From Paracoccus sp. SCSIO 75233 (GTDB lineage Bacteria; Pseudomonadota; Alphaproteobacteria; Rhodobacterales; Rhodobacteraceae): a stretch of DNA of 64,000 bases. The translations under genes and the position numbers were made by a program. Each line of letters starts with the position of its first letter. Positions within the stretch are counted from its first letter, which is position 1. The notes under the pieces were generated by a model that was not told where the DNA came from, made no database searches, and saw nothing but the letters and a program-made list of their open reading frames with translations. Positions 1 through 64,000 of this stretch are shown here, in pieces. The stretch lies in the NCBI RefSeq assembly GCF_027912675.1, contig NZ_CP115757.1, forward strand, positions 992,001 to 1,056,000, given 5' to 3'.

Positions 1-359
1 GCGGTCAGGACGGTCATTTCGCTCAGCAGCACCGGGTAGCCGGTATCGACGCGCGCCAGCAGGCCGAACGCCGTGACCGTCTGTAGCCCCTTCCTGGTGT
101 TCTTCGGATGACCGTTCACGTATTTGAACCCGTAAACCTCACCGTCAGAGGTCGGCATGAGTTCGATCACCCCCTCGGCAGAATGCGAGGCGACGCGGGG
201 GGTTTTGTCGAACAATTCCCAGCGGCGGAAGTCTTCCTCGATATAATCCGCAAGCTCGCGCAGCATTGTCTCCAGTCCGATGCCATGTACAAGCTTCATC
301 ATGTTCTCGACGCTGACGAACGGAATGAAGGCCAGTTCGGAGGGGTTGGGTGCGGGCAT
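1..359 (-). CDS. ocd: Ornithine cyclodeaminase, 5' part (runs off the window)
   Basis: About 119 N-terminal codons are present; the gene continues beyond base 1, so it is partial. The start ATG is at 359. The translated segment contains KTPRVASHS, EGVIELMPTSD and YGFKYVNGHPKNT, which match the N-terminal part of bacterial ornithine cyclodeaminases. These enzymes are NAD-dependent members of the mu-crystallin/OCD family that convert ornithine to proline and ammonia in arginine catabolism. The gene is divergent from an Lrp/AsnC regulator, a common arrangement for amino-acid catabolic genes. Family assignment is from remembered sequence and only a third of the protein is visible. Confidence 0.85.
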   Translation of the reverse strand, partial: MPAPNPSELAFIPFVSVENMMKLVHGIGLETMLRELADYIEEDFRRWELFDKTPRVASHSAEGVIELMPTSDGEVYGFKYVNGHPKNTRKGLQTVTAFGLLARVDTGYPVLLSEMTVLT

Positions 360-526
360 GTTATGATCTCCGGTTTCAGTATATCTCAGACAGAGCTGGT
401 CAGTGGTTGTATCCTTTGGCCCGGAGGCGGTGCGGTCATGCAGTCTGGTTTTCCATCGCCGGCGCGCTGTTCATCTGAGTGCGGGCAGTGTTTCGCCAGT
501 TCGGGGTTAAGAAAAGAGATCAAATT

Positions 527-1030
527 GTGAAATCTGAAAAGAAAATATCAATAGGGAAAGTGAGATTGACCGAAACGGATAGTGCCGATGCCCGCATAAT
601 CGCAGAGCTGCGGCGGGATGCGAGAATATCGCTGTCCGATCTTTCGCATGCCGTGGGGTTGTCGCGGGTGACGGTTCGCACACGTCTCGCACGGCTCCAG
701 CAACGCGGCGTCATCATCGGCTATACCGTCGTGCTTGCGGAAGACGTGGCAGAACACCCGGTCCGCGGTCTCATGATGCTGGCGATCGAGGGACGGGGCA
801 CAGATCGCATCCTGCGGTTTCTGCGCGGCATGTCATCGGTCAAGGCGATCCATTCCACGAATGGCAAATGGGATCTGATCGTCGAGTTGGGGACGGAGAC
901 GCTCAGCGGTCTGGACGACGCCCTGACCAGTATCCGGAAGCTTGACGGCATCACCACCAGCGAAACCAGCCTGCTGCTGGCAACACAAATGACCGCCCGC
1001 CAGCCGGCGCCAGCGGTGTCTGGTGCCTAG
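527..1030 (+). CDS. Lrp/AsnC family transcriptional regulator
   Basis: The product is 167 aa from GTG 527, a normal length for the family. An upstream in-frame GTG at 479 exists, but 527 follows a purine-rich stretch and gives the usual N-terminus. An AsnC-type winged helix-turn-helix occupies about residues 18-65 (RDARISLSDLSHAVGLSR), followed by a RAM ligand-binding domain. It is transcribed away from ocd through a shared 167-bp intergenic region, so it probably senses an amino acid such as ornithine or arginine and controls ocd. The target is an inference from position. It is the last host gene before the integrated element. Confidence 0.85.
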   Translation: MKSEKKISIGKVRLTETDSADARIIAELRRDARISLSDLSHAVGLSRVTVRTRLARLQQRGVIIGYTVVLAEDVAEHPVRGLMMLAIEGRGTDRILRFLRGMSSVKAIHSTNGKWDLIVELGTETLSGLDDALTSIRKLDGITTSETSLLLATQMTARQPAPAVSGA

Positions 1031-1281
1031 GATCACGCGCTGTATTCTTGCTTTTGGTATGCACAGAGATGAGCGGTTTATGCCAAGGTTAGTGCGCTAT
1101 ATTCGCGCGCCGGATGGCATGGATTGACCGACCCAATTGCCGCCAGCGCGCGGGCAATAACCTGCCTCAGATACCGTCACTCAGCATCCGCAAATCGGGA
1201 TGTCAGAGGCGCAGCTGAAATTGGGATCTCACTTATACGCCAAGCATCCAACCCGCTTCGAAAACGATCAGGTCTGGTTGA

Positions 1282-1327
1282 TTGGCTCCGGCGGTAGGGA
1301 TCGAACCTACGACCAATTGATTAACAG
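1282..1327. repeat. att site, distal copy (46-bp direct repeat)
   Basis: Identical over 46 bp to 15589-15634. It reproduces the 3' end of tRNA-Asn, from the anticodon region through the T-arm, acceptor strand and CCA, but lacks the 5' half of the tRNA. This is therefore the junction away from the integrase: chromosome to the left, element to the right. Confidence 0.92.
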
Positions 1328-1377
1328 GCACCGCCGGATGCGCCTGCGCTCAAGCGGTTAGCGGAGGGTTCCGGGTT

Positions 1378-1400
1378 GCTTTGACCGCTATGTGACCGGC
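1378..1400. promoter_or_regulatory. Candidate integrase arm-type site, left end
   Basis: Contains the pair TTTGACCG and TGACCGGC. A 23-bp sequence with 19 identical positions occurs at 15443-15465 just upstream of the integrase. Matching sequences at both ends of a tyrosine-recombinase element are what arm-binding sites look like. A further TTTGACCGGC occurs near 12637. Function is inferred. Confidence 0.45.
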
Positions 1401-1530
1401 CTGAAATCGTCAAACAACGCCCTTCTGCCCGCATCCCCGCCCACCGTCTAAACGATCAGGCACCTTTGGGCACGAAGGCGATACCCTTGATTCCCTTGCC
1501 AACTTGCCTGCCAGGTGAGAAAGTTCGCCT

Positions 1531-1866
1531 ATGAGGAACACGAACGTACCAAGCAACAATCCTGAGCATAGGAAGCGCAAGCGGGTTCAGAAGGAGTTCA
1601 AGGCTCTGCTTGAGGCCGAGGGGCACGGGGTGCTTTTCAGCCCCGCGACAAGCGCGCTGCCCGAAAAGACGAGGGCGAAACAGAGCCTCAAGCGAACCAA
1701 GCTGATCCTCGATGCCATCAAGTATGGCCTCCAGGTTCCGCAGAGTATGCGGGATGAGGTCAACAAACCGCCCGACGAGAACCCGAAGGTGCCACACGAG
1801 GACGACGGTGGCAAAGCGCCGTTCGGGCAGGACGACGACGATGGTTCGGAAGGAATTCCGGTTTAA
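1531..1866 (+). CDS. Hypothetical protein, first gene inside the element
   Basis: The product is 111 aa and unrecognised. It has a basic N-terminal half (RKRKRVQKEFKAL) and a strongly acidic C-terminus (QDDDDGSEG). An AGGTGAG sequence lies about 12 bases before the ATG. The neighbouring gene at 2025 converges on it. Charge polarity like this is common in small phage-type proteins but gives no function. The frame could be fortuitous, though composition and a plausible ribosome site favour a real gene. Confidence 0.45.
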   Translation: MRNTNVPSNNPEHRKRKRVQKEFKALLEAEGHGVLFSPATSALPEKTRAKQSLKRTKLILDAIKYGLQVPQSMRDEVNKPPDENPKVPHEDDGGKAPFGQDDDDGSEGIPV

Positions 1867-1995
1867 CCCCGATTGTCGCGGTGCTCGTCGTCGATGCCCC
1901 TGCGATCACCCAGTCAGCACCGCGAGAGACGCGCAGAGCGCGCCGCTGAGGCGGTGTTCTGCCTCGTGCCCCTGGGGCATGTAGGGCAGCGGGCG

Positions 1996-2008
1996 ATAAC
2001 CGAGTTAT
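1996..2008. promoter_or_regulatory. 13-bp palindrome, copy 1 (ATAAC-N3-GTTAT)
   Basis: ATAACCGAGTTAT, preceded by CG. It lies between the 3' ends of two convergent genes (1531-1866 and 2025-2885), where a promoter operator is not expected. This is one of four copies in the element; see the finding on dispersed palindromes. Confidence 0.55.
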
Positions 2009-2024
2009 ACGCCTCGCTACGCGG

Positions 2025-2885
2025 TCACCAGCCAAGCGTCGCCATGATCGCGGGAAGTTCCGGCGCTTCGATCTCGGGGAGGTCAAGTTGGTAGCGCTTC
2101 GTCCAAGGGTCGCCCTTCCAATCCGTGCCCTCCTGCGCCGTGATCGTCAGGTGCCGCTTCGTGACATTGATGCCCCGCACCTTGTGCAGGTTCTGGTTCG
2201 CAAGCATCCATACTCGGAACCGCTGAAGGTTGTCGGGCTGGAAGAAGGCGACGGCCTCTTGCAGGTAGTGCGTGCCATGCTCAATCCGTTCGATCACAGC
2301 CACCCGCTTTTCCATCAGCTTCTCGGCCTGGCGCTCGGTGACACCATCTGCCTTACCGACGATACAGGCGATTCCACCTCGCGCATCACCGAAGGCGCGG
2401 CATGGCTGACCGAGATAGGCAACGCCTTGCACGTCGCTGTCCTTGATCTGTTCCCTGACCGCAATCGGAATGAAGTGGCCGAGCGATGACATGGCTGCTT
2501 CTGCCTCCCACTCGTTCGGGGCAAAGTCATTGTCGATGATCGGCAGAAGGTCTGCGGCTTTGCCAATGATTGCAGCCGCCTGCTGCCGCTTAATCCGCGC
2601 GCCTGCCAACTGGTCGCGCTTCCGATCCAGTGAACTGACAGTGGCTTTGTCGAAGTATTCTTCCGCACAGACGTTACCGCAGAGGGCGCGGCGACCGTCC
2701 TCAAGCAGCGCAAGGTAGCCGTTCTTGTGCAACTGCTTCTGCTTGCAGAACGCGCAATGCACGTCGTGATCGGCAGCGTATGGCTCAAGGAGTTGGATTG
2801 GGCGAGCGCCCGCCTCCACCTCAAGTACGACACCCGGTTGCTTCTCCGGGTCAGTGATCAGGAAGTCGTCAGTGTGATGCGCCAT
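2025..2885 (-). CDS. Hypothetical protein with Cys-rich zinc-finger-like segment
   Basis: The product is 286 aa. Residues near 44-74 contain HCAFC followed by LCGNVC, a CxxC...CxxxC pattern that suggests a bound metal. The middle has helical stretches and the C-terminal third is beta-rich with an aromatic end. It resembles phage or plasmid proteins of unknown role that carry an N-terminal zinc ribbon. It is transcribed leftward and alone; the 120-bp gap before it holds no other gene. No enzyme family was recognised. DNA or RNA binding is possible but not shown. Confidence 0.6.
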   Translation of the reverse strand: MAHHTDDFLITDPEKQPGVVLEVEAGARPIQLLEPYAADHDVHCAFCKQKQLHKNGYLALLEDGRRALCGNVCAEEYFDKATVSSLDRKRDQLAGARIKRQQAAAIIGKAADLLPIIDNDFAPNEWEAEAAMSSLGHFIPIAVREQIKDSDVQGVAYLGQPCRAFGDARGGIACIVGKADGVTERQAEKLMEKRVAVIERIEHGTHYLQEAVAFFQPDNLQRFRVWMLANQNLHKVRGINVTKRHLTITAQEGTDWKGDPWTKRYQLDLPEIEAPELPAIMATLGW

Positions 2886-3005
2886 ATAGGCCTCCGAATC
2901 TGCTCACCTCGAGCGGTGGAACAGAACGGAAACGGAGTCAATCATTAGTTGTGCGCATGACTCGGTCCACAACACCTAGCGTCTGCGCATAGGGCGGTCA
3001 AGCAA

Positions 3006-3494
3006 TTATTTCCCTCGCCACCCCTCGTTTTCCAGCGTCCCATCGAACGAGTTATTCTTCTGGACGTTCTCGGTGCCGGTCAGCACCTGCAAATTCTTGG
3101 GGATGTGTAGGCCGCAGACCAGAGGGTGCTTGAGCGGCACGATGTGATCGACGTGGTGCGGGATGCCCGTCGCCTCTGTGAGGCGTGCCGCCTTCGTGTA
3201 GACGCCCCTGATTTCCGAATGATCGTCGGCGGTCAGCCAGTCGGGCGTCGCATTGATCTCGGCTGCGCGACGCACCCCTGCATACTGGGTTTGGTAGGTC
3301 CGCTCGCAGGCGGTGCAGTGCCCACCAGGCACAGTTCGGGGGACAACATGACCGCGCGAGCACGCTCGCCCATTGAAGAAGCGATCCTTTCGGGCCTGCT
3401 CTGCGTCCGGCTGGCTGTAGGGCAGTAGAACCCATTCAGGGTGTCCAGCGTCGAGTGCCGCCTGCCAAATCTCCAAAATTCGTTGCTTTGCCAT
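3006..3494 (-). CDS. HNH endonuclease-like protein (intact copy)
   Basis: The product is 162 aa. A C-terminal HNH module is visible: HHVDHIVPL (Asp116-His117 core), then LHIPKNLQVLTGTENVQKNN supplying the Asn residues. The N-terminal half has a Cys-containing segment (ACSRGHV, HCTAC) likely to bind zinc. HNH proteins cut DNA using a beta-beta-alpha-metal fold and are common in phages as homing, packaging or defence nucleases. A homologous but frameshifted copy lies at 10552-11192; both begin with QAA(L/V)DAGHPEW. The target is unknown. Confidence 0.8.
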   Translation of the reverse strand: MAKQRILEIWQAALDAGHPEWVLLPYSQPDAEQARKDRFFNGRACSRGHVVPRTVPGGHCTACERTYQTQYAGVRRAAEINATPDWLTADDHSEIRGVYTKAARLTEATGIPHHVDHIVPLKHPLVCGLHIPKNLQVLTGTENVQKNNSFDGTLENEGWRGK

Positions 3495-3607
3495 GTCTTA
3501 GTTTTGCGCCTTCCATCAAGCGATTGCGACCGAATAAGAGGGTGAAAACAACGTAAGTTCAGATGCTTACCGAAAACTGTGGTTGAGCAGCGCCGGGGAC
3601 AGGTCCG

Positions 3608-3620
3608 ATAACTCGGTTAT
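3608..3620. promoter_or_regulatory. 13-bp palindrome, copy 2 (ATAAC-N3-GTTAT)
   Basis: ATAACTCGGTTAT. It ends 42 bp before the ATG of the HTH protein at 3663, a natural operator position, and is followed directly by a second palindrome at 3622-3637. Confidence 0.6.
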
Positions 3621-3621
3621 G

Positions 3622-3637
3622 CCCGGAACGTTCCGGG
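3622..3637. promoter_or_regulatory. Perfect 16-bp palindrome upstream of HTH gene
   Basis: CCCGGAACGTTCCGGG is self-complementary over all 16 bases. It sits 25 bp upstream of the start at 3663 and one base from the copy-2 ATAAC palindrome. It could be an operator, possibly for the gene's own helix-turn-helix product, or form a short RNA stem. Confidence 0.45.
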
Positions 3638-3662
3638 AACGCATCAACGGAGTGACAGAACG

Positions 3663-4433
3663 ATGACCGACCTCAACACCCTGACCAAGCCTGCCCTCAA
3701 CGACCTGCTGGCGAAGCCGCTGACCGCCTCCGCGCTCAAGAAGATCGCCAAAGCCGACCTCGTCGCGATGATCAAGGCGCAGCCGCCCAAGCTGACCGTG
3801 ATGGAGAAGCGCGTTCTCGTTGCCTACCTGGACGCCGGGATCGACGCGAACGGTGCCGAGACCCTGGAAGCAATGCTGGCCGACAACATGACTTGGGGCG
3901 ACTTGCCCGAGATCGCGCAGCGCACGGGCCTGACCCAGAAGCAGGTGCAAGACATCGTCGCGTCCCTCTCGAAGAAGGCGCTGCTCGTGATCACGGACGA
4001 AGGCGTCAACGGCGAAGGCCCGGTGCAACAGGTTCTGGCCGACGACGGAATCCGCGTTGCGTTCGACCTGATGGCCGAAGGCATCGAGGCAAAAGCAGCA
4101 CCCAAGACCCGCAAGGCGCGCGAGCTGCCCGACCGCGTGATGCTCGAACCCGGCAAGCCGGAAGATGTCAAAGCCACGAAGGCAGGCAGCAAGCGGCATC
4201 TGATGGCCGAGGCGCTGGCTAAGGGCGCGACCATCGAGGAACTGATGGAAACGCTCGGCTGGAACAAGGACACCGTGTCGTCCGCGCTGCGCACCGACAT
4301 GGGCGCGCTCGGGCTGGGCGTCGAGCGCAAGGAGGGCAAATACTACCTGCTGATGCCCAAGGGCGTGAAGCGCATTCCGGCGCATGACGCGGACACCACC
4401 CGCGCGGACGCGCTCGTGGCGGCGTGCAAATGA
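3663..4433 (+). CDS. HTH protein with DUF3489-like C-terminal domain
   Basis: The product is 256 aa. An N-terminal lysine-rich helix is followed by a winged-helix-like region (about 75-115, EIAQRTGLTQKQVQDIVASLSKKALL). A C-terminal segment (about 178-233, LMAEALAKGATIEELMETLGWNKDTVSSAL) resembles DUF3489, itself a small helix-turn-helix domain. Two HTH modules point to DNA binding and gene control. It is preceded by two palindromes and followed by the GIY-YIG gene with an overlapping ATGA, so the two are co-translated. It is a candidate for the factor that reads the dispersed ATAAC palindromes, but this is speculation. Confidence 0.65.
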   Translation: MTDLNTLTKPALNDLLAKPLTASALKKIAKADLVAMIKAQPPKLTVMEKRVLVAYLDAGIDANGAETLEAMLADNMTWGDLPEIAQRTGLTQKQVQDIVASLSKKALLVITDEGVNGEGPVQQVLADDGIRVAFDLMAEGIEAKAAPKTRKARELPDRVMLEPGKPEDVKATKAGSKRHLMAEALAKGATIEELMETLGWNKDTVSSALRTDMGALGLGVERKEGKYYLLMPKGVKRIPAHDADTTRADALVAACK

Positions 4434-4825
4434 GCGTCCGCGTGATCGAACCGGGTTGGCTGTATGTCCTGACCAACCCGGCGATGCCCGGTCTCTGCAA
4501 AATTGGCATGACGACCAGGACGCCAGAGGAACGCGCAGCGGAGTTGCACGACACGGGGTCGCCAGCGCCCTACGCCGTTGCGGCGGCTTGGCCGGTTGAC
4601 GACGTGCGGGCGGCTGAGCGCGACGCTCACACGGCGCTCGCCCGCTACCGTGTCAGCGATCAGCGCGAGTGGTTCCGCGTTTCTGTGCCCGCAGCCATCG
4701 CCGCTCTGGGTCGAGACAAGCAGACGCCCGCGCGCCCGTCATGGCTGCGCCACCTTTGGCGCGTGTTCCGAGGCATCGTCGAAGGCGTCGGGTGGCTGAC
4801 GCTCCTGCTGCTCGCGGCAACCTGA
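4430..4825 (+). CDS. GIY-YIG/T5orf172-type protein with C-terminal membrane segment
   Basis: The product is 131 aa from ATG 4430, which overlaps the stop of the preceding gene (ATGA). Residues about 8-90 match the T5orf172 (Mug113) branch of the GIY-YIG nuclease superfamily: GWLYVLTNPAMPGLCKIGMT, then RTPEERAAEL and EWFRVS. These domains occur in phage proteins, often fused to other modules. The last 20 residues (EGVGWLTLLLL) are hydrophobic and could anchor the protein in the membrane, which is unusual for a nuclease. A hairpin terminator follows at 4849. Confidence 0.7.
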   Translation: MSVRVIEPGWLYVLTNPAMPGLCKIGMTTRTPEERAAELHDTGSPAPYAVAAAWPVDDVRAAERDAHTALARYRVSDQREWFRVSVPAAIAALGRDKQTPARPSWLRHLWRVFRGIVEGVGWLTLLLLAAT

Positions 4826-4848
4826 CCGCACCTCCCCTTACCAGAACC

Positions 4849-4873
4849 AAGGCCCGCCGAGTTGGCGGGCCTT
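4849..4873 (+). terminator. Hairpin terminator after the GIY-YIG gene
   Basis: AAGGCCCGCC and GGCGGGCCTT form a perfect 10-bp stem with a 5-base loop. The trailing T tract is weak. It separates the 3663-4825 unit from the glycosyltransferase gene. Confidence 0.65.
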
Positions 4874-4896
4874 CTGATTCCAGAACGGAGTTGCAG

Positions 4897-6201
4897 ATGA
4901 AACACCAGACCTTCGAACAGATCGACGAAGCCGCCCAGTGGGCGGCTTTTTCCGTTCCAGAGCATCTGTCTGCCCGGTCGATCAAAGAACCTTGGGTTGG
5001 CGCGCTGCTGATCGTCGTGGCGGCGTCGCCCCTGATCTATCCGCCCCTCGCATGGGCACTCGTGCCCTGCTTCCTCGCGGTCCTCATGTTGCGCGCAGCC
5101 GCCCTCGTTGGGTGGAGTGATCACGACGACCCCGAACCTGACCGCTGGCCGTCCCTCACGATCCTGCTGCCCGTCTACTGCGAGCCGTCGGTGATTGCAG
5201 AACTCGCCCGCGCGATGCGCGCGCTCGACTACCCGTCGCCCGAGATTGTGCAGCTTGTCGAGGAAGACGACCAGGAGACGCGCGCGGTCCTCGATTTCTG
5301 GCCGTATCGCGTCCTTGTCGTCCCGGATGGCAAGCCGCGCACGAAGCCGCGCGCCGTGAACTACGGCCTCCTGCATACCCGGGGCGAGGTCGTCGTGGTG
5401 TTCGATGCTGAGGACCGCCCTGCACCCGACCAGCCGAAGCGCGCCGTCGCACGGCTTCTGGCTGACCCTCGGCGCGCTGTCGTCCAGGGTGTGCTTGCGT
5501 GTGATCACGACGGGCCTCTGGTCACGCGGCTGTGGGCGCTCGAGTATGCCGTCTTGTTCCGGGGTGTGCTTCCGTTTCTGAGCCAGTGCGGCTTGCCGTT
5601 TCTGTTGGGAGGAACCAGTCAATACCTCCGACGCGATGCGCTCATGGCGGTCGGCGCGTTCGATGCGCACAACGTCACCGAAGATGCTGACCTTGCTGTC
5701 CGCTTGGCTGGTGCCGGTTACACGTCGTCGGTCGTCCTGTCCGTCACGGGCGAGGAAGCGCCGGTATCAGTCACCGCATGGGTGAAGCAACGATCCAGGT
5801 GGATGAAGGGGTTCTGCCAGACGACGTTGGTTCACGGCATCCTGCCTCGCGCGCCGCGCCTGCGTGATCGGATCGCCCTCGCTGTCCAGTTACCCGTTCA
5901 GTTGATCTGCATCGCGTCGCACCCGGTGGGAATGGCCGTCGCTGCGAACGATCCTCACAGGCCGCTCGCCGTCATGCTGTTCTCGGGATATGCCCTGAGC
6001 GTCGCTGTCTTCGCCGTTGCGGCGCGCCGTGTCGGTCGCCCTGTGCGTGACGCGCTTGCGCTACCCGCCTATGCCTTCCTGCACGCCATCGCCCTCGGCA
6101 TCGCCGTCGTTGAGTTGGTGGTCGCGCCGTCGCACTGGGCCAAGACGGCCCACGGTCTTGTCAATCCCAGAGCGCGTGAGCGCGTCGTAGCGGGCGGTTG
6201 A
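4897..6201 (+). CDS. Membrane GT2 glycosyltransferase
   Basis: The product is 434 aa. The start ATG 4897 has GGAG upstream. Two hydrophobic segments lie near residues 33-70. A GT-A domain follows with nucleotide-sugar and metal motifs: TILLPVYCE (88-96), EEDD (122-125), FDAED (169-173), TEDAD (261-265) and QRSRW (298-302). The last matches the QxxRW motif of processive GT2 enzymes such as cellulose synthase-like proteins. Several membrane segments end the protein. It should transfer a sugar from a cytoplasmic nucleotide sugar to a surface glycan or lipid. In a mobile element such enzymes can alter the cell surface and phage adsorption. A terminator-like hairpin lies inside its first 20 codons. 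Confidence 0.8.
   Translation: MKHQTFEQIDEAAQWAAFSVPEHLSARSIKEPWVGALLIVVAASPLIYPPLAWALVPCFLAVLMLRAAALVGWSDHDDPEPDRWPSLTILLPVYCEPSVIAELARAMRALDYPSPEIVQLVEEDDQETRAVLDFWPYRVLVVPDGKPRTKPRAVNYGLLHTRGEVVVVFDAEDRPAPDQPKRAVARLLADPRRAVVQGVLACDHDGPLVTRLWALEYAVLFRGVLPFLSQCGLPFLLGGTSQYLRRDALMAVGAFDAHNVTEDADLAVRLAGAGYTSSVVLSVTGEEAPVSVTAWVKQRSRWMKGFCQTTLVHGILPRAPRLRDRIALAVQLPVQLICIASHPVGMAVAANDPHRPLAVMLFSGYALSVAVFAVAARRVGRPVRDALALPAYAFLHAIALGIAVVELVVAPSHWAKTAHGLVNPRARERVVAGG
4928..4951 (+). terminator. Terminator-like hairpin inside the glycosyltransferase 5' coding region
   Basis: AAGCCGCC, loop CAGTG, GGCGGCTT, then five T residues: a perfect 8-bp stem and U-tract, better formed than the terminator at 4849. 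It covers codons 11-18 of the gene. Active translation would mask it and poor translation would expose it, so it could act as an attenuator. Confidence 0.5.
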
Positions 6202-6336
6202 CGCGAGCGCCCCGCACTCACCCCTGACGACCCCGAGACGGGCGCACAGGCCCGGTTTCGCTGCGTCTCTCGTCGATCTCGTCGGGCAATCCCAGGGGCG
6301 ACGATCATCAGCGAGGCGACAGCGCGCCTGGACCTG

Positions 6337-7077
6337 TCAGATTAAGGCGGCTTGCAGCGGTTCTTCTGGTGTGCAGCGTTCCATGCGGTTGCGCGTCATT
6401 TCGACGTACTCGGGTTCTATGTCGTTGAGGACCGCGCGCCGCCCGTGCTTTAGACACACTTCGCCCGTCGTCCCGGAACCGCACATGGGGTCAAAGACGA
6501 GGTCGCCTTCCGTCGTCGCCATGCGGATGATCTGCTCGTAGACAGGAACTGGCTTCTGGGACTTGTGACCAGTTTGTTCTTTGCGCCCGACGAACCCGAC
6601 CAGAAGCGAGGACTCAATGACCGACGTGGGCCCAGGCATGTAGCGCAGTTTGCCTTGGGCCTTCTTTTCCAACTGGGCCTCATTCAGAAAGTGTTCGGGA
6701 TACATCCTCGCGTCCGGCGTCTTGATATGGATGCAGGCCTGTTGCGCAGAACGCCACCCACGGATCACGGACGGATTGTTTTTGTAGTACCAGGTCAGCC
6801 AAGCGACGAACTCGTGGGTCTTCGGCAACCGCTCCATGAACAGCGCGACGATTTCCGGGAACCCCCAGAAATAGACGTGATCAGCAACAGACGCGATCTC
6901 GGCCAAGATCGCGGACATATACTCGACATAATCATCCCGGACGCCGCCCACGCCCTTATTGTACCAGGGGTCCAAAATGGCGCATTGGCAGCGCCCGTGC
7001 GTTTCGCGAAAGCGGGCAACCGCGTCGAGGACGTCTTGGGGGTCGTAGACGTCGACGTTATTTGAGTTCGTAGCCAT
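6337..7077 (-). CDS. Type II DNA methyltransferase, beta class (N4/N6)
   Basis: The product is 246 aa. Catalytic motif IV is DPWY (36-39) and the AdoMet motif I is FDPMCGSGT (195-203). The order IV then I defines the beta class of amino-methyltransferases, which make N6-methyladenine or N4-methylcytosine. HKSQKPVPVYEQII precedes motif I as in this family. It is the second gene of a leftward pair; its start lies inside the end of the HNH endonuclease gene (20-bp overlap), so the pair is a restriction-modification operon. The recognition sequence cannot be read from the protein. Confidence 0.88.
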   Translation of the reverse strand: MATNSNNVDVYDPQDVLDAVARFRETHGRCQCAILDPWYNKGVGGVRDDYVEYMSAILAEIASVADHVYFWGFPEIVALFMERLPKTHEFVAWLTWYYKNNPSVIRGWRSAQQACIHIKTPDARMYPEHFLNEAQLEKKAQGKLRYMPGPTSVIESSLLVGFVGRKEQTGHKSQKPVPVYEQIIRMATTEGDLVFDPMCGSGTTGEVCLKHGRRAVLNDIEPEYVEMTRNRMERCTPEEPLQAALI

Positions 7078-7717
7078 AGTACCTCAATAGGAATTGCAGG
7101 GCCGCCTGTTTCTGTTTCTCATTGACCGATTGCAGAATTGCCTCGATGTTGATCTTGCCAGTTGACGAGTCCCAATAGTTCTTCTTCATTACTTGGTGGC
7201 GCCCACAGAGCGCCTGCCATTGTTCCGGATTATTCGGGTCGGAGTTTGGATTGACAGAATGCGGATTTAGATGGTCAGGCGTCAACTTGACCGTCCCACC
7301 TCCGACCGGGTCAATATCGCCAGCCTCTAATCCGCACTTCTGGCCGTCCTCGACCCACTCGCAGCAATTATTCGCACGCGACAACACAGCCGCCCAGCAT
7401 TTTTTCGAGGGAATGACGCGTTTCGCAGCCGTCGCCCGTCGTTCTGTGTGAGGCATGATGTACTCGGACGGGGCGAGTTCCTTCCAGTCGCGCCAGGACA
7501 GGATGGTGTAACCCTTGTCCGTCCACAACTCGGAGAGGCGCTGGTGCCAGTTCTCAGGTTGAACGCCCGTCTTGGGGTTCGTTGCCGCCTTGATGATCTG
7601 CTCCCGCGTCACCACCAGCCCTACGTTGTTCAGGAACAGAGCCTCCACACGCTTGCTGACCGACGTCTGCGTGTACTCGGAATCGTCCTCGCTGTAGACC
7701 TTGCCGCCTGGAATCAT
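7058..7717 (-). CDS. HNH restriction endonuclease, partner of the methyltransferase
   Basis: The product is 219 aa. The N-terminal 75 residues look like a winged helix (VSKRVEALFLNNVGLVVTRE). The C-terminal half carries an HNH motif: LTPDHLNPH (Asp148-His149), several Asn residues, then LCGRHQ (His174). Cysteines at 118-119, 128 and 171 may bind a structural zinc. Its immediate coupling to a beta-class methyltransferase makes it the likely cutting enzyme of a type II system. The nuclease gene comes first in the operon, which is less common. Base composition is more AT-rich than the neighbouring genes, suggesting separate acquisition. Confidence 0.78.
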   Translation of the reverse strand: MIPGGKVYSEDDSEYTQTSVSKRVEALFLNNVGLVVTREQIIKAATNPKTGVQPENWHQRLSELWTDKGYTILSWRDWKELAPSEYIMPHTERRATAAKRVIPSKKCWAAVLSRANNCCEWVEDGQKCGLEAGDIDPVGGGTVKLTPDHLNPHSVNPNSDPNNPEQWQALCGRHQVMKKNYWDSSTGKINIEAILQSVNEKQKQAALQFLLRYYGYELK

Positions 7718-7891
7718 CGCCGTGCCCCTCGTTTAGGAGGGAACCTGCCAGAAGTAGCGGATCAGGTCTAGGCGATACACCAGATGAGGTAGGCAGCACC
7801 TTGATTATTCTAGGTTCCACCTTGTTCTCGCGCTGACAGGACCGGTGGTAGGCACTTATCGTCAGGACATGAGCAGCACAAAGGAGCCGTC

Positions 7892-8101
7892 ATGCCCTAC
7901 AAGGAGATAGAAGACCCAAGCCTGCCTGAGTGGCCGGAATGGCAATGTCCGCGCACAGCAGCGAAGTATCTGGACTCGACCCCAGACACCCTCGCTGACT
8001 GGCGTTTCAAGGGGAAAGGGCCTACGTTTAAACGCGTGGGCAAGCGGATGGTGCGCTATCGGAAAGCGGACCTCGACGATTGGATGGAGGCGCAGGCGTG
8101 A
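7892..8101 (+). CDS. AlpA/excisionase-like DNA-binding protein
   Basis: The product is 69 aa, with AAGGAG six bases upstream of the ATG. The segment PRTAAKYLDSTPDTLADWR followed by GPTFKRVGKRMVRYRKADLDDWM is the HTH_17/AlpA pattern: a MerR-like helix-turn-helix and a wing. Such proteins regulate integrase genes or act as excisionases. It is divergent from the restriction-modification operon and overlaps the next gene (GTGA), so it starts a rightward operon. Confidence 0.78.
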   Translation: MPYKEIEDPSLPEWPEWQCPRTAAKYLDSTPDTLADWRFKGKGPTFKRVGKRMVRYRKADLDDWMEAQA

Positions 8102-9207
8102 GCGAGAAATCAGAATTCGCTGATGGCGAGAACTTGCGCCAATTCCTCGTCCAGGTGAAACGGGTTGTCGAATGGCTGCACGAGAACGGCGAGAAATACG
8201 GCCTGACCGAAAGGGTAAATGATGGCACCGTTTCTCGGGCGCTGCGCGGCGAGCAATTCGATCACAGATTGACCGATGCTCTGGACGCCCTGCATTCCGA
8301 GGCGATGCGCGATCCGTGGAAATGGTGCGCGCCGCCAGAGACGGTCGAAGAATTGACGGGGTTGCCGTGGTGGCATGAAACGCTCAAGCCGGATGTGCCG
8401 CTCAACACCTGGAACCTGATGCGGAAGCGGCCATTGTCCGAGGATCGCCGCGTGAAGGCCCAAGGCCTGCTCGACGAGTATCGAACGCGGCTCAAAGCCG
8501 TCTGCGACATGCACGCGGCGGATGCCCGTCTCAAGATGGCGTGGGCGGCAGACGTCGTGCATCCTGGGTATGATGATTGGGTGGAGGTTGACGGCTTGCC
8601 GCTGAACTACACCCAGAACCCCTGGGCCTTGCTCGACCTCGACGAGGAATGGGTTCTGCACGGTCGGGCGACCGCGACCAAGAAGATCGAGAAGACCAAG
8701 CGACGCCGCGCGCCGGAGGGGATGCACACTGTCCTCCGGGACTTCGCCGCGACCAACAAGACCTCGGATGAACTCGTCGAACTCGCGGCACGGGCGAGCG
8801 CATTGCAGGACGTGGACATGCTCCTGCCTGACGTTCAGGCGTGCAAGCTGTCCTATGAGGTCAACCCAGACGAGGACGATTACGAGGCGGCGCAGGCGAT
8901 AGTCGATCAGGCGCTTCTTTCCGGGTTCGTCGATGCGATGGCACCCAAGTTTGCCCAAGGCGACGCTTGGGATGTACCGGTGTTCTCGATGTATCACCAC
9001 CCGCTGCGGAATCCTGGGCTGAAACCGAACGTCGTGCGGCACACCTGGAACGGCCAGAACTACACATCGGAGGTGGTGGAAAGTCATCGACCCAACCCGC
9101 CCAAGAGCGAAGCCGAAAAAGAGTTGGATCGCGAAGTGCAGCGAATGTGGGAAGGTTACGAGTGGAAAGTCGCGCTCCTGGACAAGATTGAGCGCAACAA
9201 GTCCTAG
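8098..9207 (+). CDS. Hypothetical protein of the element, 369 aa
   Basis: The start GTG 8098 overlaps the stop of the AlpA-like gene. The protein is soluble, acidic and tryptophan-rich, with an N-terminal helical region and a basic patch near the middle (KKIEKTKRRRAPEG). No motif was recognised. Position behind an AlpA-like gene is where P4-like or other small elements often keep replication or regulatory genes, but no primase or helicase motif (Walker A, DnaG-like) is visible. Function unknown. Confidence 0.6.
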   Translation: MSEKSEFADGENLRQFLVQVKRVVEWLHENGEKYGLTERVNDGTVSRALRGEQFDHRLTDALDALHSEAMRDPWKWCAPPETVEELTGLPWWHETLKPDVPLNTWNLMRKRPLSEDRRVKAQGLLDEYRTRLKAVCDMHAADARLKMAWAADVVHPGYDDWVEVDGLPLNYTQNPWALLDLDEEWVLHGRATATKKIEKTKRRRAPEGMHTVLRDFAATNKTSDELVELAARASALQDVDMLLPDVQACKLSYEVNPDEDDYEAAQAIVDQALLSGFVDAMAPKFAQGDAWDVPVFSMYHHPLRNPGLKPNVVRHTWNGQNYTSEVVESHRPNPPKSEAEKELDREVQRMWEGYEWKVALLDKIERNKS

Positions 9208-9464
9208 AGACCAGCGACGTTGAAGATCAGGCGATGCGGGAACCGCTCCTGCCTCGCCTCGAACACCGTCGCGAAGAAATCAGAGAATTGCTTCTGCGTC
9301 ATCCGCAAGCCCGCGTCACAACAGGCGCGGGTTGTGCGTTGCAGGATCGTCGCGGCGGTGTCGTCGGCCGTCAGTGACGCGACAACCTCCCGGCGGATGC
9401 GCGGGAGGTGGCGATCTTGCTCTCTGAGGGCGCGGCGCACCTCCTGCTCGATGACCGGGGTCAT
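9204..9464 (-). CDS. Hypothetical small protein (second of a leftward pair)
   Basis: The product is 86 aa, helical and Arg-rich (RRALREQDRHLPRIRREVV). It has TQKQFSDFFATVFE near its end. It overlaps the upstream gene 9461-9694 by four bases and its 3' end overlaps the converging 8098-9207 gene by four bases. No family recognised. Confidence 0.55.
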   Translation of the reverse strand: MTPVIEQEVRRALREQDRHLPRIRREVVASLTADDTAATILQRTTRACCDAGLRMTQKQFSDFFATVFEARQERFPHRLIFNVAGL

Positions 9465-9694
9465 GCGTGATCCCAGGGGTTCTGGCCGGGGAACAGGGCG
9501 CTCATGGCAATGCGGCGCTGCTCGTCGTCAACGGCGGTCATGAACCAGCGGTTCGCTTTGGCGCGGTCGTTCAGTGCCCCCATGCGGTGCAGGCATCCGA
9601 GCGCCCATTCCACGAAGGACGGTTCAGACGGTGCGCCGGTCAAGCGGGCCTTGGGCGCGAAGGCAGCGGGCGAGGCAACGGCAAGTTGGGTCAT
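9461..9694 (-). CDS. Hypothetical small protein (first of a leftward pair)
   Basis: The product is 77 aa with a plausible small-domain composition (FVEWALGCLHRMGALNDRAKANRWFMTAVDDEQRR). It is translationally coupled to 9204-9464. Its upstream region contains a copy of the 13-bp ATAAC palindrome at 9776-9788, 82 bp before the start codon, so it may be under the element's repressor. No function recognised. Confidence 0.55.
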   Translation of the reverse strand: MTQLAVASPAAFAPKARLTGAPSEPSFVEWALGCLHRMGALNDRAKANRWFMTAVDDEQRRIAMSALFPGQNPWDHA

Positions 9695-9775
9695 GGTCGG
9701 GTCTCCGTTGGGTGGTTTCGATCAACATACGATCCGCCACTGGGTTGGCTCGACCGGGAAAGGAGGTGGATTCTG

Positions 9776-9788
9776 ATAACTTGGTTAT
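9776..9788. promoter_or_regulatory. 13-bp palindrome, copy 4 (ATAAC-N3-GTTAT)
   Basis: ATAACTTGGTTAT, preceded by TG. It lies 82 bp upstream of the leftward pair at 9204-9694 and at the edge of the repeat-rich non-coding region. Confidence 0.5.
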
Positions 9789-9811
9789 GAGGAAGACGGT
9801 GCCCTGCGCCT

Positions 9812-9956
9812 GTATTCGTGCGCGCCTGCGCGCGCGCGTGAGCAGAATAATCATCACGCGGTCGCGGGCCTGCGGCGGTATTCGTGCGCACTGGTGCGTG
9901 CGCGCGTTCACAGAATAATCATCAACCCTGTATCGGTGATCTCGATGATTATCCTG
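9812..9956. repeat. Long direct repeats with inverted third copy
   Basis: GTATTCGTGCGC starts at 9812 and 9878, and CAGAATAATCATCA occurs at 9843-9856 and 9911-9924, giving two imperfect units 66-68 bp apart. A third, inverted copy of the AT-rich part (CGATGATTATCCTG) is at 9943-9956. AT-rich islands in very GC-rich DNA with repeated flanks suggest melting or protein-binding sites. Confidence 0.6.
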
Positions 9957-9979
9957 CGACGCGATGTGGGAGGTTGCCT

Positions 9980-10055
9980 TGCAGGGTGCAGGACGTGCAG
10001 GGTCGTCAATGATGCCAGTGGTTTGCGGGAAAACCCGTGCAGGGTGCGTGCAGGG
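9980..10055. repeat. Five TGCAGG(G/A) short repeats (iteron-like)
   Basis: Copies begin at 9980, 9987, 9996, 10038 and 10049, all in the same orientation. The spacing is irregular (7, 9, 42 and 11 bp). They lie immediately right of the direct repeats. They could bind a replication initiator or other element protein; no such protein was identified. Confidence 0.5.
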
Positions 10056-10289
10056 AACCGGCGATCCTGTATGATCTACCAGAAACGATCACCACGGTTC
10101 GCGCGCGTGCGCGCACGTAAAGCGCGCCTCACTCTGGTTCACCCGTTTCCTGGGCAAGCGCACGCGTAACACCGTCTTTGCCCCTGGCACACGCGGTTCT
10201 CTGAGCAGAGGGCGACCGCCTATCGAAACCGACCCCTGGTCATCCTCGCAGAGCGCGGGCGTGAAGGCGGTTTCGGTCGTGCCCCCACC

Positions 10290-10451
10290 ATGACGCCCAA
10301 AAACGCGAGACGCCGCCTTGTGCCCAAGCAGCGCCGCGCTCTGACGGCATTGCTCGCCCATGCCCGCCGTCGTCCGTCGTCGATCCTGGCCAAACCGCCG
10401 GAGGTAGCAATCAGGATTCGGTCAAAACGGCGTCCGCGTTTGCCTAACTAA
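10290..10451 (+). CDS. Very basic 53-aa peptide (uncertain)
   Basis: An ATG at 10290 opens a 53-codon frame whose product is rich in Arg and Lys and contains LVPKQRRALTALLAHA, reminiscent of the first helices of phage helix-turn-helix proteins. No clear ribosome site is present and the rest of the domain is missing, so it may be a remnant or chance frame. Confidence 0.25.
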   Translation: MTPKNARRRLVPKQRRALTALLAHARRRPSSILAKPPEVAIRIRSKRRPRLPN

Positions 10452-10551
10452 TTGAGCGGAAACGCGTCTCGGGGTGACAGCATATCAGTTCGCGGTTCGC
10501 TACCTGCTTTATTGCTCGAACCAGCACCGACGCGGGTCTTATCGTCGCGAC

Positions 10552-11192
10552 ATGATGCAAGACAAGAGAACCCAAGCCGCAGTCGATGCGGGTCATCCCG
10601 AGTGGGCAGAGTTGCCCGCGACGAAGCACGCTGCGCGCGTACTACGCGCCGAAGGTTGGCCAATCGGGATGCCCAAGCAATTCTTCACGGGATTGCCATG
10701 CCGCGAAGGTCATATCAGTCCCAAAGCGCGTAGCGACAGCCGGTGCATTGAATGCCAGCGCATCTACACCGCCAAGAACGCAGAGAGAATCAAAGCGTAT
10801 TTTCAAGCGAACATTGACAAACATCGCGTTCAAGATCGGAGGCGGCGCAAAAAGAACAGGGCTACCATCCGGGTCGTCGAGCGGAGATGGGATGAAGCGA
10901 ACAAGAGCAAGGTGCGGCTCTACGCGGCACAGCGACGCGCTCTGGAAGCAAACGCCGCACTCCCCTGGCTCACTGACGAACATCTTTCGGAAATCGAGGC
11001 GATTTACAGCGAGCGCGCCCGCCTGACCGAGGAGACGGGATTGTCCACCACGTCGATCATCGCATCCCGCTCAAGCACCCCGACGTGTGCGGTCTTCACG
11101 TTCCCTGGAATCTCCAAATCCTGACCGAGAACGAGAACTGCTCAAAGGGCAACTCCTTCGACGGGACGATGGAAAACGAGGGCTGGCGATGA
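10552..11192 (+). pseudogene. Frameshifted HNH endonuclease-like gene
   Basis: The frame from ATG 10552 encodes QAAVDAGHPEW, a Cys-containing segment (CREGH, CIEC) and a basic middle, all resembling the intact paralogue at 3006-3494. At about 11041-11045 the HNH core moves to the next frame: after ETG the DNA encodes [19 protein letters not shown] and on to [12 protein letters not shown] with a stop at 11190-11192. One base is missing relative to the paralogue. The end overlaps the next gene (ATGA), which argues that the shifted frame is the ancestral ending. It is either inactivated, recoded, or a sequencing error. Confidence 0.75.
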
Positions 11193-11419
11193 AACGGACC
11201 ATCAAGACCTTCGAGCATCGACCGCTCGCCCACATCATCGAGAGCGAGACAGTGGACCTGGATAATCGGTCGCTCGCCTTCACTGTCTTCGGCCACGAAG
11301 ACCCGGACGTCGTGACCCTGGAATTCATGGGCACAACCCTGACCCGTTCCCGCGCCTGCCTAACCGAAGGCATGGAGCGCATTCTGAAAGCAATCAAAGA
11401 GGTGCCCAATGCACGTTGA
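11189..11419 (+). CDS. Hypothetical protein, 76 aa
   Basis: ATG 11189 overlaps the stop of the HNH reading frame, indicating translational coupling. The product is a compact mixed alpha/beta protein ([32 protein letters not shown]). It overlaps the next gene by 11 bp. No family recognised. Confidence 0.55.
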
Positions 11420-11741
11420 ACCCTTCGCCCGCTTCGGGCTGTCCATGACCCGCGCCGACGAGGTCGAACCAGGATCCACGATGGAGTGGTTTGTGACCGG
11501 CGAGGAAGCGGCGTTGCCCTACGTCACGGCGACCGGGCGCTGCCTTGTCGTGCGCACCTCGACCTACAACGAGACGGCAATGCTGCACAACGCCTCGGTC
11601 GGCGCGCCGTCGTCGATCAACGCAGACGCTCTGCCCGAATGGCCGTGGACGTGGGCACTGGATCAACTGCCCGCGCAGACGGGTTACTTGCGCGAGCCGT
11701 TCACGTTCCCGCTCAAAAAGCCATCAAGCTCGGCGGCGTGA
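11409..11741 (+). CDS. Hypothetical protein, 110 aa
   Basis: Starts within the end of the preceding gene, so the HNH-11189-11409 genes form one transcript. The sequence is soluble with several Trp and Thr residues (MEWFVTGEEAALPYVTATGRCLVVRTSTYNETAM). No motif recognised. The ATAAC palindrome copy 3 follows five bases after its stop. Confidence 0.55.
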   Translation: MHVEPFARFGLSMTRADEVEPGSTMEWFVTGEEAALPYVTATGRCLVVRTSTYNETAMLHNASVGAPSSINADALPEWPWTWALDQLPAQTGYLREPFTFPLKKPSSSAA

Positions 11742-11745
11742 ACCG

Positions 11746-11758
11746 ATAACCGAGTTAT
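11746..11758. promoter_or_regulatory. 13-bp palindrome, copy 3 (ATAAC-N3-GTTAT)
   Basis: ATAACCGAGTTAT, identical to copy 1. It lies between the gene ending at 11741 and the gene starting at 11911, 153 bp upstream of the latter. Confidence 0.55.
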
Positions 11759-11878
11759 AGCGAGGGGCATTCCGGCATGATGATCAATCACCAAGACCCG
11801 CAATCCTGGTCGCGTGCAGGCCCTGGCCGTGCGATGATGGGCAAGTCCCATCGGGATACTCCTTGTGCATCGTCAGTG

Positions 11879-11904
11879 GGCCTCCTCGATACGTCGGGGA
11901 GGCC
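11879..11904 (+). promoter_or_regulatory. Hairpin that covers the ribosome site of the next gene
   Basis: GGCCTCC (11879-11885) pairs with GGAGGCC (11898-11904). The right arm contains the GGGGAGG Shine-Dalgarno sequence for ATG 11911, eight bases downstream. In the mRNA the site would be sequestered unless the stem is opened. Confidence 0.45.
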
Positions 11905-11910
11905 TGTCTG

Positions 11911-12441
11911 ATGCCTGTCACCCCGTATTCCTCCCGCCTCGGCAAACCGCACAAGAACAAGAAGGAGCTGGCGGAACGCATCGACCGCAAGTTACGCGCG
12001 ATGCACCTTCACGCGGGGCATGCGGAATTCGACCCGGTCGAGATGATGGCGCTGATTGGTGCTGAGGCCTACGACGAGGGCGACAAGCACCTTGCGCTCG
12101 TCGCGTTCAAGGAGGTTTCGCAGTACGTCCGTCCGAAGCTGGCCGCGACGACCATAGAGCACAAGGAAGTGCCGCAGCCGCACAGCCGAACGCGCATCCT
12201 GGGCGCATTCTCCCGCATGGGGGTCAAGGTCGAGGCAAGCGACGCGTCCCAACTCGTGCAGGAGGTCATGCAGCGCGACGGTATCACCTACGAAGAAGCC
12301 GCCCTGGTCGTCGAGCAGGAAACGGGCGTTGAGGTTCTGCCGAACGTCGTCGCCATCCCGGCCATCGCAGGCCCGGAGGACGACGATTGGCCTGGGTCGA
12401 ACTTGCGATGGTCGCCGCAACCCTGGGTGTCGGTGCCCTGA
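11911..12441 (+). CDS. Hypothetical phage-type protein, 176 aa
   Basis: Start ATG 11911 chosen for the GGGGAGG site. The central part (EMMALIGAEAYDEGDKHLALVAFKEVSQYVRPKLA) resembles small phage proteins with the pattern 'AAKEVAxYVHPKL', sometimes found beside or as small terminase-like subunits. The C-terminal half has a helical segment (VQEVMQRDGITYEEAALVVEQETGVEVL). The resemblance is weak and no large terminase is present, so I do not assign packaging. Translation may be controlled by the hairpin at 11879-11904. Confidence 0.55.
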   Translation: MPVTPYSSRLGKPHKNKKELAERIDRKLRAMHLHAGHAEFDPVEMMALIGAEAYDEGDKHLALVAFKEVSQYVRPKLAATTIEHKEVPQPHSRTRILGAFSRMGVKVEASDASQLVQEVMQRDGITYEEAALVVEQETGVEVLPNVVAIPAIAGPEDDDWPGSNLRWSPQPWVSVP

Positions 12442-12455
12442 TCCTGTTTCACTGA
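12387..12455 (+). CDS. Possible 22-aa membrane peptide
   Basis: TTG 12387 has GGAGG seven bases upstream and opens a frame ending at 12455, overlapping the 3' end of the 11911 gene in another frame. The product, beginning LAWVELAMVAATLG, is almost wholly hydrophobic and could form one membrane helix. A holin-like or regulatory peptide is conceivable. The frame is short and the start is TTG, so it may be fortuitous. Confidence 0.28.
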   Translation: MAWVELAMVAATLGVGALILFH

Positions 12456-12477
12456 CGCCCAGAGCGAGGCGCTGCGT

Positions 12478-12578
12478 GCGGTTCTCCGACCGCGCCCCCA
12501 CCCTGATAGGGCACTCCCCAAGAACCGCCTTCGCTGACGCGCTCTGCGAGTTTCGGCGGCAACTGATTTTCTATCAGG
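12478..12578 (+). ncRNA. Candidate structured RNA: two interleaved inverted repeats
   Basis: GCGGTTCT (12478-12485) pairs with AGAACCGC (12521-12528), and CCTGATAG (12502-12509) pairs with CTATCAGG (12571-12578). The arms alternate A-B-A'-B', the topology of a pseudoknot. No known RNA family was recognised. Confidence 0.3.
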
Positions 12579-12731
12579 CCCGGACGGCTGCGATCCTGCG
12601 CGGTTAGCAATTTGGGCACGTCGCTTTGATGGCGCTTTGACCGGCAGTTTCAGGTCCAGCACCTCAGCACCTGATTATCCATCTTCAACCGCTCCCGGAG
12701 AAGGGTCCAACGTCGCGACGACCCGACCAAC

Positions 12732-12769
12732 GGCGGGCGCGTGATCCTGGGCATGGTAGCGCGCCCGCC
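12732..12769 (+). promoter_or_regulatory. Strong hairpin upstream of 12790 gene
   Basis: GGCGGGCGCG and CGCGCCCGCC form a perfect 10-bp stem with an 18-base loop, ending 20 bp before the start codon. There is no T tract, so it is either a weak terminator, a protein site or a translation control stem. Confidence 0.45.
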
Positions 12770-12789
12770 ACCTGCACGAAGGAACCCCA

Positions 12790-13227
12790 ATGGCAGAACC
12801 CATCTACATCGACGCGAAAGAGGCCCAAGCCAACTCGCGCGCATTCCAAGAAGCCGTCCGCAAGGCGGATGAACTCGGCGTGGACTTGAAACACGTCAAA
12901 CCCGAGGACGCGGTTGTCGGCTTGGACAAGCGGCGCGATCCCGCCGCATACCGAGAGGCGAAACGCTGCGCCGAGGTGCTGGGCACCACCGTCACGTTCG
13001 CAGACCCCGAGGGCGACGCGAACGAACCGCCCGTGGCGCTGACCGGCGCGAACCATCTCGAAACCGACGATGCGCTTTACATCATCTCGGGCAAGGTCAG
13101 TCCGCGCGACTACCAACGCCTGACGACCAGCGCGAGGCAGGCCCTGAAACGCGTCGTGCCACTGCGCTCCTGGGATGATGCGCCGGAACCCGTGATCCAC
13201 GCGCTCAAGGCCCACTCGGCGACATGA
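12790..13227 (+). CDS. Hypothetical protein, 145 aa
   Basis: A soluble mixed-charge protein (AEPIYIDAKEAQANSRAFQEAVRKADELGVDLKHV). AAGGAA upstream of the ATG is a fair ribosome site. The stop overlaps the start of the next gene (ATGA), so the two are coupled. No family recognised. Confidence 0.6.
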   Translation: MAEPIYIDAKEAQANSRAFQEAVRKADELGVDLKHVKPEDAVVGLDKRRDPAAYREAKRCAEVLGTTVTFADPEGDANEPPVALTGANHLETDDALYIISGKVSPRDYQRLTTSARQALKRVVPLRSWDDAPEPVIHALKAHSAT

Positions 13228-14108
13228 ACGCGCTTGCCACTATCGAAGACGAGGCCTGGGACGACGAGCAGTTCGTTCCAGGCTCCCACGCCGCCTTGGT
13301 AAGCGCTGTGATCCTCAAGGCGGTGACAGACCTGTTCTCGGCCAATGTCCCGGAAATGGATCGTGCGGACGCCTTCGCCTTTCTGACCGCTGACACGGGG
13401 GCTTGGGCAGAAAGTCGGGCGCACCTGTGCTGGCTCGTCGATCTCGACCCCGACCTGATGCGCGCCCGTATCTGGGACATCCTGAATGGCAATCGCGACG
13501 TGTCCAGCTTGACGCGGCGCGGCATCCCCACGCTGGATGCAGAGCATGGGCGGAAGCACCTGGCCGTTGTGCGGCAGCAGGAAGAAGCGGCAAAGGCAGC
13601 AGCGCGCGTTCAGGCGGAACGCGCCCGCGAACGTCGAGAACGGGAAGCAGTGATACAGGAAGCGATGGACAGGCAGGCGCGGGAAGAACTGGAAGAGGAA
13701 CGGCGCATCTTCGAGCAACGCTTGAAGGCGGCTGAAACCGAGGCAGGCCTACGCCCGCAGCAGCGGCGCAAGGTTGCGAAGGCGGAATACGTCGAGAGGG
13801 AAGGAATACCGCTCGGGCACCTGCTGCGCATCGACGATCCCTGGGAACCCGGCACCTATTGCACCTTCCTCGGGACGTTACTGCCGAGCAAGTCGAACTC
13901 GATGGGCAGGGCGGTTGCCGCCGCGTGCTCGGAACACGGTTTCGTCCTTGAGCACCACACCCGTTACAACCTGGATTCTCTGCGGCAGGCGGCGTCGATG
14001 CTGAACGTGGACCTTCTCTATCTCGACGCGGACGGCAACCCGGTCAGCTACTCGTCCGACGCCGTGACGGCAAAGCTCAGGTTGCGGCACCCTCAACTCG
14101 CCGCATGA
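13224..14108 (+). CDS. Hypothetical coiled-coil protein, 294 aa
   Basis: N-terminal globular domain of about 110 residues, then a long charged helix rich in Ala, Arg and Glu (about 113-190), predicted coiled coil, then a C-terminal domain with GHLLRIDDPWEPGTYC. The layout suggests a dimeric or structural DNA-associated protein. It is coupled to 12790-13227. Its 3' end overlaps the converging integrase gene by 32 bp. No function recognised. Confidence 0.6.
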   Translation: MNALATIEDEAWDDEQFVPGSHAALVSAVILKAVTDLFSANVPEMDRADAFAFLTADTGAWAESRAHLCWLVDLDPDLMRARIWDILNGNRDVSSLTRRGIPTLDAEHGRKHLAVVRQQEEAAKAAARVQAERARERREREAVIQEAMDRQAREELEEERRIFEQRLKAAETEAGLRPQQRRKVAKAEYVEREGIPLGHLLRIDDPWEPGTYCTFLGTLLPSKSNSMGRAVAAACSEHGFVLEHHTRYNLDSLRQAASMLNVDLLYLDADGNPVSYSSDAVTAKLRLRHPQLAA

Positions 14109-15441
14109 TCTCGTCCGCGACCTGCTGAACCGTCGAGCGCAGGTCGGGGGTGACGACGTAGTGACCATCCGTCCCGCCAAGGCCTTTGCCGACCTGAGAC
14201 AGGCGCTGCGTGTCGCTCACGCCCAATTCGACGGCGACGGTTTGCCACTCCTTGCGACACTGCTTCGGGGTCCAGCGATCCTCGCCGCGCGTGATGGTCG
14301 GCAGCGTCGTCAGACGCCCGCCAGTCGGGCCGGTGAAGACAAACTCCTGCCGTCCGGTCATCGACTCCAGGCGCTTCAACTGCGCCACGGACCAGGACGA
14401 CAAGGCAACCTCGCGGTAGTCGGTGGTCTTGGTCATCCCGAACCAAACCTTGCCCGCGTCGAGGTCTACTTGGTCCCAGCGCATCGCGAGCACCTCGCTC
14501 GGACGCATCCCGGTCAATAGCGCGACCTTGAGCGCCGACTTCGGGATCACAGTTAGCTTGTCCACCTGCCGCCACCATGCCCGAATGTCGGAAATGCGCT
14601 CGACCGCGTTCTGGGCACGCAGGCTTTGCCATCCCTTCGGCAATCCGATCCCGTCGCCTGCGGCGTCGATCACCATCGGGTGCGCCGTGACGGGCACCTC
14701 CTTCTTGGCAACCGCGTAGTTGAACAGCACCTGGACGGCCATGAAGAACATCTGCGCTGTGCGCCGCCCGCGCGTGCGGGTCAGGTTGCGCCATGTCTGC
14801 GAACACAGCTCCGGTGTGATGCTGGTGATCGGGCGACTCCACCAGCCGCCCGGCCATTCGCGGGTGGCTGCGTAGGGGCCGTCCTTGCCGTAGGAGTCTG
14901 CACCGCCAAGGTAGCGGCATTGCTGGACAATGTGCTGCTCCGCGCGACGCGCCTTCTCCGGGCCTTTCTCTTCCAGGATCGACGCGCGCTTGTGCTCCTC
15001 ATACATCTTCCAGACCTGACCAACCGTCAGTTCGTCGGCGCGGCGCTTCGCCTTGCCCTTGATGATCCGGCGCGCGGCTTGGTCGGAAAGGTCTTCGGGA
15101 CGTGCCTCGCGGATGCCTGCCATGATGCGGGCATAGGTGCGGTCGTCGTCTCCGAGTTGCTTCGCGCGAGGATCGACACCGCGACGGATTTCCGGCAGCA
15201 GAATGTCGCGCGCAACTGCGCAGGCTTCGTTCGCCTTAGTCACGTCAGCGCGGCCGATCTTCACGCGGATGAAGCGCCCGCCCGCTTCGCCAGCGGCATA
15301 GTATGTCTTGGTGCGTCGCCCGACTGACAGGTTGAACCCTGCAAGGTCGGTGTCATGGATCCAGTGCGTCCCGGAATCCTGAAAGGGCAGGCCGTCAACG
15401 AGGGCCTGGGTGATCTTCTGGTGCGGCATGGCCGTCTCCAT
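14077..15441 (-). CDS. int: Tyrosine recombinase (integrase), apparently lacking its C-terminus
   Basis: The product is 454 aa. The N-terminus (about 8-95) is the arm-binding type found in P4-like integrases (DTDLAGFNLSVGRR, KIGRADVTKANEA). The catalytic domain shows LLTGMRPSEVLAMRW (Arg313) and Lys338 in a beta-hairpin. The second box reads TPDLRST, with Arg435 but no preceding His. The protein stops 19 residues later, before the usual H/W and Tyr positions. I could not find the missing part in the other frames. It lies 149 bp from tRNA-Asn and is therefore the element's integrase, but may be inactive. Confidence 0.85.
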   Translation of the reverse strand: METAMPHQKITQALVDGLPFQDSGTHWIHDTDLAGFNLSVGRRTKTYYAAGEAGGRFIRVKIGRADVTKANEACAVARDILLPEIRRGVDPRAKQLGDDDRTYARIMAGIREARPEDLSDQAARRIIKGKAKRRADELTVGQVWKMYEEHKRASILEEKGPEKARRAEQHIVQQCRYLGGADSYGKDGPYAATREWPGGWWSRPITSITPELCSQTWRNLTRTRGRRTAQMFFMAVQVLFNYAVAKKEVPVTAHPMVIDAAGDGIGLPKGWQSLRAQNAVERISDIRAWWRQVDKLTVIPKSALKVALLTGMRPSEVLAMRWDQVDLDAGKVWFGMTKTTDYREVALSSWSVAQLKRLESMTGRQEFVFTGPTGGRLTTLPTITRGEDRWTPKQCRKEWQTVAVELGVSDTQRLSQVGKGLGGTDGHYVVTPDLRSTVQQVADEIMRRVEGAAT

Positions 15442-15442
15442 C

Positions 15443-15465
15443 GCTTTGACCGAATTTTGACCGGC
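15443..15465. promoter_or_regulatory. Candidate integrase arm-type site, right end
   Basis: Matches 1378-1400 at 19 of 23 positions, with TTTGACCG and TGACCGGC separated by a few bases. It abuts the integrase start codon, so integrase binding here could also repress its own gene. Inferred from sequence only. Confidence 0.45.
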
Positions 15466-15550
15466 TGGTCAGCGATGTTGTCGGTCGTTGTCGGTAGACA
15501 ACTCAACCGGAAGTATCAGGTAGTGTTTTGATTTTATGAGGATATAACCA

Positions 15551-15588
15551 ACATCTTGCCCATTGCGATGGTTACAGGGGCAAGATGT
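15551..15588 (-). terminator. Inverted repeat directly downstream of tRNA-Asn
   Basis: ACATCTTGCCC (15551-15561) and GGGCAAGATGT (15578-15588) are an 11-bp perfect inverted repeat ending one base from the att core. On the tRNA strand it lies immediately after CCA, where it could end transcription or guide 3' processing. There is no T run. It is supplied by the element, replacing the host's downstream DNA. Confidence 0.45.
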
Positions 15589-15634
15589 TTGGCTCCGGCG
15601 GTAGGGATCGAACCTACGACCAATTGATTAACAG
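15589..15634. repeat. att site, integrase-proximal copy (46-bp direct repeat)
   Basis: Identical to 1282-1327. It forms the 3' portion of the intact tRNA-Asn gene, so integration restored a functional tRNA. Confidence 0.92.
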
Positions 15635-15664
15635 TCAACTGCTCTACCGCTGAGCTACGCCGGA
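15590..15664 (-). tRNA. tRNA-Asn(GTT)
   Basis: 75 nt including encoded CCA. Acceptor stem TCCGGCG pairs with CGCCGGA; the anticodon loop CTGTTAA reads GTT; the T-loop TTCGATC and D-loop AGCGGTA are normal. It is the integration target of the 14.35-kb element. The 3' half is inside the att core, so it can be cut and restored at each integration event. Confidence 0.97.
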
Positions 15665-16024
15665 ACATGACGGGGCATATAGCAATGGGATTCGGGGGCG
15701 TCCAGAGGGTTTGTCACAATTTTTTCACCGGCCCGGCGTTTTCTGGAATTTCCCGCAGCGGGTGGCATATTGATGCAGGATTTCGCGGTCACAGCAGCGG
15801 TTTCCGGAGTGGTCCGAACAGGCTTAAAGCGCGCTCTGACGCCCCCTCAGCCCTGCCTTTTCGGACCGCAAACCGCTCGTTTGCCGCCGGAGGCTCACGG
15901 TTGCGCGATCCGCCAACTCACGCCCTGCAATACCGCCAATCGCAGCCGCAACAACCTGCGGCTGGTTTTCATCCTGGTGCAAATATCCCGGGGGTCCGGG
16001 GGCTGGCCCCCGGCTCTGTCGGAG
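15665..16024. other. Intergenic region between tRNA-Asn and typA
   Basis: 360 bp without a convincing gene. The only clear structure is a GC-rich hairpin at 15996-16013 (CCGGGGGC, TG, GCCCCCGG) downstream of typA on its strand, likely a terminator although the T tract is poor. The tRNA-Asn promoter should lie just right of 15664. Confidence 0.6.
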
Positions 16025-17842
<1,818 letters not shown>

Positions 17843-17990
17843 GAGGCGGCCCGTGTCAGAAATGTTGCGCCCCCCTAACGCACGGGGGGATCAAAGGCCA
17901 GACGCAATGTCCCGGATCAGGCGACCGTTTTCGGCGAAATATCGGCTGGCATGGCTGGCCTGCGGTCAGATCTCGCCCAAGGCTGCTGCC

Positions 17991-18065
17991 TCAGCGCAGT
18001 CCCAGCATGGACAGAATGAACAACACGACGACGACGAGGCCTATGATATAGATGATGGAATTCAT
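17991..18065 (-). CDS. 24-aa single-helix membrane peptide (tandem copy 2)
   Basis: Below the length most gene finders report. The peptide MNSIIYIIGLVVVVLFILS-MLGLR is one hydrophobic helix with a basic end. An AGGAG ribosome site lies six to seven bases upstream of the ATG. It is closely related to the 21-aa peptide encoded 19 bp upstream (18085-18150). Two homologous frames each with a ribosome site argue for real genes. Function unknown; such peptides often bind membrane complexes or act as small toxins. Confidence 0.65.
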   Translation of the reverse strand: MNSIIYIIGLVVVVLFILSMLGLR

Positions 18066-18084
18066 GATGTTCTCCTTTGGTGGT

Positions 18085-18150
18085 TCAGATCAGCGACAGG
18101 ACGAACAGCACCACGACGACAAGGCCGACGATATAGATCAGCGAATGCAT
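18085..18150 (-). CDS. 21-aa single-helix membrane peptide (tandem copy 1)
   Basis: MHSLIYIVGLVVVVLFVLS-LI, aligned with its neighbour as M-S-IYI-GLVVVVLF-LS. A GGGGAA site precedes the ATG. The conserved part is the membrane helix itself. It probably shares a transcript with 17991-18065. Its relation to the adjacent YitT gene is unknown. Confidence 0.62.
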   Translation of the reverse strand: MHSLIYIVGLVVVVLFVLSLI

Positions 18151-18214
18151 GACTTCCCCGTTCACATAGACTACATCGTTTAACGTGCCGGGATTCGCGT
18201 GGTTCCGAGAGTTA

Positions 18215-18838
18215 TCAAACGATGTACCTGTCGCGGCGATGATTGATCGCGATGACCAGATTGGCGACCGCGGCGCCGAGGAATGACCAGAACACGGCCC
18301 CGATGTCGAGCATGAACAGGGCGACGGTGAAGATGACCGCGTCAAAGATAAGCTGCACCCAGCCCGCGCGGAAGCCCGTGGCATCCTGAATATACAACCC
18401 CACAATACCCACCCCGCCAAGGCTGGCCCCGTGGCGGAACAGCGCCATCAGCCCCGAGCCGGTGAAGGCCCCGATCATCAATGCGCCGAGCAGTGGGGAA
18501 AGTTCTGAAAATGCAATATATTTCGGCAGGACCGAGGCGAGCGTCGAGGTCAGGGTGACGGCAAACAGGCTTTTCGCGACAAAGAACTTGCCGAAACGCT
18601 TATATCCGAACCAGTAGAACGGGATATTGATGATGAAGAATACCGGCGCGAACCCCCAGCCCGTCGCGTAGGAGATCAGCAGCGCGGCCCCCGCAGTCTG
18701 CCCGGTCACGAAGCCGAGATGTGTCAGCACGACGATGCTCAGCGCCGCCATGAAGCTGCCATAAGCAATACCCTGCGCATCATCGAGCGGCGTATGCGCA
18801 GTTTCAGGCGGGGCAGAGGGCGGAGAAATCTCGGGCAT
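18215..18838 (-). CDS. YitT family membrane protein
   Basis: The product is 207 aa with a Pro-rich cytosolic N-terminus and about five or six membrane helices. The segments YGSFMAALSIVVLTHLGFVTGQTAGAALL, ATGWGFAPVFFIINIPFY and GSGLMALFRHGASLGGVGIVGLY follow the YitT/DUF161 pattern. Family members are inner-membrane proteins of uncertain transport role. The two tiny peptide genes lie downstream on the same strand. Confidence 0.8.
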   Translation of the reverse strand: MPEISPPSAPPETAHTPLDDAQGIAYGSFMAALSIVVLTHLGFVTGQTAGAALLISYATGWGFAPVFFIINIPFYWFGYKRFGKFFVAKSLFAVTLTSTLASVLPKYIAFSELSPLLGALMIGAFTGSGLMALFRHGASLGGVGIVGLYIQDATGFRAGWVQLIFDAVIFTVALFMLDIGAVFWSFLGAAVANLVIAINHRRDRYIV

Positions 18839-19141
18839 GTCGGCGTCATGAACGGTCTCGCCCGGACAATCAAGACACCGGAAAGGAACAAGTTTAATAA
18901 AAACTTAAGTCTATTGATCTGGTGATCCGAGGTAAAATGTAAGATAATGAAACAGTTGCAGGGATTTGTTTCCGAGGGGCATTGGTCTGGTTCTTCGCTG
19001 CGGCCGGGCAGCGAAGCTGTCTTGCACGGCTGCCGCAGCTGACGCGGTCAACGAGCCGTGTTCTGCGGGTTGTCGATATGGCTTTGCCATAAACACGGCA
19101 TCGCGCTAGAACGAGCGGATAAATATGAAACGAGGGCAGGA
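18839..19141. other. Intergenic region with nested hairpins upstream of frr
   Basis: About 300 bp. Its left part is AT-rich and probably carries the yitT promoter. Three inverted repeats lie on the frr side: CTTCGCTGC/GCAGCGAAG at 18993-19016, GCCGTGTT (19055-19062) with AACACGGC (19092-19099), and within that TATGGC-TTT-GCCATA at 19077-19091. No gene is supported. Confidence 0.55.
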
Positions 19142-19705
19142 ATGGCCGAGGACTTCGAAATCGACACTGACGACCTGGAACGCCGTATGAATGGCGCGAT
19201 GGAGGCGCTGCGCCATGAGTTTGGCAGCCTGCGTACCGGGCGCGCCTCTGCCAGCATGGTCGAGCCGGTGATGGTCGACGCCTATGGCTCCCCGACGCCG
19301 ATCAACCAGATCGGGACGGTCAACGTGCCGGAGCCGCGCATGGTGACGATCAATGTCTGGGACAAGGCGCTGGTCGGCAAGGCCGAAAAGGCGATCCGCG
19401 AATCGGGGCTGGGGATCAACCCGCAGCTCAACGGGACGATCATCATGCTGCCGATCCCGGAGTTGAACGAGGAACGGCGGCGTGAACTGACCAAGGTTGC
19501 GGCCCAATACGCCGAAAATGCCCGCGTGGCGATCCGCAATGTCCGCCGCGACGGCATGGATCAGGTCAAGAAGGCCAAGGGCGCGGGCATGTCGGAGGAC
19601 GATCAAAAACTCTGGGAGGATGAAATTCAGGAACTGACCAATCGCATGATCGGCAGGGTCGATGAGGCGCTAGAGGCCAAGCAGGCCGAAATCATGCAGG
19701 TATGA
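19142..19705 (+). CDS. frr: Ribosome recycling factor
   Basis: The product is 187 aa, the normal length. [25 protein letters not shown] at the start and [25 protein letters not shown] in the centre are diagnostic. The protein separates ribosomal subunits with EF-G after termination. A GGGCAGG sequence precedes the ATG. It is the first gene of the rightward frr-uppS-cdsA-dxr-rseP run; pyrH, often upstream, is not here. Confidence 0.98.
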
Positions 19706-19709
19706 CACT

Positions 19710-20435
19710 ATGGCGCTGAAAGCGGCATCCCAGCAGGGCAGCTCGACGCCCCCTCGCCATGTCGCGATTATCATGGACGGAAATGGCCGCTGGGCGACGG
19801 AGCGCGGCTGGCCCCGGCTCGTCGGTCATCGCCGTGGTGCCGAACGGGTGAAACAGATCGTCAAGGCCGCGCCCGAAATGGGCGTGAACTGGCTGACGGT
19901 CTACGCTTTCTCGACCGAAAACTGGAAGCGCTCGACCGAGGAAGTGCTGGGCCTGATGAAGATCTTCCGCCGCTATATCGAGCGGGAGGCGGACGGGCTT
20001 TCCGCGGAAGGCGTGCGGATGCGTTTCATCGGCGGGCGCGAGCAGCTCGATCCGAAGCTTCGTGCGCTCATGACCGGGATCGAGGCGCGAACGGCGGGCA
20101 ATACGCGGCTGAACCTGACCGTTGCAATCAACTATGGTGGCCGCGACGAAATCACCCGCGCGGCGACGCGGCTGGCCGCAAAGATTGCCGCCGGTCAGGT
20201 CGAGAACCCGACCGAGGCCGATTTTGCCGATTGCCTCGATACGGCAGGACATCCCGATCCCGATCTGGTGATCCGGACTTCGGGCGAAACGCGGACCTCG
20301 AATTTCCTGCCGTTCCAGTCGGCCTATGCGGAATATGAATTTTCGCCGACGCTCTGGCCCGATTTCTCGCCGGATCATCTGGCCGAGGTGCTGGACCGTT
20401 TCGGAATGCGCGACCGCCGCTTCGGTGGTGTCTGA
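19710..20435 (+). CDS. uppS: Undecaprenyl (isoprenyl) diphosphate synthase
   Basis: The product is 241 aa. HVAIIMDGNGRWA holds the catalytic Asp; YAFSTENWKR and YGGRDEI match cis-prenyltransferases. The C-terminal motif reads RTSGETRTSNF, a small variation on the usual SGEQRISN. It makes C55-PP, the lipid carrier for peptidoglycan and surface polysaccharides. It starts four bases after frr, indicating co-expression. Confidence 0.96.
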   Translation: MALKAASQQGSSTPPRHVAIIMDGNGRWATERGWPRLVGHRRGAERVKQIVKAAPEMGVNWLTVYAFSTENWKRSTEEVLGLMKIFRRYIEREADGLSAEGVRMRFIGGREQLDPKLRALMTGIEARTAGNTRLNLTVAINYGGRDEITRAATRLAAKIAAGQVENPTEADFADCLDTAGHPDPDLVIRTSGETRTSNFLPFQSAYAEYEFSPTLWPDFSPDHLAEVLDRFGMRDRRFGGV

Positions 20436-20441
20436 AGCGGG

Positions 20442-21260
20442 ATGGCGGATCAGGGGAAGTGGTCCGACCTGACGCGCCGCGTGGTGTCTGCCGCCGTCCT
20501 GATCGGTATTGGCATCGCGCTGGCCCTGTCGACCGGCATCGTGCTGTGGGCCGGGGTCGCCATTTTCATGGGGCTGACCTTCTGGGAGCTGGCGCGGATG
20601 ACCGGCTGGCTTGGCCCGGCGCGGATGCATACACCGCTGGGCCGGTCCCGACCGTTGGTGCTGGCGATTGTCGCCGCGCTGTCGCTGTTTGCCGCGCTTG
20701 GCCTGCCGCAGATCGCGCCGCTGGTTCTGCTGATCCCGATTGCCGCCGGGCTGCCGGGTGCTGTGCCCAAGGATCGTTTGACCTACGCCATATTCGGCGC
20801 GGCGATCATGGCCGTGGGATATGAGCTGGTCCACCTTCGCGAAGAATATGGGCTGCCATTCATCCTGTGGCTTATGGGCGTTGTGATCACGTCCGATGTG
20901 CTGGGTTATTTCGCCGGCCGGATGATCGGCGGGCCGAAATTCTGGCCGCAGCTCAGCCCGAAAAAGACCTGGTCCGGGACGATTGCCGGATGGATCGGTG
21001 CGGCGCTGTTCGGCGCGCTGCTGTGGCTCGGCGGTTGGGCGGACCCGGCGGTGATCTTCCTTTCGCCCGTCGTCGCCTTTGCCGGGCAACTTGGTGATAT
21101 TGCCGAAAGCTGGCTGAAGCGGCGGGCCGGGGTCAAGGACAGTTCCAACCTGATACCGGGTCACGGCGGGTTCATGGACCGGTTTGACGCGGTGTCGGGC
21201 GCGGTGCTGGCGGTCATGGTGCTGAGCTGGATGATGGGTTTGCCGGGGGTCGGGCTCTGA
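20442..21260 (+). CDS. cdsA: Phosphatidate cytidylyltransferase
   Basis: The product is 272 aa with several membrane helices. The CDP-diglyceride synthase signature is at the end: SPVVAFAGQLGDIAESWLKRRAGVKDSSNLIPGHGGFMDRFDA, with the metal-binding acidic residues intact. It makes CDP-diacylglycerol for phospholipid synthesis. Six bases separate it from uppS and its stop overlaps the dxr start (TGATG). Confidence 0.96.
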   Translation: MADQGKWSDLTRRVVSAAVLIGIGIALALSTGIVLWAGVAIFMGLTFWELARMTGWLGPARMHTPLGRSRPLVLAIVAALSLFAALGLPQIAPLVLLIPIAAGLPGAVPKDRLTYAIFGAAIMAVGYELVHLREEYGLPFILWLMGVVITSDVLGYFAGRMIGGPKFWPQLSPKKTWSGTIAGWIGAALFGALLWLGGWADPAVIFLSPVVAFAGQLGDIAESWLKRRAGVKDSSNLIPGHGGFMDRFDAVSGAVLAVMVLSWMMGLPGVGL

Positions 21261-22441
21261 TGCGCTCGGTTTCGATATTCGGCGCGACCGGTTCCATCGG
21301 GGAAAGCGCGTTCGATCTGCTGATGCAGTCGGGCGGGGCTGAAAGCTGGCAGGTCCGCGCCCTGACCGGCGGTCGCAATATCGCCCGGCTGGCCGAGATG
21401 GCGCTTGCCTTGCGGGCCGAAATCGCGGTGACGGCCTTTCCCGAACTTGAACGCGATCTCAGGGAGGCACTGGCGGGGTCGGGCATCGAATGCACTGCCG
21501 GGCCGGATGCGATTGTCGCAGCGGCTGACAGGGATGCGGACTGGACCCTGTCGGGGATCGTCGGCGCTGCCGGGTTGCCGCCGGGACTGCGGGTGCTGGA
21601 ACGCGGCGGCACGCTGGCGCTGGCGAACAAGGAAACTCTGGTCGCGGCAGGGCGGCTGGTCATGGGCACGGCGGCCCGCACGGGCGCGCGCATCCTGCCG
21701 GTGGATTCTGAGCATTCTGCTATTTTTCAATGTCTTAACGGCGAAAATATCGAAAACGTTGAGGCCATAACGATCACGGCCTCGGGCGGCGCGTTCCGGG
21801 ACTGGCCGTTGGAGCGGCTGGAAACCGCGACGGTCGAACAGGCCTCGACCCATCCGAACTGGGCCATGGGACAGCGGATCACGATCGACAGTGCGTCCAT
21901 GTTCAATAAATCGCTTGAAATTATTGAAACAAAAGAATTTTTCGGAATTAATCCTGATCGTATCAAGGTTCTGATCCACCCGGAGTCGATCATTCACGCA
22001 ATGGTGACACATCGCGACGGTGGCTCTATCGCGCATCTGGGTGCGCCGGATATGCGCCACGCCATCGGTTATGCGCTGCACTGGCCGGAGCGGGCCGAAC
22101 TGCCGGTGCCGAAGCTGGATCTTGCGGCTATGGGGCAACTGAGCTTCCGCGCGCCCGACGAAACCCGCTGGCCAGCGCTGCGTCTGGCGCGTGAGGTCAT
22201 GGCGGCGGGCGGTGCTGCGGGGGCGGTGCTGAACGGCGCGAAGGAACAGGCGCTGGACGATTTTCTGGCCGGACGCATCCGCTTTACCGATATGGCGCGG
22301 GCGGTCGAATCTGCGCTCGACGACTTGACGGGGCAACCCGGCTTCGCCACATCCCCAACTGATCTGGCGACGGTGCTGGATTGGGATCAAAGCGCGCGGC
22401 AGGCGGCTGCGGGCTGGGCGGCACGGCACGGGGGACGCTAG
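21260..22441 (+). CDS. dxr: 1-deoxy-D-xylulose 5-phosphate reductoisomerase
   Basis: The product is 393 aa. The NADPH fold is marked by SIFGATGSIGESAFDL, LANKETLV and the active-site segment VDSEHSAIFQCL. A central stretch of HPNWAMGQRITIDSASMFNKSLEIIET is also typical. It commits DXP to MEP in isoprenoid synthesis, which feeds uppS nearby. Around 21900-21960 the DNA is briefly AT-rich but the frame is intact. Confidence 0.97.
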   Translation: MRSVSIFGATGSIGESAFDLLMQSGGAESWQVRALTGGRNIARLAEMALALRAEIAVTAFPELERDLREALAGSGIECTAGPDAIVAAADRDADWTLSGIVGAAGLPPGLRVLERGGTLALANKETLVAAGRLVMGTAARTGARILPVDSEHSAIFQCLNGENIENVEAITITASGGAFRDWPLERLETATVEQASTHPNWAMGQRITIDSASMFNKSLEIIETKEFFGINPDRIKVLIHPESIIHAMVTHRDGGSIAHLGAPDMRHAIGYALHWPERAELPVPKLDLAAMGQLSFRAPDETRWPALRLAREVMAAGGAAGAVLNGAKEQALDDFLAGRIRFTDMARAVESALDDLTGQPGFATSPTDLATVLDWDQSARQAAAGWAARHGGR

Positions 22442-22443
22442 GC

Positions 22444-23763
22444 ATGGATTTCATCGCGGGTCTCGGCGGCGGCATCTGGACGCTGATCGCCTTTCTGATC
22501 GCGCTGTCGGTCATCGTGACGGTACATGAATACGGCCATTACATCGTCGGTCGCTGGTCCGGCATCCGGGCGGAGGTGTTTTCGCTGGGCTTCGGCCCCA
22601 AGCTTGTGTCACGCAAGGACCGGCGCGGGACGCTGTGGCAGGTCGCGGCGCTGCCGCTTGGCGGCTATATGAAATTCCTCGGCGACGCCAATGCGGCAAG
22701 TGCCGGGGCCGGGCAGGCGGTTGATCCGTCGCTGCGCCGCCAGACGCTTGACGGCGCGCCGCTCTGGGCGCGTGTCGCCACGGTGTCGGCGGGGCCGGTG
22801 TTCAACTTCATCCTGTCCACGCTGATTTTCGCTGGCTTCCTGCTGCTGCGCGGCGTTCCGGTCGAAACCCCGACTGTGGGGGATATCGCTGCCGTGCCGC
22901 CCGGTGTCGAGATCGGCCTGCAGCCGGGTGACGAGATATTGGCGGTTGGCGGACAGCCGGTGACAGACTGGACCGATTTCTTCGCCGCAAGTGCTGAACT
23001 GCCATCGCAGGCCACTCATGACTGGCGTGTTCGCCGCGACGGCGACGAAATCACCGTTGCCGGGCCGGACCCCTTGCCCGCGCGCATTGGCGGCGTCGCG
23101 CCCGGCGGGGCGGCTGCTTCGGCGGGAATTCTTCCCGGCGATGTGGTGCTGGAAATCGACGGGACGCCGGTCTCGCGCTTCGATGATCTGCGCAAAAGCG
23201 TCGAGGCGGCGGAAGGCGGGTCGCTGAGCCTGACCCTCTGGCGTGATGGCGAGACGCGGGAGGTGACGCTGTCCCCGAAGGAGCAGGATATTCCGCTGGC
23301 CGAAGGCGGGTTCGAGAAGCGCTGGCTGATCGGCGTGACGTCAGGCGGCTATTTCGATCCGGCGAGCGAGGCGGTCGGCCCGATCTCAGCACTGTGGGGC
23401 GGGATGGTGCAGGTCTGGGAGATCATCACCTCCAGCCTCAGCGGGTTATGGGCGCTGATCACCGGGCAGATCGGGTCCTGCAATCTCAGCGGGGCGATCA
23501 CCATTGCCGAAACCACGGGGCAGGCCGCCGATGCCGGTCTTGGCAACTTCATCTGGTGGATTGCGGTTCTTTCCGTCGCGATCGGATTTCTGAACCTGTT
23601 GCCGATCCCGGTTCTGGATGGCGGGCATCTGGCGTTCTACGCATGGGAGGCGCTGACCGGGCGTCCACCGTCGGAGCGCGCGATGAGCGTTCTGACCTCC
23701 ATCGGGCTGACACTTGTGCTCGGGCTGATGATTTTTGGTCTCAGCAACGATCTGCGTTGCTAG
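22444..23763 (+). CDS. rseP: Site-2 metalloprotease RseP
   Basis: The product is 439 aa from ATG 22444, two bases after the dxr stop. The zinc site is HEYGH in the first membrane helix, and the third ligand region is NLLPIPVLDGGH near the end. Two PDZ domains lie between (about 120-290). It is the intramembrane protease that cleaves anti-sigma factors and leftover signal peptides. The position before bamA is conserved in proteobacteria. Confidence 0.96.
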   Translation: MDFIAGLGGGIWTLIAFLIALSVIVTVHEYGHYIVGRWSGIRAEVFSLGFGPKLVSRKDRRGTLWQVAALPLGGYMKFLGDANAASAGAGQAVDPSLRRQTLDGAPLWARVATVSAGPVFNFILSTLIFAGFLLLRGVPVETPTVGDIAAVPPGVEIGLQPGDEILAVGGQPVTDWTDFFAASAELPSQATHDWRVRRDGDEITVAGPDPLPARIGGVAPGGAAASAGILPGDVVLEIDGTPVSRFDDLRKSVEAAEGGSLSLTLWRDGETREVTLSPKEQDIPLAEGGFEKRWLIGVTSGGYFDPASEAVGPISALWGGMVQVWEIITSSLSGLWALITGQIGSCNLSGAITIAETTGQAADAGLGNFIWWIAVLSVAIGFLNLLPIPVLDGGHLAFYAWEALTGRPPSERAMSVLTSIGLTLVLGLMIFGLSNDLRC

Positions 23764-23862
23764 GAATGGCATTCGTGTTTTGACAGTCTCTATGCGATCC
23801 CTGTAGATTTCCCGGCAAAGCCGGTGCTAAACGGCGCTCAGGAAATCCGAAGGGGCAGCAGG

Positions 23863-26193
23863 ATGACATTGAAACGCAGCACATGCGCGGTCGCGCTTAT
23901 CGCAGGGCTGGCAGGGGCGATACCGGCGCTGACCGTTCCGGTCCCGGCTTACGCCTATGTTTTCACGCAGGTCCGCATCGAAGGAAACGAGCGGATCGAG
24001 CCGGAGACGATCCTGTCCTTCGCCAATGTCACCCGCGGTGTCGAGGTCTCGGCAGGCGAGGTGAACGACGCCTTGCAACGCATCCAGAACTCCGGGCTTT
24101 TCGAAACGGTCGAGGTCGTGCCGGAGGGCAGCACGCTGGTGATCCGGGTCAGCGAGTGGCCGACGATCAACCAGATCAGCTATGAGGGCAACCGCCGGAT
24201 CAAGGACGAACAACTGGCGGAGATCGCGCAGTCACAATCGCGTCGCGTCTATTCCCCCGCTCAGGCAGAACGGGACGCGGCCAATATGGCGCAGGCCTAT
24301 TCGCAGCAGGGCCGGCTGGCCGCGCGGGTTACGCCGCGGATCATTCCGCGCGACGGCAACCGCGTCGATCTGGTGTTCGAAGTCCGCGAAGGCGATTTGA
24401 CGGAGATTGAGCGGATCGGTTTCACCGGCAACCGCAGCTTCTCTGACCGGCGCTTGCGCAATGTGCTGGAAACCAAGCAGGCGGGCTTGCTGCGCAGCTT
24501 CATCCAGTCCGACACCTATAACCCGGAACGTCTTTCGCTGGACGAACGTCTGCTGACGGAGTTTTACCGCTCGCGTGGTTTCGCCGATTTCACCGTTCAG
24601 GGTGTCGCGCCCGAACTGGCGCGGGAGCGGGATGCGCTCTTCGTCACCTACGCCATCGAGGAGGGGCCGCGCTACCGCTTCGGACAGGTCGACACGATTT
24701 CGGAAATCCCCGGCGTCGATGCCGCCGAGTTCCAGCGGCAGAACCGGGTCAAGACCGGCGCGTATTACAGCCCAGAGAGCATTGACGTGACTATCCGCCG
24801 GATGGAGACGATTGCGCTTCAGAAAGGTCTGGATTTCGTCGCCATCGAGCCGCGCGTGACCCGCAACCTGCGCAATCAGACGCTGGATGTGACCTTCGCG
24901 CTGACCCGTGGCCAGCGGGTCTTCGTGGAGCGTATCGACATCGAGGGCAACACCACGACGCTGGACGAGGTGATCCGCCGCCAGTTCAACACGGTTGAAG
25001 GCGACCCGCTGAACCCGCGCGAAATCCGCAACTCGGCGGAGCGTATCCGCGCGCTCGGCTATTTCGCGAATGCTCAGGTCGAAACCCGCGAAGGCTCCGG
25101 CCCGCAACAGGTCATCGTCGACGTGAATGTCGAGGAACAGCCGACCGGGACGCTGGAATTCGGGGCCAGCTACGGGGCCAATTCCGGCGTCGGTCTGTCG
25201 ATGGGGCTGACGGAGCGGAACTTCCTTGGTCGCGGGCAGGAAGTGGCGCTGAATATCTCGACCGCCAGCGGCTCCCGCGAAGGGTCGTTCCGCTTTGTCG
25301 AGCCGTTCTTCCTGACGCGCGATCTGCGTTTCGGCCTTTCGGGATGGTATCGCGAGACGGATAACCTGAACGCGAAATACAACACCCGCAGTGCCGGTGT
25401 GTCGACCTCGCTGGAATTCCCGGTGTCGAATACCGGGCGGCTGGAAGTCCGCTACCGGCTGTCGGAGGATACGATTTACGACGTCACCCCGATCAGCACC
25501 GATCCGGAGACCGGCGCCCTTGAAGGCTCGTCGCCCATTCTGGTGGACGAGGAAGGGAGCCTCTTCACCTCCTCCATCGGTTATACCTACAGCTATGACA
25601 GCCGCCGTGTCGGGCTGAACCCGCGGACCGCGACCAAGCTCAGCTTCTCGCAGGATTTCGCCGGGGTCGGCGGGGATGTGCAATCCATCACCTCGGTCAT
25701 CAGCGGCGGCGTGGAATCGAATGCCTGGCGCGAGAACATCACGCTGCGCGCCGAGTTCGAGGCGGGCGCGGTCTATATGCTCGACGATCAGAGCAGCCGG
25801 ATCATCGACCGTTTCGCCGGTCAGCGTGTGCGCGGCTTCGAATCGAACGGCATCGGCCCGCGCGATCTGGAGGCGCCGAACAAGGACGCGCTTGGCGGCA
25901 ACTACTACTGGGTTGCCCGTGCTGAAGCGCAATTCCCGCTGGGTGTGCCGGAAGAATACGGCCTTGCAGGTGGTGTTTTTGCCGATGTCGGCTCGGTTTG
26001 GGGGCTCGACAAGAAAATCGGCGCAAACGGGGTCGAGGTCGATGACAGCATGATCCCGCGCGCCGCCGTTGGTGTGTCGCTGTTCTGGACCACCCCGATC
26101 GGTCCGCTACGGATGAACTACGCCAAGACGATCAAGAGCGAAGATTACGACGAAGATCAGAAATTCGATCTGACCATCTCGACCCAGTTCTGA
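23863..26193 (+). CDS. bamA: Outer-membrane assembly factor BamA
   Basis: The product is 776 aa from ATG 23863. A signal peptide (ending PAYAYV) is followed by five POTRA domains (for example VFTQVRIEGNERIEPETILSF at the first, VDIEGNTTTLDEVIRRQF at the fifth) and a C-terminal 16-strand barrel with the VRGF-type signature (RVRGFESNG). It inserts beta-barrel proteins in the outer membrane. The final Phe (STQF) is the usual barrel signal. The stop overlaps the start of the ompH gene. Confidence 0.98.
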   Translation: MTLKRSTCAVALIAGLAGAIPALTVPVPAYAYVFTQVRIEGNERIEPETILSFANVTRGVEVSAGEVNDALQRIQNSGLFETVEVVPEGSTLVIRVSEWPTINQISYEGNRRIKDEQLAEIAQSQSRRVYSPAQAERDAANMAQAYSQQGRLAARVTPRIIPRDGNRVDLVFEVREGDLTEIERIGFTGNRSFSDRRLRNVLETKQAGLLRSFIQSDTYNPERLSLDERLLTEFYRSRGFADFTVQGVAPELARERDALFVTYAIEEGPRYRFGQVDTISEIPGVDAAEFQRQNRVKTGAYYSPESIDVTIRRMETIALQKGLDFVAIEPRVTRNLRNQTLDVTFALTRGQRVFVERIDIEGNTTTLDEVIRRQFNTVEGDPLNPREIRNSAERIRALGYFANAQVETREGSGPQQVIVDVNVEEQPTGTLEFGASYGANSGVGLSMGLTERNFLGRGQEVALNISTASGSREGSFRFVEPFFLTRDLRFGLSGWYRETDNLNAKYNTRSAGVSTSLEFPVSNTGRLEVRYRLSEDTIYDVTPISTDPETGALEGSSPILVDEEGSLFTSSIGYTYSYDSRRVGLNPRTATKLSFSQDFAGVGGDVQSITSVISGGVESNAWRENITLRAEFEAGAVYMLDDQSSRIIDRFAGQRVRGFESNGIGPRDLEAPNKDALGGNYYWVARAEAQFPLGVPEEYGLAGGVFADVGSVWGLDKKIGANGVEVDDSMIPRAAVGVSLFWTTPIGPLRMNYAKTIKSEDYDEDQKFDLTISTQF

Positions 26194-26942
26194 TGCTGCG
26201 GCGTGCGCCATGCCTGTTGCTTCCGGCCCTGATCTGGGCCGGTCTGCCCGGCGTCGTGCTCGCCCAAGCGGATGCGCCGCCGCCTCTGGAGGAAGATCTG
26301 ATCGCGGCCCAGTTTTCGGATGACGAGGCCCTGCCGGACGGGCTGAGCCGCGCGCCGGACCCTGTGCCGGTCGATGTCCCGGATGAAACCCCGTTCGCGG
26401 TCGTGGTGCTGGATTTCGATATCGCCTATGCGAATTCCGCATGGGGTCGCCACACGCAGGATGATCTTCAGGCCGAGGCGCGCGAGATCGAGGCGGAGAA
26501 TACCCGGCTGGAAGCGCAACTCACGGCGGAGGAGCAGGCGCTGACCGCCGAACGCGCTACCCTGTCCGCCGCCGAATTCCGCCGGAAGGCGGAGGCTTTC
26601 GACGACCGCGCGCAGACCATACGGCGCGAGCGTGCGCAGGTCTTGCGCGATTTGTCCGCCCGCGCGCAGGCCGACCGCAATGCGTTTATCGAAGCCGCGC
26701 TGCCGGTCGTCGCCACCATCATGCAGGACCGCCGGGCGGCGATTGTCCTCGACCGCAGCCAGATCATCCTGACCGCCGCCGCCGTTGATATCACCGACGA
26801 GCTTGTGGCGCGGCTGGACGAACAGGTCGGCGAAGGCTCCGGCCTGCCGGAGCTTGAGGATACGGTTCAGCCGACCGATGACAACCACGATGGCGACGCA
26901 GCCGCCGAGGCCGCTGAGCAGGACCGCGCCAGCGGCGAATGA
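26193..26942 (+). CDS. OmpH/Skp family periplasmic chaperone
   Basis: The product is 249 aa. A signal peptide ends near VVLAQ, followed by an acidic linker and an OmpH core with FAVVVLDFDIAYANSAWG and a long charged coiled coil (about 90-160), then AIVLDRSQIILTAAAVDIT. Skp-type trimers hold unfolded outer-membrane proteins after secretion. It is longer than E. coli Skp because of extended acidic tails at both ends. Overlaps bamA by one base. Confidence 0.88.
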   Translation: MLRRAPCLLLPALIWAGLPGVVLAQADAPPPLEEDLIAAQFSDDEALPDGLSRAPDPVPVDVPDETPFAVVVLDFDIAYANSAWGRHTQDDLQAEAREIEAENTRLEAQLTAEEQALTAERATLSAAEFRRKAEAFDDRAQTIRRERAQVLRDLSARAQADRNAFIEAALPVVATIMQDRRAAIVLDRSQIILTAAAVDITDELVARLDEQVGEGSGLPELEDTVQPTDDNHDGDAAAEAAEQDRASGE

Positions 26943-26946
26943 TCCG

Positions 26947-27882
26947 TCAGGGCAGCGTGGCGATCCGTTCGCTGAGCAGATCGAAGAACCCGTCCCGGTC
27001 AATATCGCGGATGAACAGGGCGTTTGCGGGCCGGTCCGTCACCCGCCACCAATCGGCCACCGTCATGCCCGTGGTGAAGCGTCCCTCGACTTCGACCTCC
27101 ACATTGATCTGCCTGCCACTGAACAGCTCGGGCCGGATGAGCCATGCGATTGTGCATGGGTCATGCAGCGGCGCGCCCTCGCTGCCATATTTCTCGCGGT
27201 CAAACCGCTCGAAGAAATCGGTCCAGCTTGCAACCGCCGCGCCAGCGTGGGTGCCGAGTGCGCGCATCCCCTTGATCCAGTCAGCGGATGTCAGCGCCTT
27301 GTGGGTCACGTCCAGCGGCATCACCACGATCTCTGCGCCGGAGGCAAAGATCTGGGCTGCGGCTTCCGGATCGACATAGATATTGAACTCGGCAGCGGGG
27401 GTGACGTTGCCGACCTCGAAATAGGCCCCGCCCATCAGGACGATCTGCTGCACCTTCGCAACGATATCCGGCGCGCGGGCGAAGGCCGTGGCGATATTGG
27501 TCAGCGGCCCGATCGGCACCAGCGTGACAGTGCCTGCGGGTTCCCGGCGCAATGTCTCGATAATGAAATCGACGCCATGCTGATCCTGCAGCGGCAGCGC
27601 CGGTTCGCCCAGATCGACACCGTCCAGCCCGGTCTTGCCATGCACATGCTCCGCCGTGACCAGCTTGCGCTTCAGCGGTTCGGCGCAGCCCGCGAAGACC
27701 GGCACATCCTTGCCGCTCAGCCCGACGATCAGCCGCGCATTCCGCTCTGTCAGCGGCAGCGGCACATTTCCGGCAACGGCGGTGATACCCAGCACCTCCA
27801 GCTCGGGCGAGGCAAGCGCCAGCAGGATGGCGACCGCGTCGTCCTGTCCCGGGTCGGTGTCGATGATGATCTTGCGCGCCAT
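26947..27882 (-). CDS. Inosine-uridine preferring nucleoside hydrolase
   Basis: The product is 311 aa from ATG 27882, with GGAGG upstream. The N-terminal calcium-binding motif IIIDTDPGQDDAVA is the family hallmark; VLMGGAY and AEFNIYVDPEAA are further conserved parts. It cleaves ribonucleosides to base and ribose for salvage. It converges on the ompH gene with a four-base gap. An upstream in-frame extension exists but lacks a ribosome site. Confidence 0.95.
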   Translation of the reverse strand: MARKIIIDTDPGQDDAVAILLALASPELEVLGITAVAGNVPLPLTERNARLIVGLSGKDVPVFAGCAEPLKRKLVTAEHVHGKTGLDGVDLGEPALPLQDQHGVDFIIETLRREPAGTVTLVPIGPLTNIATAFARAPDIVAKVQQIVLMGGAYFEVGNVTPAAEFNIYVDPEAAAQIFASGAEIVVMPLDVTHKALTSADWIKGMRALGTHAGAAVASWTDFFERFDREKYGSEGAPLHDPCTIAWLIRPELFSGRQINVEVEVEGRFTTGMTVADWWRVTDRPANALFIRDIDRDGFFDLLSERIATLP

Positions 27883-28149
27883 GCGGGCCTCCGTCGATAT
27901 GAGGTCGCAGAACAGCCGAAAATGCCCGGCTGTACAAGACGGCCGGGCATCGAGAGCCTGCGAGGGGAGGGCAGGTTCCGGCGCCATGATCCCGCAGATC
28001 TGTTGCATCGGCGGGGTTACGATGACGGGTGAATACTTCGGCCTAAAAAGGTTAAAGGTCAATACCTGATAAAAATAATAAATTAAATTCTTTTGCCGCG
28101 TCGGCGTCCTGCATTGACCTTGTCACGGCTGCCGCGTAATCGCGCTGAC

Positions 28150-29973
28150 ATGGCACGCGCACCTATTCTTCAGCTCACCGATATTTCCCTCACCTTCGGC
28201 GGCAACCCGGTTTTCGACCGGCTGAGCCTGACCGTGCAGCCCGGCGACCGCGTGGCGCTTGTCGGGCGTAACGGGTCGGGGAAATCGACGCTGATGAAGG
28301 TCATGGCCGGTCTGGTCGAGGCGGATACGGGCGATGTCGTGACCCCCGCCGGCATTAGCGTCGGCTATATGGAGCAGGACCCGGATCTGTCCGGTTTCGA
28401 AACGCTTGGCGATTTTGCCGCCGCGACGCTGGATCCGGCAGAAAGCTACCGGGTCGAGATGGCGGCGGAAGGGCTGAAATTCGACGCCGCCCGGCCTGTG
28501 GCGACTGCCTCGGGCGGGGAGCGGCGCCGGGCGGCGCTGGCCCGGCTTCTGGCCGAAGCGCCCGATCTGATGCTGCTCGACGAGCCGACGAACCATCTTG
28601 ATATCGAGGCGATTGGCTGGCTTGAGGATCAGCTTTCCCAGACCCGTGCGGCCTTTGTGCTGATCAGCCACGACCGCGCCTTTCTGCGCGCCCTGACCCG
28701 CGCAACGCTGTGGATCGACCGGGGCGAGGTGCGCCGTCAGGATAAGGGTTTCGAGGCATTCGAGGACTGGCGCGAAGCGATCTGGACCGCCGAGGATGAG
28801 GCGCGTCACAAGCTCGACCGCAAGATCAAGGCGGAGGCCCGTTGGGCCGTGGAAGGCATTTCCGCGCGTCGCAAGCGTAATATGGGCCGGGTGCGGGCAT
28901 TGCAGGCGCTCAGGGCCGAACGCGCCGCCCAGATCCGCCGTCAGGGTGCCGCTGCAATGGAGCTGGATGCCGGTCCGCAATCCGGCAAGCGGGTGATCGA
29001 GGCGAAAGGGATCACGAAAGCCTATGAAGGCCGCACCATCCTGCGCCCCTTCGATTTGCGCATCCTGCGCGGCGACCGGGTGGCGTTTGTCGGCCCGAAC
29101 GGGGTCGGCAAGACCACGATGATCAAGATGCTGACCGGTGAAATCGCGCCCGACAGCGGCACCGTCACCCACGGCACCAATCTGGAAATCGCCGTGTTCG
29201 ACCAGACCCGCAGTGCGCTCAACCCGGATCAGAGCCTGTGGGATGCGATGACGCTGGACCCGTCAATGGCGGTCTCCGGACGCTCCGATCAGGTCATGGT
29301 GCGTGGTGCGCCGCGCCATGTTGTCGGCTATCTGAAGGATTTCCTGTTCGATGAGGCGCAGATGCGGGCACCGGTCCGCAGCCTTTCGGGGGGCGAGAAG
29401 GCCCGGCTGCTGCTGGCGCGGATCATGGCGAAACCGTCGAACCTGCTGGTGCTGGACGAACCGACCAATGATCTGGATGTCGAGACGCTGGATTTGTTGC
29501 AGGATATTCTGGGCGAATATGATGGCACCGTGCTTCTGGTCAGCCACGACCGCGATTTCATCGACCGTGTGGCGACGACCACCGTGGCAATGGAGGGGGA
29601 TGGCCGCGCCGTGATCTATCCCGGCGGCTGGAGCGATTATCGCGCGCAGCGTCCGGAAACGGCAGGGGTTGTGTCACAGCCCGCGCCCAGACCCGCCGCC
29701 GCGACGCCACCCGCAGCACCAGCTTCTGCCAAGCCGAAACCCGCGAAATCCGGGCTGAACTTCACCGAAAAACACCGGCTGGAGGAACTGCCCGCGATTA
29801 TGGAACGGCTTGAAGCGGAAATCGCGAAACTGTCCGAATTCCTGTCGGATGAAAATGTCTACAGCACCCATCCCGACCGGGCGACCAAGGCGGTCAATGC
29901 CCTGTCGGAACGTCAGGCGGCGCTGGACGCGGCAGAGGAAGAATGGCTGACCCTGGCTGAAAAGGCGGGCTGA
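28150..29973 (+). CDS. uup: ABC-F family ATPase, Uup-like
   Basis: The product is 607 aa with two ABC domains and no membrane segment. First domain: Walker A GRNGSGKS, signature ASGGE, Walker B LMLLDEPTNHLD. Second: GPNGVGKT, LSGGE, LLVLDEPTNDLD. A Pro/Ala linker precedes a C-terminal coiled coil (about 535-605), which in Uup binds DNA or ribosomes. Preceded by an AT-rich promoter region. Role in translation or transposon excision is known for the family only. Confidence 0.92.
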   Translation: MARAPILQLTDISLTFGGNPVFDRLSLTVQPGDRVALVGRNGSGKSTLMKVMAGLVEADTGDVVTPAGISVGYMEQDPDLSGFETLGDFAAATLDPAESYRVEMAAEGLKFDAARPVATASGGERRRAALARLLAEAPDLMLLDEPTNHLDIEAIGWLEDQLSQTRAAFVLISHDRAFLRALTRATLWIDRGEVRRQDKGFEAFEDWREAIWTAEDEARHKLDRKIKAEARWAVEGISARRKRNMGRVRALQALRAERAAQIRRQGAAAMELDAGPQSGKRVIEAKGITKAYEGRTILRPFDLRILRGDRVAFVGPNGVGKTTMIKMLTGEIAPDSGTVTHGTNLEIAVFDQTRSALNPDQSLWDAMTLDPSMAVSGRSDQVMVRGAPRHVVGYLKDFLFDEAQMRAPVRSLSGGEKARLLLARIMAKPSNLLVLDEPTNDLDVETLDLLQDILGEYDGTVLLVSHDRDFIDRVATTTVAMEGDGRAVIYPGGWSDYRAQRPETAGVVSQPAPRPAAATPPAAPASAKPKPAKSGLNFTEKHRLEELPAIMERLEAEIAKLSEFLSDENVYSTHPDRATKAVNALSERQAALDAAEEEWLTLAEKAG

Positions 29974-29990
29974 GGAACGCCGCGACAGTC

Positions 29991-31370
29991 TCAGGATGGG
30001 ATGGCGGGGCCGGGCAGGGGACGGATACGCAGCTTGGTGATCCGGTTATCCTTCCGCGTCACCACCTCGAAACGATAGCCGAGGAACGAAAACACCTGTC
30101 CTTGCGACGGAATCGACTGGGCCATGTGAATGACCAGCCCGGCGACGGTGTTCGCCTCGTCATCCGGCAGGGTCCAGTCGAGCGCGCGGTTCAGGTCGCG
30201 GATCGTCATCGCCCCGTCGATCAGATAGTCGCCAGAGGGGCCGGGTTTCAGGTCGTGATCGGCCTCCGTATCGTGTTCGTCGGCGATCTCACCGACGATT
30301 TCCTCGATAATATCTTCCAGCGTAATCAACCCCCGCAGCGAGCCATATTCGTCGACGACCAGCGCGAAATGGCTGCGGCGGTCCAGAAATTCGCGCATCT
30401 GTTCGTCCAGAGCCGTGGTGTCCGGCACGAAATACGGCTTCATCGCCACGCCCATCACGTCGAAATCGCGCACCGCATCAGCCGGATCGCCGATCCCGTC
30501 ATAGGCCGATTTATGCACGGCGCGCAGCACATCCTTGGCATGGACCACCCCGACCACGTTTTCACGCTCATTGCGGTAGACCGGCAGGCGGGTGTGGGAG
30601 CTTGACAGCACCGTGTCGAGGATGGTTTCCGGCGGCAGGTCGGCGTCGATCATCTGGATCTCGGAACGGTGTTTCATGATTTCATCCACCGTCCGGTTGC
30701 CGAGATCGAGCGCGCCCAGCAGCCGGTCCCGGTCAGCCTTCTCGACCTCGCCCGCCTCGTGACCGATGCTGAGGGCCCCGGCGATTTCCTCGTGAACGGA
30801 GAACATATTGGCGTCGGGATCGCTTTGCAGTCCAAACAGCCGCATGATCAACCGCACAATCGCGCGGACCACCAGCACAATGGGGGACAGCAATTTCATG
30901 ATCAGCTGCATCGGTCGCGCCACGACGGAGGCGAGGGTTTCGGAATTGGCGATGGCGTAGGATTTCGGCAAAACCTCGGCGAAGATCAGCACCAGAACGG
31001 TCATCACAAAGGTTGCGATGGCCACCCCGCTAGATCCGAACAGCGCCGTAAACATTGCCGTCGCCAGCGAGGCCGACAGGATGTTCAGCACGTTATTGCC
31101 AAGCAGGATCGCCCCGATCAGCCGGTCGCTTTCCCGCGTGATGTCGAGTGCCGCCTCCGCGCCCTGATCGCCCTTGTCGGCGCGGCTGCGCAGCTTGGCG
31201 CGGCTGGCCCCGGTCAGCGCGGTTTCGGAGGCGGAGAAGAAGGCCGACCCGACCAGCAGGAACAGGATGGCAATACCAAAGCCCCAGATCATCGGGCTTG
31301 CCCCGCTCGGTTCGGTTTCGGTGGCGGCACTTGCCGCAGCGGCGGAGGTGGAGAGAAATACGGTCAACAT
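29991..31370 (-). CDS. CNNM/CorC-type transporter protein with CBS domains
   Basis: The product is 459 aa. An N-terminal signal-like stretch and three or four membrane helices form the DUF21/CNNM domain (SAFFSASETALTGASRAKLR), then two CBS domains (about 215-340, including VVDEYGSLRGLITLEDIIEEIVGEI) and a CorC_HlyC C-terminal domain. Such proteins take part in magnesium or cobalt efflux. Often annotated as hemolysin. It ends seven bases from xerD. Confidence 0.92.
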   Translation of the reverse strand: MLTVFLSTSAAAASAATETEPSGASPMIWGFGIAILFLLVGSAFFSASETALTGASRAKLRSRADKGDQGAEAALDITRESDRLIGAILLGNNVLNILSASLATAMFTALFGSSGVAIATFVMTVLVLIFAEVLPKSYAIANSETLASVVARPMQLIMKLLSPIVLVVRAIVRLIMRLFGLQSDPDANMFSVHEEIAGALSIGHEAGEVEKADRDRLLGALDLGNRTVDEIMKHRSEIQMIDADLPPETILDTVLSSSHTRLPVYRNERENVVGVVHAKDVLRAVHKSAYDGIGDPADAVRDFDVMGVAMKPYFVPDTTALDEQMREFLDRRSHFALVVDEYGSLRGLITLEDIIEEIVGEIADEHDTEADHDLKPGPSGDYLIDGAMTIRDLNRALDWTLPDDEANTVAGLVIHMAQSIPSQGQVFSFLGYRFEVVTRKDNRITKLRIRPLPGPAIPS

Positions 31371-31377
31371 GATGCGC

Positions 31378-32313
31378 TCAAACGCGGGCGAGGGGGTGAT
31401 GGTTCAACACCAGATCGCGCATCCGCGCATCCAGCACATGGGTGTAAATTTCGGTTGTGGACAGATCGGCATGGCCGAGCAGCGTCTGAATCGCCCGCAG
31501 ATCCGCGCCGCCTTCCAGCAGATGGGTGGCGAATGCGTGGCGGATCACATGCGGGGTCACGCGCGACGGCTCGATCCCGGCGGCGATGGCAAGATCGCGG
31601 ATCAGGTCGTTCATGGATTTCCGCGCCATATGGCCGGTCTTGGAATTGGCGGGGAACAGGAAACGCGCGCTTTTGCCCGCGACCAGACGACCGAGCGGCG
31701 ACTTGCTGTCCGCACCGTCGCGGATATGCAGCCACGCCGTCAGCGCTTCCCGCGCCGGATCGGACAGCGGCACCATGCGTTCCCGCCCGCCCTTGCCGCG
31801 GATCAGCAGCAGTTGCGGATCGCCGCGCGTGGCGGAAACCGGCAGGGCGACCAGCTCGCTCACCCGCATGCCGGTCGCATAAAGCAGCTCGATCAGGCAG
31901 CGGTTCCGCGCCCGGTCAGCGTCGGTCCGGCCGGTCTTCGGCACCGCTGCGAGCAATTGGCTGACCTCCGCCTGCGTCAGCACCTTCGGCAGGCGCTGAG
32001 TCTTGCCGGGGCCGGAGATGCGCAGCGCTGGATCGTCGTCGCGCCAGCCCTCCTCCAGCGCAAAACGGGTCAGTTGCCGGATCGAAGACAGCCTGCGCGC
32101 GCGTGTTGAGCGCGCCAGCCCCTGTGCCTCGCACCATGACAGATAGCGGGTGATGTCGTCGCGGGTGATCGCGTCCAGTGTCAGCCCGTCCCGGTCCAGC
32201 CATTCGGTGAAATCGCGCAGGTCGCGCCCATAGGCCAGCAGCGTGTTCCGCGCCGCCCCGGCCTCGGCAGCCTGCGCATCCAGAAAGGTTGATATCTGCG
32301 TCAGCGCCTTCAT
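31378..32313 (-). CDS. xerD: Tyrosine recombinase XerD
   Basis: The product is 311 aa with an N-terminal SAM-like core-binding domain and a full catalytic set: Arg in YATGMRVSELV, Lys in RGKGGRERMVPL, HVIRHAFATHLL, LLGHADLSTTEIYTHV with the Tyr. It resolves chromosome dimers with XerC at dif. In contrast to the element integrase, all catalytic residues are visible. Its start overlaps the stop of the next gene upstream. Confidence 0.93.
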   Translation of the reverse strand: MKALTQISTFLDAQAAEAGAARNTLLAYGRDLRDFTEWLDRDGLTLDAITRDDITRYLSWCEAQGLARSTRARRLSSIRQLTRFALEEGWRDDDPALRISGPGKTQRLPKVLTQAEVSQLLAAVPKTGRTDADRARNRCLIELLYATGMRVSELVALPVSATRGDPQLLLIRGKGGRERMVPLSDPAREALTAWLHIRDGADSKSPLGRLVAGKSARFLFPANSKTGHMARKSMNDLIRDLAIAAGIEPSRVTPHVIRHAFATHLLEGGADLRAIQTLLGHADLSTTEIYTHVLDARMRDLVLNHHPLARV

Positions 32314-33932
32314 TTCGCGACATCCCGGAAAATCGGATCGAGCGCGATCTGCGTGGCGACACGGCGCGCATCCGCAATCAGCCCAAGCTGCCGAAGCGTC
32401 GCGACCCCACGCGCTGCCCGCGTCACGTCGCCCTGCGAACCGGCATCGGCATCGGCCAGCGCACCGAACAGCGCCGGGGCAATCGCGCCGCCTCCGCTCG
32501 CCGCACCATTCGGCAATTCGGTGCTGAACACCGGGGCGAGCGCGCCCAGAACCGGGCTGTGCGGCCCCGGCTGGCCACCCGATGCCAGCGCCAGAAGCGC
32601 TGCGTCGAGTTGGTTTTCGGGCACGGCAGGGGTCTCCGTCTCACCTTCCCAAAGCCGCAGCCACAACGCCAGACGTGCTGCATCGCCGGTCAGGACCGAC
32701 AGATCCAGACGCTCCGCCTCCATCGCCGCAAGGCCGTCGCGCAGGCCAACGGCCTCCATCTGGTGAAACGCCGATTGCAGGGCCGGGCCAATCCGGTCGC
32801 CATCGCCGGTGAGCAATGCGGCATCGAGCGCCTGTATCGCAGCCGCGCGTTCCCACACCCCGCCAGACGCGGCAGGGCGCTGCAAGGTGTACAGGCGATG
32901 AAGCGTGCTGGCAGGCAACACCCCGGCGCGAGAAAGCCGCTCCGCCGCCTCAAGCTGGGCTTTCCAGCCAGAACGGTCATCCAGATCGGACCACGCATAG
33001 GCATTCGGCAGATCGCCGGTCGGCAGCGGCTGGCCGACCGCCTCATAAAGCCGGAACGCCAGCGGCGTCATATTGTCGAAATCCGGCTGCGGCAGTGACG
33101 AGGCGCCGTCAGTGGCACTGTCGTCGAGATAAAATCCCAGCAAGTCGGTCATACCCGGCTCGATCAGACCCAAACGGCCCGCTCCGCGATAAAGCAGCGC
33201 CGCCGCAGACCAGTCCCCTGAATAGGCCAGGCAGAATATCCGGGCCGCCTGCATCCGGGTGATGCCCGGCTCGGCATCCATGCGATGACAGATCCGGTCC
33301 TCGCCATCGGTGAGCATGGCGATATCGAACAGCCGCTGAAAGCTCTCCGGGTCACTTGCACCCGATGCCTGCAACAGCGCCTGCGCCGATGGCAGCGCAC
33401 CATCCTCTGTCAGATGATCGACGCGGGCCAGAAAGAAATCGCCGGGCCGTGCCTCGCCATTGCTTTCCGGCGGGGGAAGCTGCGCCTCGATCACCCGCCG
33501 CGCCAGATCGGCGGAGGCGGGCAGAAGCGGCTCGAACCGGATCATGCGCAGCGCGGTTTCCAGATCGGTGCCTTTCCAGAAATCCCGCGGCAGCCCCGCC
33601 TGCCGGGCAGAGATGATCCCGGTGCCATCCGCATCCGCCGCATCAAGGCGGCGCACCCCGACCGGAACCGTGGCTGCGGTTGTCGCGACATCCGGCGGAT
33701 CGCTTTTCGCAGCACTGCTTTGCGGCGGACGTTTGACCGGCCTCAGCGCCTGTGCATCGGCGGGGACCGGGTCGCCGGGCCGCCACGCGCTGCTCGCGCC
33801 CGGTGCAGCGGCAGTTCCCGTCAACCAGTCATTCGCCGAAAGCGGCGCGTTATTCGCCGCTACCGGTGTCACGCCCACGGCAAGCGCCAGTGCCGTCGCA
33901 ATCAGACGACCGGGTCGCTTATTGTTCTGCAT
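32310..33932 (-). CDS. Hypothetical exported protein upstream of xerD
   Basis: The product is 540 aa from ATG 33932. A signal peptide (LIATALALAVGVTPVAA) is followed by an all-helical, Ala/Leu-rich protein with TPR-like or alpha-solenoid character. Conserved-looking segments include ADGTGIISARQAGLPRDFW and EDRICHRMDAEPGITRMQAARIFCLAYSGDW. I do not recognise a family name. It overlaps both xerD and the small membrane protein gene, so the three form an operon. Confidence 0.75.
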   Translation of the reverse strand: MQNNKRPGRLIATALALAVGVTPVAANNAPLSANDWLTGTAAAPGASSAWRPGDPVPADAQALRPVKRPPQSSAAKSDPPDVATTAATVPVGVRRLDAADADGTGIISARQAGLPRDFWKGTDLETALRMIRFEPLLPASADLARRVIEAQLPPPESNGEARPGDFFLARVDHLTEDGALPSAQALLQASGASDPESFQRLFDIAMLTDGEDRICHRMDAEPGITRMQAARIFCLAYSGDWSAAALLYRGAGRLGLIEPGMTDLLGFYLDDSATDGASSLPQPDFDNMTPLAFRLYEAVGQPLPTGDLPNAYAWSDLDDRSGWKAQLEAAERLSRAGVLPASTLHRLYTLQRPAASGGVWERAAAIQALDAALLTGDGDRIGPALQSAFHQMEAVGLRDGLAAMEAERLDLSVLTGDAARLALWLRLWEGETETPAVPENQLDAALLALASGGQPGPHSPVLGALAPVFSTELPNGAASGGGAIAPALFGALADADAGSQGDVTRAARGVATLRQLGLIADARRVATQIALDPIFRDVAK

Positions 33933-34128
33933 CGGAATCCGCGTCGTCCCCGGCACCTTCGGGCGCTTCCGCTGCGGCCGTCGCGGGCGGCTGCGCGCCA
34001 CCCGTCTGAAGGTCGACCGGCTGCCGGACTTCCTGCTGGCGTGGGGCCATATCACCGAAATAGGCGTAACCCGCCAGTCCCAGAAACGCCAACACCACAA
34101 GCACAATCACAATCTTCAGCAACCGCAT
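33919..34128 (-). CDS. Small single-pass membrane protein
   Basis: The product is 69 aa. One N-terminal membrane helix (IVIVLVVLAFLGLAGYAYFGDM) is followed by an acidic, Ala/Pro-rich tail in the periplasm. First gene of the leftward unit with 32310-33932 and xerD, divergent from aroK. No known function. Confidence 0.7.
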   Translation of the reverse strand: MRLLKIVIVLVVLAFLGLAGYAYFGDMAPRQQEVRQPVDLQTGGAQPPATAAAEAPEGAGDDADSDAEQ

Positions 34129-34241
34129 CTCAAGCCCTTTCGCCTGCCGCTTCTTCCGGTCTTTCGGCCGGTTTGCCGCTTTATAACTGGCAATCCGGCA
34201 AAGATCACGCCATTCACGTCAGGAATTGAAAGGACATATGG

Positions 34242-34778
34242 ATGCAGGGACATATTGCGCTTGTGGGCATGATGGGGGTGGGCAAAACCGCTGTTGGGCA
34301 GGAAATCGCCCGTCAGCTGGGGGTGCCGTTCCACGACTCAGATGCCGAGATCGAGCGTGCCGCGGCCATGACCATCCCTGAAATTTTCGACCGCGACGGA
34401 GAGGCGTTCTTCCGCAGACGCGAATCGGAGGTGCTGGCGCGAATCCTGTCCGGCGCGCGCGGCGTCGTCTCGACCGGTGGCGGGGCGTGGATACAGCCGC
34501 AGAACCGGACCTTGCTCCGCGAACATGCGATTTCCATCTGGCTCGATGCCGATCTGGACACGTTATGGCACCGCGTGAAGCTGCGCCCGACGCGGCCGCT
34601 GCTGATGACGGATGATCCGCGCGGCACGCTCGCCAAGCTGATCGAGACCCGCAGCCCGGTCTATGCCCGCGCCGATCTGCGGGTGCGGACGGATTCGAAA
34701 TCGGATATCGAGACAAGCGCGCGCCGTGTCATCGCCGCAATCGGCCGCATCCGCCCTGAATTTCTGGAGGGATCATGA
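34242..34778 (+). CDS. aroK: Shikimate kinase
   Basis: The product is 178 aa. Walker A is GMMGVGKTAVG; shikimate-binding residues appear in FHDSDAEIE, FRRRESE and STGGGAW; the lid is LRPTRPLL. Start ATG 34242 has AAAGGA upstream (the ATG at 34238 is out of frame). It phosphorylates shikimate in aromatic amino acid synthesis and overlaps aroB by four bases. Confidence 0.97.
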   Translation: MQGHIALVGMMGVGKTAVGQEIARQLGVPFHDSDAEIERAAAMTIPEIFDRDGEAFFRRRESEVLARILSGARGVVSTGGGAWIQPQNRTLLREHAISIWLDADLDTLWHRVKLRPTRPLLMTDDPRGTLAKLIETRSPVYARADLRVRTDSKSDIETSARRVIAAIGRIRPEFLEGS

Positions 34779-35875
34779 CCCGTATCGTTCACGTTCCGCT
34801 TGGTGAGCGCGCCTATGATGTGCGCATCGGTCCCGGCCTGATCCAGACGGCGGGGGCTGAAATCACCCCCTTCCTGTCGCGCCCGCGCGTCGCCATCGTG
34901 ACGGATGCCAATGTCGCCGCGCTGCATCTCGCAGCACTTCAGGCTTCTTTGCAGGCCGAGGGGATCGCGTCGGAGGCGCTGACCCTTCCGGCGGGGGAGG
35001 CCACGAAATCATGGCCGCATCTGACCCGGACGGTCGAATGGCTGCTGGAACAGAAGATCGAACGTCGGGATATCGTCATCGCGCTTGGCGGCGGGGTGAT
35101 CGGCGATCTGGTCGGCTTTGCCGCCGCGATCCTGCGCCGGGGCGTTCGTTTCGTGCAGATGCCGACCTCGCTTCTGGCGCAGGTCGACAGCTCCGTCGGC
35201 GGCAAGACCGGGATCAATTCCGAACGCGGCAAGAACCTGATCGGGGCGTTCCACCAGCCGACGCTGGTGCTGGCCGATACCGCCGTTCTCGACACACTCA
35301 CGCCGCGCGATTTTCTGGCCGGTTATGGTGAGGTGATGAAATACGGGCTTCTGGGCGATGCCGCGTTTTTCGGCTGGCTGGAGGAAAACGCCACGCGGCT
35401 GTGCGACGATATGGAGGCGCGCGTCCACGCCGTCGCCCATTCCGTCGCCATGAAAGCCGGGATCGTGGAGCGGGACGAGACCGAACAGGGGGAACGCGCG
35501 CTGCTTAATCTCGGCCACACATTCGGCCATGCGCTAGAGGCGGCAACCGGCTATTCCGACCGGCTGCTGCATGGCGAGGGGGTGGCGATCGGCTGTGCGC
35601 TTGCGTTTGAGTTGTCCGCGAAAATGGGGCTGTGCAGTCAGGAGGACCCGTCCCGCGTCGGCGCGCATCTGGCGCAGATGGGCATGCCGTCCCGGCTCGC
35701 CGACATCCCCGGTGATCTGCCGGATGATGCGACGCTGATCGGGCTGATGGGGCAGGACAAGAAGGTCGTCGACGGCAAGCTGCGTTTCATTCTCGCCCGC
35801 GGTATCGGTGATGCCTTCGTTACAGACGGGGTGAATGCGCAGGATCTGGCGGAGGTTCTGGCCGCGTCACGCTGA
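34775..35875 (+). CDS. aroB: 3-dehydroquinate synthase
   Basis: The product is 366 aa. NAD-binding IALGGGVIGDLVGFAAA, LAQVDSSVGGKTGIN, AGYGEVMKYGLL and NLGHTFGHALEA with metal-binding His are all present. It makes dehydroquinate from DAHP. Translationally coupled to aroK (ATGA), the classic aroKB pair. Confidence 0.98.
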   Translation: MTRIVHVPLGERAYDVRIGPGLIQTAGAEITPFLSRPRVAIVTDANVAALHLAALQASLQAEGIASEALTLPAGEATKSWPHLTRTVEWLLEQKIERRDIVIALGGGVIGDLVGFAAAILRRGVRFVQMPTSLLAQVDSSVGGKTGINSERGKNLIGAFHQPTLVLADTAVLDTLTPRDFLAGYGEVMKYGLLGDAAFFGWLEENATRLCDDMEARVHAVAHSVAMKAGIVERDETEQGERALLNLGHTFGHALEAATGYSDRLLHGEGVAIGCALAFELSAKMGLCSQEDPSRVGAHLAQMGMPSRLADIPGDLPDDATLIGLMGQDKKVVDGKLRFILARGIGDAFVTDGVNAQDLAEVLAASR

Positions 35876-35881
35876 CACGGC

Positions 35882-36592
35882 TTATCCGGCATCTCTGTGG
35901 TAGTGCTGGACCTGCGGGCTGCTTGGCGCGGCCCATTCCGTCACGCGCCGGAACCCGTCCCGCAGCAGCTTCGCGTCAAGGGCTTCGCTGGTCCCGCCCC
36001 CGTAAATATCCGGGTGCAGTTCGACGATGAAGCAGCGGACGGAAGACAGATCGCAGGTTTCGATGAGTCCGCGCTCATTGCCCTCGATATCGCAGACCAG
36101 AACGTCGGGCCGGACCCGTTCCAGCAAGGGACCCGGCGGCAGGATCGGCACTTCGACACTGTTGTCGGACGGCCCGTAGACCTCGCGCGCCGCCCAGTAA
36201 TGCTCGCCCAGTTCCAGCCTTGTGGTGCGCGCCGATGTCAGGCTGACCGCGCCGCTGAGCAATTCGTAATCCGCGATCCCGTTCAGCCTCATGGTCAGCC
36301 GGATCGCGTCATGCAAGGCCGGGTTCGCCTCGACAATCGTCAGCCGGATATCCTGCGCCGTCAGCGCCGCTGTCGCCGCACAGACCCCGATTCCGCCGCC
36401 GAGATCCAGCACCCGGTCCCCCTTGCGCACGGCAGAGGCGATGGCACGGCGTTCCTCGAACTCGTACCAGCCCTTGCGCAGCCCCTTTTCGATCATCGGT
36501 GAGACCAGCGAAGGAAGGATCGGAACCCGCACCGGGCCGAGCTTCACCGTTTCGGGTCCGGTCGTGTCATCCATCCCGCGCCTGTCTGCCAT
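35882..36592 (-). CDS. FkbM family methyltransferase
   Basis: About 236 aa from ATG 36592; TTG 36598 and ATG 36574 are alternative starts. AdoMet-binding DRVLDLGGGIGVCAA and IVEANPALHDAIRLTMRLNGI fit the FkbM type, with DVLVCDIEGNERGLIE and FIVELHPDIYGGG later. Such enzymes O-methylate sugars or small molecules. Single gene converging on aroB. Substrate unknown. Confidence 0.85.
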   Translation of the reverse strand: MADRRGMDDTTGPETVKLGPVRVPILPSLVSPMIEKGLRKGWYEFEERRAIASAVRKGDRVLDLGGGIGVCAATAALTAQDIRLTIVEANPALHDAIRLTMRLNGIADYELLSGAVSLTSARTTRLELGEHYWAAREVYGPSDNSVEVPILPPGPLLERVRPDVLVCDIEGNERGLIETCDLSSVRCFIVELHPDIYGGGTSEALDAKLLRDGFRRVTEWAAPSSPQVQHYHRDAG

Positions 36593-36673
36593 TTCCAATG
36601 GTCTGTATTGTCTTTTAGACCTGCCAGCCCGCCTTGCCTAGCGCCTGCTGGCCCCCGGCCGCTTCCAACCCTC

Positions 36674-37504
36674 TCAGGCAGCGGATTCGGCGCCGGATTT
36701 TTCGCTGAGAAGGGCGCTGATCCCGTCAAGGTCGCAGTCACTGCCCACAGCGTCGCCATAGACGAATTTGCAGCCGATTTTGGTGATGAATGCCAGCTCG
36801 TCAGGGTCGCTGACCGGACCGGCGATGGTCGGCAATTCCGCCTTTTCCGCCAGCGCCATCTGCGAAAGCAGAAGCTGATTATCGGCGGCGTTGCGATGGC
36901 AGTCCCTGACCGCCGTTTCGTCCAGCCGCAGCCACAGCACCGGCAGTTGCGCCGCGCTTAGCGTATGCAACGCATCCTGATCCAGACTGTCGAGTTCGAT
37001 GCAGCAACCGAATTCCGCCAGCTCCCGCAGCCCCTCGAAATCCGCCGCAGCGGGGACGGGCTGCATCGGCGGGGCGGCGGCGCAGAAAATAACCCGGTCC
37101 GGCGCGATGTCCTGCCGGTCAATCTCCCAGATCAGATATCGCGCAAGATCTTTGGACGCCGCCACCTCATCGGGCAGATTCAGCGCGATCGCCGGGACCG
37201 ACAGATCGTCCTCCTCCCATTTGCACAGATGGCGCAGACCGACGCGCAGAACCGCCTCGACCTCGTCCTTCAGATGCGCCGGCGGCAGGATCAGGACCGA
37301 GGCGATTTTCAGCGTGTCACTGTCGAATTGCGGCCTGAAGCGCAGCACGGGGGTCGCGCGATCCGTGGGCGGCACCGTCACCGGCGCAGTCTCGGGTATA
37401 ATCCGGGGTGCCGAACCGCTGCATTTGGCGTCTTCACTGTGTTCAGTAGGGGCGCTCAGACCCAATCGATTTCGGAGAGCCGATACCAAACCAGTCAACG
37501 TCAT
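36674..37504 (-). CDS. Degenerate EAL-like domain protein
   Basis: The product is 276 aa. The region about 53-265 has the size and fold pattern of an EAL domain: FRPQFDSDTLKIAS at the start, LNLPDEVAASKDLARYLIWEI in the middle, IAGPVSDPDELAFITKIGCKFVYGDAVG at the end. The E-x-L signature and most catalytic acidic residues are absent, so it should not cleave cyclic di-GMP but could still bind protein or nucleotide. A disordered 45-residue N-terminal region follows a short helix. Identification is by pattern and moderately sure. Confidence 0.6.
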   Translation of the reverse strand: MTLTGLVSALRNRLGLSAPTEHSEDAKCSGSAPRIIPETAPVTVPPTDRATPVLRFRPQFDSDTLKIASVLILPPAHLKDEVEAVLRVGLRHLCKWEEDDLSVPAIALNLPDEVAASKDLARYLIWEIDRQDIAPDRVIFCAAAPPMQPVPAAADFEGLRELAEFGCCIELDSLDQDALHTLSAAQLPVLWLRLDETAVRDCHRNAADNQLLLSQMALAEKAELPTIAGPVSDPDELAFITKIGCKFVYGDAVGSDCDLDGISALLSEKSGAESAA

Positions 37505-37565
37505 GAATAACCCCGATTCGTCTTCTGCCTGATAGCAAAATTAGACCGACGGTTTTACAAATGAA

Positions 37566-38486
37566 TTAACAATTGCTTAGAATCGGCAGATCCGGGCCAG
37601 TTTTTTTCGTTTCGCCCGGCCAGAGATCGGCAAAATTGAACAGGCCAGGATCGGCCAGATGCGAGGGCCTGGTGTTCATCAGCGCGCGGAACATCACCTG
37701 CCGACGACCGGGGCTGCGCGCCTCCCATTCGTCCAGCAACTTCTTGACCTGTGCCCGCTGCAACCCCTCCTGCGAACCGCAAAGATCGCAGGGGATGATC
37801 GGATAAGCCATGTCACGGGCGAATTTCTCGCAATCCGCCTCGGCCACATAGGCCAGCGGGCGCAGCACCAGAAGGTCGCCTTCCTCGTTCAGCAGCTTCG
37901 GCGGCATCGTGGCCAGCCGCCCGCCATGAAACAGGTTCATGAAAAAGGTTTCCAGCATATCGTCCCGGTGATGGCCAAGGACCACGGCGGTGCAGCCTTC
38001 CTCCCGCGCGATGCGGTACAGGTTCCCGCGCCGCAGCCGCGAACACAGGCTGCACATGGTGCCGCCCGGAGCAATCTTGTCGGTGACGATGGAATAGGTG
38101 TCCTGATACTCGATCCGGTGTTCGACCTGCCGGTCGCTCAGAAATTCCGGCAGCACGGTTGCGGGAAATCCCGGCTGGCCCTGATCGAGATTGCAGGCCA
38201 GCAGATCGACCGGCAGCAGACCGCGCCATTTCAACTCATGCAGGATCGCCAGCAATGTATAGCTGTCCTTGCCGCCCGACAGGCAGACCAGCCAGCGGTC
38301 GCCGGGCCGCGCCATGCCGAAATCCTCAATCGCGGCGCGGGTATCGCGGACCAGCCGTTTGCGCAGCTTGCGGAACGCCGTGGTGGTCGGCGCGCCACGG
38401 AAAAGCGCATGGATCTCTGCGTGTTCTTCGTCGCGATCCGTGTCGTCCGTGTCGTCCGCATCGTCGAGCGTGCTGTGTTCGTTCAT
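37566..38486 (-). CDS. ttcA: tRNA 2-thiocytidine(32) synthetase TtcA
   Basis: The product is 306 aa. PP-loop [12 protein letters not shown] activates the nucleotide; [14 protein letters not shown] supplies the CxxC that binds the 4Fe-4S cluster together with a later Cys. It thiolates C32 of certain tRNAs. Overlaps yidD by four bases. Confidence 0.95.
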
Positions 38487-38752
38487 GGCGACCTCGGGGC
38501 AGGGGGTTCACCCGTCCGCTTGCGGTTCGACCGCTCAGGGACGGGGTCATATCCATCGCCACCCCAGGGATGGCAGCGGAAAATACGGCGGACGGTCAGC
38601 CAGGTGCCACGAAAGGCACCGTGGCGTTGCAGGGCCTCCAGCGCATAGGCGGAACAGGTCGGCTGAAACCGGCAGCCATGTCCGACCCAGGGACTGAAAA
38701 ACAGCCTGTAGGCGCGCACGGGCAGGGCGACGATATGGGCCAGCGGGCTCAT
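38483..38752 (-). CDS. yidD: Membrane protein insertion efficiency factor YidD
   Basis: The product is 89 aa. [29 protein letters not shown] and [15 protein letters not shown] are the family signature. It is a small peripheral membrane protein that helps YidC. Located between rnpA and ttcA with four-base overlaps on both sides. Confidence 0.96.
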
Positions 38753-39198
38753 TTCCCGCCCTTCCCGGAATGCACCCGCTCAAGTGCTGCGCCAAGATCG
38801 TTTATCAGCGCGGCAAAATCGCGCGTCACCGTCGCCTCTGGTCGCCCGACCAGCACATAATCCCAACCGGGACGGGCTTTCGTCGGCAAGACTTCCCGTG
38901 CGAGCGCCCTTAACCGGCGTTTGGCCCGGTTCCGGGCGACCGCATTGCCGACCTTCTTGGAACAGGTATAGCCAATGCGGATCGCCGCCTCTGCCGGTTC
39001 ATCCGGGGCGCGGTGACGTGCTTGCAGCAGAAATCCCGCAGTTCCCGCTCGCCGGGCCTTGGCTGCGCGCAGGAACTCCGCCCGTTTGCGCATGGTGGCC
39101 ATTGCAGGTTTCGACGTGGCAGGTGCCGGAACAGGAAAAGCCGCAGCATCTTCCCCACGCTTGACTGAATCGGCAGCAAGGGGGGGATGCGGCGGCAT
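38749..39198 (-). CDS. rnpA: Ribonuclease P protein component
   Basis: The product is 149 aa from ATG 39198 (AGGA upstream); an internal start at 39102 lacks a ribosome site. The RNP motif [19 protein letters not shown] is clear, preceded by [10 protein letters not shown]. The extra 40 residues at the N-terminus and an insertion near residue 55 are common in alphaproteobacteria. It helps the RNA subunit process tRNA 5' ends. Confidence 0.95.
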
Positions 39199-39245
39199 CT
39201 TCACGTCCTGACTGGCGCGGAAACGCGCCTGACCGGCAGCCCGGA

Positions 39246-39383
39246 TCAGGCGGACAGGCGCTTGCGGCCCTTGGCGCGGCGACGGTTCAGAACCGCGCGG
39301 CCAGCTTTGGTGGCCATGCGGGCGCGGAAACCGTGGCGGCGGGTGCGGACCAGGTTGGACGGCTGGAACGTGCGCTTCGACAT
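39246..39383 (-). CDS. rpmH: 50S ribosomal protein L34
   Basis: The product is 45 aa: [19 protein letters not shown] and on to [12 protein letters not shown], unmistakable L34. GGAGAAGAG lies just before the ATG. First gene of the rpmH-rnpA-yidD-ttcA block; dnaA is not adjacent. Confidence 0.98.
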
Positions 39384-39641
39384 CTCTCTTCTCCAGTTTC
39401 AGGCGCGGAAGGTCTGGGTTCAGGGATAAAGATATCCGCCCCACGCGACCGCGTCGGTTAATTCGAAGCCCGCGCAATAGGCCAAGCGGCGCTGTAAGTC
39501 AACGCCGCAATCGGCAGATGTCGCGGAAAATCGCATTGCCCCACGGTGCCAAGTACACAATCGTTTGAATTTGCGCCTGCCGGGGACTAGGTCTTGCCAG
39601 ATGGGCCGGAAGCGGTCGTTGAAGTGAGAGTTGCGCCGCAT

Positions 39642-41066
39642 ATGTCAATCGACACTTTGTCAGGCCGTTTCGCCGTGCTGACGCTGCTTTTCGTGGCGCT
39701 GGCCGAGCTGTTCATCCTGATTCCGTCCGTGTCGAATTTCCGTGTCGAATATCTTCAGACCCAGCTTGAAAAAGCCCAGATCGCCTCGCTCGCGCTGCTG
39801 GCGACGGATGAGGATGAACATATCGCCGCCGATCTGGAATCGGAACTGCTCGACAATGCCGGTGTCTATAACGTGGTTCTGCGCCGCGACGATGTCCGCC
39901 AGCTTGTCCTGTCATCCCCCCTGCCGGGCCCGATCGTGGCGACCTTCGATCTGCGGGATAATTCGGTCTGGCGCAGCGCCTCCGATGCGCTCAGCCAGCT
40001 TCTCGACCGTCAGGACAAGGTGATCCGCGTGATCGGCGCGCCGGTGAATCACGCCGGGCAACTGATCGAGGTCACCCTGCCGACCACGCCGCTGCGCCAT
40101 GCGATGATGGATTTCGGTCTTCAGGTGCTGATCGTCTCCGCCGTGCTGGTGGCGCTGACCGCGGCGCTGTTGAACCTCGCCGCGCAGCGCCTGATCCTGA
40201 AACCGATCCGCCGCGTCGTCTCCCACATGGCCAGCTATGCTGCAGCGCCGGAGGATGCGCGCTCGATCATCACCCCCGGCGCGCGCATCACCGAGCTGCG
40301 CGAGGCTGAAACCGCGCTCGCCTCCATGCAGACGACGCTGACCCAATCGCTGAAGCAAAAGGAACGGCTCGCCGGTCTGGGTCAGGCCGTTGCCAAGATC
40401 GCCCATGACCTGCGCAATATCCTGACCACCACCCAGATATTCGCCGACCGGCTGGAGGACAGCGACGACCCCGCCGTCCGCCGCGCCGCGCCGAAACTGG
40501 TCAACTCCATCTCCCGCGCGGTCAATCTCTGCGAAACCACGATGGCCTTCGGCAAGGCCGAGGAACCGCCGCCGACACTGTCGCGCTTCGCTTTGCGCAG
40601 CCTCGCCGATGAGATCACCGAGGCGGAATCGCTCCTCGCTCAGGCCAGCGAATCCGCACCGCTGGTCGAATTCGCCACCGATATCAGCCCCAATCTCGTG
40701 ATCCGTGCCGATCGCGACCAGCTGCACCGGGTCCTGTCCAACCTCATCCGCAACGCCCGACAGGCAATCGAGGCTTCCGGCAAACCGGGCAGCATCGAGA
40801 TCGCCGCGAGCGAAACCGATCAGGACTGGCTCATCCAGATCACCGATACCGGCCCCGGCCTGCCGCAGAAGGCGCGCGACTACCTGTTCAAGCCCTTCAC
40901 CGGCGGCACCCGCAAGGGCGGCACCGGTCTCGGCCTCGCCATCGCCGCCGATTTGATCCGCGGTCATGGCGGCCGGCTGGAGCTTCTGCGCAGCGATGAC
41001 AGCGGCACCGCCTTCAGCATTTCCCTGCCACGCGGCGCCGTGATGGAGAATCTTGCAATCGAGTGA
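39642..41066 (+). CDS. Sensor histidine kinase
   Basis: The product is 474 aa. Two membrane helices (about 6-30 and 160-185) bracket a periplasmic domain; a HAMP-like linker leads to the H box (KIAHDLRNILTTTQ) and an HATPase domain with NLIRNARQAIE, DTGPGLP and GGTGLGLAIA. No response regulator lies beside it. The ligand is unknown. It is divergent from rpmH across about 260 bp. Confidence 0.85.
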   Translation: MSIDTLSGRFAVLTLLFVALAELFILIPSVSNFRVEYLQTQLEKAQIASLALLATDEDEHIAADLESELLDNAGVYNVVLRRDDVRQLVLSSPLPGPIVATFDLRDNSVWRSASDALSQLLDRQDKVIRVIGAPVNHAGQLIEVTLPTTPLRHAMMDFGLQVLIVSAVLVALTAALLNLAAQRLILKPIRRVVSHMASYAAAPEDARSIITPGARITELREAETALASMQTTLTQSLKQKERLAGLGQAVAKIAHDLRNILTTTQIFADRLEDSDDPAVRRAAPKLVNSISRAVNLCETTMAFGKAEEPPPTLSRFALRSLADEITEAESLLAQASESAPLVEFATDISPNLVIRADRDQLHRVLSNLIRNARQAIEASGKPGSIEIAASETDQDWLIQITDTGPGLPQKARDYLFKPFTGGTRKGGTGLGLAIAADLIRGHGGRLELLRSDDSGTAFSISLPRGAVMENLAIE

Positions 41067-41142
41067 AATTTTTCCCTTGCACTCACCTGCGCGCAGTCCT
41101 AGATAGCCGCCCTACCGGACAGGCAAGACACTGTCCGAAAGC

Positions 41143-41219
41143 GGACCCGTAGCTCAGCTGGATAGAGCACCAGACTACGAATCTGGGGGTCGGGCGTTCG
41201 AATCGCTCCGGGTCCGCCA
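41143..41219 (+). tRNA. tRNA-Arg(ACG)
   Basis: 77 nt including CCA. Acceptor GGACCCG pairs with CGGGTCC; the anticodon arm CCAGA-CTACGAA-TCTGG gives ACG; the T-arm contains TTCGAAT. It reads CGU/CGC codons after A34 deamination. It lies 76 bp after the histidine kinase gene. Confidence 0.97.
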
Positions 41220-41974
41220 CTTTCTGAAAATCTGTTTTTCAGCTTGTCGAACAGACGACGCTCCGCCTTTGCGAGGGGCTGGCCCAGTTTACATGGACAC
41301 CTGCCGCAGTTTCGGATTGCGGCGTGCTGCTCCGGTAAATCCGCGCCATTCGTTTCCCGGACAATCATGCGCCTCCTGTGCTGATCTCACCGATCCGAAT
41401 ATACCGTTGAGAAAAGAATGCTGTCGGGAACTTAAGCCTTTGTGCTGGCAGCTATTTACCTTCTCCGGAAGGTTTGGACCGACACCAGAGAAAGTCAGAT
41501 TCCAGAATGCAATTATAGATTGTGTTATATTTTTATTATATTCGTTTTGATTGAATGTTGCCAAAATCATCTGTAATGAGACGCGATCAATTTGCGACGG
41601 TCTGGGCGGTCCAAATCTGTATGGCGCGGAATATGCGGCATAAAGTTGGTGTGAAGACCCATCTTTGTCCCGATTCGTGGCGGTTAGGCGATATTTTCAG
41701 GGTGCCGCGCGAGAAATCTTTAACTGTCGGGATGAATTTGGACTGCTTGGGCTGGTTTTGGTGAATATACAACTTAAGGCGGTATTTTATGAACTTAAGC
41801 CTGACCTTATTGCTGTGATATTGCTGCAACATTCATGTTGCGTTTAGTATCCGAGGTGAATGAAAGGCTAACATTGATTGCGAGGGGGGTAATTTTGGTT
41901 TAGTTTCATTTCTGTACAGCGCACAACACAGTACATTTCGTGCTGCGTTAAATTCACTAGTGAGGACTAAGCGA
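41220..41974. other. Long AT-rich intergenic region before the RTX gene
   Basis: About 750 bp with no supported gene. The part from roughly 41450 to 41970 is far more AT-rich than the surroundings, with runs such as TTATATTTTTATTATATT near 41525. It may hold a strong promoter and a long leader for the RTX gene, or be foreign DNA behind a tRNA. Short frames here show no ribosome site or recognisable product. Confidence 0.5.
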
Positions 41975-43316
41975 ATGGCATTCAACGTAATCACCAATAC
42001 CAGCCATTCTGGGCGAGCGTCTTGAAGGCGGCCAGTATTCGGCCGACTGGATCGACGGTCTGGGCGGCAACGACACCATCATCGGTCACGACGGCGCTGA
42101 CGCGCTGATCGGTAACACCGGCGACGACCAGATCTTCGCTGGCGCCGACGACACCGATCTCGACTATGTGTCCGGCGGCGACGGCAATGACACCGCTTAC
42201 GGTGGCGGCGGCGGCGACCTGATGGATGGCGGCGCTGGCGACGACTACATGGGCGGCGGCACCGGCAACGACCTGATGTTCGGCGACACCGGCGTGCGCA
42301 GCTTCGACCCCTATGCCGAGAAAATCACCAACTACACCTTCAACGAAGGTCTGCAGGGTCCGCTGGCTTGGCTGGGTCTGCTCGACCACATCGGCATCGA
42401 TGACAACTACCTGAACTCCTTCCGTCAGTCGGAGTCGGGCAACGACACGATGTGGGGCAACAGTGGTCGCGACATGATCTTCGGCGGCTGGGGCAATGAC
42501 CTCATCGGCGGCGGCTACGGCAGCGACCTGCTCGTCGGTAACCGCGACAACGACACCATCTACGGCTATGCCGGTAATGACGTTGTTCTGGGCGGCGACG
42601 AAGACGACCAGCTCTTCGGTGGCGACGGCGACGACGTTATCGACGGCGACGAAACCCCGATCTGCTGCGGCAACGATCTTTATGACATCGATCCTGACGC
42701 CGTTGCACCGGGCAACCTTCAGCCCCCGCATCTGCTGGTTGACTATCTCGACGGGATCGAGTGGGTGTCGAATGACGACAACCATAACGGTAACGACGAA
42801 ATCTACGGCGGTAAAGGTAACGACTCCATCTTCGGTCGTGAAGGCGCTGACACCATCTGGGGTGGTGAAGGTGACGACGGCATGTATGGTGGCGACGACA
42901 ATGACACCGATATCTTCGGCTTCGTCAAAGGTCACGGCAATGACACCATCGGCGATTTCGACGCTGGCGAATGGTCCGAAGGCGGCAACCGCGATTGGGA
43001 GAACGGTGAAGACCTGATCGACCTTAGCACCGCCAACTTCGAAGGCGAGTTCCAGGATGCTGTCGATGACGGCGCGATTGTCTTCAACTACTTCCTGCCT
43101 GGCGTCCCGTCTGCTGGTGGCACTGTCACCATCGATACCACAATGCTTGGTCTGGAAGATGGCGGTACCATCACCATCTACTTCGAAGACGACGTCGACT
43201 TCATGGCCTTCGGCGCTCAGAACATCGCTCTGAACGGCGACCAGTGGGTCGACATCACCTCCAACTTCCAGAACATGGAAGCTGTCAGCGCGCCTGCTCC
43301 CGTCGGCGTTGCCTGA
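41975..43316 (+). pseudogene. RTX-type calcium-binding repeat protein, start out of frame with body
   Basis: ATG 41975 has GAGGA eight bases upstream and encodes MAFNVITNTS, but that frame stops at 42023. The long body begins in another frame at 42006 (ILGERLEGGQYSADWIDGLGG) and runs to 43316. One extra base at about 42005 separates them. The body contains about a dozen GGxGxD(D/N)xxx nonapeptides (GGDGNDTAYGG, GGAGDDYMGGG, GGDGDDVIDGD), which bind calcium in type I-secreted proteins. No type I secretion genes are adjacent. A strong terminator follows. The indel may be a sequencing error, a phase switch or real inactivation. Confidence 0.75.
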
Positions 43317-43344
43317 TCTACTTCAGTCAAATACAAGAAAACGG

Positions 43345-43371
43345 AAAGGGCGGGGATTTTCCCGCCCTTTT
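43345..43371 (+). terminator. Intrinsic terminator after the RTX gene
   Basis: AAAGGGCGGG, loop GATTTT, CCCGCCCTTT then further T: a perfect 10-bp stem with a U tract, 28 bp after the RTX stop. Confidence 0.9.
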
Positions 43372-43670
43372 CTCTTTGCCCGGGGAATATCGTGGGCGTT
43401 TCGTCACCAGATCCGTCACCACAGATGTGATACGGGTGTGATACGCGCGCACTGCGTTCCGAATACGGCCTGTGTACAGGCTGTGTACGTTCGGTGTACG
43501 CGCTGTGCGGGCTCAAAAAATTGGGAAATTTATATAAACCGGCGCTATGGCCTGCGGCGGTATTGATGTCGGGTTTACAACCCGGCGATCACACCGCCTT
43601 GCGACCAGATAGGTCTGCCTTATGTCGCGGTCGGCACAGCCATAGCCATCCCGACCCGCTCGCGCCGCGA
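43372..43670. other. Intergenic region with GTGTAC repeats
   Basis: About 300 bp between the RTX terminator and the end of the CoA-transferase operon. TGTGATACG occurs twice near 43427-43446, and TGTAC three times near 43472-43500. They could be regulator sites, but both flanking genes end here, so their target is unclear. No gene is supported. Confidence 0.45.
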
Positions 43671-44333
43671 TTACGCCGCTTCGGTCAGCGCCATTTCCGG
43701 CAGGTTTTCCGGGATATTCAGCCGCGCATCTGTCGCCGCGACGATTTCCTCCACGGTAACCCCCGGTGCGCGTTCCCGCAGCATCAGCCCGTCATCATCC
43801 GGAACGATCACGGCCAGTTCCGTCACGATCAGATCGACCCGCCGCAGCGCCGTCAGCGGCAGGGTGCAACGCGGCACGATCTTCGATTTTCCCCGGGCGC
43901 AATGCTGCATTGCCACGACGACCCGCGCGGCACCGGCAACCAGATCCATCGCGCCGCCCATGCCCGGCACCATCTTGCCCGGCACTTTCCAGTTGGCGAG
44001 CTGACCGGCCTCGTCCACCTCCAGCCCGCCCAGCACGGTCATATCCAGATGCCCGCCCCGGATCAGGCCGAAGCTCATCGCGCTGTCGATGGAGGCGGCG
44101 CCCGGCACGGCGGTCACGAAGGCCCCGCCCGCATCGGTGAGGTTCGGGTCCTCCATCCCCTCCGGCGGGCGCGCGCCCAGACCGATCACGCCGTTTTCGG
44201 CCTGAAAGAACACGCCCCGCTCTGACGGGACATAATTCGCCACCAGACTCGGCAACCCGATGCCCAGATTGACCAGCATGCCGGGCTTGATTTCCTGCGC
44301 CACGCGGCGGGCGATGACTTCCTTGGCGTCCAT
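43671..44333 (-). CDS. 3-oxoacid CoA-transferase, subunit B
   Basis: The product is 220 aa from ATG 44333. The catalytic Glu is in FFQAENGVIGLG, and VNLGIGLPSLV and DMTVLGGLEVD match subunit B of succinyl/acetoacetate CoA transferases. It moves CoA between acids such as succinate or acetate and acetoacetate. Last gene of a six-gene leftward operon. Confidence 0.9.
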   Translation of the reverse strand: MDAKEVIARRVAQEIKPGMLVNLGIGLPSLVANYVPSERGVFFQAENGVIGLGARPPEGMEDPNLTDAGGAFVTAVPGAASIDSAMSFGLIRGGHLDMTVLGGLEVDEAGQLANWKVPGKMVPGMGGAMDLVAGAARVVVAMQHCARGKSKIVPRCTLPLTALRRVDLIVTELAVIVPDDDGLMLRERAPGVTVEEIVAATDARLNIPENLPEMALTEAA

Positions 44334-44343
44334 GACGAAATCC

Positions 44344-44994
44344 TTATCCACGCAGCAAAAGATGGTCGACCAGCACGCCCGGCGTCTTGACCGCATCGGG
44401 CGGGATCACCCCGACCGGCACAATCGTATCGGATTCGGCAATCACCGTGTCCCCGGCAAGCGCCATGACCGGATTGAAGTTATGCGCGGTCAGCGAATAG
44501 GCCAGATTGCCGACGTAGTCCGCCTGCGCTGCTGCGAGCAGCGAGAAATCCGCCGAAATCGGAGTTTCCAAAAGGAACTTCTTGCCCTCAACCTCAACCA
44601 CCTGCTTGCCCTCCTCGACCTCCGTCCCGACGCCGGTCGCTGTCAGCACGCCGCCGAGGCCCATGCCGCCGGCGCGGATGCGTTCGACCAGCGTGCCTTG
44701 CGGGACCAGTTCGACCGCGATCGTGCCGTCGATCATGCCCTTCTGGGTTTCCGGGTTCAGCCCGATATGGGATGTGATCACACGCACCACGGCCCCGGCG
44801 GAGATCAGCTTGCCGATGCCAAAACCGGGGCGGGCGGTGTCATTGGCGATCACGGTCAGGGCCTTGGCCTTGCGGGCAACGAGCGCGTCGATCATCCGGT
44901 GCGGGGAGCCGACGCCCATGAAGCCGCCGATCAGCAGGCTGGCACCATCGGGGATCATATCCGCCGCGTCATGGGCGTTCATGGCAGCTTTCAT
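44344..44994 (-). CDS. 3-oxoacid CoA-transferase, subunit A
   Basis: The product is 216 aa. The CoA-binding loop is SLLIGGFMGVGSPHRMIDAL, followed by GIGKLISAGAVVRVITSHIGLNPET. Forms a heterodimer with the subunit B gene 10 bases downstream and overlaps ackA by four bases. Confidence 0.9.
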   Translation of the reverse strand: MKAAMNAHDAADMIPDGASLLIGGFMGVGSPHRMIDALVARKAKALTVIANDTARPGFGIGKLISAGAVVRVITSHIGLNPETQKGMIDGTIAVELVPQGTLVERIRAGGMGLGGVLTATGVGTEVEEGKQVVEVEGKKFLLETPISADFSLLAAAQADYVGNLAYSLTAHNFNPVMALAGDTVIAESDTIVPVGVIPPDAVKTPGVLVDHLLLRG

Positions 44995-46175
44995 GCGGCG
45001 CGCTCCTGTGCAAGATGGGCGCGGGCAGCCCGCGCGATAACCAGACCTTCATCGGTTGGTATCACCATGATCCGGGCGCGGGAAACATCTGATGAGATGA
45101 TCCGGGCATTTTCCGCATTGCGGGCGTGGTCGATTTCCAGCCCGATCCACTCCGTCCGTTCGCAGACGCGGGCGCGGATCAGGCGGGAGTTCTCGCCAAT
45201 GCCGCCGCAGAAGACGAGCGCGTCGATCCCGCCCATTGCCGCTGCCATCGCGCCGAGTTCGCGCTGGACGCGGAACACGAAATATTCGATGGCCTGATGC
45301 GCTTCCTTGCTGTCCGATGCTTCCAGCGTGCGCATGTCGTTCGACACCCCGCCCGACAGGCCCAGCAGGCCGGAGCGGCGATAGAGCATGTCGGAGATCG
45401 CCGTCGAATCCATGTTTTCCTGATCCATCAGGTAAAGCAGCACGCCGGGGTCCACCTGCCCGGATCGCGTGCCCATAGGCAACCCGTCCAGCGCCGAAAA
45501 CCCCATTGTCGAGGCGACGGAGCGGCCATTCTGGATCGCGCACATCGACGCGCCATTGCCCAGATGCGCCACCACCACGCGGCCATCCGCGATCAGCGGG
45601 GCGGTATTGCGCAACTCGCCGGAGATATATTCGTAGCTCAGCCCGTGGAAACCGTAGCGACGCACGCCGCGGTCGTAATATTCGCGGGGCAGGGCGAAGG
45701 TGTCGTTGACCCAAGGATGCGTCCGGTGAAACGCCGTGTCGAAACAGGCGATCTGCGGCACGCCCGGAAATGCCTTCATCGCGGCGCGGATACCGGCGAG
45801 GTTATGGGGCTGGTGCAGCGGGGCAAAGGGGGAATAGGTCTCCAGTTCCGCCAGTTTTGCCTCGTCTATCATAACCGGCTGGGCGTGGTTGGCCCCGCCA
45901 TGAACGACGCGGTGACCGATGGCGCGCGGCTCGGTATTGGGGAAGGCCGTGCGCAGGCTGCTCAGAACGGCGTTCATTGATTGCGCGTGATCGTTCAGCG
46001 GCAGGTCGGCCACGGGCAGGCTTTCGCCGCTGGCGCTTTTCAGCGTCAGCCGGGCCTCATCCGCGCCGATCCGGTCGACCATGCCTTCGGCCATCGGCAG
46101 ATCGCCGGTCCCGGCATAAAGCGCGAATTTCAGCGAGGACGAACCGGCATTCAGCGTCAGGACCGCGCCGCTCAT
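44991..46175 (-). CDS. ackA: Acetate (short-chain acyl) kinase
   Basis: The product is 394 aa from ATG 46175. TLNAGSSSLKFALY at the N-terminus, VVHGGANHAQP, FDTAFHRTHP, YGFHGLSYEYIS and LGNGASMCAI are all signature segments. It interconverts acyl phosphate and acid with ATP. It overlaps the phosphotransacylase gene by four bases, so the two should act in sequence. Confidence 0.95.
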   Translation of the reverse strand: MSGAVLTLNAGSSSLKFALYAGTGDLPMAEGMVDRIGADEARLTLKSASGESLPVADLPLNDHAQSMNAVLSSLRTAFPNTEPRAIGHRVVHGGANHAQPVMIDEAKLAELETYSPFAPLHQPHNLAGIRAAMKAFPGVPQIACFDTAFHRTHPWVNDTFALPREYYDRGVRRYGFHGLSYEYISGELRNTAPLIADGRVVVAHLGNGASMCAIQNGRSVASTMGFSALDGLPMGTRSGQVDPGVLLYLMDQENMDSTAISDMLYRRSGLLGLSGGVSNDMRTLEASDSKEAHQAIEYFVFRVQRELGAMAAAMGGIDALVFCGGIGENSRLIRARVCERTEWIGLEIDHARNAENARIISSDVSRARIMVIPTDEGLVIARAARAHLAQERAA

Positions 46176-47581
46176 TCCGCCGCCTCCTTCTGGGTTTCGG
46201 GCAGAATGCCGTTCCGGGCCGCGTGATGCAGGGCGGCGACCGCGCAAGACGCCAGCCGTGAGGCCGCACTGTCGGATCGCGAGTTCAGGATTACCGGAAC
46301 TTTCGCGCCCAGCACCAGCCCGGCACCTTCGGCATGGCTGATGAAGGAGAGCTGTTTGGCCAACATATTGCCCGCGTCGATCCCCGGCACGACGAGGATA
46401 TTGGCGCGGCCCGCGACCTCTCCGGTCAGGCCCTTGGTGCGCGCGGCACCCATGTCGACGGCATTGTCCATGGCCAGCGGCCCGTCCACGTCGCCGCCCT
46501 TGATCTGACCGCGCTCCGCCATTTTCGACAGAAGAGCCGCGTCGATCGAGGACTGGATCGCCGGGTTGACGGTTTCGACCGCAGACAGCACGCCGACGCG
46601 TGGATCGAGACCGATGGAAGTGGCGAGGTGGATGGCGTTCTGGACGATATCGACCTTGGTCGCCAGATCGGGCGAGATATTGATTGCGGCGTCGGTGACC
46701 AGAACCGGATGCGGCTGGCCGGGAACATCCATGACAAACACATGGGTGAAACGCCGTCCCGCCCGCAGCCCGTTGGTTTTGTCCAGCATCGGGCGCAGCA
46801 GGTCGTCCGTGTGCAGATGCCCCTTCATAACCGCAGCCGCGCGGCCTTCATGGACCATCCGGCAGGCTTCGGTCGCGGCTGCCAAATCGCCCTTGATATC
46901 GACGATCTCGATCCCGTCGAGCGATTTGCCCATTTCTGCGGCATTGGCGCGGATGGCGGTTTCGTCACCGACGAGGATCGGGGTGATAATGCTGGCTTTC
47001 ATTGCCTTCAATGCGCCGCCGAGCGAGTTCGGATCGTCCGGGCAGACAACGGCGGTCGGGATCGGGGGCAGGGGGCGGGCCTTTTCGATCAGCGCGTCGA
47101 AATGGCGATGACGCTCGACCAGCAGGCCCGGCACTTCGATCCCGTCGCGGTCGTATTTCTGACGCGGTGCCTGCAGCACAGCCTCGCCATCCAGCAGCAG
47201 ATTGCCGGTTGCGGACATGCGCAGCTCAGTCACCAGCGTGACTGTGCCGTCATCGCGTTTTTCGGCGACCCTGACCCGGCAGATCACTTCCTCTCCGGCA
47301 TGGGCGCGGCCGTGGAAGTTCAGCGTCTGCTTCATGTAGAGCGAACCCGGCCCGGGCAGTTGCGTGCCAAGAGCGGCGGAAAAGAGCGAGGCGAGGAACA
47401 TGCCCGGTGCCACGCTTTCCGCCCGACCGTCGCCGTCGCCATCCTCGTCCGGCAGATGCATCGGGTTGAAATTGCCCGAGATTGCCGCGAAGGAGAACAG
47501 GTCATCCAGCGTGATCAGGCGGCGGATTTCTGCCTCGTCACCGACTGAAAGCTCGTCGAAGGTTTTGTTGACCAGTCTCAT
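46172..47581 (-). CDS. Bifunctional MaoC dehydratase-phosphate acyltransferase
   Basis: The product is 469 aa in two domains. Residues about 1-145 are a MaoC hot-dog fold (FSFAAISGNFNPMHLPDED, with the (R)-hydratase-like Asp/His region). Residues about 165-460 are PTA/PTB (AVVCPDDPNSLGGALKAM, LVTDAAINISPDLATKVDI). The fusion links hydration of enoyl-CoA to conversion of acyl-CoA to acyl phosphate. Coupled to ackA. Confidence 0.92.
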   Translation of the reverse strand: MRLVNKTFDELSVGDEAEIRRLITLDDLFSFAAISGNFNPMHLPDEDGDGDGRAESVAPGMFLASLFSAALGTQLPGPGSLYMKQTLNFHGRAHAGEEVICRVRVAEKRDDGTVTLVTELRMSATGNLLLDGEAVLQAPRQKYDRDGIEVPGLLVERHRHFDALIEKARPLPPIPTAVVCPDDPNSLGGALKAMKASIITPILVGDETAIRANAAEMGKSLDGIEIVDIKGDLAAATEACRMVHEGRAAAVMKGHLHTDDLLRPMLDKTNGLRAGRRFTHVFVMDVPGQPHPVLVTDAAINISPDLATKVDIVQNAIHLATSIGLDPRVGVLSAVETVNPAIQSSIDAALLSKMAERGQIKGGDVDGPLAMDNAVDMGAARTKGLTGEVAGRANILVVPGIDAGNMLAKQLSFISHAEGAGLVLGAKVPVILNSRSDSAASRLASCAVAALHHAARNGILPETQKEAAE

Positions 47582-50052
47582 CAGCTCGCCTTTCTGGTTC
47601 GTCTCACGCTCCGTGCCGGAGCTGTCGTTTTCTTATCGGCACCGTCGCTGTCATCCGGGCCGGCATCTGTCAACGGGTCCTCAAGCACATCTGCCGTGAT
47701 CGGCCCGAGTCCAAGCACTTTGCGGAAGCGGTCAAGCAGGGCAAGCGTGTCCGCCGACATTTCGTCGAGGCGACCGGGGATATACTGGACAACCTGCAAC
47801 GCAGTTTCGCGATCTGCCTTTTCATTAAGCAGTTGCGGCAGGGTTTCTATGGCCTGTTCCGGCTCATAGGTGGCGATCAAAGTCTGCTGCTGGATGATCA
47901 TCGAGCGCCGTGCCGCGCCCAGGCTGCGGAACGGCTCGTCGCGGGTGAGGACACGGCTGGAGCGTTCCAGCCGGTCGCGCCGCACCGTGCCGCGTTTCTC
48001 CGCCATCAGGATCAGCATGCGGATGACCGCCTCGGGGAAGCCGCCCTGATCGATGTGCATCAGCGCGTTCGTCACCTCCGGCAGGCCGCGCAGCTCATCG
48101 GCGTTTTTCAGCGTCCGCCGCGCCTCGTGGCTGCGGCCAAAGGCGCGCGCCCAGGGGTTCGACCAGACCGAATGGAAGATCAGCTCATAATTCATGTCGC
48201 GCCAGTCGCGCCAGAAATCCAGCGACTGCTCGACCGCATCGACCCAAAGCGCCTCGGCGGCGAGGAAGGGGTTGCCCGGCTGCGCCTTGTTGCGGTTCGC
48301 ACGCACGGTTTCTGCGGCGGATTCGACAACCGACATGGCCGGGTTCTGGGAGGAGGTGAGCGCACGGTTCAGCCGCAGCGGGTGCAGGGTCCGGCTGGCC
48401 TCCGCCATGCTGGGGGTGACGGCGGCTTTCACGAATGGCCGCACCAGACCTTCGTAAAGCTGCGACTGCACCTCGGAGGCGCGGGCGACGGCGGCAAAGG
48501 GGCGTTCATCGTCGAACCCGTCGTCAATGGCGCGGATGTCGCTGAAATTCCGCTCAGCAAAGCCGACGGTGAAATGCTTCTTGCCGTCCTTTTCAGTCAC
48601 ATCCTCGATGCGCATTTCATAGAGGCCGGGTGCCAGCGCCTCGATGGTTTTCATGGTCGAGGCCATCTCGTGATGCTCACGATTGGCAATCTGGGAGCTG
48701 ACAAAGATGCCCAGATGCCCGACCTGTTCATGAACCATATAGATGATCCGCTGACCGCGGATGCGGATTTCATTCACATCGGCATAGGTCTCAACGATCC
48801 AGTTCAGCGCCTGCTGGGGCGGGGTGATGTTATCGCCGTGGCTGGCAAAGACGATGATCGGGGCGCGGATCTGCTTGAGGTCCAGCGGGCGGCCCGGTTC
48901 GATCCGCGCCTCGTTCTTGACCAGACGGTTGCCGACGAAAAGCTGTTCGACGATCCAGCGGATTTCCGGCTCGTTCAGCAGGAAGAAGCCGCCCCACCAT
49001 GTTTCGAACTCAAGGAAACGCTCTTCGCCCTTGTCGATGTCACGGAAAATATCGGTGTATTTGCGGAACATCGTGCGGCCCGGATTGAGCAACTCGAAAT
49101 TCTGCACCAGATGCGCGCCGTCGAAAATCCCGCCGCCGAGATCCGACAGGAACATCGGGATCCAGGTCCCGCCCAGAACGCCAGCATTATAGCGCATCGG
49201 GTCCTGACCGACCCGGCCCGACCACGGCGCGACCGGCGCGCCGTTGATGACGATCGGCCCGGTCAGATCCGGGTTCGCCGCCGCCAGAAGCAGCGTTGCC
49301 CAGCCACCCTGACAATTGCCGATGATGACCGGGGCGGAGCTTTCGGGGTGGCGGCGCATCACCTCGCGCACGAAGGCGGCTTCGGAGCGGGTGACGTGGG
49401 ACAGATACTGCCCCGGCTCCGGCGCGCGGCGGAAGGCGACGAAATAGACCGGATGACCTTCGCGCATCGCCACGCCGACCTGGCTGTCGGTCTTGAACCC
49501 GCCAATGCCCGGACCGTGACCGGCGCGCGGATCGATCACGATATAGGGACGGCGCTTGTCGATCACCGTCACGCCTTCCGGCGGGACGATCCGCAGCAGC
49601 ATGTAGTTCGACGGGAAGGGCAGGTCGGCCCCGTCCATCACCAGCTCATAATCATAAACCAGAACCGGCGGGCAGCCCGCCTCCTCATGGGCGATGAAGA
49701 TATCGCCGCGCTTGCGCAGCGCATCGGCGGTCAGCACCGCCCGTTCGCCGGCATCGCGCAGATACTCGGCCCAGAGTGCGGGAAGCTTGCGGTCATGCGC
49801 GGCCTCGCGCAGCCCGGTCACCAGCGTGCCGGTCTGCCCGGACAGATTGCCCGCCCGTGCGCCGTGTTCATCCATGATCCGGCGTGAATGCCGCGACAGG
49901 GCCGTGGTCAGAATGTCGCCGGTGCGGACATTCGCCTCGGATTCGGCTTTCGCGGCGTTGAAGATTTCGGTCATCTTCTCGGCTGCATCCTCCGCCGGGG
50001 CGGCGAAGGCGTTGCCCGCAGGATCGAACAGTTGGAATATATTACTCATCAT
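47581..50052 (-). CDS. DUF3141 protein, PhaC-like alpha/beta hydrolase
   Basis: The product is 823 aa. The central domain (about 150-450) is an alpha/beta hydrolase with nucleophile motif GNCQGG (Cys247), the Cys version of the lipase box used by polyhydroxyalkanoate synthases. Partner residues are likely in [11 protein letters not shown] and [12 protein letters not shown]. Long helical regions lie on either side and the tail is Arg/Lys-rich. Annotated in the family as DUF3141; direct polymer synthesis is unproven. It overlaps the MaoC-PTA gene by one base. Confidence 0.85.
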
Positions 50053-50061
50053 TTACTTCCT

Positions 50062-50826
50062 TCAGGCCGTAATCGAATACCCGCCGTCGATGGCATGAAC
50101 GCCGCCGGTCAGGTTCTTTGCCTCACGCGAGGCGAGGAAGGCGGCAACCGCGCCGACATCCTCAATCGTGGCAAGCTGATGCGTGGGCGCACGGCTGGCC
50201 GCGTTGTTCAGAAGCTCGTCGAAATGGGCGATGCCGGAGGCGGCGCGCGTCGCCAGCGGTCCCGGCGACAGCGCGTGAACGGAGATGCCCTTCGGCCCCA
50301 GCTCGGCAGAGGCATAGCGGACCGCGCTTTCCAGTGCCGCTTTCACCGGACCCATGATGTTGTAATGGTCCACGACGCGCGACGATCCGAAGAACGACAC
50401 GGAAAGGCAGGTGCCGCCTTCGGGCATCAGCGGTTCGGCAAGCCGGATCATGCGCAGGAAGGAATGGACGGAGATGTCCATTGCCTTGCTGAAACCTTCC
50501 GCCGAGCAGTCGATGACACGGCCATGCAGATCGGCTTTCGGCGCGAAGGCGATGGAGTGGATCAGCGTGTCCAGCCGTCCCCAGCGTTGTGTGATCTCAT
50601 CGAACACGGCCTCGACCTGACCGGGTTGGGAGACATCCAGCGGCATCATGATATCCGCCCCCAGCTGCTCGGCCAGCGGGCGGACATGGGGTTCGGCCTT
50701 TGCGTTCAGCCAGGTGATCGCAAGATCGGCCCCCTGAGCCCGCAGCGCCCGCGCGCAGCCCCAGGCGATTGAGTCCTCATTGGCGATCCCGACAATCAGG
50801 GTTTTCTGGCCGGACAGGGAAAACAT
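50062..50826 (-). CDS. fabI: FabI-like enoyl-ACP reductase
   Basis: The product is 254 aa, a short-chain dehydrogenase fold: GIANEDSIAWG at the cofactor site, SIAFAPKADLHGR, and YNIMGPVKAALE with Tyr-x6-Lys. The other conserved FabI Tyr is Phe here (SVSFFGSSRVV), so it may be a specialised paralogue rather than the housekeeping enzyme. First gene of the operon leading to the CoA transferase. Confidence 0.85.
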   Translation of the reverse strand: MFSLSGQKTLIVGIANEDSIAWGCARALRAQGADLAITWLNAKAEPHVRPLAEQLGADIMMPLDVSQPGQVEAVFDEITQRWGRLDTLIHSIAFAPKADLHGRVIDCSAEGFSKAMDISVHSFLRMIRLAEPLMPEGGTCLSVSFFGSSRVVDHYNIMGPVKAALESAVRYASAELGPKGISVHALSPGPLATRAASGIAHFDELLNNAASRAPTHQLATIEDVGAVAAFLASREAKNLTGGVHAIDGGYSITA

Positions 50827-51045
50827 GAGGCACCTCGCAATGACAGCGAGACCCTAACCCCGGTTTGAGTCAGTCGCGTGACGGGTGCGTAACGAAAATA
50901 ATGCCAGACTATTCCGATGTTGGTGCTGGTCCGGGGTGCGGCGCGGTATCGCGGTTTTGCGGCGGTTCCTCGTTTTAACTGCCATGCTGGGAAAAACCGC
51001 CGCGCGGATATGCGAAATTCCGGTCGACGATCCGTCCGGTTTTCC

Positions 51046-52077
51046 TCAGTTTCCCTCGCCGGATGCGGTTGCCTGCGGCAATCTGTCCTTCAATGCGGCT
51101 GCGACCTCCCGAAACCGCGCTGCTTCGGGGCTTTGGGGATCGGCCCGGACGATCGGGCTTCCGGCATCGCCGGTTTCCCGCATGCTCCGGCTGAGCGGGA
51201 GCGCGCCGAGATAGGGGATATTGCGCGCTTCGGCCTCGGCCGCGCCGCCGCCATGGCCGAAAATATCGTCCTCGCCGCCGCAATGCGGGCAGATATGGCT
51301 GGACATGTTCTCGATCAGGCCCAGCAAAGGGGTGCCGGTCTGGGCAAACAGATCAATCGCCCGCCTTGCGTCGATCAGGGCGACATCCTGCGGGGTGGTG
51401 ACGATGATTGCGCCGTTGAGCGGCACGGTCTGGGCCAGTGTGATCTGCACATCTCCGGTGCCCGGCGGCAGATCGACCAGCAGCACATCAAGCGGCGCCC
51501 AGATCACCTCATGCAGAAGCTGCCGCATGGCGGTGACCAGCATCGGCCCGCGCCAGACCAGCGCCCGGTCCGGGTCCATCAGCATCCCGACCGACATGCA
51601 GCGTATGCCATGCGCCGACAGCGGCACGATCCGGTTCTCCCGCCCGATGGGCCGGCCCGACGCGCCCAGCATGGTCGGCTGCGAGGGGCCATAGATATCG
51701 GCGTCGAGCAGCCCGACCCGCAATCCCTGATCGGCCAGGGCCACAGCCAGATTTGCGGAGACCGTCGATTTCCCGACCCCGCCCTTGCCGGAGCCGATGG
51801 CGATGATCGCCCCGACCCCGGCGATCGGCGCGGGACCGGCGGGAGCTTCGGGTTCTTCTGCTCGCGGGGCGGCGCGGACGATATCGACCCCGGTCACGCC
51901 CTCAATTCGGAGAAGCCGTTTGCGGGCTGTTTCCACAGTGTTTTCGGGCAGGGTGTCGGGCGCGGCATCCAGCACGAAGCTGACCTTGCCGTGACGGATC
52001 TGCAGGGCGCGCATGGCGTCCGGGGGCAGAAGCCCGGCCAGTTCCGCCCTGACGAGCGTCTCGATTCGCGTGTCCAT
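51046..52077 (-). CDS. Mrp/ApbC family Fe-S carrier ATPase
   Basis: The product is 343 aa. An N-terminal DUF59-like domain (about 1-85) precedes a deviant Walker A, GSGKGGVGKST, and a CPHCGGED motif near 265 that binds a bridging 4Fe-4S cluster. It delivers Fe-S clusters to apoproteins. It lies directly upstream (divergent) of the Fe-S-rich respiratory cluster, which may or may not be meaningful. Confidence 0.93.
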   Translation of the reverse strand: MDTRIETLVRAELAGLLPPDAMRALQIRHGKVSFVLDAAPDTLPENTVETARKRLLRIEGVTGVDIVRAAPRAEEPEAPAGPAPIAGVGAIIAIGSGKGGVGKSTVSANLAVALADQGLRVGLLDADIYGPSQPTMLGASGRPIGRENRIVPLSAHGIRCMSVGMLMDPDRALVWRGPMLVTAMRQLLHEVIWAPLDVLLVDLPPGTGDVQITLAQTVPLNGAIIVTTPQDVALIDARRAIDLFAQTGTPLLGLIENMSSHICPHCGGEDDIFGHGGGAAEAEARNIPYLGALPLSRSMRETGDAGSPIVRADPQSPEAARFREVAAALKDRLPQATASGEGN

Positions 52078-52185
52078 GACCTGTCCTTTCCGACATGTGA
52101 TACATGTTTGATGCCACTTCGTCCCGCGACGTCAACTGGCTGTGAGATGCGGCGTTATGTCGCGAATCCCGCCTGACATTCTGAC

Positions 52186-52200
52186 CTGACAGATTGTCAG
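52186..52200. promoter_or_regulatory. Palindromic operator candidate, copy 1
   Basis: CTGACA-GAT-TGTCAG, a perfect 6-bp inverted repeat with a 3-bp spacer. A second copy is centred 65 bp downstream, about six helical turns away. Confidence 0.6.
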
Positions 52201-52251
52201 GATCGAAGCCTTTGCTTTTCAACAGACTGTGCCGGGGCCGCGGGCCAGCCA

Positions 52252-52264
52252 TGACAGATTGTCA
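52252..52264. promoter_or_regulatory. Palindromic operator candidate, copy 2
   Basis: TGACA-GAT-TGTCA, same core and spacer as copy 1. It lies 122 bp before the first gene of the cluster. The regulator at 62227 with a Fis-type HTH is a possible ligand; unproven. Confidence 0.6.
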
Positions 52265-52276
52265 GGTGAAATTCAT

Positions 52277-52298
52277 ATAAGCAATTGTATTTGCTTAT
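52277..52298. promoter_or_regulatory. AT-rich inverted repeat
   Basis: ATAAGCAA, spacer TTGTAT, TTGCTTAT: perfect 8-bp arms, followed by TTTTTATTATTT. It could be an operator overlapping a promoter or an AT-rich terminator. The unusual AT content in GC-rich DNA supports a functional site. Confidence 0.45.
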
Positions 52299-52385
52299 TT
52301 TTATTATTTCAACTTGGAAATCACCGGCTATCTATGGGGTGTGACCGAAGGCAGCGAGACGCCTTCCCAGACGAGGGAGAGCCGG

Positions 52386-52700
52386 ATGAGCCACCGTATT
52401 TGGGCCGCCACTGTGATTGTGATGGTTTGCGCCGGATTTGCTGGCGCGCAGGAGGCCGAACCGGAGCCGGGGGCCGCGTTTGTGGCCGGGACCGCGCCAT
52501 CGGCGAGGCCGCCCGAAGCCCCGGTAATCGAGGCCGTGGACAAGGACGCGGATTGGTATGCGCAGGCCCTGACCGGGGTCAGCCAGCCCTATCCGGCAAG
52601 CCTGAGCTTTCTGGAGGAGCAGGGCAACTGGTTCTCGCCATTCCTGCATCCGGGAATGCCACCTCCCTACGATATTCGCGGCTGGTACCAGACGGACTAG
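52386..52700 (+). CDS. Small secreted protein, first gene of the respiratory cluster
   Basis: The product is 104 aa from ATG 52386, with GGGAGAG upstream. A signal peptide (IWAATVIVMVCAGFAGAQE) precedes a short mature chain with an acidic/Pro-rich part and an aromatic end (GNWFSPFLHPGMPPPYDIRGWY). No cysteines remain after cleavage except in the signal. I do not recognise the family. Position suggests a periplasmic role with the downstream Met-rich and haem proteins. Confidence 0.65.
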   Translation: MSHRIWAATVIVMVCAGFAGAQEAEPEPGAAFVAGTAPSARPPEAPVIEAVDKDADWYAQALTGVSQPYPASLSFLEEQGNWFSPFLHPGMPPPYDIRGWYQTD

Positions 52701-52796
52701 CCGCAACCGGACTTTCGGCGCCGACCTGCGCCGGAGGGCAGCGTTTCCACGGGATGGGCCCGTGCCAGACGCGATCTTATATGAGGAGCGAAGCGT

Positions 52797-53834
52797 ATGA
52801 AGATGACGATCAGGACCACATTCGCAGCGGCTCTTTGCACGGGTGCGCTGATGTCGGTCGCCAGTGCTCAGGGTATGTCGGGCATGAGCGGCATGGATGG
52901 AATGGACGGCATGTCGGGTATGTCCGGCATGGACGGGATGTCGGGCATGTCCGGTATGGATGGCATGTCGGGTATGAGCGGCATGGATGGCATGTCGGGA
53001 ATGTCCGGTATGGACGGCATGAGTGGCATGGGCGGCATGTCCGGGATGAGCGGTATGGCCGGCATGGCTGGCGGTAACCCCGGCTGGACCTGCACCCAGT
53101 GGACCATGACCGGTCAGGGCGGCATGTCCGGCATGAGCGGCATGGGCGGCATGTCCGGCATGGGCGGAATGTCCGGCATGAGCGGCATGGGCGGAATGTC
53201 CGGCATGAGCGGCATGGGCGGAATGTCCGGCATGAGTGGCATGGGCGGAATGTCTGGCATGTCCGGTATGGACGGGATGTCCGGCATGAGCGGCATGGAT
53301 GGCATGTCGGGCATGAGCGGCATGGATGGCATGTCTGGCATGAGCGGCATGGATGGCATGTCGGGCATGAGCGGCATGGACGGAATGTCTGGCATGAGCG
53401 GCATGGACGGGATGTCCGGCATGAGCGGCATGGACGGGATGTCGGGCATGTCCGGTATGGATGGCATGTCTGGCATGAGCGGCATGGACGGGATGTCCGG
53501 CATGAGTGGCATGGACGGAATGTCCGGCATGAGCGGCATGGACGGAATGTCCGGCATGAGCGGCATGGACGGAATGTCCGGCATGAGCGGCATGGACGGA
53601 ATGTCCGGCATGAGTGGTATGGGCGGAATGTCCGGCATGAGCGGCATGTCCGGGATGGCCGGTAACAATGCGGGCTGGACCTGCACCCAGTACACGCTGG
53701 CCTCCGGGCAATCGGGCATGTCCGGCATGAGCGGCATGGGCGGAATGTCTGGCATGTCCGGCATGGGTGGCATGTCGGGCATGAGCGGCATGGACGGCTC
53801 ATGGACCCCGCCGGAAGAGAAGCCGGCGAACTGA
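52797..53834 (+). CDS. Secreted Met-X-Gly triplet-repeat protein
   Basis: The product is 345 aa, with GAGGAG before the ATG. A signal peptide (FAAALCTGALMSVASAQ) precedes about 91 triplets Met-(Ser/Asp/Gly/Ala)-Gly in blocks of about 22, 60 and 9, mostly arranged as MSGMSGMDG or MSGMSGMGG. Two similar inserts, PGWTCTQWTM and AGWTCTQYTL, interrupt the blocks, each with one Cys; the end is SWTPPEEKPAN. Glycine at every third place is seen in collagen-like and polyglycine II proteins; Met at this density suggests copper(I) binding or oxidant scavenging. Between a secreted protein and a multihaem cytochrome, it is presumably periplasmic or surface. I know no characterised homologue. Confidence 0.85.
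   Translation: MKMTIRTTFAAALCTGALMSVASAQGMSGMSGMDGMDGMSGMSGMDGMSGMSGMDGMSGMSGMDGMSGMSGMDGMSGMGGMSGMSGMAGMAGGNPGWTCTQWTMTGQGGMSGMSGMGGMSGMGGMSGMSGMGGMSGMSGMGGMSGMSGMGGMSGMSGMDGMSGMSGMDGMSGMSGMDGMSGMSGMDGMSGMSGMDGMSGMSGMDGMSGMSGMDGMSGMSGMDGMSGMSGMDGMSGMSGMDGMSGMSGMDGMSGMSGMDGMSGMSGMDGMSGMSGMGGMSGMSGMSGMAGNNAGWTCTQYTLASGQSGMSGMSGMGGMSGMSGMGGMSGMSGMDGSWTPPEEKPAN
52876..53810 (+). repeat. 27-bp tandem minisatellite within the Met-Gly gene
   Basis: The DNA repeats a 9-bp unit nested in a 27-bp unit (ATGTCCGGCATGAGCGGC and variants) over more than 900 bp, interrupted twice by the Cys-containing inserts. Codon use varies between copies (TCC/AGC/AGT/TCG for Ser), so it is not a very recent expansion throughout. 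Copy number may vary between strains. Confidence 0.85.
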
Positions 53835-53906
53835 TCGCCCCGTTCTCCTCGCCAAACCGGGCGGCGGCAGGCCGCCGTCCGGACCAGCCGTATCGGAGAC
53901 ATGATT

Positions 53907-55424
53907 ATGCAGCGTTTGGAACAGTGGTTTGGTATGGCCGCATTGGCGCTTTATGCGCTGACGGGCGTGCTCGCCGTTTTTGTACTGGGAACACTTATTG
54001 TCAAAGGCGTCCCTGACCGCACGCCGGAATATATCGTCGCGGCACGCGCCGCAGCAGAGGCGGCGGCGGCAAATCCTGACGCCGGCGCTGAGGACACCCC
54101 GGCCAGCGGCTCTGCGCCTTCCCCGGAACCCGCTGTCGAAATGGCGGCGGCTGTCGATCCGGCGGCAGGCGAAAAAGTATTCGCCAAATGCAAGGCATGT
54201 CATACCGCCGATAGCGGCAAGGCCGACAGGATCGGTCCGCATCTCTGGGGTGTGTTTGACCGCCCCGTCGCCTCTGTCGAGGGGTTTGCCTATTCCGATG
54301 CGATGGCCGGGCATGGCGGAAACTGGACCGTTGAGGAACTGGACGCCTATCTGGCCGATCCGAAGGGCGATATTCCGGGCAACAAGATGGCCTTTGCCGG
54401 TCTGAAGGACACGGCGGACCGCCAGAACGTGATAGCATGGCTTGCGGCGCAATCCGACAGCCCGGTTGCGGCGGATGCGCTGTCATTCGCCGGTGTCGCG
54501 CTGGCTTCCGCAGATGCGGCCGCCACGGCCGAGCCCGCCGATGATACGCCCCAGATCGCGCAGATCGCCTATACCGATCCGCCCGAACCCGGCGAGGATG
54601 AGATCGCCCGGATCGCGGCACGGCTTGAGGAATTGCAGGCCGAAATCCCGACGCTGGATTATCAGCGCGCGCGGTATCTGCCGATCCACAACCAGCCGGA
54701 GATCAACGCTGCCTCCGATCAGGAATGCCTCGCCTGCCATCAGGAAATTCTCGACCGCGAGGTGCGGCTGGAATCCCCCGCCGGTCTGAAATCTACCGAG
54801 GCGCTTGCATGGTATCAGACGCTCGACACCTATATCCCGCAGGACGAGACCGGGCAGTCCAATTTCCACTGGCGCCATATCTCCAGCCCGCTGGCCCAGC
54901 AGACGATGAACCTGCAATGCAATTTCTGCCATCAGGGCAATGATCCGCGCGAGGAAAGCCCGGACCTCGTACCGCTGCGCGCGGCCTTCAGCGCCGATGC
55001 GACCTCGCCGGAGTTCACGTTGCGCAAGATGGTGAACCCGTCAGAGACCTGCCTGCGCTGTCACGGCGCGATGCCGGACCCGGAAGGGATCATGGGGCTT
55101 TATGGCGAATGGCCTGAAATCCGCGCCGATCTGGAGGATCAGACGAGTGACGATCCGACGCTGGCGAATGGCTGTCTGAGTTGCCATCAGGATCTCTACC
55201 GCACCAACCGCCACAATGTGACCTATCTGAAGGCCGCAGGGATCGAGGAACTGGCGCAGTCCGGCTCTGACACCTGTTACGGCTGTCACGGCGGCCGGGC
55301 CTGGTACCGGATCAGCTATCCCTATCCGCGCCATCCGTGGCCCGATATGGACCCGACGCTTCCCGAATGGGCGGCGAACCGGCCCACAAGCAGCGATGAA
55401 CGCTTTCAGCGTCCGGCGAACTGA
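53907..55424 (+). CDS. Membrane-anchored hexaheme cytochrome c
   Basis: The product is 505 aa from ATG 53907 (GGAG eight bases upstream; ATG 53901 is too close). One N-terminal membrane helix (about 9-32) and an Ala/Pro linker lead to a class I cytochrome c domain (CKACH 95-99, Met161 as likely axial ligand). A second part carries five more CxxCH motifs at 274, 338, 382, 423 and 457. No NapC-type quinol site was recognised. It probably carries electrons between the membrane pool and the DmsA-like enzyme, in place of a DmsC subunit. The link of a mono-haem and a pentahaem part in one chain is unusual. Confidence 0.85.
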   Translation: MQRLEQWFGMAALALYALTGVLAVFVLGTLIVKGVPDRTPEYIVAARAAAEAAAANPDAGAEDTPASGSAPSPEPAVEMAAAVDPAAGEKVFAKCKACHTADSGKADRIGPHLWGVFDRPVASVEGFAYSDAMAGHGGNWTVEELDAYLADPKGDIPGNKMAFAGLKDTADRQNVIAWLAAQSDSPVAADALSFAGVALASADAAATAEPADDTPQIAQIAYTDPPEPGEDEIARIAARLEELQAEIPTLDYQRARYLPIHNQPEINAASDQECLACHQEILDREVRLESPAGLKSTEALAWYQTLDTYIPQDETGQSNFHWRHISSPLAQQTMNLQCNFCHQGNDPREESPDLVPLRAAFSADATSPEFTLRKMVNPSETCLRCHGAMPDPEGIMGLYGEWPEIRADLEDQTSDDPTLANGCLSCHQDLYRTNRHNVTYLKAAGIEELAQSGSDTCYGCHGGRAWYRISYPYPRHPWPDMDPTLPEWAANRPTSSDERFQRPAN

Positions 55425-55436
55425 GGAGAACCCAAG

Positions 55437-57995
55437 ATGACACTGCAATCCCGCCTGTCGAACTGGGCCAAGGCCATCACCCCGACCCGTCGCCGCTTCC
55501 TGCAATCCGCGAGTGCGACCGCCGCCACGGTGCTGGTCGCGGGCAATATGCCGCGCAAGGCGCATGGCTTCGCCTATGAGCCCTATCCGACCGATGACGA
55601 GTTGGAGACCGTCGTGACCTCCTGCGCGCATAACTGCGGCAGCCGTCACATGCTGGTCGCGCATAAGAAGGGCGACGTGATCGTGCGCCTGTCGACCGAT
55701 AACGGCACCTATCAGGGCGATGCTTATGGCACCGATACCGAGGAGAAGCCGCAGATCAGGGCCTGTCTGCGCGGCCGGTCCTATCGCTCGCGCCTCTATA
55801 GCCCCGAACGTCTGCTCTACCCGATGAAGCGGGTCGGCAAGCGCGGCGAGGGCAAGTTCAAGCGCGTAAGCTGGGACGAGGCGCTGACCGATATCGCCAA
55901 CCGCATGGTTTACCTGAAGGATAAATACGGCCCCACGGCTCTGGTCGATCAGTCCTATGCCGGGGCGTCCTATGGCGTGCTGCATAAATCCGACCAGATC
56001 GAGGGGCTTCTGGGCCGCTTCCTCGGCATGTTCGGCTGCCGGACGAATTGCTGGTCGGTGCCGTCCTATCAGGGCACGACCTTCAGCAGCCGCACCACCT
56101 TCGGCACCATCGAGGACGGGAACGAGGACGACACCTTCGCCCACACCAAGCTGATGATCATGTGGGGCTGGAACCCGGCCTATACGTTCCACGGTGGCAA
56201 TACGTTCTACTATATGCGTATGGCCAAGCAGCGCGGTTGCAAATTCGTGCTGGTCGATCCGCAATATACCGATAGTGCTGCGGCCTATGACGCGTGGTGG
56301 ATCCCGATCCGGCCCAACACCGATGCCGCGATGATGGCCGGCATGGCCTATCATATCTGGGAAAACGAATGGCACGATCAGGGCTTTATCGACAGTTTCG
56401 TGCAGGGCATGGACCCCGGCACGATGCCGGACTGGGCACAGGGTCAGGAGAGCTTCCGGGAATATATCTATGGCGAGCGTGACGGCACGCCCAAAACCCC
56501 GGAATGGGCGGCGGAGATCTGCGGCGTCAGCGCCGATGACATCCGCAAGCTGGCCGAGATGTATGCGACCACCAAGCCAGCCGCGCTGAAGGCAAGCTGG
56601 GCACCAGGCCGCAACGCGTATGGCGAACAATATAACCGCATGGCCGCAGCCCTTCAGGCGATGACCGGCAATATCGGCATTCTCGGCGGCTGCGCGGAAG
56701 GTGTCGGCAAGGCGTGGCACGCGGAAGGCGTGGCCTATCCTTACGACCAATATGCAAATGTCTGGTACGCCTCGATCAAGTCCGACCGCTGGGCGCATTG
56801 CGTGCTGAACTATCCGAACCTGAAGCGCGAAGAGGTCGGGCTGTGGCCGCGTCAGGACAATCTCGACGGGGTGATCCCGAATATTCGCGGGATTTTCTAT
56901 CAGGGCTCGGACTGGTTCAACCAGCTGACCAATATCAACAAGGAGATCGAGGCGATCCGCAAGCTGGAGGCGGAAGGGGACGAAGAAAGCCTGTTCGTCT
57001 GCATGGACTCGACCATCACCCCGACCGGCATCTGGTGCGATTACCTGCTGCCGATTGCCACCCATTTCGAACGGCATGACGTGGCGCTGCCGTGGTATAA
57101 GGGGCACTACTATATTCACCGTCCCGTCGTTATTCAGCCCTTGGGCGAAAGCCGCACGGATTTGCAGGTCTTCACCGAACTTGCCTACCGGCTGGGCTTT
57201 GGGGAGGGGTATAACCCGAAGGCCACCCGCGATTACTTCTGGGATCCGACCTCGGTCGATGAGGCCTATCTGCGCGACTGGTGGTCTCGGGTGCAGATGA
57301 ATCAGGGCGTGGAGATCGATTGGGAGACGTTCAAGAAACGCGGCGTTTATAAGTTCATCCTACACGAGCCGCATGTGGCGTTCCGCGAGCAGATCGAACA
57401 GGGGGTGCCGTTCCAGACCCCGTCGGGCAAGATCGAGATATTCTCGACGACGCTGGCCCAGACGCCTGACTGGACACGGACCCAGTATGGCTATGAAATC
57501 CCCGCGATCCCGAAATGGATCGAACCGTGGGAGAGCCTGAACAGCGAAAAAACCGCCGACTTCCCGTTCCACGTCATCTCGCCGCATCCGCGCTGGCGGA
57601 CGCATTCGATCTTCAACAATATCCCGTGGCTGCGCGAGACGTTCAGTCAGGAACTGACGGTCAATGCCTCGGACGCGAAACGGCTGGGGATCGAAATGGG
57701 CGACACGGTCGAGGTCTATAACGACCGCGGCTCCTGCATCGTGCCGGTCTATGTGACGGAGCGCTGCATGCCCGGCGTGGCCGTGCTGCATGAAGGCGCG
57801 TGGATGGATCTGGACGAGAACGGCAAGGATCTGTCGGGCAACCCGGATTTCCTGACGCTGGACGAACCCAGCCCGGCAGGTGCCTTCGCTTACAACACGG
57901 TGCTGTGTGATATCCGCAAAACCGATCTCAGCCACCGACCGGGATGGGATCAGCTTGCGACCGCGCGCAGCCATGTCTTCCGTCGCGATCTGTGA
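55437..57995 (+). CDS. DmsA-like molybdopterin oxidoreductase, Tat-exported
   Basis: The product is 852 aa. Tat signal TRRRFLQ (17-23). The DMSO reductase family is clear: IRACLRGRSYRSRLYSPERL, YPMKRVGKRGEGKFKRVSW, LVDPQYTDSAAAYDAWWIPIRPNTDA, TPSGKIEIFS. The N-terminal Fe-S motif is C63-x3-C67-x3-H71...C110, where DmsA has Cys at the third place. Ser210 in WSVPSY aligns with the Mo-ligand Ser of DmsA. So an S- or N-oxide reductase type is likely, but the substrate is unknown. The adjacent DmsB-like gene and hexahaem protein should complete the complex in the periplasm. Confidence 0.9.
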   Translation: MTLQSRLSNWAKAITPTRRRFLQSASATAATVLVAGNMPRKAHGFAYEPYPTDDELETVVTSCAHNCGSRHMLVAHKKGDVIVRLSTDNGTYQGDAYGTDTEEKPQIRACLRGRSYRSRLYSPERLLYPMKRVGKRGEGKFKRVSWDEALTDIANRMVYLKDKYGPTALVDQSYAGASYGVLHKSDQIEGLLGRFLGMFGCRTNCWSVPSYQGTTFSSRTTFGTIEDGNEDDTFAHTKLMIMWGWNPAYTFHGGNTFYYMRMAKQRGCKFVLVDPQYTDSAAAYDAWWIPIRPNTDAAMMAGMAYHIWENEWHDQGFIDSFVQGMDPGTMPDWAQGQESFREYIYGERDGTPKTPEWAAEICGVSADDIRKLAEMYATTKPAALKASWAPGRNAYGEQYNRMAAALQAMTGNIGILGGCAEGVGKAWHAEGVAYPYDQYANVWYASIKSDRWAHCVLNYPNLKREEVGLWPRQDNLDGVIPNIRGIFYQGSDWFNQLTNINKEIEAIRKLEAEGDEESLFVCMDSTITPTGIWCDYLLPIATHFERHDVALPWYKGHYYIHRPVVIQPLGESRTDLQVFTELAYRLGFGEGYNPKATRDYFWDPTSVDEAYLRDWWSRVQMNQGVEIDWETFKKRGVYKFILHEPHVAFREQIEQGVPFQTPSGKIEIFSTTLAQTPDWTRTQYGYEIPAIPKWIEPWESLNSEKTADFPFHVISPHPRWRTHSIFNNIPWLRETFSQELTVNASDAKRLGIEMGDTVEVYNDRGSCIVPVYVTERCMPGVAVLHEGAWMDLDENGKDLSGNPDFLTLDEPSPAGAFAYNTVLCDIRKTDLSHRPGWDQLATARSHVFRRDL

Positions 57996-58007
57996 GGAGT
58001 AACGATC

Positions 58008-58676
58008 ATGGCAAACAAGATCGACAAGGCCCGGATCAAGGAGAACGCCGCCCGCATCAAGCGTGAGGGTTACACCCCGGTGGTGCCGGATATGCAGATG
58101 GGCTTCATCCACAACAATGTGGACTGCATCGGCTGCCGGGCCTGCGAAATTGCCTGCAAGGACAAGAACGGGCTGTCGGCGGGGCCGCGCTTCCGCCGGG
58201 TGCAGTATATCGAGGGCGGGGTGTTCCCGGACGTGTTCGCCTTCAAGATCAACATGTCCTGCAACCACTGCGCCGAACCGGCCTGCCTTCCGGCCTGTCC
58301 GACCGGCGCGATCTGGAAACGGGCCGATAACGGCGTCGTCGACATCGACAGCACGCTGTGCATCGGCTGCCGGAAATGCGAAGCCGCCTGTCCCTTCGGC
58401 GCGCCGCAATTCGACCCGGAGGAAAACGTCGTCAAGAAATGCAATATGTGCATCGACGAGTTGGAGGCGGATCGCAAACCTTACTGCGTCGCCGCCTGCA
58501 TGATGCGGGTGCTGGATGTCGGGCCGATCGATCAGATCGACGCGGGCAGCTATGAAACCAAGGCGGTCGGGCCGAATGACGAAATGGTCCGTCAGGTCCG
58601 CACGATGGCCGATCCGGAACTGACCAACCCCTCTATCCGCTTCGTGCCGCACAGCAAGGGGCGTGTCGATGGATGA
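58008..58676 (+). CDS. DmsB-like four-cluster ferredoxin subunit
   Basis: The product is 222 aa. Four Cys groups typical of DmsB/NarH-type subunits: CIGCRACEIAC, CNHCAEPACLPAC, CIGCRKCEAAC and CNMCIDELE...CVAAC. They bind four 4Fe-4S clusters that pass electrons between the catalytic subunit and the cytochrome. No signal of its own; such subunits travel with the Tat-exported partner. Starts 12 bases after dmsA-like gene. Confidence 0.92.
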   Translation: MANKIDKARIKENAARIKREGYTPVVPDMQMGFIHNNVDCIGCRACEIACKDKNGLSAGPRFRRVQYIEGGVFPDVFAFKINMSCNHCAEPACLPACPTGAIWKRADNGVVDIDSTLCIGCRKCEAACPFGAPQFDPEENVVKKCNMCIDELEADRKPYCVAACMMRVLDVGPIDQIDAGSYETKAVGPNDEMVRQVRTMADPELTNPSIRFVPHSKGRVDG

Positions 58677-59418
58677 TCAAAGCGGAACGCCGGATCAGGA
58701 AGCGGTCGAGGCACTTGGCGTCGGGGCGCAGGCGCTCGGCCTGCTGATCCGGCTTTTGGACCGGGAACCGGATGCGGAACTGCTCTCGGCGTTGAAGGAG
58801 ATGCGGGCGGGCGATTTCTATGCCGAATTGCTGCCGGTCGGGCGCGGGCACGAGGCCGGGCTGGCGCTGCAATCGGCGCTGGACAGTCTGCCTGACGCGC
58901 CGGATCAGCAGGTGCTAGACCTGCTCGCGGCCGATTTCGCCGATTGCTTCCTGACCCACGGATACAGGCTGTCGCCCAATGGCTCTGTCTGGATGATGGA
59001 GGAGCGGCTGGAACGGCAATTGCCGATGTTCGAGGTGCGCGAGTGGTATGCGCATTACGGGCTGGAAGTGCCGGACTGGCGGATCAGGTCCGACGATCAT
59101 CTCGTCCACCAGTTGCAATTCGTGCAGCATCTGATGGAGTTGTCGGAACAGGTCGCGCTTGTCGATGCCGCGCATTTCATGGACCGCCATGTCCTGCCCT
59201 GGGCGCCGGAGATGGGTCGCCGCATGGCGCAGCGCTGTGCGACGCCGCTCTATGCCGCGACCGGGGCGCTTGTCGCGGATCTGCTGCCGGTGCTGCGCGA
59301 GTTGCTGGCGGAGTTGACTGGCGTCGCGATCAGCATCGCGCCTCTGCCGGGGGACAAGCCACATCCGAAAGCGCCGGAACGGGAGCTTTATATTCCCGGT
59401 GCCGCACCGAGCTGGTGA
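58669..59418 (+). CDS. TorD/DmsD-like chaperone
   Basis: The product is 249 aa from ATG 58669 (AGGGG eight bases upstream), overlapping the ferredoxin gene. All-helical, with LAADFADCFLTHGYRLSPNGSVWM and LQFVQHLMELSEQ matching the TorD pattern. It should bind the DmsA-like Tat signal and assist molybdenum cofactor loading before export. Overlaps the next gene (TGATG). Confidence 0.85.
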   Translation: MDDQSGTPDQEAVEALGVGAQALGLLIRLLDREPDAELLSALKEMRAGDFYAELLPVGRGHEAGLALQSALDSLPDAPDQQVLDLLAADFADCFLTHGYRLSPNGSVWMMEERLERQLPMFEVREWYAHYGLEVPDWRIRSDDHLVHQLQFVQHLMELSEQVALVDAAHFMDRHVLPWAPEMGRRMAQRCATPLYAATGALVADLLPVLRELLAELTGVAISIAPLPGDKPHPKAPERELYIPGAAPSW

Positions 59419-60431
59419 TGTCCTCGCGGGGACAGCGCGGCCCCCGGATCGATCACGAGGCCTGTTTGCATGGGCTGTCGGTCATGGCGGGATGCGCCGA
59501 TTGCATCGCCGCCTGTCCGCATGAGGCGCTGAGCTTTTCCGGCGGAGCCATTCACCTCGACCCGGTTGCCTGCAATGATTGTGGCGCTTGTGTTGGGGTC
59601 TGTCCGGTTCGGGCGATAACTGCCGGGCAGCCTCAGGTGACGCCGCTGGCCGATACCGGAACGCTGACCCTTGTCTGTCAGCGCCACAAGGCCGCGCGCG
59701 GGTTGACCGCCCGTGCCTGTATCCAGTCTGCCGGGCGGGAGCAGGTGGCGCGCTGGATGCTCGACAATATCCGCCATATCGCCTGCGCCACCGGGGATTG
59801 CGAAACCTGCCCCGATGCGCCTGCTGCCGGTCTGGCTGAAACGGTGAATGATCTGGCCCCGCTGGCCGAGGCCGCAGGCCGGATACCGCCACGGATCACG
59901 CAGGCGAGCCTTTCTGAGGTCGAGACATGGCGTCGGCATGCACAAGACGCCCCGGCCCAATCACGCCGTGCCCTTCTGCGCGCTGTGGTCGCGCCGTTGC
60001 GGGAAAGCGTGGCGGATGACCGGGCAGGGCCCGCATTGCGGCGGTTGCAATCCGAAATGCCCGCCGATGCGCCGCGCGCCTTCGTGCCGGTGATAGATGC
60101 CGCGACCTGCACAGGCTGCGATGCCTGCATCCGTCTGTGTCCCGAAGCGGCCTTGACCCTGATCAACGACGATGACGGCGAAATGCGCTATGTGGTTTCT
60201 GCGGATGCGTGCACGGGTTGCCTGCTTTGCGAGGATGTCTGCACGGATGCCGCGATCGAGGTTGATGCGATGAAGCCAGCGCCGCCAGCTGTCGCCCTGA
60301 ATGAGTTTCGCTGCCGCGCCTGTGGCAGGGAAACCCATGTGCCTGCCGCAGGTGATTTCGGCAGAACCGGGCTGTGCCCGGTTTGCGAGCGGACCGGGCA
60401 TCACAAGAAGCTGTTTCAGGTTCTTGCATGA
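59418..60431 (+). CDS. Fe-S protein with C-terminal zinc-ribbon, in the Dms-like cluster
   Basis: The product is 337 aa, soluble. Two N-terminal ferredoxin-like sites (CADCIAACP, CNDCGACVGVCP), a middle part with CQRHK and CATGDCETCPD, two further clusters (CTGCDACIRLCP, CTGCLLCEDVC) and a CRACG...CPVC ribbon at the end. The arrangement resembles cytoplasmic electron-transfer or maturation proteins found beside DMSO reductase-family operons, but I cannot name it. It may feed electrons to or assist assembly of the enzyme. Confidence 0.8.
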   Translation: MSSRGQRGPRIDHEACLHGLSVMAGCADCIAACPHEALSFSGGAIHLDPVACNDCGACVGVCPVRAITAGQPQVTPLADTGTLTLVCQRHKAARGLTARACIQSAGREQVARWMLDNIRHIACATGDCETCPDAPAAGLAETVNDLAPLAEAAGRIPPRITQASLSEVETWRRHAQDAPAQSRRALLRAVVAPLRESVADDRAGPALRRLQSEMPADAPRAFVPVIDAATCTGCDACIRLCPEAALTLINDDDGEMRYVVSADACTGCLLCEDVCTDAAIEVDAMKPAPPAVALNEFRCRACGRETHVPAAGDFGRTGLCPVCERTGHHKKLFQVLA

Positions 60432-62230
60432 CCATCATGACCGGGTTTCGGGACCGGATCGCGTCGCGGGTCTGGATACAGCTTGTCACCCTGCTGGGCG
60501 CGACGCTGCTTGCGGCCTCCACCGTTTTGCTGGTTCTGGTCATCGGGTTTTATTATCAGCGGTTGTCAGCGACGCAGGATAACTCGGCGGAGATGATCGG
60601 CGACCTGCTGCAAACCGCGCTGGAAAAGGCCATGCTCGCCCGTGACATCCCAGCCCTTCAGGGGACGGTCGATGCGCTGAGCGCCACGCCGACGATTGCG
60701 GAGATCGCGGTTCTCGACCGGGATCGGCGCATTCGCTTTACCAGCGGCGCGCTGCCTGCGGGCGGCATCCTGCAACCGGATCAGCCCGCCGGGCAGGACG
60801 GTTTCGCCCGGATCGAGCGCCCGGTCCCCAACCAGCCGGCCTGCGAAAGCTGTCACGGCGCGGTCGTGGAAAACCCTGTGAACGGGTTTCTGGTGGTGGA
60901 TTATGCCGTCAGCGGGATCATGCGTGACACGCTGGTTAGTGCGGTCGGGCTGGTGGTGCTGGGCGGTCTGGTGACGCTGGCAGCCTCGACCGTTTTGGCG
61001 CTCGGGTTGCGGCGGATCGTGGTGCGGCCGGTCAAGGCGCTCGGCATGGCGACGGAACAGATGGCTGCGGGTGACCTGAGTTCGCGGGTCGCCCCCGATC
61101 CCGGCGGCAATGAGATTTCCGCCCTTGGCCGAAGCTTCAACCAGATGGCGGAGAATATCGAAGCCGGGCAGGCTGCGCTGACCCGGTCGGAGCGGATGAG
61201 CCAGGCGCTGATCGACGCCATCCCTGACGGTATCCGGGTCATCGGCCCGGATTTCCGCATCCTCCGCGCCAATGCCGCTTATGGCGAGCAGACCGGACGG
61301 CCCCTGTCCGAGATTATCGGCCAGCCCTGCTATGCCTCCAGCCACGGCAGGGATGAACCCTGTCCCTACACGCTGGTGACCTGTCCGGTTGCGGAAATGC
61401 GCAAAACCGCCCGCCATCTTACCTTTCGCGACGTGCATCTGAACCCGGACGGGGTGCAGATCCCGGTGGAGGTTTCCGCCGCGCCGATGGAGGATTGCGT
61501 GGTCGAGGCGATCCGCAATCTGGACGAACAGGCGCGAATTTCTCAGGCGCAGCGCCTGTCGGAAATCGGTCTGCTGGCGACCGGCGTGGCGCATGAGATC
61601 CACAACCCGCTCAGTTCGATGGAACTGGCGCTGGACCGGATCACCCGCGATCTGGCACAGGGGCGCGATGACAAGGCGCAGGAATATTTCCCGCTGATCC
61701 GTGGGGAAATCGCCAAATGCCTTGAGATCACTGATAATCTGATGCGCCTCGGCGGTCCGGCGGAGGAGGGGCAGCAGCTTGTCGATCTGCGCCGCGCCGT
61801 GACGGGCGTAACCGGGCTTTTGTCCTTCGAGGCGGAGCGTCGGGGCGTCAGTGTCGCGATTGATATATCCGACGAGTTGCGGGTTCTGATCGCCGAGGCC
61901 GATCTTCTGATGGCGATCAGCAATCTTGCGCTGAATGCGATCCACGCCATGCCCGGTGGCGGCGTGCTGACACTGTCCGGCCGCCGGAGCGAGGCGCGCA
62001 TCTTGCTGGAGGTGTGCGATACCGGCGTCGGCATTCCGGCGCAGGACATCAACGATATTTTCATGCCGTTCTGGTCGCGCCGCGCGGATGAGACCACGGG
62101 GCGCGGCCTTGGCCTTGCGATCACCCGTGCAATTGTCGACCGTGCGAATGCGCGGATCAGCGTCGAAAGCGCGCCCGGCCAGGGCAGCCGCTTCACCATC
62201 TCGTTCCCCGACCCGGATGCAGCATCATGA
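60428..62230 (+). CDS. Sensor histidine kinase with periplasmic c-haem motif
   Basis: The product is 600 aa from ATG 60428 (ATGA overlap). Membrane helix 20-42, periplasmic domain about 43-165 containing CESCH (139-143), second helix about 168-192, HAMP, a PAS domain (about 260-365) with Cys301, 312 and 319 in CYASSHGRDEPCPY...TCPVAE, then His389 in VAHEIHNPLSS and an HATPase domain. CxxCH in an exported segment predicts covalent haem, so the sensor probably reads redox state, oxygen or nitric oxide. The PAS cysteines could be a second redox switch. Coupled to its response regulator. Confidence 0.87.
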   Translation: MTIMTGFRDRIASRVWIQLVTLLGATLLAASTVLLVLVIGFYYQRLSATQDNSAEMIGDLLQTALEKAMLARDIPALQGTVDALSATPTIAEIAVLDRDRRIRFTSGALPAGGILQPDQPAGQDGFARIERPVPNQPACESCHGAVVENPVNGFLVVDYAVSGIMRDTLVSAVGLVVLGGLVTLAASTVLALGLRRIVVRPVKALGMATEQMAAGDLSSRVAPDPGGNEISALGRSFNQMAENIEAGQAALTRSERMSQALIDAIPDGIRVIGPDFRILRANAAYGEQTGRPLSEIIGQPCYASSHGRDEPCPYTLVTCPVAEMRKTARHLTFRDVHLNPDGVQIPVEVSAAPMEDCVVEAIRNLDEQARISQAQRLSEIGLLATGVAHEIHNPLSSMELALDRITRDLAQGRDDKAQEYFPLIRGEIAKCLEITDNLMRLGGPAEEGQQLVDLRRAVTGVTGLLSFEAERRGVSVAIDISDELRVLIAEADLLMAISNLALNAIHAMPGGGVLTLSGRRSEARILLEVCDTGVGIPAQDINDIFMPFWSRRADETTGRGLGLAITRAIVDRANARISVESAPGQGSRFTISFPDPDAAS

Positions 62231-63591
62231 CACAGTCGGATATTTCGTCACCCGAGAAGCCCGGAAACGGCAGCCGCCGCACCATTCTGGTCATCGAGGA
62301 TGACATGACGCTGAACCGCCTGCTTTGCGGACAGTTGAGCGAAATGGGCCATGCCGTGCATGGGGTGGCCTCGCGCGCTGACGCAATGGAGCTGCTGGGC
62401 GGCATTGCGCCGGATCTGGCGCTGCTCGATGTTCGTCTGCCTGACAGCAGCGGGCTGAGCTTTCTGTCGGAACTGCGCGAATATTGCCCGGTGATCGTCC
62501 TGACCGCCTATGCCTCGATCAATCAGGCGGTTGAGGCTGTGAAGGAAGGGGCAAGCGAGTATCTCGTCAAGCCGGTCAGCCCCGCCCGGCTTGAACTGGC
62601 GATCAGTCGTGCGCTGGAGACGATGGCGCTGCGTCGCGATCTGGCCTTCTGGCAGGCGGAGGCGCAACGTGCGGCGCGTCATGAGCTGATCGGGGACAGT
62701 GCGGCGCTGGCGGAGTTGCGCCGCATGGTCGGGTTGCTGGCGGCATCGGATTCGCCGGTGCTGATACGGGGCGAAAGCGGCGTCGGCAAAGGCGTGATCG
62801 CCGCCGCGATCCATGCCCAGGGACCGCGCGCCAATGGCCGTTTCGTGACCGTCGATTGCGATCCGGAGATGATGGAATCCGAATTGTTCGGCAAGGTTCG
62901 GAACGGTCAGCTGATCGAGGGGCTTCTGGCGGCGGCGGATCACGGCACCGTGTTTCTGAACGACATCGAAAAACTCAGCGGCACCATGCAGAGCCGGCTG
63001 CTGCGCCTGCTTGAAAAGGGCAGTTACCGCCCGCATGGCAGCAATGCCGAGATCTACAAGGATGCGCGGGTGATCGTTTCGACCGCTGCGGATCTCGATG
63101 CGCTTGTGACGCAGGACCGGTTCCGGTCTCAGCTTTACTACAAGCTGTCGGGCTTTGCGCTGGTTGTGCCGCCATTGCGGGACCGGCGCGAGGATATTCT
63201 GCCGCTGGCGGACTCGCTGCTGGCCAATCGCAGTTTCCAGCGGGGGGTGGAGAAATCCTTCTCAGCCGATGCGCGGGATCTGCTGCTGCATCACGACTGG
63301 CCGGGAAATATCCGCGAGCTTGCGAATGCCGTGGATCGCGGTGTCATGCTGTCCGCTGGCGAGGCAGTGATAGAGCCGGATCAGCTTGGCCTGACGCATC
63401 GCAAGAGCGCCACAGGGGACGACGCCACGGCGGTTACGCTGCGTTTTGCCGCCCCGCCGACGCTGGACGACCTGCGCGATGCCTATATCGCGGAACTGAT
63501 CGAACGGCTGGACGGAAACCGTCAGCGCATCGCCACTGTGCTGGGCATATCGGAGCGGAACCTCTACCGGCTGCTGAAACCTCGCGCCTGA
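62227..63591 (+). CDS. NtrC-like response regulator without GAFTGA
   Basis: The product is 454 aa. Receiver domain with phospho-acceptor Asp68 (LLDVRLPDSSG) and Lys in YLVKPV; AAA domain with GESGVGKG, GTVFLND and the arginine region; Fis-type HTH at the end (NRQRIATVLGISERNLYRLL). After ESELFG the usual loop with GAFTGA, which contacts sigma-54, is missing. It should thus act with sigma-70-type polymerase, as known for Rhodobacter NtrC. Pairs with the kinase upstream and probably controls the 52386-63591 cluster. Confidence 0.88.
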   Translation: MTQSDISSPEKPGNGSRRTILVIEDDMTLNRLLCGQLSEMGHAVHGVASRADAMELLGGIAPDLALLDVRLPDSSGLSFLSELREYCPVIVLTAYASINQAVEAVKEGASEYLVKPVSPARLELAISRALETMALRRDLAFWQAEAQRAARHELIGDSAALAELRRMVGLLAASDSPVLIRGESGVGKGVIAAAIHAQGPRANGRFVTVDCDPEMMESELFGKVRNGQLIEGLLAAADHGTVFLNDIEKLSGTMQSRLLRLLEKGSYRPHGSNAEIYKDARVIVSTAADLDALVTQDRFRSQLYYKLSGFALVVPPLRDRREDILPLADSLLANRSFQRGVEKSFSADARDLLLHHDWPGNIRELANAVDRGVMLSAGEAVIEPDQLGLTHRKSATGDDATAVTLRFAAPPTLDDLRDAYIAELIERLDGNRQRIATVLGISERNLYRLLKPRA

Positions 63592-63712
63592 TGTCCGGCT
63601 GAACCTGCGCCAAGCCCTTTACATTGCCGCCGGGACGCGTAGTCATCCGGGGAAGTTGTAAATGCCCGGTGAATACCCAAGCAATTCACGATATTGCGCC
63701 GGGGCAATTCGG

Positions 63713-64000
63713 ATGAGGTTCGTCGACGTGGATCATCTTTCACCTGTGATGCTTGGCTTTATGGGCAGTCTGGCGGCTGGATCGCTGACGGCCATCGGGG
63801 CGATCCCGGTGCTGTTCGGGCGTGTCCCCTCAAGGGCGATGCGCGATCTTTCGCTGGGATTTGCCGCTGGCGTGATGCTGGCCGCGTCGTTCTTTTCGCT
63901 GATCATCCCGGCGCTTGATGCTGCGGAAGGCATGTATACCAACGAGGCAGCACCCGCTGCCATCGTCTGTATCGCCATTCTGCTTGGCATGGGTGCCGTG
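63713..64000 (+). CDS. ZIP family metal transporter, 5' part
   Basis: 96 codons from ATG 63713 to the window edge; partial. The N-terminal helices read GFMGSLAAGSLTAIGAIPVLF and LSLGFAAGVMLAASFFSLIIPAL, the ZupT/ZIP pattern with small residues and Pro in helices. Members import or export zinc and other divalent ions. It is separated from the regulator by 120 bp and probably has its own promoter. Confidence 0.8.
   Translation, partial: MRFVDVDHLSPVMLGFMGSLAAGSLTAIGAIPVLFGRVPSRAMRDLSLGFAAGVMLAASFFSLIIPALDAAEGMYTNEAAPAAIVCIAILLGMGAV

Follow-up and report, generated by a model that had tools for sequence, protein, structure and literature searches.

What does a bacterial cell gain from about 90 methionine side chains kept beside a cytochrome complex, and on what does the molybdoenzyme of that complex act? 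Both questions are posed by MXG, the product of the second gene of a nine-gene operon of Paracoccus sp. SCSIO 75233, found in the stretch of 64,000 nucleotides analysed here, which as a whole is called the window. The order of the genes in the operon is as follows.

52386..52700, + strand: SEC, a small secreted protein of 104 aa counted from the ATG (the same open reading frame has an upstream TTG at 52314)
52797..53834, + strand: MXG, a secreted Met-X-Gly repeat protein of 345 aa
53901..55424, + strand: HEX, a hexahaem cytochrome
55437..57995, + strand: MoA, a DmsA/YnfE-like molybdoenzyme with a twin-arginine signal
58008..58676, + strand: FeSB, a DmsB-like 4Fe-4S protein
58663..59418, + strand: TorD-like chaperone
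59415..60431, + strand: FeS2, a 4Fe-4S ferredoxin-like protein in which a signal peptide was not seen
60428..62230, + strand: histidine kinase with CxxCH in the N-terminal sensor part (start inferred; the frame is open from 60374)
62227..63591, + strand: sigma-54-dependent response regulator

Primary structure of MXG

The sequence of MXG is divided into a signal peptide, three repeat blocks separated by two inserts, and a short tail.

52797..52868, + strand: signal peptide, residues 1-24, MKMTIRTTFAAALCTGALMSVASA, assigned from the sequence with an inferred cleavage site
52875..53072, + strand: block 1, 22 Met-X-Gly triplets
53073..53123, + strand: insert 1, GWTCTQWT (residues 96-103) with Cys99, modelled as a strand at 97-104; the motif recurs in relatives
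53124..53663, + strand: block 2, 60 Met-X-Gly triplets
53664..53717, + strand: insert 2, GWTCTQYT (residues 293-300) with Cys296, modelled as a strand at 294-301
53718..53798, + strand: block 3, 9 Met-X-Gly triplets
53799..53831, + strand: C-terminal tail SWTPPEEKPAN; many relatives have a WTPP-like ending

The mature chain of 321 residues contains 92 Met, and its 92 triplets (MSG 59, MDG 20, MGG 9, MAG 3 and MTG 1) are arranged in runs of 22, 60 and 9 together with a lone MTG, the repeat unit being the nonapeptide MSG-MSG-M(D/G)G. Only S, D, G, A and T occur at the X position of the 92 triplets, and none of the four prolines of the mature chain is located within a triplet. Consecutive Met residues are three positions apart in 97% of the steps and consecutive Gly residues in 0.78 of them. 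There is a single Lys in the mature chain and no His in the whole protein sequence, and the M-x-G-M and MxxM motifs, a mark of Met-rich proteins binding Cu(I) or Ag(I), are present. The original prediction had described a secreted protein with about 90 Met-X-Gly triplets and two GWTCTQ(W/Y)T inserts, encoded inside a molybdoenzyme-multihaem cytochrome cluster; the signal peptide, the triplet count, both inserts and the two neighbours, MoA and the hexahaem cytochrome, confirm this observation, the extent of which proved to be greater than had been described.

The MXG reading frame

The gene consists largely of a low-complexity repeat with a period of 27 nt over 52881-53798 (TRF), and long open frames exist on both strands, those of the antisense strand overlapping the repeat. 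It could therefore be argued that MXG arose by repeat expansion without function, or that it is an artefact of an antisense reading frame. When the residues of the mature protein were shuffled 2000 times, the longest triplet run obtained was 5, compared with 60 observed. The 28 MSGMSGMxG units are encoded by 22 distinct DNA versions, in which Ser alternates between TCN and AGY codons, and hence the repeat is not a simple duplication. Comparison of 26 MSGMSGM(D/G)G units, which differ mostly synonymously, gave a pN/pS of 0.10 in the MXG frame only; of the other forward frames one gave 1.4 and the third was without any synonymous difference, while the antisense frames gave 2.2, 0.37 and 1.1. Moreover, 62 of the 66 loci described below have MxG coding at this place, with length and X residue varying. 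Taken together, the run length beyond that of the shuffles, the varied DNA of the units and the low in-frame pN/pS are the basis on which the gene is taken as coding and its protein sequence as being under selection, and an artefactual origin appears highly improbable. The long antisense open reading frames were rejected as true genes by their pN/pS values and are regarded as by-products.

The ATG of MXG is preceded by the sequence AGGAG. Sites resembling sigma-54 promoters numbered 29 in the window against 33 expected, and a promoter and terminator scan of 52200-55500 gave two and one sites, respectively, against 0.9 and 1.2 in shuffled sequences; none of these sites was used in the interpretation.

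Other components of the operon

MoA is homologous to Escherichia coli DmsA and FeSB to DmsB, and the identity of MoA with E. coli proteins is 35% for DmsA, 35% for YnfE, 33% for YnfF and 29% for TorA. The best-scoring models for MoA are those of DMSO, selenate and tellurate reductases; with the DmsA/YnfE model (TIGR02166) it scores 600.7 bits, under the cut-off of 777.7. In an alignment of 65 MoA rows, which includes the window and leaves out the cut MoA of L007 (653 aa) and L056, the third Cys of FS0 is replaced by His in 64 rows, that of the window among them, and L017 has a gap at this position; the four-Cys FS0 motif of DmsA and YnfE is accordingly missing. The column that we take to be that of the molybdenum ligand is occupied by Ser in 64 of the 65 rows, the remaining one having a gap, as in E. 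coli DmsA, YnfE, YnfF and TorA. All 65 rows are at least 70% identical to MoA of the window. Judged from these sequences, MoA is a distinct subfamily. The operon differs from DmsABC and YnfEFGH also in having a multihaem cytochrome and no DmsC-like gene, and in the addition of MXG and SEC.

HEX is composed of a class I cytochrome c domain (c552/cy-like) and a five-haem part resembling MtrC and c7, and its hydrophobic N-terminus is a probable membrane anchor. Among 67 clustered HEX open reading frames there are six CxxCH motifs in 27, five in 38 and four in 2, and the class I domain is absent from many distant cytochromes of this type. The presence of the class I domain suggests a high-potential electron chain, in which MoA could be an oxidising enzyme. 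The CxxCH motif of the histidine kinase is found in 56 of 58 clustered kinase open reading frames, the window included.

SEC has a conserved C-terminal half (PYPxSLxFLEDQGxWFxPFxxPGMxxPYDIRGW), and searches with domain models assigned it to no known family. Relatives of SEC numbered 1678 at E<=1e-3 among 7031 candidates; the 120 of them listed showed no Pfam domain, and their source names, where readable, were hypothetical or uncharacterized. The SEC model, with a mean pLDDT of 66, gives no conclusion about the fold.

Distribution of the operon and of MXG

An alignment of the cytochrome alone was used to search a set of genomes in which each species was represented once, and MXG therefore played no part in the selection of the loci. 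In 62 of the 66 loci obtained, MxG coding was found directly upstream of the cytochrome; 38 of these have an MxG open reading frame uncut by a contig edge, and 24 contigs begin inside MxG coding. L004, L017 and L023 provide only 185, 167 and 0 bp upstream of the cytochrome and no MxG there, while in L053 (Candidatus Sedimenticola endophacoides) the region is present, SEC is followed directly by the cytochrome, and MXG is absent. MXG is thus found in 62 of the 63 loci able to show it, whereas the original prediction had named absence from all other genomes with the same respiratory cluster as refuting it. MoA was present in 65 of the 66 loci, the contig of L056 ending before it, and SEC was clustered in 34 of the 66 and in the window, 24 of the remaining loci ending inside MXG.

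The gene order given above recurs among the loci; in variants of it the regulators are displaced or reversed as a pair, the ferredoxin is missing or extra MxG genes are present, and in L045, L056, L057 and L060 further MxG lipoprotein-like proteins are encoded between the cytochrome and MoA. The clustering excluded any open reading frame in which more than 20 residues were masked, MXG of L052 being affected by this. The records are titled Alphaproteobacteria, Gammaproteobacteria, Hydrogenophilus, Magnetococcia and, in one case, a Pirellulaceae MAG, and operons occur in Thiomargarita and Candidatus Sedimenticola.

In a sample of 295 evenly drawn genomes of the window's family, with MoA recognized at E<=1e-100, runs of six Met-X-Gly triplets occurred in 8 of 8 genomes with MoA and in 1 of 287 without it (Fisher p 7e-15, the genomes being treated as independent). 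The reversed-pattern control gave none among the family genomes listed. The single case without MoA (G132) is a series of MAG triplets with which an alanine-racemase/serine-dehydratase open reading frame begins. Among 385 genomes sampled from the class, MoA matches were found in six: three at 74-100% identity, with 46-76 pattern matches, and three at 40-42%, with none; in the latter three no match to other operon proteins of the window was found within the 13 kb examined. Seven class genomes without MoA had 1-5 pattern matches each, which were traced to GroEL-type GGM tails in six (three recognized as Cpn60 by Pfam and three by eye) and to a multicopper oxidase in one; the runs in the GroEL tails comprise about 6-10 triplets. 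Since nearly every examined genome with the operon has MXG, the protein looks like a standard, so far unnamed part of this respiratory system.

The operon was found also on pEJ01, a conjugative plasmid of the cultured marine bacterium Rhodobacter xanthinilyticus LPB0142, where MXG is WP_198037905.1 and the record shows two molybdoenzyme places. Of this respiratory-type operon both exported components, SEC and MXG, bear no other annotation there than that of hypothetical proteins. A tblastn search with MXG under low-complexity filtering missed the plasmid record that contains it; together with the 24 of 62 contigs that start inside the repeat, this explains how MXG escapes notice.

Conservation and relatives of MXG

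In the best MXG open reading frame of each locus (window excluded), the X position is occupied by S 1234, G 769, A 117, N 77, D 74, E 39, Q 29, K 28 and Y 14 times, and by others more rarely. L081 has two tandem MXG genes in which X is often Y, P, R, W or G, and in the MXG fragments of Thiomargarita the triplet register is broken, though they are still rich in Met and Gly. The constancy of Met and Gly beside a variable X makes the thioether look selected. The inserts were compared in 41 MXG open reading frames starting more than 60 nt from the start of the locus, the window included; fragments and broken frames are among them, e.g. L013, L018, L024, L045, L052, L057 and L061. After the first triplet, Cys occurs twice in 24 of these, once in 5, five times in 1 and not at all in 11, and the motif (W/Y/F)xCxx(W/Y/F) is present in at least one copy in 29.

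A wider protein search gave 79 MxG matches among 7994 scored candidates. According to precomputed Pfam assignments, 18 of the 79 contain c-type cytochrome domains and 11 contain copper-handling domains (CusB-like, DUF305, CopA and cupredoxin). P0001 is a fusion of an MxG region with an OmpA domain and has related Trp-Cys motifs, and P0003 is a free MxG protein with GWTCKRW. Runs of triplets occur also in two hexahaem homologues, 8 triplets in P0100 and 6 in P0078, where they separate the N-terminal anchor from the haem domains. Of the 120 hexahaem homologues listed, 3 contain at least two triplets in succession, and the others shown are Ala/Pro-rich at the place of the runs.

Predicted conformation

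The AlphaFold model of MXG, built on an alignment of 14 sequences, has a mean pLDDT of 44.8. It shows a helix at residues 2-22, within the signal peptide, and the two strands of the inserts, 97-104 and 294-301, in blocks with mean pLDDT of 74, 73 and 86; the repeat blocks, mostly at 35-44, are left disordered. A largely disordered model with two short, confidently predicted strands is compatible with the pairing of these strands. Foldseek gave no match in the PDB for this low-confidence model.

The Pfam Collagen family (PF01391) matched MXG with 112.3 bits, well over the cut-off of 27.2, and this was the only Pfam match of MXG and four of its relatives. MXG shares with collagen-like bacterial proteins the Gly-X-Y register, Gly being located at every third position over a long stretch, and this spacing accounts for the match. 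The X and Y positions, however, are not rich in Pro as in a triple helix, the triplets being free of it, and the NCBIfam models that responded, all of collagen-like adhesins, remained far under their cut-offs (SclB 104.7 of 325, Lcl 93 of 500 and SclA 68.1 of 400 bits). A collagen triple helix was therefore rejected. Of the conformations suggested originally, the collagen-like one is weakened by the lack of proline, and a strict repeat fold by the low pLDDT of the blocks and by the broken register in Thiomargarita.

Known systems resembling MXG

The original prediction knew of no described protein of this type, which is too strong a statement, since abductin, the GGM tails of GroEL, the Met motifs of CopA and the proteins MrpX and BcrX are all analogues in some respect. 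No description of MXG or of its operon was found among the literature matches listed, most subscription journals lying outside the search. We know of no precedent for a near-obligate Met-rich partner of a respiratory-type complex, the nearest being MrpX in perchlorate islands.

MrpX of Azospira suillum and BcrX of Brucella are, like MXG, secreted Met-rich proteins encoded beside a molybdenum enzyme of a family reducing methionine sulfoxide (MetO). Proteins of this kind scavenge hypochlorite and are reduced again. In perchlorate-reduction islands mrpX is encoded with yedYZ (PMC4623255), and the BcrXQP system of hypochlorite resistance places a Met-rich peptide with MXKDX repeats beside a molybdenum MetO reductase, MsrPQ being encoded together with an ECF sigma system (PMC8315932). 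MXG has Met-X-Gly triplets instead of MXKDX repeats, Trp-Cys inserts, a partner of the DMSO-reductase family and a sigma-54 two-component system, and MsrP/MsrQ and an ECF sigma factor are not encoded with it; a match to NF003767 is located elsewhere in the window's genome.

Possible functions of MXG

Beyond export, linkage to the operon and conservation of Met and Gly, the function of MXG can be approached only by weighing alternatives, which we rank in the order of thioether pool, soft-metal sponge, extended or abductin-like scaffold and particle coat. It is tempting, and no more than tentative, to speculate that MXG is a renewable thioether pool beside an enzyme of the DMSO-reductase family. 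In the periplasm it would be a flexible, mostly disordered chain, perhaps leaning towards polyproline II (PPII), in which the two GW-x-C-T-Q-(W/Y) strands would pair, possibly by a disulfide, and so hold a long Met-rich loop. About 90 exposed thioethers would thereby be kept beside the MoA-HEX complex, where reactive species that the MoA-HEX pathway produces or respires could oxidise them sacrificially, and the sulfoxides could be re-reduced by MoA itself, whose kin reduce sulfoxides, among them MetO within proteins, or by MsrP of the cell. MXG would then be the counterpart, larger in scale and tied to a different enzyme, of MrpX and its partner MsrP in perchlorate reducers.

This proposal is favoured by the linkage of MXG to the operon, both in the 62 of 66 loci and in the family sample, by the retention of Met and Gly while X drifts, by the kinship of MoA with DmsA and YnfE together with the Ser at the presumed molybdenum-ligand column in 64 of 65 rows, and by the MxG runs inside P0100 and P0078 and the c-type cytochrome domains of the 18 MxG proteins. 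Precedents are given by mrpX/yedYZ and BcrXQP, and by DorA, which reduces MetO inside proteins and was about three times faster with QWGAGM(O)QAEED, a Gly-Met peptide, than with TTPGYM(O)EEWNK (PMC7402097). On the other hand, the conservation of MoA, at least 70% in all rows, makes a specific small substrate seem likelier than MetO, and the class I c domain of HEX, with its possible high-potential chain, would fit an oxidising MoA. The window's operon contains no Msr, ECF sigma or peroxidase genes, its regulators being the sigma-54/CxxCH two-component pair, and the operon of L053 is without MXG, so the enzyme can exist alone. NF003767, which we take to represent MsrP, is over the cut-off in 7 of 8 MoA genomes, that of the window included, but it is general, being over the cut-off also in 15 of 16 tested genomes without MoA.

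A further reading, which we consider doubtful, is that MXG serves as a redox buffer or as an electron or oxygen-atom relay of a new respiratory complex, in which rows of Met in the Trp-Cys-clasped loop would be oxidised to MetO and reduced again, or would transmit holes, as a link between an oxidant, MoA and the multihaem cytochrome, MXG itself being the physiological substrate of the enzyme.

The binding of soft metals is possible too and is ranked close behind the thioether pool, because the M-x-G-M motifs of CopA are suggested copper sites. Copper(I) binding was among the possible functions named originally, together with oxidant scavenging, the wiring of haem proteins and the formation of filaments, and it is the one of these that gains from the CopA motifs. 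As a sponge, MXG would protect the molybdoenzyme, the maturation of cytochromes or the cell by binding Cu(I), Ag(I) or some soft, reduced product of the molybdoenzyme within the periplasm. The MGGM, MAGM, MGAM and MSGM motifs of the periplasmic CopA proteins may bind many Cu(I) ions (PMC7060636), and MXG, with its regular Met spacing of three, is nearly a polymer of them. The CopA motifs and the 11 of 79 MxG proteins with copper-handling domains favour the sponge and speak against the thioether pool. The seven class genomes that show runs without MoA include one whose runs belong to a multicopper oxidase. Secreted, Met-rich and probably disordered proteins related to silver or copper, SilE and CopM, offer a parallel (PMC5008109, PMC4335983). 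However, the Met-rich region of CopA belongs to an oxidase, one component of a copper-resistance system, while MXG has no oxidase domain and no adjoining copper genes; unlike proteins of the SilE/CopM type, MXG of the window has no His and its operon no metal-resistance genes. A metal transporter or a copper regulator was not found among the genes of the operon, and, apart from MxG-type open reading frames, no group of flanking genes occurs in more than 6 of 67 loci.

Somewhat unlikely is a purely structural role, in which MXG, extended as polyproline II/polyglycine II or elastic like abductin, would tether the cytochrome and the molybdoenzyme in the periplasm or set the distance between them, with the Trp-Cys strands as docking points. 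The Gly spacing of three in 0.78 of the steps would be suited to such a chain. The GGM tails of GroEL/Hsp60, Gly/Met-rich and tripeptide-like as MXG is, are prone to form PPII helices that expose Met on the outside, and they have been compared with abductin (PMC12571646); abductin, however, is an animal elastomer of the scallop hinge and GGM a short chaperonin tail, whereas MXG is an entire exported protein encoded in a respiratory operon. The position of the MxG runs between anchor and cytochrome domain in P0100 and P0078, and the extra lipoprotein-like MxG proteins between cytochrome and MoA in four loci, also argue for a spacer. Against it, a pure spacer needs no Met at every third place while X drifts, and the repeats are modelled at low pLDDT, with no Foldseek match.

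It is improbable that MXG covers an elemental product (S, Se or Te) of the MoA pathway in the way of sulfur-globule proteins or of SefA, an example of a protein coating elemental particles. The best models for MoA, those of DMSO, selenate and tellurate reductases, would agree with such a product, as would the operons of Thiomargarita and Candidatus Sedimenticola, organisms with a sulfur lifestyle. The envelope of Allochromatium sulfur globules consists of very hydrophobic proteins (PMC10386293). SoxB, in contrast, was over the cut-off in 5 of the 8 genomes with MoA and in 11 of the 16 others, and hence no link to Sox sulfur oxidation was seen in this small sample of 24 genomes, the 16 without MoA being early entries of the genome list.

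As to the genes flanking the operon, the MxG-type open reading frames form a group of 12 loci, and one of the six-locus groups corresponds to the gene adjoining the operon in the window, which is presumably Mrp/ApbC-like.

Components of the operon

Three genes of the operon are described here besides that of the secreted Met-X-Gly repeat protein (MXG); window positions are as follows.

52386-52700, SEC, conserved small secreted protein without known family
55437-57995, MoA, molybdoenzyme of a DmsA-like subfamily
60428-62230, histidine kinase with CxxCH within its sensor part

The alignment of MoA showed that the third cysteine of FS0 is replaced by histidine in 64 of 65 rows. The CxxCH of the kinase was retained in 56 of the 58 clustered kinase ORFs, and a haem-based redox sensor is a possible function of this protein. 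SEC was found in 34 of the 66 operon loci (L003-L068) and has 1678 relatives at E≤1e-3, three of which (P0199, P0202 and P0206) each contain a tandem pair of SEC units.

Met-X-Gly proteins

Several Rhodobacterales MXG signal peptides share a Cys in the hydrophobic core (for example residue 14 in the window protein, and likewise in L003, L005 and L012), which matches no usual lipobox. Additional Met-X-Gly proteins, lipoprotein-like or membrane-anchored, occurred within some operons, placed between the cytochrome and MoA in L045, L056, L057 and L060, and between MXG and the cytochrome in L012 and L014. Genome G023 gave 56 Met-X-Gly pattern matches on the MoA strand and 19 on the forward strand, the latter probably belonging to a second such locus.

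Carriers of the operon

The operon of L094 (NZ_CP017782.1) is carried by the conjugative plasmid pEJ01 of Rhodobacter xanthinilyticus, with an IS1247-family transposase nearby; this record contains two molybdoenzyme places. The otherwise proteobacterial operon was also present in L018, a record titled Exiguobacterium profundum, and this title looks misassigned.

Other repeats in the window

42199-42294, 27-nt tandem repeat (TRF)
42789-42892, 27-nt tandem repeat (TRF)

Depending on the frame, the TRF consensus of these repeats could encode a GGxGxD-like motif, and they are possibly of the RTX type.
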